A stretch of 49,565 bases of DNA, taken from contig DXFG01000057.1 in the NCBI GenBank assembly GCA_019114545.1, positions 1 to 49,565 of the forward strand, in the 5' to 3' direction. The position numbers were made by a program, and so were the translations under genes. Source of the DNA: Candidatus Blautia pullistercoris. Lineage in GTDB: Bacteria > Bacillota > Clostridia > Lachnospirales > Lachnospiraceae. How positions within the stretch are numbered: the first letter of the stretch is position 1; each line of letters opens with the position of its first letter. This document shows, one piece after another, positions 1 to 49,565 of the stretch. The notes below the pieces were generated by a model that worked only from the letters and a program-made list of their open reading frames with translations, made no database searches and was not told where the DNA came from.

Positions 1-1
1 T

Positions 2-409
2 ATTTTTACAAGATTTTTAAATGTGTTTGGCTCTCTGCTGCCTGATTTTGCTCCAGAAACAGATGGCATACAGGACCTGTTCCTGCGGCTATTGGTTCTG
101 CTTCTGGCTATTATTTTTACAGGAATCGGAGCAGCCATGTCTCTTTCTATGAGGATCGTGCCCAATCCCGGCGATGGGATCGTCCAGGCGATAGCGGACT
201 GTATTCATAAAAATGTGGGATTTACCAAGAACTGCTTTGATCTTTTCAATATCACCATCACCCTTATTCTGGGTCTCATTCTGGCCGGCCATTTGGTAGG
301 AATAGGAATTGGAACGGTACTGGCAGTTATTGGAGTAGGCCGGATCATTGCATTGTTTCAGAAGTTGGCAGGTGAAAAAATCGTGGTGCTTTCCGGGGTA
401 GAAACCTGA
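2..409 (+). CDS. YitT/YczE-like multi-pass membrane protein, C-terminal part (N-terminus lies outside window)
   Basis: Frame is open back to the window edge; hydrophobic segments and a 'MRIVPNPGDGIVQAIA' motif typical of YczE/YitT-type membrane proteins. Confidence 0.6.
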   Translation: MFTRFLNVFGSLLPDFAPETDGIQDLFLRLLVLLLAIIFTGIGAAMSLSMRIVPNPGDGIVQAIADCIHKNVGFTKNCFDLFNITITLILGLILAGHLVGIGIGTVLAVIGVGRIIALFQKLAGEKIVVLSGVET

Positions 410-610
410 ACCGGGTATTATGGAAGCTGCATATATTGTAAGGCATCTGGTTGAGTGCCGAGGAGAGATATGCTATACTGGTGCCACAGAAACGGCTATA
501 GGGAGGCAGGGTTTTTGCTATTGAGGAGTATTTTGTCTGCCTGCATGCCATCGGCAGAAAATTTTTACTTAAGGGAAGAGGAGGAAAAGTATCTATCTGA
601 AGGAGGTCCT

Positions 611-1225
611 ATGAATTTAGAAGAAACTTTATACAGAATCCATCATGAAAAATTATACTACTGTGACAATGAAGATCTGATGAAAGAACAGGGAAAATAC
701 CTGGATATGCTGTTTACCTATAATCAGCTTCCTCCCAGTAAAGGAGAAGAGAAAAAAGCTCTTCTGAAGAAAATGTTCGGCAGGATCGGAGATAACTGTT
801 ATATTGAGACACCTTTTCACGCCAACTGGGGAGGCAAGAACGTATATATGGGAGACCATGTATATGCCAATTTTAACCTGGTGCTGGTGGATGACGCCAG
901 GATAGAGATTGGTGACAATGTGATGATCGGTCCTAACGTGGTGCTGTGTACAGGAACCCATCCAGTGTCCCCCAGACTCCGGGCAAAGGAAGCTCAGTAT
1001 AATAAGCCGGTGAAGGTAGAAAGGGGCGTGTGGCTGGGAGCCAACACCATGGTCATGCCGGGAGTTACTATCGGAGAGAATAGCATTATCGGAGCGGGAA
1101 GCATAGTGACAAAAGATATACCTGCCAATGTGATCGCTTTCGGAAATCCCTGTAAAGTCTATCGGGAGATCACAGAAGAAGACGAGAGATATTATGATAA
1201 GGATAAACTGATCGATATTGAATAG
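611..1225 (+). CDS. Sugar O-acetyltransferase (maltose/galactoside acetyltransferase family)
   Basis: ATG at 611 preceded by AGGAGG; left-handed beta-helix hexapeptide repeats, 'NPCKVYREI' C-terminus. The longer ORF from 455 is probably over-extended. Confidence 0.9.
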   Translation: MNLEETLYRIHHEKLYYCDNEDLMKEQGKYLDMLFTYNQLPPSKGEEKKALLKKMFGRIGDNCYIETPFHANWGGKNVYMGDHVYANFNLVLVDDARIEIGDNVMIGPNVVLCTGTHPVSPRLRAKEAQYNKPVKVERGVWLGANTMVMPGVTIGENSIIGAGSIVTKDIPANVIAFGNPCKVYREITEEDERYYDKDKLIDIE

Positions 1226-1350
1226 ACAGGAAGCGTCAGAAAGGAGAAATAAGGTATGGGTATTTTCGCAGTATTGTAATAGCAAGGTGTATCCTTTGTT
1301 ATTACGCCTTGCTGATCATTAAAAAGATGGAATGATTAGGAGGGTTATGA

Positions 1351-1800
1351 ATGGCATATTTTTATTATCAGTCAAAAAAGATTTTTTATAAGGAAGCCGG
1401 GCGGGGCAAACCCCTTATCATGCTCCATGGAGATACTGCTTCCTCCCGTATGTTTGAGTTTCTCTTACCGCTGTATCGGGAAAACTATCGAGTTATCCTG
1501 TTGGATTTTTTGGGAAACGGGCAATCAGACAGAGTCGACAGGTTTCCAGAAAATCTCTGGATTACCCAGGCTGAACAGGTGATTGCACTTATTGAACATT
1601 TAAAGATTGAGAAAGTAAATCTTTTGGGGACAAGCGGTGGAGCATGGGTTGCTGTGAATACGGCATTGAAACGTCCTGACCTTATAGATAAGGTTATTGC
1701 CGATAGTTTTGACGGAAGAACTTTGAATGAAGATTTAAACGAATTTCAGCAGCTTCCTGGCAAGAAACAGAGCCGGTTTAAACGGAGTACAGCCGTTTGA
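1351..1800 (+). pseudogene. Alpha/beta hydrolase, truncated after the nucleophile elbow
   Basis: 'LLDFLGNGQSDR' and 'LLGTSGGAWVA' are classic alpha/beta hydrolase motifs, but the ORF stops at 149 aa inside a terminator-like hairpin, without the usual C-terminal half carrying the catalytic Asp/His. Confidence 0.65.
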
Positions 1801-1810
1801 CCGGTTTTTG
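1773..1810 (+). terminator. Rho-independent terminator-like hairpin
   Basis: CCGGTTTAAACGG / CCGTTTGACCGG inverted repeat followed by TTTTTG. Confidence 0.6.
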
Positions 1811-1850
1811 TCATATTAACCTAGTTTTAGTTCGAAATATTCAAAAAATT

Positions 1851-1898
1851 TTAGCACTCAGGACTTGACACTGCTGATAACAGGTGTTATATTAACAC
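1851..1898 (+). promoter_or_regulatory. clpB promoter with degenerate CIRCE-like element
   Basis: TTGACA (1865-1870), 17-bp spacer, TATATT (1888-1893). TTAGCACTC (1851-1859) equals the CIRCE left half; 9 nt later CACTGCTGA matches the right half at 6/9. GTGTTA-TAT-TAACAC palindrome spans the -10. Confidence 0.6.
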
Positions 1899-1959
1899 TA
1901 GAACAAGAAAACCAGGCCTGCACAGCAGGCTATTTCATAAGACAATGGAGGGGATTTGT

Positions 1960-4566
1960 ATGAATATCAGTAAATTCACACAGAAATCGCTTCAGGCTGT
2001 TCAGGATTTAGAGAAGACAGCATATGAATTCGGCAACCAGGAGGTTGAACAGGAACACCTGCTCTATAACCTTCTCCATCAGGAGGACAGTCTGATATTG
2101 AAATTGATCGAGAAAATGGAAATCCAGAAAGAACATTTTCTCGACAGGATAGAGCAGGCATTAAATGCCAGAACAAAGGTTTCCGGAGGCCAGCCTTATA
2201 TCGGACAGTATCTGAACAAGGTTCTGGTAACTGCAGAGGATGAGGCAAAGGCTATGGGAGACGAGTATGTCTCCGTTGAGCATTTGTTCCTTGCGCTGCT
2301 GGATCACCCAAGTCCTTCTATGAAGAAGATCTGGCAGGAATATGGGATCACCAAAGAAAGATTTCTTCAGGCACTGAGTACAGTCAGAGGAAATCAGCGG
2401 GTGACTACAGATAATCCTGAGGTGACCTATGATACTCTGAATAAATATGGGGAGGACCTGGTGGAAAAGGCCAGAGAGCAGAAGCTGGATCCTGTAATCG
2501 GCCGTGACAGTGAGATTCGGAATGTGATCCGTATCCTGTCCAGGAAGACCAAGAATAACCCGGTGCTCATCGGCGAGCCTGGAGTAGGTAAGACTGCAGC
2601 TGTTGAGGGGCTGGCTCAGAGGATCGTCCAGGGAGATGTTCCTGAGGGACTGAAGGATAAAAAGATCTTTGCTCTGGATATGGGAGCTCTGGTAGCAGGA
2701 GCCAAATACAGAGGCGAGTTCGAGGAAAGGCTGAAAGCCGTTCTGGAAGAAGTTAAGAAAAGTGAAGGACAGATTATCCTGTTCATTGATGAGCTTCATC
2801 TGATTGTAGGTGCAGGAAAGACCGATGGTGCCATGGATGCAGGAAATATGCTGAAGCCTATGCTGGCAAGAGGAGAGCTTCACTGTATCGGTGCCACTAC
2901 CCTGGATGAGTACCGGAAATATATTGAAAAAGACGCTGCCCTGGAACGTAGGTTCCAGCCGGTTATGGTGGATGAGCCTACAGTGGAAGACACTATTTCC
3001 ATTCTCCGTGGACTGAAGGAACGTTACGAGGTCTTCCATGGGGTAAAGATTACAGACAGCGCCCTGGTGGCTGCGGCTACTCTTTCTGACCGGTATATTT
3101 CCGACAGATTCCTGCCGGATAAGGCTATCGATCTGGTAGATGAAGCCTGCGCCCTGATCAAGACAGAGCTGGATTCCATGCCTACAGAACTGGATGAACT
3201 GCGCCGTAAGATCATGCAGATGGAGATTGAGGAGGCGGCCCTTAAAAAGGAAAATGACCGTCTCAGCCAGGATCGTCTGGTAGAACTTCAGAAAGAAATG
3301 GCAGAACTGAAAGATAAATTCAACAGCCAGAAAGCTCAGTGGGACAATGAAAAAGTAACTGTAGAACATCTCCAGAAACTGAGAGAGCAGATCGAGGATA
3401 TGAACAACCAGATCCAGAAGGCTCAGAGAGAGTATGATCTGAACGAGGCCGCAAGGCTTCAGTACGGGGAACTGCCCAAGCTGCAGAAACAGCTGGAAGC
3501 AGAGGAAGAAAAAGCAAAGAGCCAGGATCTGTCCATGGTTCACCAAAGCGTTACGGAAGATGAGATCGCCAGGATCATTTCCCGGTGGACGGGAATCCCA
3601 GTGGCGAAACTTACGGAAGGCGAGCGAGCCAAGATCCTTCACCTGGAAGAGGAACTTCATAAACGGGTGATCGGACAGGACGAAGGCGTTGCCAAAGTAA
3701 CAGACGCTATTATCCGTTCCAAAGCCGGCATAAAAGATCCTACCAAACCTATCGGCTCCTTCCTGTTCCTTGGACCTACCGGTGTGGGTAAGACGGAACT
3801 GGCTAAAACTCTGGCCGCTACACTTTTTGATGACGAGCAGAATATGGTCCGTATTGATATGAGTGAATATATGGAGAAATATTCAGTGTCCAGACTGATC
3901 GGAGCGCCTCCGGGATATGTAGGATACGAGGAGGGGGGACAGCTTACAGAAGCCGTGAGAAGAAAACCTTACTCAGTAGTTCTTTTTGATGAGATCGAAA
4001 AAGCCCATCCAGATGTGTTCAACGTGCTGCTCCAGGTACTGGACGATGGACGTATCACCGATTCTCAGGGCAGGACGGTAGACTTTAAAAATACCATCCT
4101 GATTATGACTTCCAATATCGGTTCTACCTATCTGCTGGAAGGAATTGAGGATAATGGAGAGATCAAACAGGAAGCCAGGGATCTGGTAGAGAAGGATTTA
4201 AGAGCTCACTTCCGTCCGGAGTTTTTGAACCGGCTGGATGAGATCATCATGTTCAAGCCTCTGACCAAAGAGAACATCAGCGGTATCGTTGACCTGCTCA
4301 TGGCGGATCTGAATAAGAGACTGAGAGATCAGGAGTTGTCTATAGAATTGACAAAAGACGCAAAAGATTATATTATTGAAGGCGGATATGATCCCGTTTA
4401 CGGAGCACGTCCTCTGAAGAGATTTGTGCAGAAGAATGTAGAGACGCTCACTGCAAGACTGATCCTTTCCGGTGATGTAAGAGCAGATGACAGGATCATC
4501 ATAGACCTGGAGAACGGCCAGCTCACAGCCCATGCGGTGTCTGTTCAGGATACTGCAGCAAGCTGA
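1960..4566 (+). CDS. clpB: ATP-dependent chaperone ClpB
   Basis: Two AAA+ modules ([16 protein letters not shown]), ClpN domain, middle coiled coil. ATG at 1960 ([18 protein letters not shown]) looks more natural than 1945. Confidence 0.96.
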
Positions 4567-4622
4567 TTTTCAGAATCCTGAAAAGTGGCCCGATAATGCT
4601 CCGGAAATAAAGGAGGAAGACC

Positions 4623-4796
4623 ATGATACCCAAGGATCCGGTAATGCTTTTAAGCTATGTGAATACTCAGCTTCGTGATTTTTATTCCTCACTGTCTTCT
4701 ATGTGTGAGGACAAGGGATTAAATCCTGAAGAGATCAAGACAAAGCTGGCAGGTATCGACTACCAGTATGACGGGACCAGAAATCAGTTTGTATAA
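4623..4796 (+). CDS. DUF4250-like small protein (57 aa), not in the supplied ORF track
   Basis: ATG at 4623 after GGAGGAAGACC; translation MIPKDPVMLLSYVNTQLRDFYSSLSSMCEDKGLNPEEIKTKLAGIDYQYDGTRNQFV matches the DUF4250 pattern as I recall it. Confidence 0.8.
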   Translation: MIPKDPVMLLSYVNTQLRDFYSSLSSMCEDKGLNPEEIKTKLAGIDYQYDGTRNQFV

Positions 4797-4825
4797 GACA
4801 GAGAAGGAAAATACGGAAAAAATAA

Positions 4826-4881
4826 GGGCAGGCCTGAAATCGGCGCCGGAGCTTTCCGGAGCAGGTTTTGGGCCTGCTTTT
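4826..4881 (+). terminator. Nested hairpin terminator
   Basis: GCAGGCC (4828-4834) pairs with GGCCTGC (4871-4877), inner CCGGA/TCCGG hairpin, then TTTT. Confidence 0.6.
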
Positions 4882-4915
4882 CGTGCGTGGTCTTATAGGG
4901 CGACTGCGGGTGAAG

Positions 4916-4962
4916 ATACAGGATAATGTACTTTTGGTATTGCGCTATACTATATTTTGTAT
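4916..4962 (+). promoter_or_regulatory. Pair of NrdR-box-like 16-mers upstream of nrdD
   Basis: ATACAGGATAATGTAC (4916-4931) and ATACTATATTTTGTAT (4947-4962), both ATAC-N8-GTA, 31 bp apart start to start. Confidence 0.55.
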
Positions 4963-5035
4963 TAGAATAAGCCTTGGACCGACATATGAAGTATAACCAG
5001 GTCATTTCAGATAGATACAGCAAGGAGAAAAGAAT

Positions 5036-7195
5036 ATGAAGATTATTAAGAGAAATGGCTCGGAAGAGGCATTTGACGTAAAGAAAATCGAAGCGGCAGT
5101 CAGAAAGGCAGACAGTTCATCAGAGACCAGAAGCCTGACAGATACCCAGATTGAGGACATTGCAGAATTTGTGGAGTTCAAATGCAATAAGCTGAACCGG
5201 GCAGTGGCCGTGGAAGAAATACAGGACATGGTGGAGAACCAGATCATGGCTACAGGGGCATTTGAGCTGGCCAGACAGTATGTGAGATACCGCTATAAAC
5301 GCTCTCTGGTGCGTAAGGCGAATACCACAGATAACAGGATTCTTTCACTGATTGAATGTAATAATGAGGAGGTTCGGCAGGAAAATTCCAATAAAAATCC
5401 TACAGTCAACAGTGTACAGAGGGACTATATGGCAGGAGAAGTCAGCAAGGACCTGACACAGAGAATGCTGCTGCCGGAAGATATTGTAGAGGCGGACCGG
5501 CAGGGGATCATCCATTTCCACGATTCCGATTATTACGCCCAGCATATGCACAACTGTGACCTGGTCAATCTGGAAGACATGCTTCAGAACGGTACAGTGA
5601 TCAGCGGCACGATGATTGAAAAACCTCACAGCTTTTCAACAGCCTGCAATATTGCCACCCAGATTATTGCCCAGGTAGCCAGCAACCAGTATGGGGGACA
5701 GAGTATTTCTCTTACACACCTGGCGCCTTTTGTCCAGGTATCCAGGGATAAGATACGGACAGAAGTCCTTCAGGAAATGAAACTCATCGGCGTGGACTAT
5801 TCAGGTGATATTTTAAATGAGATTGTAGAGGGGCGGCTGAAAAAGGAGATTACAAAGGGCGTTCAGACTATTGAATACCAGGTAATTACGCTGATGACCA
5901 CAAACGGCCAGGCTCCCTTCCTCACCGTATTCATGTATCTCAACGAGGCAAAGACAGAGGCTGAGAAAAAAGACCTGGCAATGATCATAGAGGAAACTCT
6001 GAAACAGAGATACAAAGGTGTAAAGAATGAAGCAGGAGTCTGGGTGACTCCGGCATTTCCGAAACTGATCTATGTTCTGGAAGAAGATAATCTCCAGGAA
6101 GGAGATCCTTACTACTATCTCACAGAGCTTGCTGCAAAGTGTACGGCAAAACGTCTGGTGCCGGATTATATTTCCGAGAAGAAGATGAAAGAGCTTAAGG
6201 AAGGAAACTGCTTCCCGGTAATGGGCTGCAGAAGCGCCCTGAGTCCATGGAAAGATGAGAATGGCAACTATAAGTTTTACGGCCGGTTTAACCAGGGAGT
6301 TGTTACCATTAACCTTGTGGATGTGGCCTTGTCTTCCGGCGGCGATGAAGATAAATTCTGGAAGATTTTTGACGAGAGACTGGACCTCTGCTACCGGGCT
6401 TTGATGTGCAGGCATAACCGGCTGAAAGGAACTTTATCAGATGCAGCGCCTATCCTTTGGCAGTACGGCGCCCTGGCCCGGCTGAAAAAAGGGGAGACCA
6501 TTGATAAGCTGTTATACGGAGGGTACTCTACTATTTCTCTGGGGTATGCAGGGCTGTACGAATGTGTAAAATACATGACAGGAAAGTCCCATACAGATCC
6601 GGAGGCAACGCCTTTTGCCCTTCAGGTCATGAAGCATATGAATGAAGTCTGCGAGAAATGGAAAGAAGAGACCAATATTGGATTCAGCATTTACGGTTCT
6701 CCTATTGAGAGTACCACATATAAATTTGCAAAATGCCTCCAGAAGAGATTCGGCATTGTTCCTGGTGTGACAGATAAAAATTACATTACCAACAGCTATC
6801 ATGTACACGTCAGTGAGGAGATCGATGCCTTTTCAAAACTGAAATTTGAGGCCCAGTTCCAAGCCCTTTCCACAGGAGGCGCTATCAGCTATGTGGAGGT
6901 GCCAAACATGCAGGACAATATTCCGGCAGTACTCCAGGTGATCCGCTTTATCTACGATAATATCATGTATGCAGAATTAAATACCAAAAGCGATTACTGC
7001 CAGGAATGCGGTTATGACGGAGAAATCCAGATCGTGACCAATGAAGACGGAAAGCTGGAGTGGGAATGCCCCAACTGCGGAAATCGGAATCAGGATACCC
7101 TGAATGTGGCAAGACGTACCTGCGGTTATATTGGAACACAGTTCTGGAACCAGGGAAGGACCCAGGAGATCAGAGAAAGGGTGCTGCATTTATAA
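5036..7195 (+). CDS. nrdD: Anaerobic ribonucleoside-triphosphate reductase
   Basis: ATP-cone N-terminus, CxxC Zn motifs, C-terminal glycyl-radical motif RTCGYIGTQFWNQGR. Confidence 0.97.
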   Translation: MKIIKRNGSEEAFDVKKIEAAVRKADSSSETRSLTDTQIEDIAEFVEFKCNKLNRAVAVEEIQDMVENQIMATGAFELARQYVRYRYKRSLVRKANTTDNRILSLIECNNEEVRQENSNKNPTVNSVQRDYMAGEVSKDLTQRMLLPEDIVEADRQGIIHFHDSDYYAQHMHNCDLVNLEDMLQNGTVISGTMIEKPHSFSTACNIATQIIAQVASNQYGGQSISLTHLAPFVQVSRDKIRTEVLQEMKLIGVDYSGDILNEIVEGRLKKEITKGVQTIEYQVITLMTTNGQAPFLTVFMYLNEAKTEAEKKDLAMIIEETLKQRYKGVKNEAGVWVTPAFPKLIYVLEEDNLQEGDPYYYLTELAAKCTAKRLVPDYISEKKMKELKEGNCFPVMGCRSALSPWKDENGNYKFYGRFNQGVVTINLVDVALSSGGDEDKFWKIFDERLDLCYRALMCRHNRLKGTLSDAAPILWQYGALARLKKGETIDKLLYGGYSTISLGYAGLYECVKYMTGKSHTDPEATPFALQVMKHMNEVCEKWKEETNIGFSIYGSPIESTTYKFAKCLQKRFGIVPGVTDKNYITNSYHVHVSEEIDAFSKLKFEAQFQALSTGGAISYVEVPNMQDNIPAVLQVIRFIYDNIMYAELNTKSDYCQECGYDGEIQIVTNEDGKLEWECPNCGNRNQDTLNVARRTCGYIGTQFWNQGRTQEIRERVLHL

Positions 7196-7196
7196 T

Positions 7197-7754
7197 ATGT
7201 ATTACGGGGAAATAAAGAAATGTGACATTGCAAACGGAGAGGGAGTTCGGGTCTCCCTCTTCGTTTCCGGCTGCAGACATCACTGTCCGGGCTGCTTTAA
7301 CCAGGCTACATGGGATTTTAGTTATGGAAAAGAATTTACCAGAGAAACAGAAAAGCAGATCCTGGAGTTCCTTGAGCCGGATTATATTGACGGTCTTACG
7401 CTTCTTGGAGGAGAACCCTTTGAACCGGAAAACCAGGAGGTTCTTACAGAACTTCTCAGAAAGGTGAAGAAACTTTATCCGGAGAAAAAGGTCTGGTGCT
7501 ACAGCGGATATCTTTTTGACAAAGAACTGCTGAATCCCAGCCGGGCAAGGTGCGGCTATACAGATGAAATGCTGTCCAGGATAGATGTGCTGGTAGACGG
7601 GCGGTTTGTAGAGGCGCTGAAAGATATACGCCTTGTATTCAGAGGTTCCGCAAACCAGAGGATCATCGATGTGAAGCAAAGTCTGGAAACAGGGGAAATC
7701 CGGCTGTGGACGCCGAAGATCAGGCGGGGAATTTCGCCGGAAACCGAAAAATAG
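7197..7754 (+). CDS. nrdG: Anaerobic ribonucleotide reductase activating protein (radical SAM)
   Basis: Starts MYYGEIKKCDIANGEGVRVSLFVSGCRHHCPGCFN with CX3CX2C cluster motif; directly after nrdD. Confidence 0.93.
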   Translation: MYYGEIKKCDIANGEGVRVSLFVSGCRHHCPGCFNQATWDFSYGKEFTRETEKQILEFLEPDYIDGLTLLGGEPFEPENQEVLTELLRKVKKLYPEKKVWCYSGYLFDKELLNPSRARCGYTDEMLSRIDVLVDGRFVEALKDIRLVFRGSANQRIIDVKQSLETGEIRLWTPKIRRGISPETEK

Positions 7755-7797
7755 GACACAGCGGCGCAAAAAGCCGCAGAAGCAGAGGTGGGCAGGA

Positions 7798-8466
7798 ATG
7801 AAGAAAATTGCTGTGGTGGAGGACGACAGGGTATTGAGGAAAGCTCTGAAAAGCCTTCTGGAAGAAAATGGATATGGGACCTGCTGTTTAGAGGATTTTT
7901 CCAATGTTGAGGAAGAAATTTTAAGGGCCGGCCCGGATATGGTGCTGCTGGATATTCTCCTTCCAGGAACCAATGGACAGGAGATTTTGAGAAATCTGCG
8001 GCAGAAATCCCAGATTCCGGTGATCATGGTTACCAGCAGAGAGGGAGATATGGACCAGATCCTGGCCATGAGCTACGGAGCAGATGATTATATTACAAAG
8101 CCCTATAATCCTACCCTTCTTCTGCTGAAACTGGAGGCAGTATTCCGGAGGATCCAGCCTGAAACGCCTCAGGAGGAAGTGACCTGGGGAGGGATTACAC
8201 TGAACCTCCTGCGCAGCACCATGACCCATGAAGGGGAAGAACGGGTGCTGTCCAAAAACGAATTTTCTATTTTTTATTACCTGGTAAAAAACCAGGGACG
8301 GATCGTGTCCAGAGACGAACTTATGGATTATCTCTGGGACTGCAACGATTTTGTAGACGATAATACCCTGACAGTAAATATCAACCGGCTCAGAAAAAAA
8401 CTGGAAGAAGCAGGCATCCGGAATGCCATAGAAACCAGAAGAGGACAAGGGTACATCTTACTATGA
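7798..8466 (+). CDS. OmpR-family response regulator (BceR-like)
   Basis: Receiver motifs (DD, MVLLDILLPG, K-P) and winged-helix C-terminus; followed by kinase and ABC genes. Confidence 0.9.
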   Translation: MKKIAVVEDDRVLRKALKSLLEENGYGTCCLEDFSNVEEEILRAGPDMVLLDILLPGTNGQEILRNLRQKSQIPVIMVTSREGDMDQILAMSYGADDYITKPYNPTLLLLKLEAVFRRIQPETPQEEVTWGGITLNLLRSTMTHEGEERVLSKNEFSIFYYLVKNQGRIVSRDELMDYLWDCNDFVDDNTLTVNINRLRKKLEEAGIRNAIETRRGQGYILL

Positions 8467-8557
8467 AAGCCCAGTCTCAAAGTAAAGCACGAAGCAATCC
8501 GTGGGGCTTTCATAGATGGCAGTCTCAAAGCAAAGACCTGGGGTCTGCTTGCAGACC
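8461..8557 (+). repeat. Structured spacer between RR and kinase: 12-bp inverted repeat, 16-nt direct repeats and a hairpin
   Basis: CTATGAAAGCCC (8461-8472)/GGGCTTTCATAG (8504-8515); CAGTCTCAAAGTAAAG (8472-8487) and CAGTCTCAAAGCAAAG (8520-8535); GGTCTGC-TT-GCAGACC (8542-8557). Confidence 0.75.
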
Positions 8558-8620
8558 GGCAGGGCTGTGTTTTAGAGACGCTAAACCGTATGAGCAAGAA
8601 GGCCGACAGGGGAGAGTGGA

Positions 8621-9634
8621 ATGAAGAAAAGGGCATATTTGAAAGACAACTGGAGACTGGTCCTTCTGTGGCTGCTTACAGCGGGGCTGACAGAGCTGGT
8701 CATGTATTTTTTCCAGGTCCAGGCAGAGCTGATGATCCTGACACTGGGAATCTGGCTGCTGGGACTTGTGGGAACGCTTTCCTGGGATTATATGAGGAAG
8801 AACAGGTTCTACCGGGAGATGGAAGAAAAGATGGGGAACCTGGAAGAAAAATACCTTATCCAGGAAATGATAAAGAAACCGGAATTTCTGGAGGGAAGGA
8901 TTCTTTATAACACTGTGGAGCAGATGGGAAAGGCCATGAGCGACCAGATTTTTGAACAGCAGAGGAGGAACAATGCCTTTAAACAGTATGTGGAGACCTG
9001 GATTCATGAGGTGAAGCTTCCTATTGCCAGTATGAGGCTTCTTCTCCACAAGGACAGAGGTGAGACCTCCAGAGTTATGAAAGAACAGGTTTCCAGGATA
9101 GACAGTTATGTGGAACAGGTTCTCTACTATCTCAGAAGCCAGGTTCCGGAAAAGGATTATGTGATCCGGGAATATTCTCTGAAGGCGGTAACAGACCAGG
9201 CCATTTCCAGAAACCGGGACAGTCTGATCCTGAACCATATCCGGATCATTCAGGAGACAGAAGATATTCCGGTGCTGACAGATGAAAAATGGCTGAGCTT
9301 TATTCTGGGCCAGCTTCTGAGCAACAGTGTGAAATACAAAAGGGAAGAGGAGGCCTGTATACGGATCCGCAGCAGCAGGACTTCCAGGGGAACTTTGCTG
9401 TCTGTGTGGGACAATGGTATGGGAATCCAAAAGGCAGATCTTCCCCGTATCTTCGAACATTCCTTTACCGGAGAAAATGGAAGAAGGGGACAGAGTTCTA
9501 CGGGCATGGGACTGTATCTGTGCAAAAAACTCTGCCACAGACTGGGACACCGGATCTGGGCAGAATCTGAAAAAGGAGTTTATACGGAGATATTTATAGA
9601 ATTTGGACAGGATAAACATACAGAGATGGCTTAG
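8621..9634 (+). CDS. Sensor histidine kinase (BceS-like, two N-terminal TM helices)
   Basis: Two TM helices with very short extracytoplasmic loop, 'TWIHEVKLPIASMRL' H-box, 'DNGMGIQKADLPRIFE' and 'STGMGLYLCKKL' ATP lid. Confidence 0.9.
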   Translation: MKKRAYLKDNWRLVLLWLLTAGLTELVMYFFQVQAELMILTLGIWLLGLVGTLSWDYMRKNRFYREMEEKMGNLEEKYLIQEMIKKPEFLEGRILYNTVEQMGKAMSDQIFEQQRRNNAFKQYVETWIHEVKLPIASMRLLLHKDRGETSRVMKEQVSRIDSYVEQVLYYLRSQVPEKDYVIREYSLKAVTDQAISRNRDSLILNHIRIIQETEDIPVLTDEKWLSFILGQLLSNSVKYKREEEACIRIRSSRTSRGTLLSVWDNGMGIQKADLPRIFEHSFTGENGRRGQSSTGMGLYLCKKLCHRLGHRIWAESEKGVYTEIFIEFGQDKHTEMA

Positions 9635-9666
9635 ATCTGCAAATGCATATCAAGGCCATCTTTTTT
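9624..9666 (+). terminator. Terminator-like hairpin at end of kinase gene
   Basis: AGATGGC ... GCCATCT followed by a T run; overlaps the stop codon. Confidence 0.6.
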
Positions 9667-9687
9667 CTGCTATAAGATTTTACCAAC

Positions 9688-9751
9688 CTTACAGAGATGT
9701 AAGATTAAGTAATGGAAATCCATGGATGGGGGAAGAGCCTTTTTCTATAAT
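9688..9751 (+). promoter_or_regulatory. BceR-type operator and downstream TATAAT
   Basis: CTTACA-GAGA-TGTAAG (9688-9703) fits the TnACA-N4-TGTAA site known for BceR-like regulators. TATAAT at 9746-9751 with a poor -35. Confidence 0.65.
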
Positions 9752-9832
9752 AGAGACAGTATAGGACAGAATAAGAAAGGAGTCGTGGAATCCCTTCTAT
9801 TCTGTGCAGAAAAGAAAAAAGGAGGAGAATCT

Positions 9833-10600
9833 GTGGAGAAATTATTGGAAATCCAGCATATGATGAAATATTACGGAAACAAATCCAGCCTTACCAAGGC
9901 AGTAGATGATATCAGCTTTTCAGTAGAAAAGGGAGAATTTACGGCAGTTATGGGGGCCAGCGGTTCGGGAAAGACTACTCTTCTGAATTGCATTTCCACC
10001 ATAGACCGGGTAACAGGCGGCCATATCCTGGTGGAGGGAAAAGATGTGACAAAGCTGAGAGGAAGAGGCCTTTCCAGATTCCGTCGGGAGAAACTGGGCT
10101 TTATTTTCCAGGATTTTAACCTGCTGGACACGCTGAACGGTTTTGACAATATCGCTCTGGCCCTTCAGATACAGAATGAGAAGCCGGGCAGGATTCCCGG
10201 AAAGGTAGAAGAGATTGCCCGGAAACTGAATATCCAGGAGGTACTGAAAAAATATCCCTACCAGATGTCCGGGGGTCAGAAACAGCGGTGTGCCTGTGCA
10301 AGGGCCATTGTAACGAACCCCTCCCTGATCCTGGCGGATGAGCCTACAGGAGCCCTGGATTCTCAGAGCGCAGGGATGCTTCTGGATAATCTGCAGTTCC
10401 TGAATCAGGAGCTGGGGGCAACGATTCTTATGGTAACCCATGATCCTCTCTGTGCCAGCTACAGTGGACGGGTGCTGTTTCTTAAAGATGGGAAACTTTT
10501 CCATGAACTGAGAAAGGGAGAATCCAGCCGGAAGGAATTTTTTGACCAGATCATTCATGTGATCGCATTACTGGGAGGTGACCTGAGCCGTGTTGTTTAG
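9833..10600 (+). CDS. ABC transporter ATP-binding protein (BceA-like)
   Basis: Walker A GASGSGKTT, signature MSGGQKQR, Walker B ILADEPTGALDS. GTG start at 9833 after AGGAGG. Confidence 0.93.
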   Translation: MEKLLEIQHMMKYYGNKSSLTKAVDDISFSVEKGEFTAVMGASGSGKTTLLNCISTIDRVTGGHILVEGKDVTKLRGRGLSRFRREKLGFIFQDFNLLDTLNGFDNIALALQIQNEKPGRIPGKVEEIARKLNIQEVLKKYPYQMSGGQKQRCACARAIVTNPSLILADEPTGALDSQSAGMLLDNLQFLNQELGATILMVTHDPLCASYSGRVLFLKDGKLFHELRKGESSRKEFFDQIIHVIALLGGDLSRVV

Positions 10601-12572
10601 TCTGTCTGTTAAAAACTTCAGAAAGAGTATTCGGGATTATTCGATTTATTTTTTTACTATGATCCTGGGAGTAGCGGTTTTCTACATTTTCAATGCCATC
10701 GAAACCCAGACAGCTATGATGGAAGTTTCCCAGACAAAGGCAGCTATTATCGATTCTATGAACGGGATCATGTCCGGGGTAAGTATTTTTGTCTCTCTGG
10801 TCCTGGGATACCTTATTGTCTATGCCAGCAGGTTTATGCTGAAAAAACGGAAAAGGGAATTCGGCATCTACCTTACTTTGGGAATGGGACGTATCAGGCT
10901 GGCTGCTATGCTGTGGCTGGAGACTATCTGGATGGGACTGATCTCCCTGGCTGTGGGTCTGCTGGCTGGAATGGGGATTTCCCAGCTGATGTCTCTGATC
11001 GTGTCCAATCTTTTTCAGGCAGATGTATCCAGATATGAATTTGTGATTTCCGGTCAGGCAGTGGGGAAAAGTATCTTGTATTTTCTCCTGATCTATCTGG
11101 TGGTGATGATTTTTAATACCCTTTCTGTAAGCCGGGCCAGGCTGGCAGAGTTTATCACTGCGGGAAGGAAAAAGGAGAAAAACTTTCTGAAAAAGCCCCT
11201 TCTCAGCGGACTGGTATTTTTACTGGCTGTAGTGATGCTGGGAACTGCCTACTATAATGTGACTGCAAATCAGCAGGCTATGACCACAGAAACAGATGTT
11301 CTGACCCAGGTGCTCCTGGGGATCCTTGGAACTTTTCTGGTGTTCTGGTCATTGTCCGGCTTTCTCATGACAGCTGCAGGAAAATTCAGAAGGCTGTACT
11401 ACCGGCGGTTGAATTCTTTTGTAGTGGGAGAGCTTTCCAATAAGCTGAACTCTACGGTAATGGCATGCAGCGTGATCTGCCTGCTGCTCTTTATGACCAT
11501 CTGTCTATTGTTTTCCGCCATTGCCAGAAAAGAATATAAGGATCAGGAAGCGGTAAAGCTGGCTCCGGTGTCCATTTCCATGTCTAAAGAAATGACAGAT
11601 TCTAAGTCTATCTTTGATATTATGGAAGTCCGTGGGATTTCTATGGAAGATTTTCAGGACCTGGTCAGCGTTTACACCTATCATCTGGATGAGGTGACCA
11701 ACTATACTTTGATTGGTGAATCTTATGGTAAGGAGTATGACGATCAGAAGGCAGAGGTGATGAAGGTGGGGGATTATAATAGGGCGGCCAGAGTTTATCA
11801 TATGCCAGAGTATGAACTGGAGGAAGAGGAATACCTGATCGTAGCAGATCAGGAAGGTGCTGTGTATATACGGAACAGAGGCCTTGCGGATGATCGGGAG
11901 ATTACCATTAAAGGAAAAAGCTATCATGCAAAAGAAAATACCTGTCAGGACGGCTATCTTCAGATGTCTTACCAGCCTCAAAACTCTGGTATCCTTTTGG
12001 TGCCGGACTCTGTAAAACTGGGAGAAGAGGAACAGTATAAGAATTATGTTATGGGAGATTACCGGGATAAGAGTAAAGAATTTGCCCAGGAAATGGACCA
12101 GAATTTTGCACAGATACTGAATCCAGAACAGAGCACCTATGGGAAGATACAGGTCACTACCCAGTCTGCTATTTATGATGACAGCATCGGCACCAGCGCT
12201 ATGTACATCTTTCTGGGCCTGTATCTGGGAATCTGCTTTCTGATCTCCGGCTCTGCAGTGCTGGCTCTGAAAATTCTTTCAGACAGTGCAGACAGCAGAG
12301 AGAAGTATCAGATACTGCAGAAGCTGGGCTGTGAAGAAAAAGAAATCCGAAGAGCTTTAAGACGGCAGAATGGCCTTTTATTTCTGCTGCCCCTTCTTCT
12401 GGCAGCAGTACATGCCATATTTGGTATACAGGTATGCCGGACAATGCTGTCCATCTATGGCTCAAAGGGCTCCGGGACTGCTCTGGCAGTGACCCTGGCC
12501 CTTACAGGAGCCATCTATGGAGGATATTTCCTGTTATCCCATAAGTGTTCTGTAAAGATTGTAAAAGAATAA
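10590..12572 (+). CDS. FtsX-like ABC transporter permease (BceB-like)
   Basis: 660 aa, FtsX-type TM blocks with a large extracytoplasmic domain between them; overlaps the ATPase gene by 11 bp. Confidence 0.9.
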   Translation: MLFSLSVKNFRKSIRDYSIYFFTMILGVAVFYIFNAIETQTAMMEVSQTKAAIIDSMNGIMSGVSIFVSLVLGYLIVYASRFMLKKRKREFGIYLTLGMGRIRLAAMLWLETIWMGLISLAVGLLAGMGISQLMSLIVSNLFQADVSRYEFVISGQAVGKSILYFLLIYLVVMIFNTLSVSRARLAEFITAGRKKEKNFLKKPLLSGLVFLLAVVMLGTAYYNVTANQQAMTTETDVLTQVLLGILGTFLVFWSLSGFLMTAAGKFRRLYYRRLNSFVVGELSNKLNSTVMACSVICLLLFMTICLLFSAIARKEYKDQEAVKLAPVSISMSKEMTDSKSIFDIMEVRGISMEDFQDLVSVYTYHLDEVTNYTLIGESYGKEYDDQKAEVMKVGDYNRAARVYHMPEYELEEEEYLIVADQEGAVYIRNRGLADDREITIKGKSYHAKENTCQDGYLQMSYQPQNSGILLVPDSVKLGEEEQYKNYVMGDYRDKSKEFAQEMDQNFAQILNPEQSTYGKIQVTTQSAIYDDSIGTSAMYIFLGLYLGICFLISGSAVLALKILSDSADSREKYQILQKLGCEEKEIRRALRRQNGLLFLLPLLLAAVHAIFGIQVCRTMLSIYGSKGSGTALAVTLALTGAIYGGYFLLSHKCSVKIVKE

Positions 12573-12584
12573 AAGAAAATCGGG

Positions 12585-12752
12585 CTAAGTGTACTGTAGC
12601 ATTCACTTTCAGCATAATGACGACGAATGAACTTTCCACTCTGCAAGGCGGAGGAATGAGGCGCAGCGGTGGATACGCTGATTGACGACAACGCCGCAGA
12701 TGGAAGTTCAGGCAAGTCATTATGCGAAATGTGAGTGATACAGTACACTTAG
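12585..12752. mobile_element. MITE-like long imperfect inverted repeat (about 168 bp)
   Basis: CTAAGTGTACTGTA...TACAGTACACTTAG with arms matching inward for roughly 60-70 nt; TA at both ends; no coding content. Confidence 0.6.
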
Positions 12753-14224
12753 TCTGTTACAAGGAAAGTCACGGTAGCAGGAGCCAGCGTTAGTGTTCCT
12801 GCTTCTACAGGAGCTCCTTCAAGAGAAGGAAGCTGTGCGGTTCCTGTGAGCTCCAGAGGTTTTCCGTTGAGAAGAATCCTGGGAGAGCGGAGGTATTCAG
12901 CGGACAGGGTGTAGACAGTACCTCTCCATGGCACTTCCAGGAGTGCAGCCTCTGAAGGGGAGTTATTGACGATCATATAGGCATACCCTTTTTTCCCGTC
13001 TTTTCTGGAATGGACATAGCAGTGGAACCCTTCTCGGATTTCCTGGCCCAAGTCATAGACTTTAGATCCCATCAGCCGGTTCCACAGCAGGGCAAGCCAG
13101 TAATTGGGCCGGGGCAGATGGGTTTCAAAGTCCAGATATCCATAATCGGAAGCCATAAAGGTGTTGTGGAAGATCACCCCGTCTGTAACTGTGCAGAAAC
13201 GTCCAAGTTCATCGGCAGAGCGGATCACGTCCAGAAAAGTGGAGGCCCAGGTATTTCCTCCGCAGCCTGCATCGCCGGATTCTGTGACCCACATTTGGGC
13301 ACCGGGACAATATTGATCCCGCAGCTTCTTGTAATAGCAGGCAGCTTCCCATGGAATCCCCAGGTATTCTTCTGAAAGGGCCTTGTCACCCGGCCAGTGT
13401 ATGCCCAGGAAAGCCCCTCTTTCAGAAAAGCAGTTGTACATATGGTAGCTGTATACATCTGCCTGCTCTTTGCAGCCTTCCAGGAGATCTTCCGAGGGAA
13501 TCACGGATAAGTTGTGATAGCCTACATAGGGGCTGAATTTTTCTCCGCTGGAACAGGGACCTACCGTAAGGATATCCGGATAATTTTCTTTAAGAAAACG
13601 GAAACAGAGATCCTGGTCCCGGCTGAAATCTTCCGGAGTATAGTTGGAAGGTGTCCCGCCCAGAATGGTAGTGTTTGGCTCATTCATAAATTCTACGGCG
13701 GAAATGGGAACACCATAGTCCCGGCTGTAGTCCAGAATAAGCTTTAGCTGCTCTGGATTCCAGGTTCCGTCAGGGTTCCGTACTCCGTCACAGTTGGCCG
13801 GGGAGATCAGCAGTTTGCCGTCTACATATTTTACAAAATCCAGAAGCCGGTCCCACTGCTTACGGGTGAGAATGCTGTGGAAGCCTTCCGGCACTTTTCC
13901 GCCGGTATGGCCGTCCAGATCATAATAGGTAGTGGTGGCCCAGGAGCCGCTGACCCGGATATATGCCGGCCCCAGGGCTTTGGCCAGTTCCAGAGCCCGC
14001 TGATCCTGAAGGTCTGCCGGGGGAAATATTTCCAGAAGAGAGCCCATTTGAGACAGGTCAGCAAGCTGGGGAACTTCTTCTTTGCCTTCTATCTGGGCAG
14101 GAGTATAAAGTTTCCAGAAAGTGCCTCCGGTCACTTCGGTCATTTCTATGTTGTAGGAGATCAGCCGGCTGTCCATTTCCCTCAAAAAAGGCAGACTGCC
14201 AATGGGTAATTTAATTTTGGTCAT
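12749..14224 (-). CDS. Glycoside hydrolase, TIM-barrel, GH79 (heparanase/beta-glucuronidase)-like
   Basis: 'YIRVSGSWATTTYY', 'VEFMNEPN' acid/base region, 'MWVTESGDAGCGGNTWAS' nucleophile region. Family assignment is by recall. Confidence 0.6.
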   Translation of the reverse strand: MTKIKLPIGSLPFLREMDSRLISYNIEMTEVTGGTFWKLYTPAQIEGKEEVPQLADLSQMGSLLEIFPPADLQDQRALELAKALGPAYIRVSGSWATTTYYDLDGHTGGKVPEGFHSILTRKQWDRLLDFVKYVDGKLLISPANCDGVRNPDGTWNPEQLKLILDYSRDYGVPISAVEFMNEPNTTILGGTPSNYTPEDFSRDQDLCFRFLKENYPDILTVGPCSSGEKFSPYVGYHNLSVIPSEDLLEGCKEQADVYSYHMYNCFSERGAFLGIHWPGDKALSEEYLGIPWEAACYYKKLRDQYCPGAQMWVTESGDAGCGGNTWASTFLDVIRSADELGRFCTVTDGVIFHNTFMASDYGYLDFETHLPRPNYWLALLWNRLMGSKVYDLGQEIREGFHCYVHSRKDGKKGYAYMIVNNSPSEAALLEVPWRGTVYTLSAEYLRSPRILLNGKPLELTGTAQLPSLEGAPVEAGTLTLAPATVTFLVTD

Positions 14225-14313
14225 AATGAAAACCCTCCTTGTTCTTTTGCATTTTATAAAGCACTATGATTTCTCATTATACGGGATAAAAGAACTTTCG
14301 TCTATACAAGACA

Positions 14314-14432
14314 GAGCATAAATGCCCGCTTGGCTCCTTGCTTTGTGGTACCCTAGCCGCAGGCGGCTAGGATCATCGGCAGTCGCCAAATGAGCATAAA
14401 TGCTCGCTTGGCTCCTTGCTTTGTGGTATACT
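14314..14432 (+). repeat. 78-nt-period direct repeat with embedded palindromes
   Basis: GAGCATAAATGCCCGCTTGGCTCCTTGCTTTGTGGTACCCT (14314) and GAGCATAAATGCTCGCTTGGCTCCTTGCTTTGTGGTATACT (14392); CTAGCCGC-AG-GCGGCTAG between them. Confidence 0.85.
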
Positions 14433-14493
14433 ATCCTCAGTATGGGATCGGGCTGGGTTCCATGTGAGAATATTGAAAGGAGTGAAATAGATT

Positions 14494-14769
14494 ATGAAAT
14501 TTATATATCCGGCAGTGATAAGAAAAACAGAGGAGGGAAAGTTTCAGGCAACTTTTCCGGATCTGGAGTGTTGTTATGCAGTGGGAGATACCCTGGAGGA
14601 AGCGGTGGACAATGCCAATGAAGCGGCTTATGACTGGCTGTATCTGGAAATCTCAGAAGATGGAGATCTGCCTCCTGTCTCAGACCTTCATGATATAGAA
14701 CTTCAGGAGGGGGAAGAGGTTCGGAATATTGCGGTGAATATCCGTTTTACAGAAGGCTGGGATGAGTAA
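14494..14769 (+). CDS. HicB-family antitoxin-like protein
   Basis: MKFIYPAVIRKTEEGKFQATFPDLECCYAVGDTLEEAVDNANEAAYDWL is a HicB-type partial RNase H fold. No hicA adjacent. Confidence 0.8.
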   Translation: MKFIYPAVIRKTEEGKFQATFPDLECCYAVGDTLEEAVDNANEAAYDWLYLEISEDGDLPPVSDLHDIELQEGEEVRNIAVNIRFTEGWDE

Positions 14770-15689
14770 TGGAGGAAAATAAGAAAGAGGTAAAGATCCG
14801 TATTGCAGGCATGGGGGCCCTCGGAGTTATGTACGGAGATTTTATAAAAGAGCAGGGAGGAGATATTTCCTTTGTGATGGACAAACAGCGGCTGGAAAAG
14901 TATCGGGGACAAGAGGTTCTCTGCAACGGCCGTTCCCAGATCTTTCAGATGGAAGAGAGCAGTCAGGCCTCCCCGGCGGATCTTGTAATCGTGGCAGTAA
15001 AGTATGGAGGACTTCAATCTGTTATAGAAACCATTCAAAACTCTGTGGGAGAAAATACGGTGATTCTGTCTGTAATGAACGGGATTATCAGTGAAGAAAT
15101 GCTGGCAGCCAGATATGGCTGGGATAAGGTGATTTATGCCATAGCAGAGGGAATGGACGCTATGAAATTCGGCCACCGGCTCCGGTACAGCCGGATGGGA
15201 AAGATCGTGATAGGAGCCGCCAGGCCGGGACAGAAAAAACAGGCGGAGAAGGCCGCAGGCATCTTTAAGGGCCTGGGCCTGCCTTATGAGGAAGTACCGG
15301 ATATTATGCACCGGCTATGGGGAAAATTTATGCTGAATGTAGGCGTGAACCAGGTATGCATGGCCTATGGGACTGATTATGAAGGGGCTTTGGGAAAACA
15401 TAAGGAGGCCCATGAAGATATGCTGGGAGCCATGAGAGAAGTCATTGCCTTGGGAAAGGCAGAAGGAATCCCTTTGACGGAAAAAGATATGGATTACTAT
15501 ATCGGCCTCCTGGAACAGCTGGATCCTAAAGGAATGCCTTCTATGGCCCAGGATCGGATCTCCAGGCGGCTTTCAGAGGTGGAAATGTTTGCCGGGACAG
15601 TGATACCCCTGGGAGAAAAACACGGGATTTCCACCCCTGTGAACCGAAAGCTTTATGAGAAAATCCTGGAGATCGAAAAGCATTATTAA
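14769..15689 (+). CDS. Ketopantoate reductase family protein (PanE/ApbA-like)
   Basis: N-terminal 'RIAGMGALGVMYGDFI' dinucleotide fold, 'KFMLNVGVNQVC' substrate motif. TAATG overlap with upstream gene. Confidence 0.85.
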   Translation: MEENKKEVKIRIAGMGALGVMYGDFIKEQGGDISFVMDKQRLEKYRGQEVLCNGRSQIFQMEESSQASPADLVIVAVKYGGLQSVIETIQNSVGENTVILSVMNGIISEEMLAARYGWDKVIYAIAEGMDAMKFGHRLRYSRMGKIVIGAARPGQKKQAEKAAGIFKGLGLPYEEVPDIMHRLWGKFMLNVGVNQVCMAYGTDYEGALGKHKEAHEDMLGAMREVIALGKAEGIPLTEKDMDYYIGLLEQLDPKGMPSMAQDRISRRLSEVEMFAGTVIPLGEKHGISTPVNRKLYEKILEIEKHY

Positions 15690-17437
15690 CTGTGGAGCTG
15701 CTGAATCTGCTTTTGGATCAGGACCCCTGCGGCCTGGGAAAGCTGATCCGGTTTTTCTATCCGCACATAGTCCTGCTGGTAGATTCTGGAGGCAGCCAGG
15801 GTATCGGCGTCGCTGCCGTTTAGTATGGCCATGACCTTTATTCCTTCCTGCTTCAGATAATGGACTTCCCGGGCAGTATCTTCAATCCCGGGTTTTCCCG
15901 AATAGTCCTGGCTGAGTACTCTTCCTCTGGAAGGGTTCGCCGGGATCCGTCGGTCATCATTGGGACTGGCGTCTGTAAGGACCATCAAAATCCGGTTTGC
16001 AGCAGGAGAAGATTCCATAAGATGTCCCGCTCCCCGGAAAGCCAGTCCGTCCCGGTTCCAGCCGGCGGCACAGTAGCCGAAGATTTCTTTATTCCGGCCG
16101 TTGTCCTCATAGCTCAGAAAGCGGCGTATAACGGTAAAGCCTTTCAGAGTGAGAAAAGAATAGACCTGGAAAGGAATTCCGCATTTTTGAAGGCTTTCCG
16201 CAATAATGTATCCCTGGAGAGCGATGATCTCCTGGCTGCCCAGACGGGAAGCAGAGGCGTCCAGCATCAGGTCTACAGAGAAATCCGGTTGTTCTTCATC
16301 GGTGGTTTCCATAAAGATCCGGTCATCGTTCAGCCACAGGGCTTTCCAGACTTCTCTGGGAAAGATCTTCCCGGAACGGCTGGGGATTTTTAAGGGCTGG
16401 GGATAGACCAGCATGGCGTTTTTGATCTGCTGGGTCAGATGGTGGATGCTGCTTTGACAGAAATCCCGTCTGCTTTGATAATAACCTTCATTTTTCTGCC
16501 TTTGTGTCTCCGAATCCCGGAGAAATTTCTGCACAAGGGCATTTTTTTCTTCCTGAAAAGGAAGCTTTCCATCTGTAAAATACAGTCTGCAGTTTTCGTG
16601 GGTATCTGTACAAAGCAGGTTTTCCAGATGAAGGGAAAATTCCTCCGGATATAAAGGCAGGCCGAAACAGCTTTGGATATACTGGTAATCGGCAGCGCTC
16701 TCAGATGGCTTTTTCGGAAGAAGTTCCATGCCTTGACGGGGTATGATACTGCCTTGGGCACTGCCTGTCCGTCCCATATTCAGATCATCGCTGCGTACCA
16801 GTCGACGGGGCAGAGGCCCAAGAAAACGATGGGAGAATTTTTTCCTGATATCCGTAAAAAAGCCGACCAGAGGATGCTCCCGGCGATAACGGAAATACCG
16901 GTGAAAGATCTCCAGAGTCCGATCATAAATCTCCTGAGAGGAGATATCTCCAGGATATAAAAGATCTTTGAAAAGCTGCCTTTCCCAGGGATTAACAAGT
17001 CCTGGATCCTTTCCCAGTACCTGCCGCCATTTGGCAGACTCCAAAGCGTAGACCAGGCTGTTCTGAGCCATCCACTGCTGCCGGGATTTCTGTTCATCCT
17101 GCCGGAAAAAATCTCTGGCGTGTTCCAGACGAAGCTCTTTCAGTACAGGCCGACAGGGCTCTTCCCTTTGGAAGGCACAGTTTTCCAGGGCAATCCAGAG
17201 AAGGCCGTCATAGGTCTCCTTAAAAAGCCCTTCCTGTATGGTGGAAAACAGTTTTTCCATAATGTTCGGATCATACCATTTCCGTACATATCCGATAATA
17301 GAATTCATATAAAAATCCGGTTCCCCATCAAGCTGAAATGCCATAAAATCCGGTTGAAAATCATATGCTCCGGAAGCTGTCCAGATAATATTCATGGCCC
17401 GCCGCTGACGGGAAGTATACATTCTTCTATCTGACAT
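15686..17437 (-). CDS. VWA-domain protein (NorD/CobT-like)
   Basis: 'DLMLDASASRLGSQEIIALQGYIIAESL' MIDAS region, preceded by an AAA/MoxR gene. ATG at 17437 has an AGGA-type RBS; the 17494 start overlaps the upstream gene. Confidence 0.8.
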   Translation of the reverse strand: MSDRRMYTSRQRRAMNIIWTASGAYDFQPDFMAFQLDGEPDFYMNSIIGYVRKWYDPNIMEKLFSTIQEGLFKETYDGLLWIALENCAFQREEPCRPVLKELRLEHARDFFRQDEQKSRQQWMAQNSLVYALESAKWRQVLGKDPGLVNPWERQLFKDLLYPGDISSQEIYDRTLEIFHRYFRYRREHPLVGFFTDIRKKFSHRFLGPLPRRLVRSDDLNMGRTGSAQGSIIPRQGMELLPKKPSESAADYQYIQSCFGLPLYPEEFSLHLENLLCTDTHENCRLYFTDGKLPFQEEKNALVQKFLRDSETQRQKNEGYYQSRRDFCQSSIHHLTQQIKNAMLVYPQPLKIPSRSGKIFPREVWKALWLNDDRIFMETTDEEQPDFSVDLMLDASASRLGSQEIIALQGYIIAESLQKCGIPFQVYSFLTLKGFTVIRRFLSYEDNGRNKEIFGYCAAGWNRDGLAFRGAGHLMESSPAANRILMVLTDASPNDDRRIPANPSRGRVLSQDYSGKPGIEDTAREVHYLKQEGIKVMAILNGSDADTLAASRIYQQDYVRIEKPDQLSQAAGVLIQKQIQQLHS

Positions 17438-17441
17438 TTCC

Positions 17442-18350
17442 TTATCCTGCAAAAATATTTCCGGCAGTTGTTTTCTTAGAGATCCGGGAAGCAATCACAT
17501 CCTGGATCAGAGACTGTTCATAGGCGTCAAAGGCTTTATTGGTAATTCCCATATCCAGAGCTGCAAGGGGAGACAGTCCATTTTCCATCAGGCTTATGGC
17601 ATCAAGAAGACCTCGAAGATCCAGGACACGGCTGGTCAGCTCTCCGCTTTTGCATTTCTTCTCAATGTCCTGGAACAGTCCGGCAAACTGCTGAATATAA
17701 GAGTTTTTCATAGAGGGGAATTCTCTTTTTAAAAGCTTTTCCAGATTTTCCTGGGAAATTTCCGGCATATTTATGACCATGAAACGGGAGGTCAGAGCCT
17801 CGTTCAGATCTCTGGTCCCTGCGTATCCGTAATTCATGGTAGCGATAAAACGGGCTGCCTCATGAACAGAAATACGGCTGTAGCCGGGGACATTGATCAC
17901 CCGGCGGAAGTCCAGGGTAGAGTGGAGTACAGCCAGAGCCTCATTTCTGGCCATGTTGATCTCGTCCAGGATACAGAACCCCCCCTGGGCGGCACTTTCA
18001 TATACCGGACCAGGACGGAATACCACCTGCCCTTCCCGGAACGTGTCGGTGCCGATCATGTAGGAAGCATCCATGTTAATGTGAAAAGAGACATTCCAGC
18101 TGGGACGGCCAAAAGCCTCTGCCAGATTTTCTGCCAGCATGTTCTTTCCTGTGGCCTTTGCTCCGGCCAGAAGAAGATTTTTTCCGCAGAGCAGAGCCTG
18201 GGCCGCCTGCTCCCAGATTTCTTTTCCGTAGTATACATATCTGGGGGTTTTGCCTGAATAAGAGTTTCCCGTCCCATATTTATTCCGAAATTCCAGAATT
18301 CCCTGGACAATTCCTTCATCGATGTGTTCTTCTCGTAAAAAATTCAGCAC
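17442..18350 (-). CDS. MoxR-type AAA+ ATPase (NorQ/CbbQ-like)
   Basis: GAKATGKN Walker A-like, 'GGFCILDEINMARNEALAVLHSTLD' Walker B, 'IATMNYGYAGTRDLNEALTSRF' sensor/Arg-finger region. Confidence 0.88.
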   Translation of the reverse strand: MLNFLREEHIDEGIVQGILEFRNKYGTGNSYSGKTPRYVYYGKEIWEQAAQALLCGKNLLLAGAKATGKNMLAENLAEAFGRPSWNVSFHINMDASYMIGTDTFREGQVVFRPGPVYESAAQGGFCILDEINMARNEALAVLHSTLDFRRVINVPGYSRISVHEAARFIATMNYGYAGTRDLNEALTSRFMVINMPEISQENLEKLLKREFPSMKNSYIQQFAGLFQDIEKKCKSGELTSRVLDLRGLLDAISLMENGLSPLAALDMGITNKAFDAYEQSLIQDVIASRISKKTTAGNIFAG

Positions 18351-18542
18351 TGCTTTTTACCTCATTTAAAAAATTCAGCCGGATATATCTGAAATATTTT
18401 ATATCCGGACTGGGTGTACCCAGACAATATGTATATATGTATATGCAGGGTACTTTCTCACATTATTATAGCACTGCAGATCAGTGACAACAAGTATAAG
18501 CCTGTAAGGCGGAGAATCAGGATCACCTCCAGACTGTCGCAA

Positions 18543-18588
18543 AAAAGGTGTAAAATCTTTGACAGCAAAATAAGACTTTACACCTTTT
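18543..18588 (-). terminator. Hairpin terminator downstream of the coiled-coil gene
   Basis: AAAAGGTGTAAAATCTT / AAGACTTTACACCTTTT (16/17 complementary); T run on the minus strand. Confidence 0.65.
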
Positions 18589-18665
18589 ATCCTCTTGTGA
18601 ACCTGACCATTTGGACTTTATGCTGCCGGGACACCGGAGGCTGTATCTTTCGTTCGTTCATATTC

Positions 18666-19028
18666 TTACATATAGGTTGGGTGATGGAGCAGAGTATCGG
18701 CGGTATGGGCATTCAAAATTTCGTGAACACGTTCTACTTCATCAAAAATCATGTCATCCATGCGTTTTAATCCGGCGATGTCCTTTTTGACATTTTCCAT
18801 ATCGGTCTTCAGAGCGGCAACGTCGGTCTTTAGAGCGGCAACGTCGGTCTTCAGAGCGGCAACGTCGGTCTTTAGAACAGCAACGTCGGTCTTTAAATCA
18901 GCAACGTCGGTCTTTAAATCAGCAACGTCTGTCTTCAGACCGGCAACATCTGCTTTCAGACTGCCGATATCACTTTGCATGTCTGTCATTTTTGACAAAA
19001 TCAAATCTAACTTTTGTTCATCCGTCAT
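18666..19028 (-). CDS. Heptad-repeat coiled-coil protein (120 aa)
   Basis: Eight consecutive '(L)KTDVAxLKTDVA' heptads flanked by non-repetitive ends; ATG preceded by GAGGGGA. Confidence 0.75.
   Translation of the reverse strand: MTDEQKLDLILSKMTDMQSDIGSLKADVAGLKTDVADLKTDVADLKTDVAVLKTDVAALKTDVAALKTDVAALKTDMENVKKDIAGLKRMDDMIFDEVERVHEILNAHTADTLLHHPTYM
18801..18968. repeat. 21-bp tandem minisatellite within the coiled-coil gene (about 8 units)
   Basis: Repeated 'AACGTCGGTCTTTAGAGCGGC' and close variants, period 21. Confidence 0.85.
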
Positions 19029-19421
19029 AAAAATCCCCTCCTAGTTGTTATATAGTGTATTATGAATTGTATCATGTGATCATGCCTGGTGTAAAGCCTT
19101 ATTAAAATGTCAAAGTACGAAAAAAAGTATCCTCTTTTGAAAGGGAATCTGAAGAAAATAATCAAAAGAAAAACGAAATGCTGCAAATTGCAAAATGAAG
19201 GATTTAGATGTTATTACAATCATATAAAAACGGAGAGAAAAAAGCAAGAGAAAAATCCTATTTTTCTATATCATTTGGGAGCCGGGCTGACTGCCCGGAA
19301 GAATAATAGAAAGGCTTCTTGCGTGGAGAAGGATTTTTTGATAGTATTTTACCAGAATAGTTATGTAAATGCCGAGATCCAAACGACAGGCATTTGCATT
19401 TGATACAGAGAGGACAGACGA

Positions 19422-20105
19422 ATGAGCAGAATATTAGTGATAGAAGATGACCAGCTTTTAAATGGAGGACTTTGTTTTAATCTTCAAAATGCAGGATATG
19501 AGACCATACCTGTATATAATCTGGAAAATGCCTATCCTATGGTAAAATCCCAGAAATTTGACCTTATGCTGCTGGACGTAAATCTTCCCGACGGCAATGG
19601 ATTTGATTTTGCCAGAGAGATACGGGGATTTAATCAGAAGCCTTTAATCTTTCTTACCGCTCATGAACTGGATGAGGAAGTGATGGAAGGATTTGCGCTG
19701 GGAGCGGATGACTATATTACAAAACCTTTTAATGTGCAGATTGCTATGCAGAGGGTCCAGGCGGTTTTGAGGCGGACAATGGGAAAGAAAGAGGAGCATC
19801 TTTACCGGTGCGGGAATCTGGTGATCGATTTTGAGACCAGAACTGTAATAAAATCAGGGGAAAAGCTGTCTCTGACACCTACGGAATTTAAACTTCTCTA
19901 TGTATTTGTCAAGAATGAGAATATGGCTCTTACCAGGAACCTTCTTTTGGAAAAACTCTGGGACAGTGAAGGAAACTTTGTGGACGAGCATACTCTGACT
20001 ATCAATATCAGCCGTCTGAGAGCCAAAATCAAAGACGCCCAATATAAATACATAAAAACACTTTACGGTATGGGATATCAGTGGATAGGAGCGCAGAATG
20101 AATAG
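19422..20105 (+). CDS. OmpR-family response regulator
   Basis: Receiver (MSRILVIEDDQLL, LMLLDVNLPDGNG, ITKPFN) plus winged helix. Confidence 0.92.
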   Translation: MSRILVIEDDQLLNGGLCFNLQNAGYETIPVYNLENAYPMVKSQKFDLMLLDVNLPDGNGFDFAREIRGFNQKPLIFLTAHELDEEVMEGFALGADDYITKPFNVQIAMQRVQAVLRRTMGKKEEHLYRCGNLVIDFETRTVIKSGEKLSLTPTEFKLLYVFVKNENMALTRNLLLEKLWDSEGNFVDEHTLTINISRLRAKIKDAQYKYIKTLYGMGYQWIGAQNE

Positions 20106-21126
20106 AAAAATAAGTGCAGATACGTTTGTCATGGCAGCGGCTATAGGAGCTTGTGTTCTGTTTCTGGTTGCTACGGCATGTTTTGGAGAAAGAAACTTTT
20201 TTACCTTTCTGTGTTACGGTTTCGGAGTGCTGATGATCCTGATGATTCTGGCAGTGTACGGGATCTTCCGGAAGGCTTTTCTCAAATTCTCAGATAAGGT
20301 ATGCAGACAGGTGGAAGAGCTTACGAAGGGAAATTTCCAGGATCCCGGGCCGGAGGAGGACACCCTTACTTCTAAGATTGAAATGAAGCTGGATAAGCTG
20401 TCCGATGTGATCCATTCTTCTTTAAGTACCCAGGAATTTCAGAAACAGGAGGTCCAGCAGATGGTATCGGATATCTCTCACCAGTTGAAAACCCCCATTG
20501 CCAATATCACCATGTACAGTTCTATGCTGGATTCGGGAAATTTTTCCATTGAGCAGAGAAGGCAGTTTGCCCAGGTCATTGAAAATCAGGTAAAAAAACT
20601 GGAATTCCTAGTGGATTCACTGATGAAAATGTCTCGCCTGGAAACTTCTCTGATTCATCTGGAAGTAAAACCTGCCAGGATCTTTGATACGCTTTTCCAG
20701 GCCCTGTCTCAGGTTGGCGCAAAGGCGGAATTCAAAGAGATCCAGCTGTCATGCAGCTGTGACGAGGACCTGGTGGTTTCCCACGACCCCAAATGGACCC
20801 AGGAAGCGCTGTTTAATATCCTGGATAATGCAGTGAAATATACCCCTGAAGGCGGCAGGATAACAGTGAACACAGAGGTATGGGAGATGTTCACCAAGAT
20901 TGATATTTCCGATACAGGAATCGGCATTGCCAGGGAACATTACGAGGACATTTTCAAACGGTTTTACCGGGAAGGAAAGGTACACCTGGAAGAAGGAGTG
21001 GGTATCGGATTGTACTTAAGCCGGCAGATTATCACCCGCCAGGGAGGTTATATAAGAGTTTCCTCAAAAGAGGGAGAAGGAACCACCTTTTCTGTATTTC
21101 TGCCTAATTTACACGAAAGAAAGTAA
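20098..21126 (+). CDS. Sensor histidine kinase
   Basis: Two TM helices, HAMP-like linker, 'DISHQLKTPIANI' H-box, HATPase_c motifs. Confidence 0.92.
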   Translation: MNRKISADTFVMAAAIGACVLFLVATACFGERNFFTFLCYGFGVLMILMILAVYGIFRKAFLKFSDKVCRQVEELTKGNFQDPGPEEDTLTSKIEMKLDKLSDVIHSSLSTQEFQKQEVQQMVSDISHQLKTPIANITMYSSMLDSGNFSIEQRRQFAQVIENQVKKLEFLVDSLMKMSRLETSLIHLEVKPARIFDTLFQALSQVGAKAEFKEIQLSCSCDEDLVVSHDPKWTQEALFNILDNAVKYTPEGGRITVNTEVWEMFTKIDISDTGIGIAREHYEDIFKRFYREGKVHLEEGVGIGLYLSRQIITRQGGYIRVSSKEGEGTTFSVFLPNLHERK

Positions 21127-21151
21127 AAGATTATGATATAAAATAAAAATG

Positions 21152-21188
21152 GCGCCTCATCACTGTCTTCGGACATTGAATGAGGCGC
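21152..21188. terminator. Bidirectional terminator-like hairpin between convergent kinase and permease genes
   Basis: GCGCCTCAT ... ATGAGGCGC with flanking A-rich/T-rich tracts. Confidence 0.65.
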
Positions 21189-21291
21189 TGTTTTGTTTAG
21201 CAGGATGTGTACTTGTGCAAAGTGGAAATTTGTCGCAAAAGTGACGGCCCTCGGCGTAAGAACTCAGCAGGAGAAACTTTTTCTTCGGGAG

Positions 21292-23667
21292 TTATTCGTC
21301 TCTTTTCAACCGTTCCATTAAGCCGGCTTTTGTGAAATGCCGGTAGCATACAAGGGTGATCCCCATGGGAACTGCCAGTACAAAAAGGCTCCATAAAAGT
21401 AGGGGCACCAAAGGCAGATGATAGGGCAGGACAGAAGGTGAGGAGAGGAAAAGGAACCGGTAAAGGAGAAAATTTATCCCCACACCCAGAACCCAGGAAA
21501 TGACCAAAGGCATCCGGCACATATACAGGCATTCGTAAAGAAGCATTTTTTTAATTTCTTTTCTGGTCATTCCTACTGCCTCAAAAAGCGCCAGCTCCCG
21601 GTTCTGGGTAACCATTTTGTTCAGCGTAGAGTTTAATAGATTCAGAACGCTGAAGATGATCACGATAAGGGTTGCTCCGGCAAAGAGGAGGAGAAGGAGA
21701 CGATTCTGTCTGGCCAGCTCCTGATGGTAATCTTCGTAGGAATCCATAAGGATCAGGGGACAATCCCTGGAAAACTCTTTCAGATACTGCTCCAGTTCGG
21801 GAGAAGCTATATGATTTTTGGTAGTGATATATACCATACTGACTGTATTGACATCCGGATACATCTTTTCAAATACAGAGACAGGCACCAGAAAACTGGT
21901 ATTCAAAGGCACATAGTCTTCTGAGAATTTCGGGTCAATGGTTCCTGCTACAGGAAGTGAAATGTTCTCATAACCGCTGCCATTGTAATAATTCAGAGAA
22001 ATGCTGCCTTTCTGAAAATAATCAGTTCCATAGTAATAGATGGGATTGTAGAGTACACTTTCCTTTTCCTCCAGTTCATCATAGGTAAGACTGCTGTCTG
22101 ACAGATAAGGCTTCATAAGAGAAAATATTTTTTCGTCAAATGCGATCAGATTTGTGGATTCAGAACCCTGATCTGTGAGAACATTTACAAATTCTTCATG
22201 AAGGGGAAAAACTTTTTCTACATCCGAAAAGGTCCCCAGTTTTTCCAAAAATTCCTGGCTGAAAATATTCTGCTCCTGATATTCTATCAGTTCTGTATCG
22301 GAAGAATTCAGGTATTCAGAGTTAAAAGAAAGAATATAATCTGCTTCCTGAAAATACCCGGAACGTACTCTGAGGTCAATGTTCCAAAAACTTATATAAG
22401 CAGCGGTAAGTAGAAAGAAAATACCTCCTGTTACCATGGAAAGCCGGGTAAAAAACATTTTCTTCCGGTTTTTTTTCGCTCGCATCTTGCCCAGGGAGCG
22501 GCAGGAAATCCTGCCGGAAAAGGAAAAATCAGAGTTTTCCTGCCAGATCAGAGCCTTCCAGGGTGTAATCCTGGAAGCGACTTTTGCCGGCTTTTGGAGA
22601 AAAGCCATGAGGAAAATATAGGAACAGAAAAACACGATCAGTCCAATGCCGGCCATATAAGGCAGACTCCATTGACCTGTTACAGCACCGGCCAGGAGCA
22701 GACCTGGAAGGATTCCTGTCGTACTGCCCAGCAGACACAGCATAGAACTTTCCAGATTTACCATCCGCCGGATCTGTCCGGCAGTCATTCCCAGGGTCTG
22801 CATCTGTCCGAAAGCCTGTATCCTGGACATGATAGAGATATAGAAAATGCTGTAGATCACCAGCAGTCCGATGACCATCACCAGCAGGTCCAGGAAAAAA
22901 TAAACCAAGATCACAGAAGGAGTAAGAGGATTGGTATCAATGCTGTAGTAATTGGGGGATGTCTGGCTGTCTGAAATCCCGCATTCTTCGCCGATCCGAG
23001 CCAGGAGAGCAGAGGATTTTTCCAAACCACCGGAAAGAAATTCCTGTTTCAGCCAGACTTTCAGGCTGAAATCTTTACCTGTAAATAAGGGACTGGTTTC
23101 AGCAAAAAGGCCAGATACATAAAAGTTTGGAATACTGGTTCCTGAGGCTGCTTTTGCAATGCCGCAGACCTGAAGTCTCAGGGACCTGCCGCTGCTTTGG
23201 AAAGTATAGACCTTTCCCAAAGCAGCATGGAGTTTTTTTGCCAGAGTGCTGTCAAGGAGGATATCATCTGCGCCTTTGGGCAGGCTTCCCTCTATCAGTT
23301 CGCAGCCCGGGAAACTGCCCTCCGGAGATTTCTGATATACGGGTCTGGCATATTCCCCCTCCAGCTGTCCCAGATCTCCGTATTTTTCCAGAAAGACCTT
23401 TTCAAAATGGGAGTCCTGGGATAAGGCGGAGATTTCCTCCTGTGTCAGGGACGTATAGACGGCATGCTCTTCACCTGCGAAATCTTCATAGGCAGTCAGA
23501 TAATCCAGGGTATTGACACAGGGCAGGAATGTCATGACAAAGGTACAGGTGCAGATTGTAAATAAGATACAAAAGGTACGGAACCGGTTGGTCTTTAATG
23601 ATTTGAACACCAGTTTCCAGGCAGGTTTTCGGTTATTATTGGTAATTAAAGACATGGCTCTCCCCAC
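21292..23667 (-). CDS. FtsX-like ABC transporter permease (791 aa)
   Basis: FtsX domains, e.g. 'QNRELALFEAVGMTRKEIKKMLLYE'; overlaps its ATPase gene. Confidence 0.9.
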   Translation of the reverse strand: MGRAMSLITNNNRKPAWKLVFKSLKTNRFRTFCILFTICTCTFVMTFLPCVNTLDYLTAYEDFAGEEHAVYTSLTQEEISALSQDSHFEKVFLEKYGDLGQLEGEYARPVYQKSPEGSFPGCELIEGSLPKGADDILLDSTLAKKLHAALGKVYTFQSSGRSLRLQVCGIAKAASGTSIPNFYVSGLFAETSPLFTGKDFSLKVWLKQEFLSGGLEKSSALLARIGEECGISDSQTSPNYYSIDTNPLTPSVILVYFFLDLLVMVIGLLVIYSIFYISIMSRIQAFGQMQTLGMTAGQIRRMVNLESSMLCLLGSTTGILPGLLLAGAVTGQWSLPYMAGIGLIVFFCSYIFLMAFLQKPAKVASRITPWKALIWQENSDFSFSGRISCRSLGKMRAKKNRKKMFFTRLSMVTGGIFFLLTAAYISFWNIDLRVRSGYFQEADYILSFNSEYLNSSDTELIEYQEQNIFSQEFLEKLGTFSDVEKVFPLHEEFVNVLTDQGSESTNLIAFDEKIFSLMKPYLSDSSLTYDELEEKESVLYNPIYYYGTDYFQKGSISLNYYNGSGYENISLPVAGTIDPKFSEDYVPLNTSFLVPVSVFEKMYPDVNTVSMVYITTKNHIASPELEQYLKEFSRDCPLILMDSYEDYHQELARQNRLLLLLFAGATLIVIIFSVLNLLNSTLNKMVTQNRELALFEAVGMTRKEIKKMLLYECLYMCRMPLVISWVLGVGINFLLYRFLFLSSPSVLPYHLPLVPLLLWSLFVLAVPMGITLVCYRHFTKAGLMERLKRDE

Positions 23668-24365
23668 TTTCTCCCGACAATATGGCCGTCTTCGATATGA
23701 ATGATACGGTCTGCCATCTGAGCAATTTCATCATTGTGAGTAATCATTACAATGGTTTGATGAAAACGCATACTGGAAGACTTCAGAAGGCCTACCACTT
23801 CCAGACTGGTACGGGAATCCAGGTTTCCGGTAGGCTCGTCGCACAAAAGGATAGAGGGTTTTACCGCCAGAGCCCTGGCAATGGCAACCCGTTGCTGCTG
23901 GCCGCCGGAAAGCTGGGTCACATTCCGCTCCAGCTTATCCTGAATACCAAGCCAGCAGGTAATCTCCTGGATAAATTCTTTATCCGGCTGGTTCCCATCG
24001 ATCTCAATGGGGAAAATAATATTTTCATATACATTCAGCATGGGGATCAGATTATAATTCTGAAAAACAATGCCGATATTTCTTCTGCGGTAAATAGAGG
24101 CCTGTTCTGGAGAAAGCTTTGACAGATCTCTTCCTGCTACAAGGACCTGCCCGCTGTCCGGGGTGTCCAGCCCGCCCATCATATGGAGAAGGGTGGATTT
24201 CCCGCTTCCACTTGCCCCTACAATAGCAGTAAAAGTTCCCTCTTCAATAGTCAAAGAAATATGGTCCAGGGCTTTTACCAGAGAAAAGTCTTTTCCATAA
24301 GATTTACACAAATCTTTTATTTCTATAATCGTTCCCTTATTCATCAGAACCTCCTTTAAAGCCAT
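23646..24365 (-). CDS. ABC transporter ATP-binding protein (MacB/LolD-type)
   Basis: [37 protein letters not shown]. Confidence 0.93.
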
Positions 24366-24453
24366 AGTTTCCGGGAATATTTTTTACTATATTTACTCTA
24401 CCATAGAATCCTATCAGGAATGTCTCAGACTTTCAAATAAAATCTCTCGATTT

Positions 24454-24488
24454 TGTAACAATTCAGAAGATGTAACAGAACTGCAACA
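24454..24488. promoter_or_regulatory. Direct repeats in the divergent promoter region
   Basis: TGTAACA at 24454, TGTAACA at 24471, TGCAACA at 24482. Confidence 0.4.
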
Positions 24489-24567
24489 ATTTTCCCATGA
24501 AATGAGAGGATATTGAAATATAGGAAGGCTATGATAAAAACAAAAAAAGAAAGAGGAGTGAGAGATC

Positions 24568-24750
24568 ATGAAAAAGATCGTAACAAAAACAGCCGCTGCT
24601 TTATCAGGAATACTTATGCTTTTCGCCGCCGTAAGCGCAGGTCCCGGACTGGCAGCGGCGATGGCGGATCTGATGGGATATATGATATATTTAAGCGTGT
24701 TTGCAGCGCCGGTATGGTATTTTTCAAAGAAAACTAAATGTAACTATTGA
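24568..24750 (+). CDS. Small membrane protein (60 aa)
   Basis: RBS AGAGGAGTGAGAGATC before ATG; two hydrophobic segments: MKKIVTKTAAALSGILMLFAAVSAGPGLAAAMADLMGYMIYLSVFAAPVWYFSKKTKCNY. Confidence 0.6.
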   Translation: MKKIVTKTAAALSGILMLFAAVSAGPGLAAAMADLMGYMIYLSVFAAPVWYFSKKTKCNY

Positions 24751-24775
24751 CATTACAACAAAAAGATGTTATCTT
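24737..24775 (+). promoter_or_regulatory. Palindrome-overlapped promoter of PNPOx gene
   Basis: AATGTAACTATTGACATTACAAC (24737-24759); TTGACA (24747-24752) - 17 bp - TATCTT (24770-24775). Confidence 0.7.
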
Positions 24776-24825
24776 AATGCTGGAAGATGAAATGATAATT
24801 GTTACAACGAAAAGGAGAATCTAGT

Positions 24826-25221
24826 ATGAGCAAAGTGGTAGAATTTTTACAGGCAAATCCGGTGCAGTATCTGGCAACAGTAGGAAGGGATAACAAGGCG
24901 AAAGTAAGACCCTTTATGTTTCTTTTTGAGCAGGACGGAAAGCTCTGGTTCTGCACCAATAACACAAAAGATGTGTATAAGGATATGCAGGTAAACCCTG
25001 AAATCGAAGTATGTGTATCTGATCCTACTTATGCATGGATCCGCATTCATGGAACCGCAGTTTTTGAAAATAACATGGCTGTAAAAGAAGGGGCAATGCA
25101 TAATCCTATCGTAAAAAGCCAGTATGAAACGGCAGATAACCCCATCTTTGAAGTATTCTATATAAAGGAGGCTCACGGGGTGATTGCAGATTTCTCCGGA
25201 AATCCCCCTTACGAATTCTAA
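24826..25221 (+). CDS. Pyridoxamine 5'-phosphate oxidase (PNPOx-like) family protein
   Basis: MSKVVEFLQANPVQYLATVGRDNKAKVRPFMFLFEQDGKLWFCTNNTKDVYKDM split-barrel motif; AAAGGAG RBS before ATG at 24826. Confidence 0.9.
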   Translation: MSKVVEFLQANPVQYLATVGRDNKAKVRPFMFLFEQDGKLWFCTNNTKDVYKDMQVNPEIEVCVSDPTYAWIRIHGTAVFENNMAVKEGAMHNPIVKSQYETADNPIFEVFYIKEAHGVIADFSGNPPYEF

Positions 25222-25222
25222 T

Positions 25223-25855
25223 ATGAAGACTAAAGATTACCTGAGGATTCTGAAGGATGAGATTCATTCTACAGTAATCGCTACCATTGACGAAAAAGGC
25301 AGACCGGTTACCCGGGTGATCGATATTATGCTGACAGATGAGAACAGCCTGTATTTCATTACAGCAAAAGGAAAAGCATTTTATTCTCAGTTAATGACAG
25401 ATCCTTATGTGGCCATCAGCGGCATGTGCGGCGGAGAGGGGACCATGAAGAAGAAAGCGGTTTCTATCCGGGGAAAGGCAGTGAAGATCGGCTCTGAAAA
25501 ACTGAAAGAGGTTTTCAGGCAGAATCCATACATGGCAGAAATCTATCCCCAGGAAGAGAGCCGGAGGGCTCTGGAAGTGTTTCAGGTAGCAGAGGGAACC
25601 GGAGAATTTTTTGACTTGTCGGTAAAGCCCATTTATCGGGATACCTTTGTTCTTGGGGCGGGGCAGCAGGAGACAGAGGAGCCGGGAGGATATTTTATCA
25701 CGGACCGCTGTCACGGCTGCCGTATCTGTTATTCCAAGTGTCCCCAAAAATGTATCGATATGTCGGCCAAGCCTTTCGTTATTCAGCAGGAGCACTGCCT
25801 CCACTGTGGAAACTGTATGGAGGCCTGTCCCTTTGACGCAGTAGAGAAAAGATAG
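25223..25855 (+). CDS. PNPOx-like domain fused to C-terminal 2x[4Fe-4S] ferredoxin
   Basis: N-terminal split barrel; C-terminal CHGCRICYSKCPQKC and CLHCGNCMEACP. ATG at 25223 two bases after the previous stop. Confidence 0.9.
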   Translation: MKTKDYLRILKDEIHSTVIATIDEKGRPVTRVIDIMLTDENSLYFITAKGKAFYSQLMTDPYVAISGMCGGEGTMKKKAVSIRGKAVKIGSEKLKEVFRQNPYMAEIYPQEESRRALEVFQVAEGTGEFFDLSVKPIYRDTFVLGAGQQETEEPGGYFITDRCHGCRICYSKCPQKCIDMSAKPFVIQQEHCLHCGNCMEACPFDAVEKR

Positions 25856-25865
25856 GATATCAAAG

Positions 25866-25904
25866 AATGTAATGATTGACATTACAACCTGCTTCGGGTA
25901 AAAT
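25866..25904 (+). promoter_or_regulatory. Palindrome-overlapped promoter of Rrf2 gene
   Basis: AATGTAATGATTGACATTACAAC (25866-25888) with TGTAATG-N5-CATTACA; TTGACA (25876-25881) - 17 bp - TAAAAT (25899-25904). Confidence 0.75.
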
Positions 25905-25928
25905 GAGAACCGGAAGGAGACGGAGAAA

Positions 25929-26369
25929 ATGCAGATTTCAAGCAGATTTACCATTGCCATACATATGTTGACCTGTATGGAGACATTTAAAGAAGAATAT
26001 AAGATAACCAGTGATTTTCTGGCGTCCAGTATCAATGTAAATCCGGTCATTATCCGACGGATCCTGTCTCAGCTGAAAGAAGCAGGACTTATTGAGGTGA
26101 AGCGGGGAACCGGCGGCGCTGGGACCATAAAACCTCTGGAAGAGATCACATTTTTAGACGTATATCGTGCTGTGGAATGTATTGAGGAGAATACCTTGTT
26201 CCATTTCCATGAAAATCCCAATCCGGCCTGTCCGGTTGGAAGAAACATCCATAATATCCTGGATGATAAGCTTCTTAAAGTGCAGGAGGCCATGGAGCGG
26301 GAGCTGAAATCCATTACTCTGGCAGATGTGATCAGAGATCTGGAAAATGTTCTTGGAAATGAAGCGTAG
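25929..26369 (+). CDS. Rrf2-family transcriptional regulator
   Basis: MQISSRFTIAIHMLTCM...TSDFLASSINVNPVIIRRILSQLKEAGLIEVKRGTGG Rrf2 HTH and wing. Confidence 0.92.
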   Translation: MQISSRFTIAIHMLTCMETFKEEYKITSDFLASSINVNPVIIRRILSQLKEAGLIEVKRGTGGAGTIKPLEEITFLDVYRAVECIEENTLFHFHENPNPACPVGRNIHNILDDKLLKVQEAMERELKSITLADVIRDLENVLGNEA

Positions 26370-26450
26370 GCATCACAGTTGGGGGCTTTTGACCCAAACA
26401 TCAATTTATAAATATGGAAGTTGCTGTTTATCAGTCTATCGATTATAGCC

Positions 26451-27047
26451 CTATATAGAAGGCGTTATTTTCATTGTTGAAGAAGCATTTAGCAGCGCCA
26501 TGGAATTCTGATATTTGTCTTTATAGAATAACCTGCTGCGGTCTGATAATTTCCGATAACTGCGGTTAAGTTTATCAATGACGAATTGTTTTCCACTTTC
26601 AAAATCCATGCTCTTTGTCACGTAGGCAAGATATAACAAACTGGGAATGTTGTCAAAGTGAGAAATTGCGTCAGCATCTGCTACACAGATTTCTTCGCTA
26701 GATTGCTTTTCAACAGGTACACTTCCTCTGTGGCTTCGAATGCAGTTCTGGATAGCCTGGATTTTGATGGGATCGTAATCAAATCTTCCAAGAAGTTCAC
26801 CGGCTATCCGGGCACCATAGATATGGTGTTCTTCATACATAGAATAATCTGTCACAGAGGCTATATCATGGAGCCAGGAAGCAATCATCACAATTTCTTT
26901 ATCTGCGCCAAATTCTTCAGATAAAAGTGCGGCATTCTGAACTACAGATTTGATATGATAATAACAGCCCATACCAAATTTGTTCGTGGTTTTTTTGCAT
27001 CTGCTGAGTACTTCTGATTGACAGTAATCGATGATGTCTGTTCTCAT
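26451..27047 (-). CDS. HD-domain phosphohydrolase-like protein
   Basis: 'HIKSVVQNA', 'ASWLHDIAS', 'HHIYGARIA', 'VADADAISHFD' metal-binding HD pattern. Confidence 0.85.
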   Translation of the reverse strand: MRTDIIDYCQSEVLSRCKKTTNKFGMGCYYHIKSVVQNAALLSEEFGADKEIVMIASWLHDIASVTDYSMYEEHHIYGARIAGELLGRFDYDPIKIQAIQNCIRSHRGSVPVEKQSSEEICVADADAISHFDNIPSLLYLAYVTKSMDFESGKQFVIDKLNRSYRKLSDRSRLFYKDKYQNSMALLNASSTMKITPSI

Positions 27048-27057
27048 AAATATCTCC

Positions 27058-28197
27058 TTATCTCTTCAGTTTTACCAGATATTCCCTGGTTCCTTCCTCC
27101 AGTGTCCGTTCTTCTGTCCGGCGGAAGCCATGCTTTTCGTAGAACCGGAGAGCTCCGGTATTCTTCTCCAAAGCCCATAGGAAATTACTTTGCTTTTCTT
27201 TTACGGCAAAGGAGATTAAAGCGGCTCCAATCCCCATATTTTGGAAAAAAGTGTCTACATAAAGTTTCTGGATTTCCCGGCCGGAAAGCTGGATAAAACC
27301 CCGGATGACTCCGTCGTCAAAAATGAAAGTGTTCTGTAATCTTTCTTTATCCCGGAGGTATTCATCGGCTACGGACATGACCTGAAGCTTCCCAAAAGAA
27401 TAGTCTTCGTCCTTAAAAATAGGGAAAAAATTTACACGATTGTTATAAACCAGGATTTCTGCAATCCTGGATACATCCTTTTCCTGCGCCTGTCTGATAT
27501 TCATAGTAGTCCTTTCTATTGTCGGATTGTCATAATAAAATTCTGTCCATTTGCCTTTGTAGGAGTAACAAGGTATCAATGGATGCTTTTCACATTCCAG
27601 GTCTCCCCGTCTCAGTGCCTCTGCGTCCAGTAGATTTTTTTCAATAAAACCGGGATCAATGGGGGACTCATGATGGCAGGGAAGAATCGTTTCTATCTTA
27701 TCCTGAAGGTCCAGAAGTTTTCTCTGGCTTTCTATATACAGGTCCAGATTCCTATGTTTTCCAAACATATAAATGGGACCTGCTTTCTGTACAGAATCCC
27801 CGGGAAGAAGCAGTTTTTTCTCCCAGTCGGCAAAGGCAGTACTGCCGTAGGTATGGCCGGGAATTTCAATGGCTTCCAGGGTATAGTCTCCGCATTTAAA
27901 GATATCTCCTTCCTTCAGAGGCTCCAGTTGGATATCTTCTGAAATTAAGGGCCAGTCTCCCTTATGTAAATAACATTTTCCAAAAGCTTTCAGCCCTCCT
28001 GCGTGGTCCGGATCCCCATGGGTCATGATCACTTTCACGGGGAGCTGGGTTATATTTTTTACAGTATGGTATACATTGCTGTCCTCAAAACCTGTATCGA
28101 TCAGCAACGCCTCATCCTCACCAAGGATCAGAAACTGACGGACACGGCCGTCGTCTAAAATATAAAAATTTTCTGCAAATAATTGTATTTTTGTCAT
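27058..28197 (-). CDS. Metallo-beta-lactamase-fold hydrolase fused to GNAT acetyltransferase
   Basis: N-terminal 'THGDPDHAGG', 'GHTYGS', 'PCHHE' MBL motifs; C-terminal GNAT 'VDTFFQNMGIGAALISFA...NTGALRFYEKHGFRR'. Confidence 0.85.
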   Translation of the reverse strand: MTKIQLFAENFYILDDGRVRQFLILGEDEALLIDTGFEDSNVYHTVKNITQLPVKVIMTHGDPDHAGGLKAFGKCYLHKGDWPLISEDIQLEPLKEGDIFKCGDYTLEAIEIPGHTYGSTAFADWEKKLLLPGDSVQKAGPIYMFGKHRNLDLYIESQRKLLDLQDKIETILPCHHESPIDPGFIEKNLLDAEALRRGDLECEKHPLIPCYSYKGKWTEFYYDNPTIERTTMNIRQAQEKDVSRIAEILVYNNRVNFFPIFKDEDYSFGKLQVMSVADEYLRDKERLQNTFIFDDGVIRGFIQLSGREIQKLYVDTFFQNMGIGAALISFAVKEKQSNFLWALEKNTGALRFYEKHGFRRTEERTLEEGTREYLVKLKR

Positions 28198-28199
28198 TT

Positions 28200-28388
28200 T
28201 TACCTTTCCTCAACAAAAATCAGCTTCCCCGGAGTACTTTTTTCAGGAATCTTATCAGAAATCAGAAGCTCTATTTCCTCCAGATATTTCTGTCCCCAAT
28301 ATTCTTTCTGAAACATTTCCGGGGGAATCGTAAAGTATAAATGCTTATGTTCTTTTATTTTAAATCCTTCCATATGAAGAAAATCCAT
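28200..28388 (-). CDS. Hypothetical small protein (possible)
   Basis: Internal start MDFLHMEGFKIKEHKHLYFTIPPEMFQKEYW...; the longer ORF overlaps the next membrane protein. Weak RBS. Confidence 0.35.
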   Translation of the reverse strand: MDFLHMEGFKIKEHKHLYFTIPPEMFQKEYWGQKYLEEIELLISDKIPEKSTPGKLIFVEER

Positions 28389-28693
28389 ACCAGTAATATA
28401 CCAGAAGCCAGGATTCCCAACAATCTTTCTCCTAAACTGATACGAAAAAGACACAGACACAGGGCAGCACAAAGAATATAAATGCTGCATAGTATCAGAC
28501 ATACAAAAGCGCATTTCTTTTTCTGTAAAATAAGAGAAATCAGTAATACGGTTCCTGTTAAAAATGAAAAAATAAAGAAGCTTTTTCCTACAGGAAACAG
28601 GAATCGGAGACCATCCGTATTCAAGAAGTAATATCCAGATTCTCCAATTATAAGAATGGAAAAAAGTATTCCTTTTACAGAGAGCTTTTTCAT
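28355..28693 (-). CDS. Small membrane protein (112 aa, about 4 TM)
   Basis: Strongly hydrophobic; RBS GGAGGGATTTCC before ATG. Confidence 0.65.
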   Translation of the reverse strand: MKKLSVKGILFSILIIGESGYYFLNTDGLRFLFPVGKSFFIFSFLTGTVLLISLILQKKKCAFVCLILCSIYILCAALCLCLFRISLGERLLGILASGILLVWIFFIWKDLK

Positions 28694-28721
28694 GGAAATC
28701 CCTCCTTACCTACAGAACGCT

Positions 28722-29288
28722 TTACATGTTCATGGCAAGATCGATCCGAAATCCCAGGCTTTCTGCCAGAGCCGTCAGCTTCTTCAGAAAATTTTTCTGG
28801 CACAGGAACATCACATAGGAATCACTGTCAATGTCAAAGGCGGCCATTACATAGCCGGATTTTTCCCATTTTTTATCCAGAACTTCACACCACTGGGGAA
28901 TGGATTCCCGGGGCTGGAACCAGCCCTCTTCAATTTCCAGAGAATGTCTTTTTACATTTTTAAGATCTGAAACTGCCAGGAGAAAACCGGATAATTCTTC
29001 GCACCAGTCACATTCGCAGGCAAACTGATGACGGATCAGCAGATCTATACATCCTATCCACTGGAGAGAAGCCTGGGAGTCTTTTAAAGACATCCCTCTG
29101 GCTTCATAATCTTCCATATGATACTGATAATATTTTTCCGTGTTTTTCATGCATTTTCTGGCAGAGTCCAGAATCTCCGGATTGTTGGAACTTACGATCC
29201 TTACGATTTCCAAAAGGGGGTGATGGTAGTGTGGTTCCTCCTGGATTTCCGGACCTTCCTTTTCCTGTCTGCTTTTAAAAAATCCCAT
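28722..29288 (-). CDS. DUF6630-like hypothetical protein
   Basis: 'W...VMAAFDIDSDSYVMFLC' pattern; good RBS. Family assignment by recall. Confidence 0.55.
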   Translation of the reverse strand: MGFFKSRQEKEGPEIQEEPHYHHPLLEIVRIVSSNNPEILDSARKCMKNTEKYYQYHMEDYEARGMSLKDSQASLQWIGCIDLLIRHQFACECDWCEELSGFLLAVSDLKNVKRHSLEIEEGWFQPRESIPQWCEVLDKKWEKSGYVMAAFDIDSDSYVMFLCQKNFLKKLTALAESLGFRIDLAMNM

Positions 29289-29310
29289 ATGGTTTCCCTC
29301 CTACATGATT

Positions 29311-29453
29311 TTATATCAATTTTTCTAATTCTTCAGCCAGCCTGCTTTTTAGTTCAGTCAGCTCTTCTGGTGCAGGCCGGTTTTCAGCTCCCGGACAAAA
29401 TAGGGATTTGTTCCTTTTTTGATCATTTTGATTCTTTCGCATATCAGACACAT
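29311..29453 (-). pseudogene. HIT (histidine triad) family protein remnant with internal deletion
   Basis: Frame 1 from ATG at 29453: MCLICERIKMIKKGTNPYFVRELKTGLHQKS*; the -1/+1 frame continues APEELTELKSRLAEELEKLI* ending at 29311. These resemble the N- and C-termini of Firmicute HIT proteins; the HxHxHxx core is missing. Confidence 0.75.
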
Positions 29454-29479
29454 AGAGAACCTCCTCAATATTGTATCCT

Positions 29480-30001
29480 TTATTCTATTTCAAGAGCATA
29501 TTTATATTCCATCCGCCCTTCTGAGGAAGACCTGTTTTTCCTGCCGGACCGGCACAGGACTCTGGACATTCCCAGCTTCTCCATAAGAGAATAAGAAGGG
29601 ATATTTTCACTGTCGCAGTAGGCGATAAATTTCTTGATCCCCAGATTTTGGGAAGCATAATCTATCAAAGCCTGGGCTGCTTCAAAGGTATAGCCATGCC
29701 CCCAATATCGTTTATTCAGGATCCATCCCAACTCTCCTTCAGTCCTATCCTCGTTCAGATAGAGACAGACAGAACCTATATGGGAACCCTCTGTGAGAAT
29801 AGCAAATTCGTAAAATTCAGGAAATTCCTTCTGCCATTCTGCCTCTGCTTTTTTGAGAAATTCTTGGGTCTCTTCTATACTTTCTTCCGGGAGATCCAGC
29901 ATAAATTTTGTGTTTTCCAGGTCGCCGCTGTAAACAAAAGCGCTTTTTACATACTGAGGCCCCAAAGGGGAAAGAAGGAGGCGTTTCGTTTTTATCTCCA
30001 T
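29480..30001 (-). CDS. GNAT N-acetyltransferase (RimJ/RimL-like)
   Basis: 'MEIKTKRLLLSPL', 'LGWILNKRYWGHGYTFEAAQALIDYA', 'NIPSYSLMEKLGM'. Confidence 0.9.
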   Translation of the reverse strand: MEIKTKRLLLSPLGPQYVKSAFVYSGDLENTKFMLDLPEESIEETQEFLKKAEAEWQKEFPEFYEFAILTEGSHIGSVCLYLNEDRTEGELGWILNKRYWGHGYTFEAAQALIDYASQNLGIKKFIAYCDSENIPSYSLMEKLGMSRVLCRSGRKNRSSSEGRMEYKYALEIE

Positions 30002-30037
30002 AATAAACTTCCTTTTGATCGTTATATTTTATAGACA

Positions 30038-30565
30038 TTAAAGCTCTGTAACAGAAATTTTTCGGGAAATCTTCCGGGGAGTTAAAGGCTGAGCCGGATA
30101 GCCTACAACAGCCGCAGAGAGAATTTCATATCCTTGGGGAAGACAGAGCTTTTTCATAACTTCTTCATTTTTCCGAAGCTTTTTCAGACATCCCCAGATA
30201 TAAGTACTTCCCAGTCCAAGAGCGGTGGCCTGGAGCAGGATATTTTCAATGACACATCCGGTATTACTGTATTCAATATGATCTTCCGAAATATCTGTGG
30301 CAGAGACAAAAATTATTGCCTGGACTCCATATAAAGCGTCGATTTTCTCTCCTGTTTTCCTGGAAGTAAGCATACAGGCATTCCGTATTTCTTCCATGAG
30401 GGCAGGATCTTTCACCAGAGTCAGATGAGTGGTTTTGTCATCCCCGGCGGCCAGGGGCGCTGTCTGAGCTGCCTGGAGTATTTTCTCAAGATCGGAATCA
30501 GAGACTTTCTGATCTGTGTATTTTCTTGTTGTCTGACGTAATGCTAATACTTGTTCAAAGTCCAT
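30038..30565 (-). CDS. Nitroreductase family protein
   Basis: 'ALRQTTRKYTDQKVSDSDLEKILQAAQTAPLA', 'QATALGLGSTYIWG'. ATG at 30565 with AGGAGG RBS. Confidence 0.9.
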   Translation of the reverse strand: MDFEQVLALRQTTRKYTDQKVSDSDLEKILQAAQTAPLAAGDDKTTHLTLVKDPALMEEIRNACMLTSRKTGEKIDALYGVQAIIFVSATDISEDHIEYSNTGCVIENILLQATALGLGSTYIWGCLKKLRKNEEVMKKLCLPQGYEILSAAVVGYPAQPLTPRKISRKISVTEL

Positions 30566-30581
30566 AAGTATTTTCCTCCTG

Positions 30582-31010
30582 TTATATAGTGAAATCAATA
30601 TCAAACCGTCTGCCGTGAGAAAAAAGAACTCCATCTGTTAATCTGATACAAAGGATACAGGTATTTGTATCTGTAAAATCGTTATGTCCGTTATCGATCC
30701 ATTGAGAAAAAGCATGCCTCAGCTTTTGGGCTATTTCTGCATTTTCCGCCTTCCCGAAATATCCCAGATTTATGACAATTCCATGAGCAGTGAACCATTC
30801 TCCGGAAATGGCAGCATGGGGATTTTTAGTTAATTGCTTCATTTTGTTGGAAAGGGCATGGGTGATAATATAGAAAGCCTTGTCCTCATAAAAAGCATTT
30901 ACATTTCGTACATAAGGAATATCATTCTCTGTAGTTGCTAAAGCAATTACATTGTCTTTTCCAAAACGCTCCGACATGATTTTTTCTGTTTCTGGGCTTA
31001 ATTTTTCCAT
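30582..31010 (-). CDS. PNPOx-like family protein
   Basis: 'NVIALATTENDIPYVRNVNAFYEDKAFYIITHALSNKMKQLTKNPHAAIS' split-barrel pattern. Confidence 0.85.
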   Translation of the reverse strand: MEKLSPETEKIMSERFGKDNVIALATTENDIPYVRNVNAFYEDKAFYIITHALSNKMKQLTKNPHAAISGEWFTAHGIVINLGYFGKAENAEIAQKLRHAFSQWIDNGHNDFTDTNTCILCIRLTDGVLFSHGRRFDIDFTI

Positions 31011-31056
31011 AATTATACTCCATTGTTAATATATTTTTCTTTTTAGAATATTAGGC

Positions 31057-31581
31057 TTAATATAGTTGTCTAAGCTTCTTTTCCATAAGGAGTATAGATT
31101 CCCCCTGCTCTCCGATTTTTTCTACAGATATGGTGTCTGCAACTGTACAAAAAGATTCGGAGAGGTTTTTGACAGCCTCATATGCAGTATTGAGAGAGGT
31201 CCGGCTTTCCAGCTTTCCCAGAGTCATATGAGGGCTGTAGGGTATTTCTGCAGAAAAAGAGCTTAAAACTCCGGAATAAAGGCGGTCATGCAGCCGTATG
31301 AGCTCCTTTTTTCCCTCTTTGACATCTAAAAAAAGATAATTTCCAAAGGCGTCTTCCTGCTTAAATATCCCTGCAAGATGCAGAGAGAAAGGACTGATTC
31401 CGGATATGGCATTTTCTATGTGGCTGCCTAACTCAGCGTCAGTAATATCTGAATGAAAAGGGAAGACCAATGTAATATGGGGTCTTACCAAATCCGCCAG
31501 AGGATCATATTTTTTTCGTATGCTATCTATGATTTCCATATTATTGAATTTAGGAAATATCATAATGGTTCTCTCACGCAT
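31057..31581 (-). CDS. 2'-5' RNA ligase/2H phosphoesterase family protein
   Basis: Two HxTL motifs: 'RPHITLVFPF' and 'SPHMTLGKL'. Confidence 0.88.
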   Translation of the reverse strand: MRERTIMIFPKFNNMEIIDSIRKKYDPLADLVRPHITLVFPFHSDITDAELGSHIENAISGISPFSLHLAGIFKQEDAFGNYLFLDVKEGKKELIRLHDRLYSGVLSSFSAEIPYSPHMTLGKLESRTSLNTAYEAVKNLSESFCTVADTISVEKIGEQGESILLMEKKLRQLY

Positions 31582-31641
31582 TATATAGTACCTGCTTTCA
31601 GATTTTAATATAATCCACAGGGGTGATTCCTGATCTAGGCT

Positions 31642-31764
31642 TTACTTTTTATCTGGTGTATCTTTTTTGGACAGGTCATTTGTAAAATCTGTCCAGGCTT
31701 TTCCCCTTAAAAATACTGCTGCACATACTGCAATCAAAGCGATTATGACAAAGAATATTTCCAT
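31642..31764 (-). CDS. Single-TM microprotein (40 aa), not in ORF track
   Basis: ATG at 31764 preceded by AGGAGGTGTTTTT; MEIFFVIIALIAVCAAVFLRGKAWTDFTNDLSKKDTPDKK. Confidence 0.6.
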   Translation of the reverse strand: MEIFFVIIALIAVCAAVFLRGKAWTDFTNDLSKKDTPDKK

Positions 31765-31804
31765 AAAAACACCTCCTGTAAGAAGACTTTATCTAGATAA
31801 GGAA

Positions 31805-32260
31805 TCACCCTCTGTGGATATACATTCTTGACATTTGAGGCTCTCCGTCGCCCTGAACCATGCAGTAAAATTCCCAGCCATATCTTTCGTAAAAGGAAGT
31901 ATGGTCTGTAATAAGATATAAGGTATCGATTCCTTTTTCTTTCATGTCTCTGCAGACATAATCCAGAAGTGCTCCGGCCACCCCATGGTTTCTGTATTCT
32001 GCTTCTGTGTAAACGGCGCAGACATTAGGCGCCAGGTCCTTTCGATGGTGAAAATCATTTTCAATAACGCCCATTCCTCCAATGATCTCAGAATCTTTTA
32101 GCGCCAGATACCACTGGGGAACAGGAGCTTTTTTCAGAAGAGATTCTTCCATGCTTTCTCTGTATGCTTCAAGGGGAACCTCCCATTTTTCATGGAACCA
32201 TCTGGCTGCCCTGTCCAGAATTTCCGGCTTTTGGGATAAGTTTACGATTTTGTATTCCAT
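31805..32260 (-). CDS. GNAT N-acetyltransferase
   Basis: 'VCAVYTEAEYRNHGVAGALLDYVCRDMKEKGI...TSFYERYGWEFY'. Confidence 0.9.
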   Translation of the reverse strand: MEYKIVNLSQKPEILDRAARWFHEKWEVPLEAYRESMEESLLKKAPVPQWYLALKDSEIIGGMGVIENDFHHRKDLAPNVCAVYTEAEYRNHGVAGALLDYVCRDMKEKGIDTLYLITDHTSFYERYGWEFYCMVQGDGEPQMSRMYIHRG

Positions 32261-32275
32261 AGAAATATACCTCGC

Positions 32276-32344
32276 TTAAGTGTCGATCCATAAATTGTAA
32301 ACGCCCTCATAATCGTTTATGGTCATTACCCGGATATTACTCAT
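32276..32344 (-). pseudogene. GNAT acetyltransferase N-terminal remnant (22 codons)
   Basis: ATG at 32344 overlaps the TGA of the upstream gene (ATGA); MSNIRVMTINDYEGVYNLWIDT* resembles the start of GNAT proteins, then TAA. Confidence 0.6.
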
Positions 32345-33369
32345 ATAGAGTACTCCTTATTCTGTGAAAAGTTTTCTTCCAGGTAGTTTTCTGCTGCTTC
32401 TCTGGATCTGAAAATGTGGATATTCCGGTTTTGACCATACTTTTCAAGAAGCTGATAGATAACAGGAAGCTGGTCTTTGGGAAAGTTCAGGATCCATTGA
32501 CGGAATTCTTCGTCAAACTCTGTTTCCACCCAGGGAATATCTTCCCGTTTTGTTCCGATACGGGCTTTGGCTCCTGCAAGACAGACTTCCAGAGGGTAAT
32601 CCAGTAAGAAAATGGTATCGCAGTTTTCCAGCCGCAGTTCCATGGTGCTAAGATAGTTTCCGTCGATGATCCATGACCGATTTTCCATGATCTTTTTTTG
32701 CTCGGCGACTAATTCTTCCCGGGAAATGTTGGTCCTGTCAGGCTTATGCCAGATCATGTCCAGATAATATAAAGGCAGTCCGGTCACATCCCTGAGTTTC
32801 CGGGAAAAAGTGCTTTTTCCGGCCCCAGGGCTGCCGATGACGATCACTTTTTTCATAAGTTTCTCTTTCCCAGAGGGCTTTTCCTTTTTCTTTTCAAGTT
32901 CCATGACAAAATTAGTGAGAAGGATTCCCTGGCGTTCTACCTGCTGTTCTTTTGTTACTTTATAGCCTCTCTTTTGAAAAAAAGGTTTGGCAGTGATAGA
33001 AGCATGGGTCCGGATATTGCCTGGAACATGGGCCTCCAGTTTATCGCAGAGACCAGAGGCGATTCCCTCTCTTTGGTGATCCTTATGGACATACAGATGG
33101 TCCAGATATCCGGTTTTGTCTATGTCCCCAAAACCCAGAATCTCGCCCTCTTCAACGGCTATTAAAGTATAATGTTCCAGGAAGGAACGGTTCCAGGCAT
33201 CCAGGTCCACCTCACGGGAAGCCCAGGCATTTAGCTGCTCTTTGGTGTAGTCTTGCTTATTGACTTCGTGTACGGTCTGGTAAAAAAGCTCTGCCAGCCG
33301 GGGACAGTCGGAAGGCTGGTATTTTCGTATCATCATGTCAGGTACTCCTTCGTTCATAAAGCAGTTCAA
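32341..33369 (-). CDS. GNAT acetyltransferase fused to P-loop (adenylate kinase/FlaR-like) kinase
   Basis: N-terminal GNAT 'LYVHKDHQREGIASGLCDKLEAH', C-terminal 'MKKVIVIGSPGAGKSTFSRKLRDVTGLPLYYLDMIWHKPD'. Confidence 0.85.
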   Translation of the reverse strand: MNCFMNEGVPDMMIRKYQPSDCPRLAELFYQTVHEVNKQDYTKEQLNAWASREVDLDAWNRSFLEHYTLIAVEEGEILGFGDIDKTGYLDHLYVHKDHQREGIASGLCDKLEAHVPGNIRTHASITAKPFFQKRGYKVTKEQQVERQGILLTNFVMELEKKKEKPSGKEKLMKKVIVIGSPGAGKSTFSRKLRDVTGLPLYYLDMIWHKPDRTNISREELVAEQKKIMENRSWIIDGNYLSTMELRLENCDTIFLLDYPLEVCLAGAKARIGTKREDIPWVETEFDEEFRQWILNFPKDQLPVIYQLLEKYGQNRNIHIFRSREAAENYLEENFSQNKEYSI

Positions 33370-33874
33370 CGATCCCGTTATAGGTTTTTACGTGAACCAA
33401 TTTTAACTTCAACTCCTCCGGATGTTGATGGAAAAGCGGAATACCGGAACCTAAGATTGTCGGAATAACAGAAATATTATATTCATCGATAAGATCCTTT
33501 TCCATCAGCTGACGGATAAGATTTCTCCCTCCGCAAATCCAGATTTTTTTTCCTGCCTGCTTTTTTAATTGCTTTAGGATTTTCCAGGGAGCCTGGGAGG
33601 AAAAATGAATGTTATCGGTAGGGGGCAGCTGCCTGTGTGTGAACACATAACTTGTCTGATCCGGGTATACCCACTGGTCGGGAGACAGCTGGGTTACGAT
33701 CTGATGATAGGTATTCCAGCCCATGAGGACTGTATCTACATCTTGTATAAATGTAGAATAGCCATCTTCAGTTTCAGTGCCGCTGTCCTGTCCATTAAGC
33801 CAATCTACACCGCCTTTTTTATCTGCGATGTAGCCGTCCAGGCTCATTGCAATGAATAAACTCACTTTTCTCAT
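33338..33874 (-). CDS. Dihydrofolate reductase family protein (RibD C-terminal-like)
   Basis: 'MRKVSLFIAMSLDGYIADKKGGVDWL', 'IWICGGRNLIRQLMEKDLIDEYNISVIPTILGSGIPLF'. Confidence 0.9.
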   Translation of the reverse strand: MRKVSLFIAMSLDGYIADKKGGVDWLNGQDSGTETEDGYSTFIQDVDTVLMGWNTYHQIVTQLSPDQWVYPDQTSYVFTHRQLPPTDNIHFSSQAPWKILKQLKKQAGKKIWICGGRNLIRQLMEKDLIDEYNISVIPTILGSGIPLFHQHPEELKLKLVHVKTYNGIVELLYERRST

Positions 33875-34461
33875 GGGCAAATTTCCCTCCATAGATTTTT
33901 GCACAATCGGTATTCCCGCATGCTTACAAAATTATTTGCAAAAAAATCAAACCGAAGGATCCATGGCATCAGATTTTTTATTTTCTGAAAATCTTCATAT
34001 CCGAAAGCAGGATCAAAGTAGTGGATTATAGTACTAAGAGATGTGCCATGAGTTCCTATTACCATGTTTTTTCCTTTATAATTTTGCAGTATCTTTTTTT
34101 ATGCTCTGATATTTCGTGATTGGACTTCCCCTAAACTTTCACCGCCAGGCAGTTTGAAATTAAAATCTTCCCACTGGCTTTTGCAGAAAGATTCGAAATC
34201 ATCGATCCATGCAGTATCAACTTTTCTTTCAAGGAAATCATCAACAATATGTATTGGCATTTCGTTTTTATCTGCAAAATCTTTTATTGTAGCAATGGCT
34301 CTCCGGTAAGGGCTGGATAATATAAGGTCAATTTGTTTATCAGATAGAAAAGCGGTTACTGATTTGCTGTCTTCCAGTCCTTTTGCCGTCAGTTCCCGGA
34401 GACGGTCGTTGTGATTTTGATAATCAGGTTCGGCATGGCGCACAAAATATATAGTTGTCAT
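33871..34461 (-). pseudogene. Histidine phosphatase family protein interrupted by one in-frame TAA
   Basis: MTTIYFVRHAEPDY...SLGEVQSRNIRA(TAA)KKILQNYKGKNMVIGTHGTSLSTIIHYFDP...; the two ORFs (ending 34099, starting 34065) are in the same frame. Confidence 0.8.
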
Positions 34462-34808
34462 AGTTGTTCTCTCCGAAAGAAAGGGTAGTGTTTCATCTAT
34501 GTTTAGATAATTTATGTCATATCTATAGTATACCATCTTTGAGGTCAGAAAGAAGTCCTTTTGCGTAAAATACATAAAATTATACCTCAAATGGCTGAAA
34601 AAGGAAATTTGCATAAAACTGTATTGAACACATTGCTTTTAAATCCTTTTTGTATCAGAATTATTTTGACGAATCTGTCTATTTTATATCTGTATATTGA
34701 TTTTACCACTGTATTTATGCTAAATTTTGTATATAGATTCGTGTTATTCTTGCACAAATAACATGGACAAGGAACCGGGCGATTATGCATAATAGCTAAC
34801 TGAGCAAT

Positions 34809-34887
34809 GTGTTTCATGGAAGCTGCTTGAAACACAATTCCTAGTACAACGTTCGTTAAATAACTGGACCAAGCGCTGTACTAGTAC
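34809..34887 (+). promoter_or_regulatory. Two inverted repeats upstream of MFS gene (putative operators)
   Basis: GTGTTTCA (34809-34816)/TGAAACAC (34828-34835); CTAGTACA (34841-34848)/TGTACTAG (34877-34884). Confidence 0.5.
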
Positions 34888-34905
34888 GAAAGAAGGGAAT
34901 AAGTT

Positions 34906-36312
34906 ATGAAAGAAGAAAAGAAAACCTCTCAAAAAGGACTCAGCAAAATGCTGAAACGTTTTTATGGAGTAGGTGACTGTGGCTTTACACTTATGTCGAA
35001 TATTGAAAGCTATTATTTTAGTTTCTTTTTGACAAATCTGGCCCAGTTCAGCCTGCCGATGGTAACTTTAATTACTACGATATCCAGTACGGTGGATGCT
35101 GCGCTTTCCTGGATCTACGGAGCAATCCTGAATAGCATCAAGCCTCTGAAATGGGGAAGATATCGTTCCTGGCTGGTTGTCATACCCTGGCTGGTACCTT
35201 TTTTATATGCATTCCAGTTTGTAAAGATCGGAGATGGCTGGGTTTCCGCTATCATTATCATAGTGGCGGCTATTGCCAGCCATGTGGCATGGAATTTCGC
35301 TTATGTGGCGAATGTGTCTATGATCTCTGTTGCAGGAAAGACTCCTGAAGAACGCTCCCAGCTTTCTTCTACCAGAGCTGCCTGGGCAAACTTTTCCAAA
35401 GTTATTTTCTCTTATGTAGGACCTGGACTGGCTGCGATCATGGCAGGATTTATCGGAGAGGTAAATCAGTATGGAGCAGCGGCCTTTGTTCTCGGATGTA
35501 TTATGGCAGTTCTGTATTATGCCCATTTCCGTATGTTTGACGGTTATGAACAGGTACAGGAAGTCCAGCCAAAAGACCAGGGGCAGAAACAGGCAAAAGA
35601 AAAGGACAGGACAGGAGGCATGGATCTGATCAGGGCTCTGCTTCAGAATCCTCCTTTGATCGCTCTTTTGATTGCAGATCTTGCAAAATTTATGTTTAAC
35701 TTTGTACTTATGGGTGTAGCAACTTATTATTTTACCTATATTGCTATGAACGATGGTCTGTTGTCTGCGTATATGCTGGTTACCAATATTTTCTGTGTGA
35801 TCGGAGCATATCTCAGCAAAGCATTGAGCAATCGTTTTACCACCAGAACGACTACGATCGGTGTTATGGCTATACAGGCGATCCTTCTGATCGTTTCTTA
35901 TCTGTTTTATAATAATGTCACATTGGTAATCGTTCTTATGAGTGTGGCAATGTTTGGATATGGCATTACATATGCCTGTACACCGGCACTTTATGGAGAT
36001 ACGATTATATACAGTGAATGGAAGACTGGAAAAAATGCTGCAGGATGGATCAGCGGACTTCAGAATGTACCTTTGAAAGTTTCTATTATGACCAGAGGAA
36101 TTATTATTTCCGCATGTCTCGCTATGGGAAATTTCAGTGCGGATATTAATCCGGCAGAGACTCCGGAAGGGCTGAAAAATGCCATAAGTATCGGATTTAT
36201 GGTAATTCCAGCCATTGCACTGATTGTTGCAGTTATTGCACTGATTTTCGGTTTCAAGCTTACAAAGGAAAAAGTAGAGCAGTATACAGCCGAAATTGCC
36301 GCCCGTTCCTGA
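34906..36312 (+). CDS. MFS transporter, GPH (glycoside-pentoside-hexuronide:cation symporter) family
   Basis: About 12 TM, 'MKWGRYRSWL'-type MelB/GPH motif, 'YACTPALYGDTIIYSEWKTGKNAAGWISG'. Confidence 0.85.
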   Translation: MKEEKKTSQKGLSKMLKRFYGVGDCGFTLMSNIESYYFSFFLTNLAQFSLPMVTLITTISSTVDAALSWIYGAILNSIKPLKWGRYRSWLVVIPWLVPFLYAFQFVKIGDGWVSAIIIIVAAIASHVAWNFAYVANVSMISVAGKTPEERSQLSSTRAAWANFSKVIFSYVGPGLAAIMAGFIGEVNQYGAAAFVLGCIMAVLYYAHFRMFDGYEQVQEVQPKDQGQKQAKEKDRTGGMDLIRALLQNPPLIALLIADLAKFMFNFVLMGVATYYFTYIAMNDGLLSAYMLVTNIFCVIGAYLSKALSNRFTTRTTTIGVMAIQAILLIVSYLFYNNVTLVIVLMSVAMFGYGITYACTPALYGDTIIYSEWKTGKNAAGWISGLQNVPLKVSIMTRGIIISACLAMGNFSADINPAETPEGLKNAISIGFMVIPAIALIVAVIALIFGFKLTKEKVEQYTAEIAARS

Positions 36313-36337
36313 AAAAAGGAAAACTGACAGAAACCAG

Positions 36338-37915
36338 ATGAACAGAGATATTAGATTTTTATTGAATCTGCAGATCCTGGCAGATGAGCTTATAGAACAA
36401 TATCAGGATATACAATTTTACAGAGGCCTGGATTCCCAGACGCTAGAGGGAGTTTACTTTTATAATAAGAAGGACAGACAGCTGCTTCCAAAGTATGCAT
36501 ATATCCTCAGGGGGACAGATCTGCAGAATATCTTCCCCAAACAGCATTGTTCTCTTATCGTGCTGGGAGAAATCCCCGAAAAGTGGAAAAACAGTACCCA
36601 TAGCCTTTTACAGCTTCCCAAAGAGACGGATCTTCTGGATCTTATGAATCAATGCCAGGAAGCGTTTCATAAGCATGTATCCTGGGCGGAAAAATTACAG
36701 AATGTCATAATCCAGGAAGAAGGTGTGGAAGAACTGTGCAGGATCAGCTGTTCTTATTTTAAAAACCCTCTTTTTGTCCATGATTCCCAGCTGCAGCTGA
36801 TCTCCTGTCCTGTATGGCGGGAAGGGATGATCGTATGGGAAAAGGATGAACAGACTGGTCAGCTGATCACTCCATTGGAAGATCTGAATGATTTTCGGAC
36901 AGACCGGGAATACCTTCATACTCTGACAACAGAAGGAGCCCATATTTATTCGGCAGAACTTCGGGGATATCGTGATATATATGTAAATATCCGGGATGAT
37001 AACGGGACCTATGAAGGCCGCCTGGTAATCTGTGAGATAGATACTCCTTTAAAACCCGGTCAGTTTGCCTCTGCGGAATATCTGGCAAAGCTGATCCGGA
37101 TGGTATTGTCCAGACGGGGACATCTGGATATCCCGTACAAGCGTGCCCTGTATCAGATGCTGGAGAGCATGGTTCAGGGGAAAACCTTTACAAATTCAGA
37201 GATTGAAAGCCGGATCGCCCAGTGCAAATGGAAATTGACAGATCATTATGTCTGTATACGGATGGATGGGGAAGAGGAGGAAGGAAATCCCGGATCTGCA
37301 GTCAGTGTATGCAATTATGTGGAAACAAGAGTTTCCGGAAGCAGGGCTTTTTTCATTGGAAATCAGATATGTATCATCATTAATCTGTCTGTAAATAAAG
37401 ACTATACTTCAGAAATTGCCGGTATTCTCAGAGACGGCCTGTTTAAAGCAGGGGTCAGTAATGTTTTTGACGATTTTACCCGGCTGAGCCATTACTATCG
37501 CCAGGCCTCTATCGCATTGGAATATTGTCGGAAACGGAATGATACAAAGTGGTATTATGCTTTTGGAGATATTGTAATGGATTATATCGGAGACCTTTGC
37601 GGTTCTCAGTTCGAGCCGGAAGAGCTGTGCGCCTGTGAGCTTAAAACTCTCAGAGAATATGATGAGGAAAATCATACGGAGCTTTATAAAACTCTTTGCA
37701 AGTATATCCTGAATGAGCGAAATACAGTAGCCACTGCGGCTCAGCTGTATGTAGGGCGCAGCACATTATTTTACCGGCTCAGAAAGATTAAAGAGATCAC
37801 CGGACTGGCAGCCTCTGATATGGCGAAACCTGTGAAGAATTTATATTTGAGATTTTCCATATTTATTATGGAAAATCATGTAGAGAAAGGAGATAAAAAT
37901 TATGTTGACACCTAA
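36338..37915 (+). CDS. PucR/CdaR-family transcriptional regulator
   Basis: C-terminal 'LCKYILNERNTVATAAQLYVGRSTLFYRLRKIKEITGL' PucR HTH. Exact start uncertain (36296 or 36338). Confidence 0.85.
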   Translation: MNRDIRFLLNLQILADELIEQYQDIQFYRGLDSQTLEGVYFYNKKDRQLLPKYAYILRGTDLQNIFPKQHCSLIVLGEIPEKWKNSTHSLLQLPKETDLLDLMNQCQEAFHKHVSWAEKLQNVIIQEEGVEELCRISCSYFKNPLFVHDSQLQLISCPVWREGMIVWEKDEQTGQLITPLEDLNDFRTDREYLHTLTTEGAHIYSAELRGYRDIYVNIRDDNGTYEGRLVICEIDTPLKPGQFASAEYLAKLIRMVLSRRGHLDIPYKRALYQMLESMVQGKTFTNSEIESRIAQCKWKLTDHYVCIRMDGEEEEGNPGSAVSVCNYVETRVSGSRAFFIGNQICIIINLSVNKDYTSEIAGILRDGLFKAGVSNVFDDFTRLSHYYRQASIALEYCRKRNDTKWYYAFGDIVMDYIGDLCGSQFEPEELCACELKTLREYDEENHTELYKTLCKYILNERNTVATAAQLYVGRSTLFYRLRKIKEITGLAASDMAKPVKNLYLRFSIFIMENHVEKGDKNYVDT

Positions 37916-38909
37916 ACAAAATCTGCTGGAAACTTTAAAAAAAGATGGGAAACCGGAATGTCTGTGCAATTCCCTGACAATGTTCCGTACAATCCCCGGA
38001 GATCCCTGCTTTAAACTGTTGAGAGGAAACCGGGTAAGAGGAACGAATTCTTATGATCAGTGGGGAACCTATATCATGTTCCCTGAGGACGCACCGGCAG
38101 CAGTGCCCTATGTTACAGAAGAAAATCAGGTTATCAAAGATATAACAGAGTGGAAAAAATATGTTAAGGTTCCCGATCTGGCAGGAAAATGTGCAGAGGG
38201 CTGGGAAGAGGCCCTGGAAGCAAAAAACAAGATCGATCAGGATAAATATCTGACCATGGTCGTTATGGGAACAGGTATTTTTGAACAGCTTCATATGCTT
38301 ATGACTTTTGAAGATACTTTAGTGAATTTCCTTCTTGAGCCGGAAGCCATGCATGAATTGATCGATGTGATCTGTGAGTATCGTCTGACTTATATGAAGC
38401 TGATCGTAGAACATCTTCATCCGGACTGCATTATGTCCCATGATGACTGGGGTTCCAGAACCAGCATGTTTATGTCCCCGGAGGTATGGAGAGAGTTCTT
38501 TAAGGAGCCATACCGGAAGCTTTACAGCTACCTTCACTCTCAGGGAGTGATCGCTATGCACCATGGAGATTCTTTTATGGAACCTATTGTGGAAGATATG
38601 GCGGAAATTGGCGTTGACATCTGGCAGGGCGTCCTGAATACCAATAATATTGCTGCGATCTCCGAAAAAGTAGGGGATCGGATGCTTCTTATGGGCGGCG
38701 TGGATTCTGTGATCGACCGGGAAGACGCTACAGAGGAGGAGATACGCAAAGAAACCCGCCGGGCCTGTGATGCATATGGAAATCTGAAAGGTTTCTGGCC
38801 GGGGATCACATACGGAGGCCCCGGAACCATCTATCCTCATGTAGAACCTATTGTAATTGACGAAATCAATAAATATAATATGGAACACTTTGGTGTAGCA
38901 ATTTCATAA
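37902..38909 (+). CDS. Uroporphyrinogen decarboxylase (URO-D)-fold protein, methyltransferase-like
   Basis: 'MLMTFEDTLVNFLLEPEAMHELIDVICEY', 'DDWGSRTSMFMSPEVWREFFKEPYRKL', 'MHHGDSFMEPIVEDMAEIGVDIWQGV'. Confidence 0.87.
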   Translation: MLTPKQNLLETLKKDGKPECLCNSLTMFRTIPGDPCFKLLRGNRVRGTNSYDQWGTYIMFPEDAPAAVPYVTEENQVIKDITEWKKYVKVPDLAGKCAEGWEEALEAKNKIDQDKYLTMVVMGTGIFEQLHMLMTFEDTLVNFLLEPEAMHELIDVICEYRLTYMKLIVEHLHPDCIMSHDDWGSRTSMFMSPEVWREFFKEPYRKLYSYLHSQGVIAMHHGDSFMEPIVEDMAEIGVDIWQGVLNTNNIAAISEKVGDRMLLMGGVDSVIDREDATEEEIRKETRRACDAYGNLKGFWPGITYGGPGTIYPHVEPIVIDEINKYNMEHFGVAIS

Positions 38910-38960
38910 GACAGGTGATATAAGGGGCTGTGGGCTAATGCCAGTTTTGCCCCTCTGATG

Positions 38961-39034
38961 AAAAGGAAGAGGCCATCCTGTAAAATCACGGCTTTTATAA
39001 AGTACGGATTTCCAGGGAATGGCTTCTTCCTTTT
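38961..39034. terminator. Long-stem inverted repeat between convergent URO-D and LysR-like genes
   Basis: AAAAGGAAGAGGCCAT / ATGGCTTCTTCCTTTT (15/16 complementary), about 42-nt loop. Confidence 0.6.
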
Positions 39035-39045
39035 TATAGCTTCTC

Positions 39046-39747
39046 TCAATGAGAGAAAACAGAATCAGGATTTTTAGACAATGCCAGGGCTTTTTTCAGA
39101 GCCTTAAGAAAGGCTGCAGCTTCAGGTGTGGGATCCTTGGCATATAAAAGACCATAGGAAACTTTATAATTCCAGTTTACCGGAATGGTAATAAGAGAAG
39201 GATGGACTCTTTCCCAGCATGCCAGGGTCAGCAGAAGGGAACCTGTGACTTCGCAGGTGTTAAAGGTTTCCAGATCATAGAAATAATCCGTATCTTCCAC
39301 TTGGATCTGGGGATGGCAGGTCTTAAGCATTTCTCTCAGAGGATCTATATAGAAGGCGTCGCCCTCTTTGACAGAGAGAAGCCGTTCTCCGTACAGATCC
39401 GAGATCTCCAGTATTTTTTTAGAAGCAAGGAGGTGATTCCTGGGAACAGCAACGGATATGGGGAAGCTGCCCAGCTCAAAAAAATTGCTCAGGCTCAGCA
39501 TTTGACGGGAGCCGAAAACGCCCACCATGAAATCTATCTCTTCCCCCAGAGAGGAGACAACAGAAAGGATCTTCTGCCGGTCATTGCTGTAAGGAACCAT
39601 TTTTATCCGATATTCGGAAGGATCCGGACTGACCTGGTTCCACAGGTCGATGAGAAGGTTTCCGGGATTCAGAAGAGAAGAACCCAGGCGAATGGTTTTG
39701 ACAGTCTGCTGCTGGATGGCCCTTGCTTTTACTTTTGGTAAATGCAT
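39046..39747 (-). pseudogene. LysR-type substrate-binding domain lacking the HTH
   Basis: 'TVKTIRLGSSLLNPGNLLIDLW...FMVGVFG...LGSFPISVAVPRNHLLASKKILEISDLYGERLLSVKEGD' effector domain only; no HTH upstream. Confidence 0.65.
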
Positions 39748-39775
39748 TATAGCCGGATCGGAAATTCCATGTCAA
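39746..39775 (-). promoter_or_regulatory. Near-consensus sigma-A promoter reading into the LysR-like ORF
   Basis: Minus strand TTGACA - 18 bp - TATAAT; the -10 overlaps the annotated ATG. Confidence 0.6.
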
Positions 39776-39805
39776 GTGTTTCTGCTGTAAAATAACCATA
39801 TAAAG

Positions 39806-39868
39806 TAACAGTTCAGCTGCAGCAAGCACGCCAGCGGGATTTCCCAAATGGCGGGGGCTGAACTGTTA
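39806..39868 (+). repeat. Extended hairpin in the leader of the aldo/keto reductase gene
   Basis: TAACAGTTCAGC (39806-39817)/GCTGAACTGTTA (39857-39868), inner CGCCA/TGGCG. Confidence 0.75.
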
Positions 39869-39913
39869 TCACATAAGACTCTGCAGTATAAGAGCAAATA
39901 GGAGGAAGAAATA

Positions 39914-41059
39914 ATGGCAAAGGGAAAATTAGGTTTTGGCTGGATGCGTCTGCCTCAGAAGTCAGAAAATCCGGAAGACATTGATTTTGAACAGGTAAAT
40001 CAAATGGTAGATGCTTATTTAGACGCTGGATTTGACTATTTTGACACCAGCTATGTGTACCACAATGGAAAAAGCGAAAATGCTATCCAGCGCTGTCTGA
40101 TCAGTCGTTACCCCAGAGAAAAATTCAGGCTGGCTTCAAAGCTCCCCACTTTTGCGATCACAAAGGAGGAGCAGGTGGAAGAAATTTTCGCCCAGCAGCT
40201 GGAGAAATGCGGTACAGAATATTTTGATTATTTTCTCCTTCATAATGTAAACGGTATCCGCTATGAAAGAGAGATCAAGGAATGCCATATGTTTGAACAT
40301 ATGCAGCAGTGGAAAAAAGATGGAAAGATCCGTCATATCGGCTTTTCCTATCATGATTCTGCCGATAACCTGGACAAGATCCTTTCGGAACATCCGGAAG
40401 TAGAATTTGTCCAGATTGCTCTGAATTATATTGACTGGAACGCTTATCTGATCCAGGCAAAGAAGTGTTATGAAGTGATCCGAAAACATGGCTGTCAGGT
40501 GATCGTTATGGAACCGGTGAAAGGCGGTATGCTGGCAAAGGTTCCGGAGAAAGCAGAAGCGCTTATGAAACAGGAAGCTCCCCGGATGTCTCCGGCTTCC
40601 TGGGCCATCCGTTTTGCGGCAGGACTGGATGGGATTTTGACAGTCTTATCTGGAATGTCCGACTTAGCACAGGTAGAAGACAATATTTCCTATATGAAGG
40701 ATTTTCAGCCTTTAAATGACCGGGAACTGAAGATCTTAAAAGAGGTAAGCCGCATTTACAAAGAGGAAGGGCCGGTACATACCGCAGACTTTAGCAAATA
40801 TGAAGAAATCTCTCCTAAGGGAGTTTCTGCCGCTGCTATTCTGGAGGCTTATAACAACTGCATGCTCCAGCCAAATCCCGGCTTTGCCGCAGAGCATAAC
40901 TACTTTTCAGTAGAAAAGGCAAAACATGGCATTAAAACAGAGGAAAACTGCATTCCTCTGCCGGCAGTACTCTCAGAAGGAACAGATATTTCTGATATGG
41001 TGAAAGAAGCTGAAGGATTTTTAAACAGCAACGCTTTTTTCCAATATGAAGTACAGTAA
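39914..41059 (+). CDS. Aldo/keto reductase family protein
   Basis: 'GFGWMRLPQ', 'AYLDAGFDYFDTSYVYHNGKSE', 'KLPTFAITKEEQVEEIFAQQLEKCGTEYFDYFLLHNV'. Confidence 0.92.
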   Translation: MAKGKLGFGWMRLPQKSENPEDIDFEQVNQMVDAYLDAGFDYFDTSYVYHNGKSENAIQRCLISRYPREKFRLASKLPTFAITKEEQVEEIFAQQLEKCGTEYFDYFLLHNVNGIRYEREIKECHMFEHMQQWKKDGKIRHIGFSYHDSADNLDKILSEHPEVEFVQIALNYIDWNAYLIQAKKCYEVIRKHGCQVIVMEPVKGGMLAKVPEKAEALMKQEAPRMSPASWAIRFAAGLDGILTVLSGMSDLAQVEDNISYMKDFQPLNDRELKILKEVSRIYKEEGPVHTADFSKYEEISPKGVSAAAILEAYNNCMLQPNPGFAAEHNYFSVEKAKHGIKTEENCIPLPAVLSEGTDISDMVKEAEGFLNSNAFFQYEVQ

Positions 41060-41105
41060 AAACAACATATTTACAGCTTTAAAAGATCTGCGGTCCTTAT
41101 AAGGA

Positions 41106-41193
41106 GCTGGAGCTGCCGCATTAATCAAAATCGAGAATATTTATACATTTTATTCCTGATATATGACTAATGCGGCAGCTCCAGCCCTTTTTT
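41106..41193. terminator. 18-bp perfect inverted repeat with 44-nt loop and T tract
   Basis: GCTGGAGCTGCCGCATTA (41106-41123)/TAATGCGGCAGCTCCAGC (41168-41185), then CCTTTTTT. Confidence 0.75.
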
Positions 41194-41207
41194 ATGCAGA
41201 AATCTTT

Positions 41208-43091
41208 TTAGGAGAAATAATAATCTTCTCCAGTGGGAATTCCCTGAATAGGATAGTCTTCCAGCACATCTTTGACCAGATAGGGTTTGTCGGAGATCAG
41301 GCCGTTTACCCCCATATCCAGATACTTTCTCATATTTTCTTCCGCATCTACAGTCCATACATACACCGGGAGCCAGGCCTGGCGGCAGACAGAGAGAAAG
41401 CTGTTGGAAACCATACTTTCCTCAATGACTACGAAGTCGCAGTTCAGAGAAAGGAGATCTTCAACTGTAGCTTTTCCAAGATTTCCGAACATACAGTAGC
41501 CTGTTTTTAACACAGGATTTTTCTGATGGATAAGCTGTACCAGTTCATAATCCAGGGACATGAGGAGACAGTCTTTCTGAAAGTCATATTTTTCGATCAG
41601 TGACAGGATCTGGTCAACAAGGATTTCTTTTTCCTTTCCGGAAACAGCTTTTAATTCGATCAACAGCCGGATCTTTCCCTGTGAAAGCTGGAGCAGTTCT
41701 TCCAGGGTGGGAACCTGTCCTTCCATGCCATACTGAGACAGAGAGACAGATTGGAGCTCTTCCAGAGTAAGACGGTTTATATTTTCAGACCGGCCTGCCA
41801 TACGGCTCAGGTTATCATCATGGGCGGCTACCGGAACCTGATCTTTCGTCAGCTGGATATCTACTTCTGCAAAGTCTGCACCGGAATCAATCGCCCCTTT
41901 TACTGCCTCCAGGGTATTCTCCACACCCAGATCGCTGCCCCTGTGACCGATGGACAGCGGCTTGTGGACTGCAGGAGGTTCCTGAGCATACTGATACATG
42001 GCCAAAAGGCCGGCGGCAAGGACCAGGAGAACCACAGGGATCCAGAGCTTTTTCAGAAGGGGAATCTCCCTGAAAAGAGGACAGAAATACGCCTGGGTTT
42101 TACGGATCCCGGAGGATAGAAAAGCTTTTATTTTAGTAAAAGATTGAGAAGAAAGCCTGGCTGATGGAAAAAGCACAGGCGCTGCTTCTTCTGGAACGGG
42201 GAGTAAAATTCCTGTAAGGAATGCGGAAAATCCCAGGGAAAGAATACAGCGGAGGATCCAGACCAGCACGCCTGTGAAGGCGGTTTCCTGAGCCTTTCCG
42301 GAGAAGAAAAGCAGACACAGGGTTTTCAGGGGATTCTCCTCTATAACAGAGGAAAAGTCTCCGGGCAGGATACCGGACCTGCCAAAAAGCAGCTGCCACA
42401 GAGCCATGAGGATACCCAGGAGAAGAACGCCTTTTAGCCCTGCTTTTTTCCAGGCAAAGATACTTTCTTTGCAGCCTTCCCGGAAGCTTTTTCTCTTCAG
42501 GATCATAGCCGGAAGAAGGAAAAGCAGCAGAAGAAACAGGAGAAAAATCAGAGTATAGCCCAGATCCAGAACAAAGTTTCCATACCACCGTTTAGACAGT
42601 TCTCCTGTAACGAAATTCGGAATTTCCAGGCGGGGCATAACCGAAGGCACCAGATAGAGACCCTGAAAAGGAAGGAGCAGGAGTCCATATACAAAAAACC
42701 CTGGAATGTCTCTGAAATTTAAGGAAAACAGAGAGTACACAGAGGTCTTTAGAGTATCCTTCAGAGAAAAGGAGGATCCGGCATAGCTCTGATAAAGGGC
42801 AATAAAGATAAAGGAAAACTCAAAATATGCCAGGAAAGCAGAAAGGCACAGGATCAGGACAATGGCTGCGATTCCGGGAAAACTGAACAGGATCTGAAGC
42901 ATGTGGTAGTTATACAGGCTGGTATCCCCGGCTATTTCCAACATCATGACGATCAGCTCTTTTCCCGCAGGAATGAATAAGAATAGGGAGAGAACTTTAA
43001 AAGCCAGCTCAAATAAAAATAACTGAGGCAGCAGGCGAAGAAAGCTTTGCAGGATTTTTTTGCAGTGTGTCAGGGATAACATTTTGTACAT
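41208..43091 (-). CDS. Glycerophosphodiester phosphodiesterase with N-terminal membrane domain
   Basis: N-terminal multi-TM region; C-terminal 'SIGHRGSDLGVENTLEAVKGAIDSGADFAEVDIQLTKDQVPVAAHDDNL'. Confidence 0.92.
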   Translation of the reverse strand: MYKMLSLTHCKKILQSFLRLLPQLFLFELAFKVLSLFLFIPAGKELIVMMLEIAGDTSLYNYHMLQILFSFPGIAAIVLILCLSAFLAYFEFSFIFIALYQSYAGSSFSLKDTLKTSVYSLFSLNFRDIPGFFVYGLLLLPFQGLYLVPSVMPRLEIPNFVTGELSKRWYGNFVLDLGYTLIFLLFLLLLFLLPAMILKRKSFREGCKESIFAWKKAGLKGVLLLGILMALWQLLFGRSGILPGDFSSVIEENPLKTLCLLFFSGKAQETAFTGVLVWILRCILSLGFSAFLTGILLPVPEEAAPVLFPSARLSSQSFTKIKAFLSSGIRKTQAYFCPLFREIPLLKKLWIPVVLLVLAAGLLAMYQYAQEPPAVHKPLSIGHRGSDLGVENTLEAVKGAIDSGADFAEVDIQLTKDQVPVAAHDDNLSRMAGRSENINRLTLEELQSVSLSQYGMEGQVPTLEELLQLSQGKIRLLIELKAVSGKEKEILVDQILSLIEKYDFQKDCLLMSLDYELVQLIHQKNPVLKTGYCMFGNLGKATVEDLLSLNCDFVVIEESMVSNSFLSVCRQAWLPVYVWTVDAEENMRKYLDMGVNGLISDKPYLVKDVLEDYPIQGIPTGEDYYFS

Positions 43092-43120
43092 AAGTAACCT
43101 CCGGTATATATTTCAGATTT

Positions 43121-43711
43121 TTAAAACAGAGCGGTGAGATTTTCCAGGATCAGGGCACCGCCCAGGCTGTAGGCCAGCAGGGAGAAGGGCCTTCCCAGAA
43201 GGGTGAAAACCAGATATTTTTTCAGGGACATGGAAGTCAATCCTGCTATCAGACATAACAGATCGTCAGGCATACCTGGAAGGATCAAAGCCAGAAGGAA
43301 AAATACATCGAATTTCTTTCCTTTTTCTGCCCGGGAAATGTATTTCTGAAAGGTTTTTTCTGGTACAAACTTTAAAAGAAAGGCCTGCCCATAGTGCCTT
43401 GCCAGGAGAAAACTGAACACAGAACCTGTGACCATTCCGGCATAGTTCAGAAAGAAGCCGTACAGTGGGCCGAAAATCGCCACACCGATGATACAGCTGA
43501 CACCCCCGGGAACTACTGGAATCACTACCTGTATAGTCTGGAGCAGGAGAAAACACAGTGGTGCCAGGACTCCTGTCTGACGGAGAAACTGTTCCATGGA
43601 TTCCCGGGAAGAGAAGATCCCGCTTTGGAAACCTGCACCAAGAAGCAGGAGGAGGGTAGCGGTTCCGATGATGGTCAGTATGTTTTCTTCGAATTTTTTT
43701 GCCAGTGTCAT
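43121..43711 (-). CDS. TVP38/TMEM64 (VTT-domain) membrane protein
   Basis: 'IPVVPGGVSCIIGVAIFGPLYGFFLNYAGMVTGSVFSFLLARHYG', 'LPGMPDDLLCLIAGLTSM'. Confidence 0.9.
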   Translation of the reverse strand: MTLAKKFEENILTIIGTATLLLLLGAGFQSGIFSSRESMEQFLRQTGVLAPLCFLLLQTIQVVIPVVPGGVSCIIGVAIFGPLYGFFLNYAGMVTGSVFSFLLARHYGQAFLLKFVPEKTFQKYISRAEKGKKFDVFFLLALILPGMPDDLLCLIAGLTSMSLKKYLVFTLLGRPFSLLAYSLGGALILENLTALF

Positions 43712-43773
43712 GAGATATGCCTTCTTTCTGTTCTGTTTTTCGATCTTTATGTACTAGTGTATTGTCAGAAATT

Positions 43774-44010
43774 TTATATTGCCGTAGTCTGCCTGGCGGG
43801 AACTGTAGGGAGAAGCTTTTCTTTCCGGTGAAAAGAGTTCATCTTTTTGATAAAAAGCCACAGGCCGGGGCCGGCCAGTAGAAGAAAGAGTCCTCCGTTT
43901 ACTGCCAGGTTCTCAAGTATCTGGAAAAACCTGGGCAGAGTGGTGAGAAAAGCCAGGGTCAGGAGAGCGGCCGACAGGTAGAGTTTATAGAGATTCGATT
44001 TGTTTTTCAT
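43774..44010 (-). CDS. Small membrane protein (78 aa)
   Basis: ATG at 44010 after GGGAGGTAAACCTT; two hydrophobic segments. Confidence 0.6.
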   Translation of the reverse strand: MKNKSNLYKLYLSAALLTLAFLTTLPRFFQILENLAVNGGLFLLLAGPGLWLFIKKMNSFHRKEKLLPTVPARQTTAI

Positions 44011-44187
44011 AAGGTTTACCTCCCGTAGGTGTCTGTTTTCTTTTGATGGTCTTATCATAGCAGGGGAAGGTCTCACTATTATTTCAATTTTCAGAGAAAA
44101 TGTTGCAGTTTTGTGATATTTTCCTCTGCCTTGCCACCATCCTCGTTTCATGGTAGTATTAGAAAGAATGAATAAGGAGAGAAATTT

Positions 44188-44958
44188 ATGAGTTCTTATG
44201 AGAGTTTTGCCAGGGTCTATGATCTGTTTATGGACAATATTCCCTATGAAGAGTGGTGCGGATATCTTACCGGGCTTTTAGAAGACCAGGGGATCCGGGA
44301 TGGCCTGGTCCTGGAACTGGGCTGCGGGACAGGAAATATGACTCGTCTTCTGGCCGGGAAAGGATACGATATGATCGGTGTGGATAATTCTGTGGACATG
44401 CTGGAGATCGCCATAGAGAAGAAGGAAGAAGAGGGGCAGGATATACTCTATCTCCTTCAGGACATGCGGGAATTTGAACTTTACGGCACTGTCCGGGCAG
44501 TGGTGTCTGTCTGTGACAGCATGAATTATATAACGGACGAAGAGGATCTGCTGGAAGTATTCCGGCTGGTAAACAACTATCTGGATCCCGGCGGGATTTT
44601 TATTTTTGATCTGAATACAGAATACAAATATGAAGAGATCCTGGGAGACACTGCCATAGCCGAGGACCGGGAAGACGCCAGTTTTATCTGGGATAATTAT
44701 TATGATCCTGAGGAACAGATCAACGAATATGATCTGGCTCTTTTTATCCCGGTGGATAAGGATGGGGAGACTCTTTACCGGAAGTATGAGGAGACCCATT
44801 ATCAGAAAGCCTATTCTCTGGAAAAGATAAAAGAGCTGCTGGCAGAGGCAGGGATGGAATTTATAGACGCTTACGACGCCTTTACCAGGAATCCGGTGAA
44901 AGAGGACAGCGAGAGGATCTACATACTTGCCAGAGAAAAAGGAAAGAAAAGTATTTAA
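44188..44958 (+). CDS. Class I SAM-dependent methyltransferase
   Basis: 'VLELGCGTGNMTRLLAGKGYDMIGVDNSVDMLEIA'. Confidence 0.93.
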   Translation: MSSYESFARVYDLFMDNIPYEEWCGYLTGLLEDQGIRDGLVLELGCGTGNMTRLLAGKGYDMIGVDNSVDMLEIAIEKKEEEGQDILYLLQDMREFELYGTVRAVVSVCDSMNYITDEEDLLEVFRLVNNYLDPGGIFIFDLNTEYKYEEILGDTAIAEDREDASFIWDNYYDPEEQINEYDLALFIPVDKDGETLYRKYEETHYQKAYSLEKIKELLAEAGMEFIDAYDAFTRNPVKEDSERIYILAREKGKKSI

Positions 44959-44981
44959 GACATAAAGAGGAGATTTAAAAT

Positions 44982-45863
44982 ATGGGAGATTATATTGTAA
45001 GGGCCACAGCGGCCAATTATCAGATCAGGGCATTTGCGGCTACTACCAGGGATCTGGTGGAGTATGCCAGAGCAGCCCATAATACCAGCCCGGTGGCTAC
45101 TGCGGCTCTGGGACGTTTGCTTACAGCGGGAGCCATGATGGGCGTGATGATGAAAGGAGAGAAGGACCTGCTGACCCTGCAGATCAAGGCGGGAGGTCCT
45201 CTGGAGGGCATTACCGTTACTGCAGATTCCAAGGGAAATGTAAAGGGGTATGTGGGAAATCCCAATGTGGTCCTTCACGCCAATGCTCAGGGGAAATTGG
45301 ATGTGGCAGGCGCTGTAGGCGTGGGTTTTATGAACGTGATTAAGGATATGGGTATGAAAGAGCCTTATGTGGGCCAGACCGTGCTCCAGACCAGCGAGAT
45401 CGCAGAGGATCTTACCTATTACTTTGCCACCAGCGAGCAGGTGCCTTCTTCTGTAGGACTGGGCGTATTGATGGAAAAGGACAACACTGTGAAACAGGCA
45501 GGCGGCTTTATTATCCAGCTTATGCCTTTCACAGAGGAAGCAGTGATCAGCCGGCTGGAGGAAAATCTGAAGAAAGTGACTTCTGTCACAGCTCTTCTGG
45601 AAGAGGGACATACGCCGGAAAGCCTTCTGGAACTTTTGCTGGAAGGATTTGATATTGAATTTAACGACAGGATCCCCACTCAGTTCCACTGCAACTGCAG
45701 CAAGGAGAGAGTGGAGAGAGCTCTGATCAGTATTGGAAGAAAAGACATTCAGGAAATGATCGATGAAGGAAAGGAAATCGAGATGAACTGTCATTTCTGT
45801 AATAAAAATTATACTTTTACAGTAGAAGAACTGAAACAGATCTTAAAGGAATGTAAAAGATAA
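44982..45863 (+). CDS. hslO: Redox-regulated chaperone Hsp33
   Basis: N-terminal 'RATAANYQIRAFAATTRDLVEYARAAHNTSPVATAALGRLLTAG'; C-terminal CNC...CHFC zinc switch. Confidence 0.97.
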   Translation: MGDYIVRATAANYQIRAFAATTRDLVEYARAAHNTSPVATAALGRLLTAGAMMGVMMKGEKDLLTLQIKAGGPLEGITVTADSKGNVKGYVGNPNVVLHANAQGKLDVAGAVGVGFMNVIKDMGMKEPYVGQTVLQTSEIAEDLTYYFATSEQVPSSVGLGVLMEKDNTVKQAGGFIIQLMPFTEEAVISRLEENLKKVTSVTALLEEGHTPESLLELLLEGFDIEFNDRIPTQFHCNCSKERVERALISIGRKDIQEMIDEGKEIEMNCHFCNKNYTFTVEELKQILKECKR

Positions 45864-45882
45864 AAGAGAGGTTTGGCGGAAG

Positions 45883-47799
45883 ATGAGAGATGGATTTATA
45901 AAGGCGGCAGCGGCAGCTATTGACGTCCGGGTGGCCGACTGTATTCACAACACGGATGAGATCATTAAGAAAGCCAGAGAGCTTTCTGATAAAGGAGCCA
46001 GGATCCTGGTGTTCCCGGAGCTTTCCATTACCGGCTATACCTGTCAGGATCTTTTCTGGCAGGAGACTCTGCTGAATAGTGCCAGGGAGCAGCTTTTAAG
46101 GGCGGCAAAGGAATTGAAGGATGTGCCAGGGCTGATCTTTGTGGGACTTCCCTATGCTTACCGTGGGAAGCTCTATAATGTGGCGGCAGCTATAAACCAG
46201 GGAGAGATCCTGGGACTGGTCCCAAAGGAGTATCTGCCCAATTATGGAGAGTTTTATGAGGCAAGGCATTTCTCTTCAGGAAAAAATCTCTGGGGATATA
46301 CGGAACTGGGAGGAAAGCAGGTGCCTGTTATGGAGAAACTGCTGTTTTCCTGCCGGGAAGTGCCGGGCCTTACCGTGGCTGCGGAAATCTGCGAGGATCT
46401 GTGGGCGGCTGCTCCTCCAAGTGTGGCTCACGCCATGGCCGGGGCAAATGTGATCGTAAACCTTTCCGCCAGTGATGAGACCGTAGGGAAAGCCGACTAC
46501 AGACGGGAACTGGTAAAGAGTCAGTCTGCCAGATTGCTGTGCGCCTATATTTACGCTACTGCCGGATATGGAGAGTCTACCCAGGATCTGGTTTTCGGCG
46601 GCCAGCATCTGATCTGCGAAAACGGCGTAGTATTAAAAGAAGCAGAAATGTTCCAGAATCAGTCAGCAGAGGCAGTTCTGGATATCAACCGTTTATCAGA
46701 AGAACGGAGAAGGATTTCCACCTGGCATGAGGAAAAGAGAGAAGGATATCTTACAGTAGAGTTTTCCCTTCCTGTAGAGGAGACAAAACTGGAGCGGTTT
46801 ATCGATCCCAGTCCCTTTGTGCCGGACAGCCGGGGAGATAGAGAAAAGCGCTGTAATGAGATCCTGATGATCCAGGCTATGGGCCTGAAGAAGCGTTTGG
46901 AGCATACCCGCTGCCAGAGAGCGGTGCTGGGAATTTCCGGAGGCCTGGATTCCACACTGGCTCTCCTGGTCACTGCCAGGGCTTTTGATCTTCTGGGAAT
47001 GGGAAGAGAACATATCACCGCAGTGACTATGCCCTGCTTCGGTACCACAGACCGGACTTACACCAACGCCTGCGAACTGACCAGAAGGCTGGGAGCTACT
47101 CTTATGGAAGTGGATATAAAGAAAGCAGTGCTGCAGCATTTTTCCGATATCGGCCATGATGAAAATGTTCATGATGTGACTTACGAAAACTCCCAGGCCA
47201 GGGAGCGGACACAGGTGATCATGGATATTGCCAACCAGCAGGGAGGCATGGTGGTTGGAACTGGAGACCTTTCAGAGCTGGCCCTTGGCTGGGCAACCTA
47301 TAACGGGGATCATATGTCCATGTATGGAGTAAACGCCTCTGTGCCAAAGACTCTGGTCCGCCATCTGGTACGGTACTACGCTGATACCTGCGGAGAGGAA
47401 AAACTGTCCCAGATCCTTCTGGATATTCTGGATACACCGGTAAGTCCGGAGCTTCTTCCTCCAAAGGACGGAGTGATCTCCCAGAAGACCGAAGATCTGG
47501 TAGGTCCCTATGAGCTTCATGATTTCTTCTTATATCAGATGCTCCGTTTTCATTTCAGACCTGGCAAGATTTACCGTATGGCAAAGGCAGCTTTTGCCGG
47601 AGTCTACGAGCCGGAAGTGATCATGAAATGGCTGAAGACTTTCTATTCCAGATTTTTTGCCCAGCAGTTTAAGCGTTCCTGTCTTCCCGACGGACCTAAG
47701 GTGGGAAGTGTAGCCGTATCTCCAAGGGGAGATCTCCGGATGCCAAGCGACGCCTGCGTGCGGATCTGGATGGAGGAACTGGAACAGATCCAGGAGTAA
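45883..47799 (+). CDS. nadE: NAD+ synthase (glutamine-hydrolysing)
   Basis: N-terminal nitrilase domain ('FPELSITGYTCQDLF', 'AAEICEDLW') and C-terminal 'GISGGLDSTLALLV' synthetase. Confidence 0.96.
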   Translation: MRDGFIKAAAAAIDVRVADCIHNTDEIIKKARELSDKGARILVFPELSITGYTCQDLFWQETLLNSAREQLLRAAKELKDVPGLIFVGLPYAYRGKLYNVAAAINQGEILGLVPKEYLPNYGEFYEARHFSSGKNLWGYTELGGKQVPVMEKLLFSCREVPGLTVAAEICEDLWAAAPPSVAHAMAGANVIVNLSASDETVGKADYRRELVKSQSARLLCAYIYATAGYGESTQDLVFGGQHLICENGVVLKEAEMFQNQSAEAVLDINRLSEERRRISTWHEEKREGYLTVEFSLPVEETKLERFIDPSPFVPDSRGDREKRCNEILMIQAMGLKKRLEHTRCQRAVLGISGGLDSTLALLVTARAFDLLGMGREHITAVTMPCFGTTDRTYTNACELTRRLGATLMEVDIKKAVLQHFSDIGHDENVHDVTYENSQARERTQVIMDIANQQGGMVVGTGDLSELALGWATYNGDHMSMYGVNASVPKTLVRHLVRYYADTCGEEKLSQILLDILDTPVSPELLPPKDGVISQKTEDLVGPYELHDFFLYQMLRFHFRPGKIYRMAKAAFAGVYEPEVIMKWLKTFYSRFFAQQFKRSCLPDGPKVGSVAVSPRGDLRMPSDACVRIWMEELEQIQE

Positions 47800-47815
47800 A
47801 AGAAAGGCGGCATTT

Positions 47816-48865
47816 ATGAAGGCGGTAGTTTTTGAGAAAAAAGGAAAACTGGTCCTTACAGAACGGCCCAGGCCCTGTCTGGAAAGGGATACAGACGTTT
47901 TGGTGAGAGTGACTCTTACCACTATCTGTTCCAGCGATATCCATATCAAGCATGGAGCGGTGCCAAATGCTGTTCCGGGAACTATCCTGGGCCATGAGTT
48001 TGTAGGGGTGGTGGAAGAAACCGGAAAAGCTGTGAAAAAGGTGAAACCGGGAGACCGGGTGGCGGTGAATGTGGAGACTTTCTGCGGAAGCTGTTTTTAC
48101 TGTGAGCGAGGCTTTGTAAATAACTGCAGCGACCCTCTGGGCGGCTGGGCCCTTGGGTGCCGGATCGACGGAGGACAGGCAGAGTATGTCCGGATCCCTT
48201 ACGGAGACAACGGTCTTACGAAAATCCCCAATAGAGTTTCAGATGAAGCCGCTCTTTTCACCGGGGATCTTCTGTCTACCGGTTACTGGGCTGCCAGGAT
48301 CGGAGAGATCAGCAAAGGAGACACTGTGGCAGTGATCGGGGCAGGACCTGCGGGAATGTGTACCATGATGTGCGCCAGACTTTATGACCCTGGAAAGATC
48401 ATTGCCCTGGATACCGACGAGAACCGTCTGGATGTAGTAAAGGACAACCATCTGGCGGATTTCTGTATAAATCCCGGTGAAATTTCAGAAAAGGATCTGG
48501 AAACCCAGATCCGGGAGTTGTCTCATGGACGGGGAGCAGACCGGGTCTTTGAGGTGGCAGGAGGAAAAGATACCTTGCAGACTGCCTGGAAGATCGCCAG
48601 GCCCAATGCAGTGGTCACCTTAGTGGCTATGTATGAAGAAGACCAGCGGCTGCCTCTGCCTTCCATGTATGGGAAGAACCTGGTCTTTAAGACAGGCGGG
48701 GTAGACGGCTGTTATTGTGATCAGATCATGGACCTGATCCAAAAGGGAGAGCTGGATACCAGCCCGCTGATCACTCACCGGACGACTCTGGAACATATTA
48801 TGGAAGCTTATGAGATCTTTGAGAAGAAACAGGACGGCGTGATCAAATTTGCGATTAAGGTATAA
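47816..48865 (+). CDS. Zinc-dependent alcohol dehydrogenase (MDR family)
   Basis: 'GHEFVGVVEETG', structural Zn site 'CGSCFYCERGFVNNC', 'VAVIGAGPAGM'. Confidence 0.93.
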   Translation: MKAVVFEKKGKLVLTERPRPCLERDTDVLVRVTLTTICSSDIHIKHGAVPNAVPGTILGHEFVGVVEETGKAVKKVKPGDRVAVNVETFCGSCFYCERGFVNNCSDPLGGWALGCRIDGGQAEYVRIPYGDNGLTKIPNRVSDEAALFTGDLLSTGYWAARIGEISKGDTVAVIGAGPAGMCTMMCARLYDPGKIIALDTDENRLDVVKDNHLADFCINPGEISEKDLETQIRELSHGRGADRVFEVAGGKDTLQTAWKIARPNAVVTLVAMYEEDQRLPLPSMYGKNLVFKTGGVDGCYCDQIMDLIQKGELDTSPLITHRTTLEHIMEAYEIFEKKQDGVIKFAIKV

Positions 48866-48882
48866 TGAAAGGAAGAGGTCAC

Positions 48883-49248
48883 ATGGGAGTTAAACAGGAT
48901 TATCTTATGCGTATGATCAATGACATCGTCCGGGGGCTTGCACTGGTCCTTACGGGAAAGAAGGAGGTCCGCTATGAGCTGCCTCAGGAGCAGGAACGGA
49001 CAGAAGAGGAAAACCTTTATGCCCGGATCCTGGAGATGGCAGACCGGGGAGAGATCAATGAAGCGGAAAATATTCTTCTGGGAGATTTCCCGGAAAATAC
49101 ACCGGACTACGGGATCATGGTGGCGGATTTTTATCAGCATTTAGATGAATTTGATGATGATTTTCTGGAAGAGCATGATTATTCCAGAGAAGAGATTCTG
49201 GAGGGACTGGAAAGCCTGGCTGAGGAGTATGGATTAACAGAGTCCTGA
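48883..49248 (+). CDS. DUF6483-like protein
   Basis: MGVKQDYLMRMINDIVRGLALVLTGKK; acidic helical protein. Start 48865 or 48883. Family by recall. Confidence 0.6.
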   Translation: MGVKQDYLMRMINDIVRGLALVLTGKKEVRYELPQEQERTEEENLYARILEMADRGEINEAENILLGDFPENTPDYGIMVADFYQHLDEFDDDFLEEHDYSREEILEGLESLAEEYGLTES

Positions 49249-49250
49249 AG

Positions 49251-49355
49251 TTGAATTTGGAGAGGGCGGATCATGAAATTAGTAGTCCCTACTACTATTT
49301 CAATATCACAGATCCGGATGGAAATGTTCTGGAAATCACAGGAAAGATGAAATAG
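49251..49355 (+). pseudogene. VOC/glyoxalase family C-terminal remnant
   Basis: Frame reads LNLERADHEISSPYYYFNITDPDGNVLEITGKMK*; the 'DPDGNVLEI' motif is a VOC C-terminal signature, with no N-terminal part upstream. Confidence 0.65.
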
Positions 49356-49413
49356 AGAAGCCTATATCTTCTGAGAATTGGAAGGCAGAAACTAAAATCG
49401 GGAGGAAAATAAA

Positions 49414-49565
49414 ATGGAACAGTTGAGAGTAGGAATTTTAAGTACAGGAAATATTGCGGCAACTATGGCGGATACCGTAGCTAAGATGAAAGAAGCCCGA
49501 ATCTATGCGGTAGCTTCCAGAAGCCTGGAGAAGGCAGAAGCCTTTGCAGAACGTTTTCAGATTGA
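49414..49565 (+). CDS. Gfo/Idh/MocA-family oxidoreductase, N-terminal part (runs off window)
   Basis: GGAGG RBS, MEQLRVGILSTGNIAATMADTVAKMKEARIYAVASRSLEKAEAFAERFQI Rossmann start. Confidence 0.85.
   Translation, partial: MEQLRVGILSTGNIAATMADTVAKMKEARIYAVASRSLEKAEAFAERFQI

Follow-up and report, generated by a model that had tools for sequence, protein, structure and literature searches.

We analysed a 49,565-nucleotide stretch of DNA from Candidatus Blautia pullistercoris (hereafter the window), in which three adjacent genes on the plus strand encode a 131-aa PNPOx-fold protein (24826–25221; Pfam PF01243), a 210-aa fusion of PNPOx and ferredoxin domains (25223–25855; Pfam PF01243 and Fer4) and a 146-aa Rrf2-family regulator (25929–26369; Pfam PF02082, 115.2 bits against a cut-off of 30). 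Positions 19422–24365, just upstream of the PNPOx locus, hold what looks like a module of the antimicrobial-peptide type; its genes, named by eye from their translations, encode a response regulator, a histidine kinase and an ABC transporter whose permease is large.

The initial annotation had described two near-identical palindromes over the promoters of the PNPOx and Rrf2 genes, and its account of the letters proved accurate. The 23-mers at 24737–24759 and 25866–25888 differ at 2 of 23 positions (21/23 identity); TTGACA, the −35 element, lies inside each (24747–24752 and 25876–25881, plus strand), and spacers of 17 bp lead to the −10 elements TATCTT (24770–24775) and TAAAAT (25899–25904). 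The second palindrome is a perfect TGTAATG-N5-CATTACA, and the cores of both are TGTAA-N9-TTACA. We therefore refer to two predicted operators over the −35 elements, O1 of the PNPOx promoter (TGTAACTATTGACATTACA, 24739–24757, plus strand) and the lone operator of the Rrf2 promoter (TGTAATGATTGACATTACA, 25868–25886, plus strand). While the palindrome over the PNPOx −35 element stood, the view that this promoter has only one operator did not: a second predicted operator, O2 (TGAAATGATAATTGTTACA, 24788–24806, plus strand), a degenerate copy matching TGTAA-N9-TTACA at 9 of 10 positions, had been overlooked. O2 lies 49 bp after O1, just past the inferred transcription start, spanning roughly +6 to +24 of the predicted PNPOx transcript. 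An open reading frame of 60 aa (24568–24750, plus strand), whose ribosome-binding site is good and whose N-terminus is hydrophobic, ends within O1; it had no match in Pfam or NCBIfam. Taken by itself, the window is weak evidence for operators, as a scan of it with three mismatches allowed gave 5 matches versus 1.96 expected, and such matches may arise by chance once mismatches are allowed.

The whole 3.1-Mb genome contains three exact TGTAANNATTGACATTACA sites and no match to the reversed control pattern, although sites could be missing from this draft assembly (349 contigs, 89% complete, 5% contaminated). Allowing two mismatches gave about 100 matches in the genome, with roughly half as many for the reversed control, and therefore only matches with zero or one mismatch were used. 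Among 150 genomes of the family, 20 contained TGTAANNNTTGACATTACA, compared with one match for the reversed control. To avoid selecting by motif, the upstream regions of Rrf2 orthologues were picked by protein similarity. A dyad matching at 9–10 of 10 positions was present in 20 of 28 upstream regions of up to 150 bp from an even draw of family genomes (about none in dinucleotide shuffles), and in 49 of 79 upstream regions of the named set, versus 0.3 expected from dinucleotide shuffles. A de novo search for dyads upstream of the orthologues, covering all 5-base half-sites and spacers of 0–20, ranked TGTAA with a spacer of 9 top in the even draw of Lachnospiraceae (21 of 29) and also in the named set (49 of 80). 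Conservation of the palindromes in relatives, named in the initial annotation as a test that could overturn the sites, came out in their favour.

The dyad also follows the regulator from genome to genome. With orthology defined by our own cut of E below 1e-37, 29 of the 150 family genomes encode an Rrf2 orthologue; the exact motif was found in 15 of these 29 versus 5 of the other 121 (Fisher p=4e-9, a value made optimistic by kinship among the genomes), and most of the 14 orthologue genomes that lack the exact motif retain a 9–10/10 dyad. In a class-wide draw, six genomes outside the family carried the motif, beside the Rrf2 gene in five and before a Zn-Macro/SirTM operon in one. It weighs against control by this regulator that PNPOx and Zn-Macro genes are also present in genomes without the window-type Rrf2. 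By automatic count, PNPOx promoters had the dyad in 4 of 5 Rrf2-positive genomes versus 1 of 10 negative ones; the fifth positive genome (G122) has a truncated PNPOx match with two dyads upstream on inspection, and the single negative genome with a dyad is a fragmented assembly. For macrodomain genes, 250 bp of upstream sequence was too narrow, the gene often lying inside an operon, and 1.5 kb was added; within this distance, a perfect dyad preceded Zn-Macro in 9 of 14 Rrf2-positive versus 0 of 16 negative genomes (30 best Zn-Macro loci). These results confirm that the palindromes are real and conserved.

Another regulator might bind the dyads, for example a second Rrf2 protein (62 bits; 967–1485, minus strand, of L133, contig C100 of G000) whose gene is divergent from a sirtuin-family gene (1533–2516, plus strand), and five motif-bearing genomes have no detected orthologue of the window Rrf2. 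In most orthologues, however, the window-type Rrf2 gene has the dyad immediately ahead of it, and the dyad tracks that gene; we regard a different regulator as very improbable. The C100 protein is a distant Rrf2 with the loop HLDTHTNPECGVG; a weak dyad, TGTTAGAATAAAAATTACA, lies between its gene and the sirtuin-family gene, and the two are possibly a paralogous Rrf2–sirtuin pair.

We aligned every promoter whose −35 element is covered by a dyad and surveyed the set for a second copy. In 52 of 62 target promoters a second dyad starts 42–43 or 46–49 bp downstream of the first, while none of 53 Rrf2 promoters has one at these distances. Every one of the 9 PNPOx promoters had twin dyads, and so did each of the 14 SirTM promoters and each of the 14 YwnB-like promoters found to bear the operator; among the macrodomain entries without a second dyad, at least three are second operators themselves, counted again. 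The spacings in relatives fall into the two groups 42–43 and 46–49 bp, with main peaks at 42 and 49 that lie roughly two-thirds of a turn of the helix apart. This difference between twin and single operators suggests that the targets may be repressed more tightly than the regulator. The survey also bears on a trivial explanation of the likeness between the palindromes, namely that strong promoters share the −35 TTGACA, which indeed lies within both, or that one promoter was recently duplicated. The second operators mostly lack TTGACA yet retain the dyad, the outer half-sites are kept across genera, and shuffles fail to reproduce the dyad, which leaves this explanation a next to negligible probability.

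The initial annotation had presented the locus as a self-contained mini-regulon, a view that cannot be maintained. The third exact site of the genome (contig C191, position 4474) precedes a gene for a zinc-macrodomain protein, which matches the protein-ADP-ribose hydrolase model NF003163 (307.8 bits against a cut-off of 272) and has the solved Zn-Macro 8RSI as its closest PDB match. Another genome of the genus, G359, repeats this three-site layout. We found no SirTM adjoining the C191 macrodomain gene, the three sirtuins of the genome being on other contigs, and no YwnB-like gene after any of its three exact sites. Many relatives, however, encode SirTM beside Zn-Macro under the same operator. 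When clustered, the genes downstream of the operator in relatives group as Rrf2, Zn-Macro, a SirTM-type sirtuin (best PDB match 5A3A, E=3.8e-73), a YwnB-like NAD(P)H-binding oxidoreductase, PNPOx-ferredoxin, PNPOx, SnoaL-like and flavin reductase-like proteins, and a RiPP with ACGX repeats plus its radical SAM enzyme; the genes of these runs are simple longest-ORF picks, and co-transcription of every one is not implied. The operator also precedes feoA-feoB in three congeners and a cupin-like gene in two genomes outside the family (FeoAB and cupin both named by eye). At feoA-feoB of these congeners (L220, L226 and L229), twin operators lie 47 bp apart (TGTAATTCTTGACATTACA and TGTAAATCTATATATTACA), an echo of the iron link of SifR. 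At L083:5506, L086:4955 and L093:3985, genes for an ACGX-repeat peptide (TIGR04341) and a radical SAM maturase (TIGR04340) stand directly behind the operator, and the RiPP may be under electrophile control.

We compared the regulator with known Rrf2 proteins. Its closest named relatives are from Candidatus Blautia species, and its fold is already settled by sequence similarity to 1YLF (E=5.7e-43) and Bacillus subtilis YwnA (1XD7; E=6.4e-31), the closest solved structures, with the remaining Rrf2 structures in the PDB far behind. The window protein has the loop H94-E-N-P-N-P-A-C101, matching HxxPNPxC, and YwnA and 1YLF have the same loop (HENPNPKCPVG and HEQPNPDCPIG, respectively). C101 is the only widely conserved cysteine, kept by 95 of 95 near relatives and likewise by the wider orthologues inspected. 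Although common within the near clade, C16 and C84 are missing from many wider orthologues that retain the operator; a C16–C84 disulfide, attractive in the near clade, accordingly failed in wider sampling. Position 33, which corresponds to the second cysteine of HypR, is Ser in the window protein and Cys in none of the orthologues inspected. Because of the HENPNPAC loop, the invariant C101, the loss of C16 and C84 and the absence of Cys at position 33, the protein is placed by its sequence in the SifR/YwnA class.

SifR of Streptococcus pneumoniae belongs to the Rrf2 class with the HxxPNPxC loop and a TGTAA-N9-TTACA operator; a quinone adduct on its C102 dissociates it from DNA, and ywnB is among its targets (PMC9218516). 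The window system thus shares with SifR the fold, the loop and the operator, and its relatives also share the YwnB-like target and, through feoAB in congeners, the link to iron uptake. In contrast, PNPOx-ferredoxin, SirTM and Zn-Macro are not among SifR targets, and 'ADP-ribos', 'sirtuin' and 'PNPOx' are absent from the text of that paper, in which the function of YwnA is reported as unknown, with no regulon described. The initial annotation had proposed that both promoters are controlled by an Rrf2 repressor that regulates itself, and this proposal gains from our analysis, since the dyad tracks the orthologue and equals the published operator of the closest characterised class.

The likeness to HypR of Staphylococcus aureus requires consideration, as a sensor of this type would respond to hypochlorite-like oxidants through a Cys–Cys disulfide switch. 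HypR binds the same TGTAA-N9-TTACA core (PMC9218516) and provides the top NCBIfam model for the window Rrf2 (NF041852), and C16 and C84, common in the near clade, would permit a dithiol mechanism. The score of 60.3 bits, however, is far under the cut-off of 180, HypR uses C33 and C99, and C16 and C84 are dispensed with in many orthologues that keep the operator; a HypR-type switch is therefore unlikely. The Rrf2 family also includes Fe-S, NO or iron sensors of the IscR, NsrR and RirA type, which could act at the same sites, and both the PNPOx-ferredoxin target and the operator before feoAB in some congeners would suit such a sensor. We, however, found no three-cysteine cluster-binding arrangement in the C-terminal region of the window Rrf2, where C101 stands alone, and the top matches are 1YLF and YwnA rather than Fe-S members, which makes this kind of sensor quite improbable. 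Of the ligands suggested in the initial annotation, an electrophile is thus favoured and Fe-S status disfavoured. The window Rrf2 is most likely an autoregulated thiol-type sensor of electrophiles or quinones rather than an Fe-S sensor; that it would sense them via C101 we infer from its membership of the SifR/YwnA class.

The operators, their twin layout, their co-occurrence with the regulator and the class features are computational observations, and we consider it probable that they reflect the following mechanism. A dimer of the SifR/YwnA-class repressor would bind TGTAA-N9-TTACA. At its own promoter, the one operator over the −35 element would provide negative autoregulation; at the promoters of PNPOx/PNPOx-ferredoxin and of the unlinked zinc-macrodomain gene, the −35 operator paired with one after the inferred transcription start would form a twin-operator block. 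An electrophile or quinone that modified C101 (in the HENPNPAC loop), or oxidation of this residue, would release the protein and induce flavin/Fe-S redox enzymes along with an enzyme that reverses ADP-ribosylation. In this scheme we infer binding, repression, the inducer and the roles of the enzymes.

The regulator class and the operator are already known. In the open-licence literature we found no prior description of SirTM/Zn-Macro, PNPOx or PNPOx-ferredoxin as targets or of the twin-operator design, though one may exist elsewhere; a search of open-licence papers for Rrf2 with a macrodomain or sirtuin, or for a Lachnospiraceae regulon, likewise gave no earlier account. Known SirTM/Zn-Macro operons (PMC4518038, PMC11490716) resemble the present system in having a Zn-Macro-type hydrolase, here the third target, with SirTM beside it in relatives. 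Those papers, however, name no Rrf2 regulator, whereas the loci described here have PNPOx, PNPOx-ferredoxin and Rrf2 neighbours, with no GcvH-like or LplA gene noticed alongside in an unsystematic look.

The two palindromes of the window are thus predicted to belong to a wider conserved set of operators that serves a single stress-sensing repressor. This repressor appears to govern flavin-type enzymes along with a system of protein ADP-ribosylation that is still poorly understood. The conserved operator connects these genes with a class of regulators whose chemical trigger is known, making quinones and other electrophiles directly testable inducers, and it names PNPOx, PNPOx-ferredoxin and YwnB-like proteins as candidate co-induced partners. 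The twin-operator signature offers a simple guide to more members in gut anaerobes. We lean, with some reserve, towards the view that a SifR-like electrophile sensor has SirTM/Zn-Macro protein ADP-ribosylation among its outputs in Lachnospiraceae and related Clostridia, inducing it alongside PNPOx-type flavoproteins via conserved twin operators. If so, ADP-ribosylation would be one arm of an anaerobe's response to reactive electrophiles.
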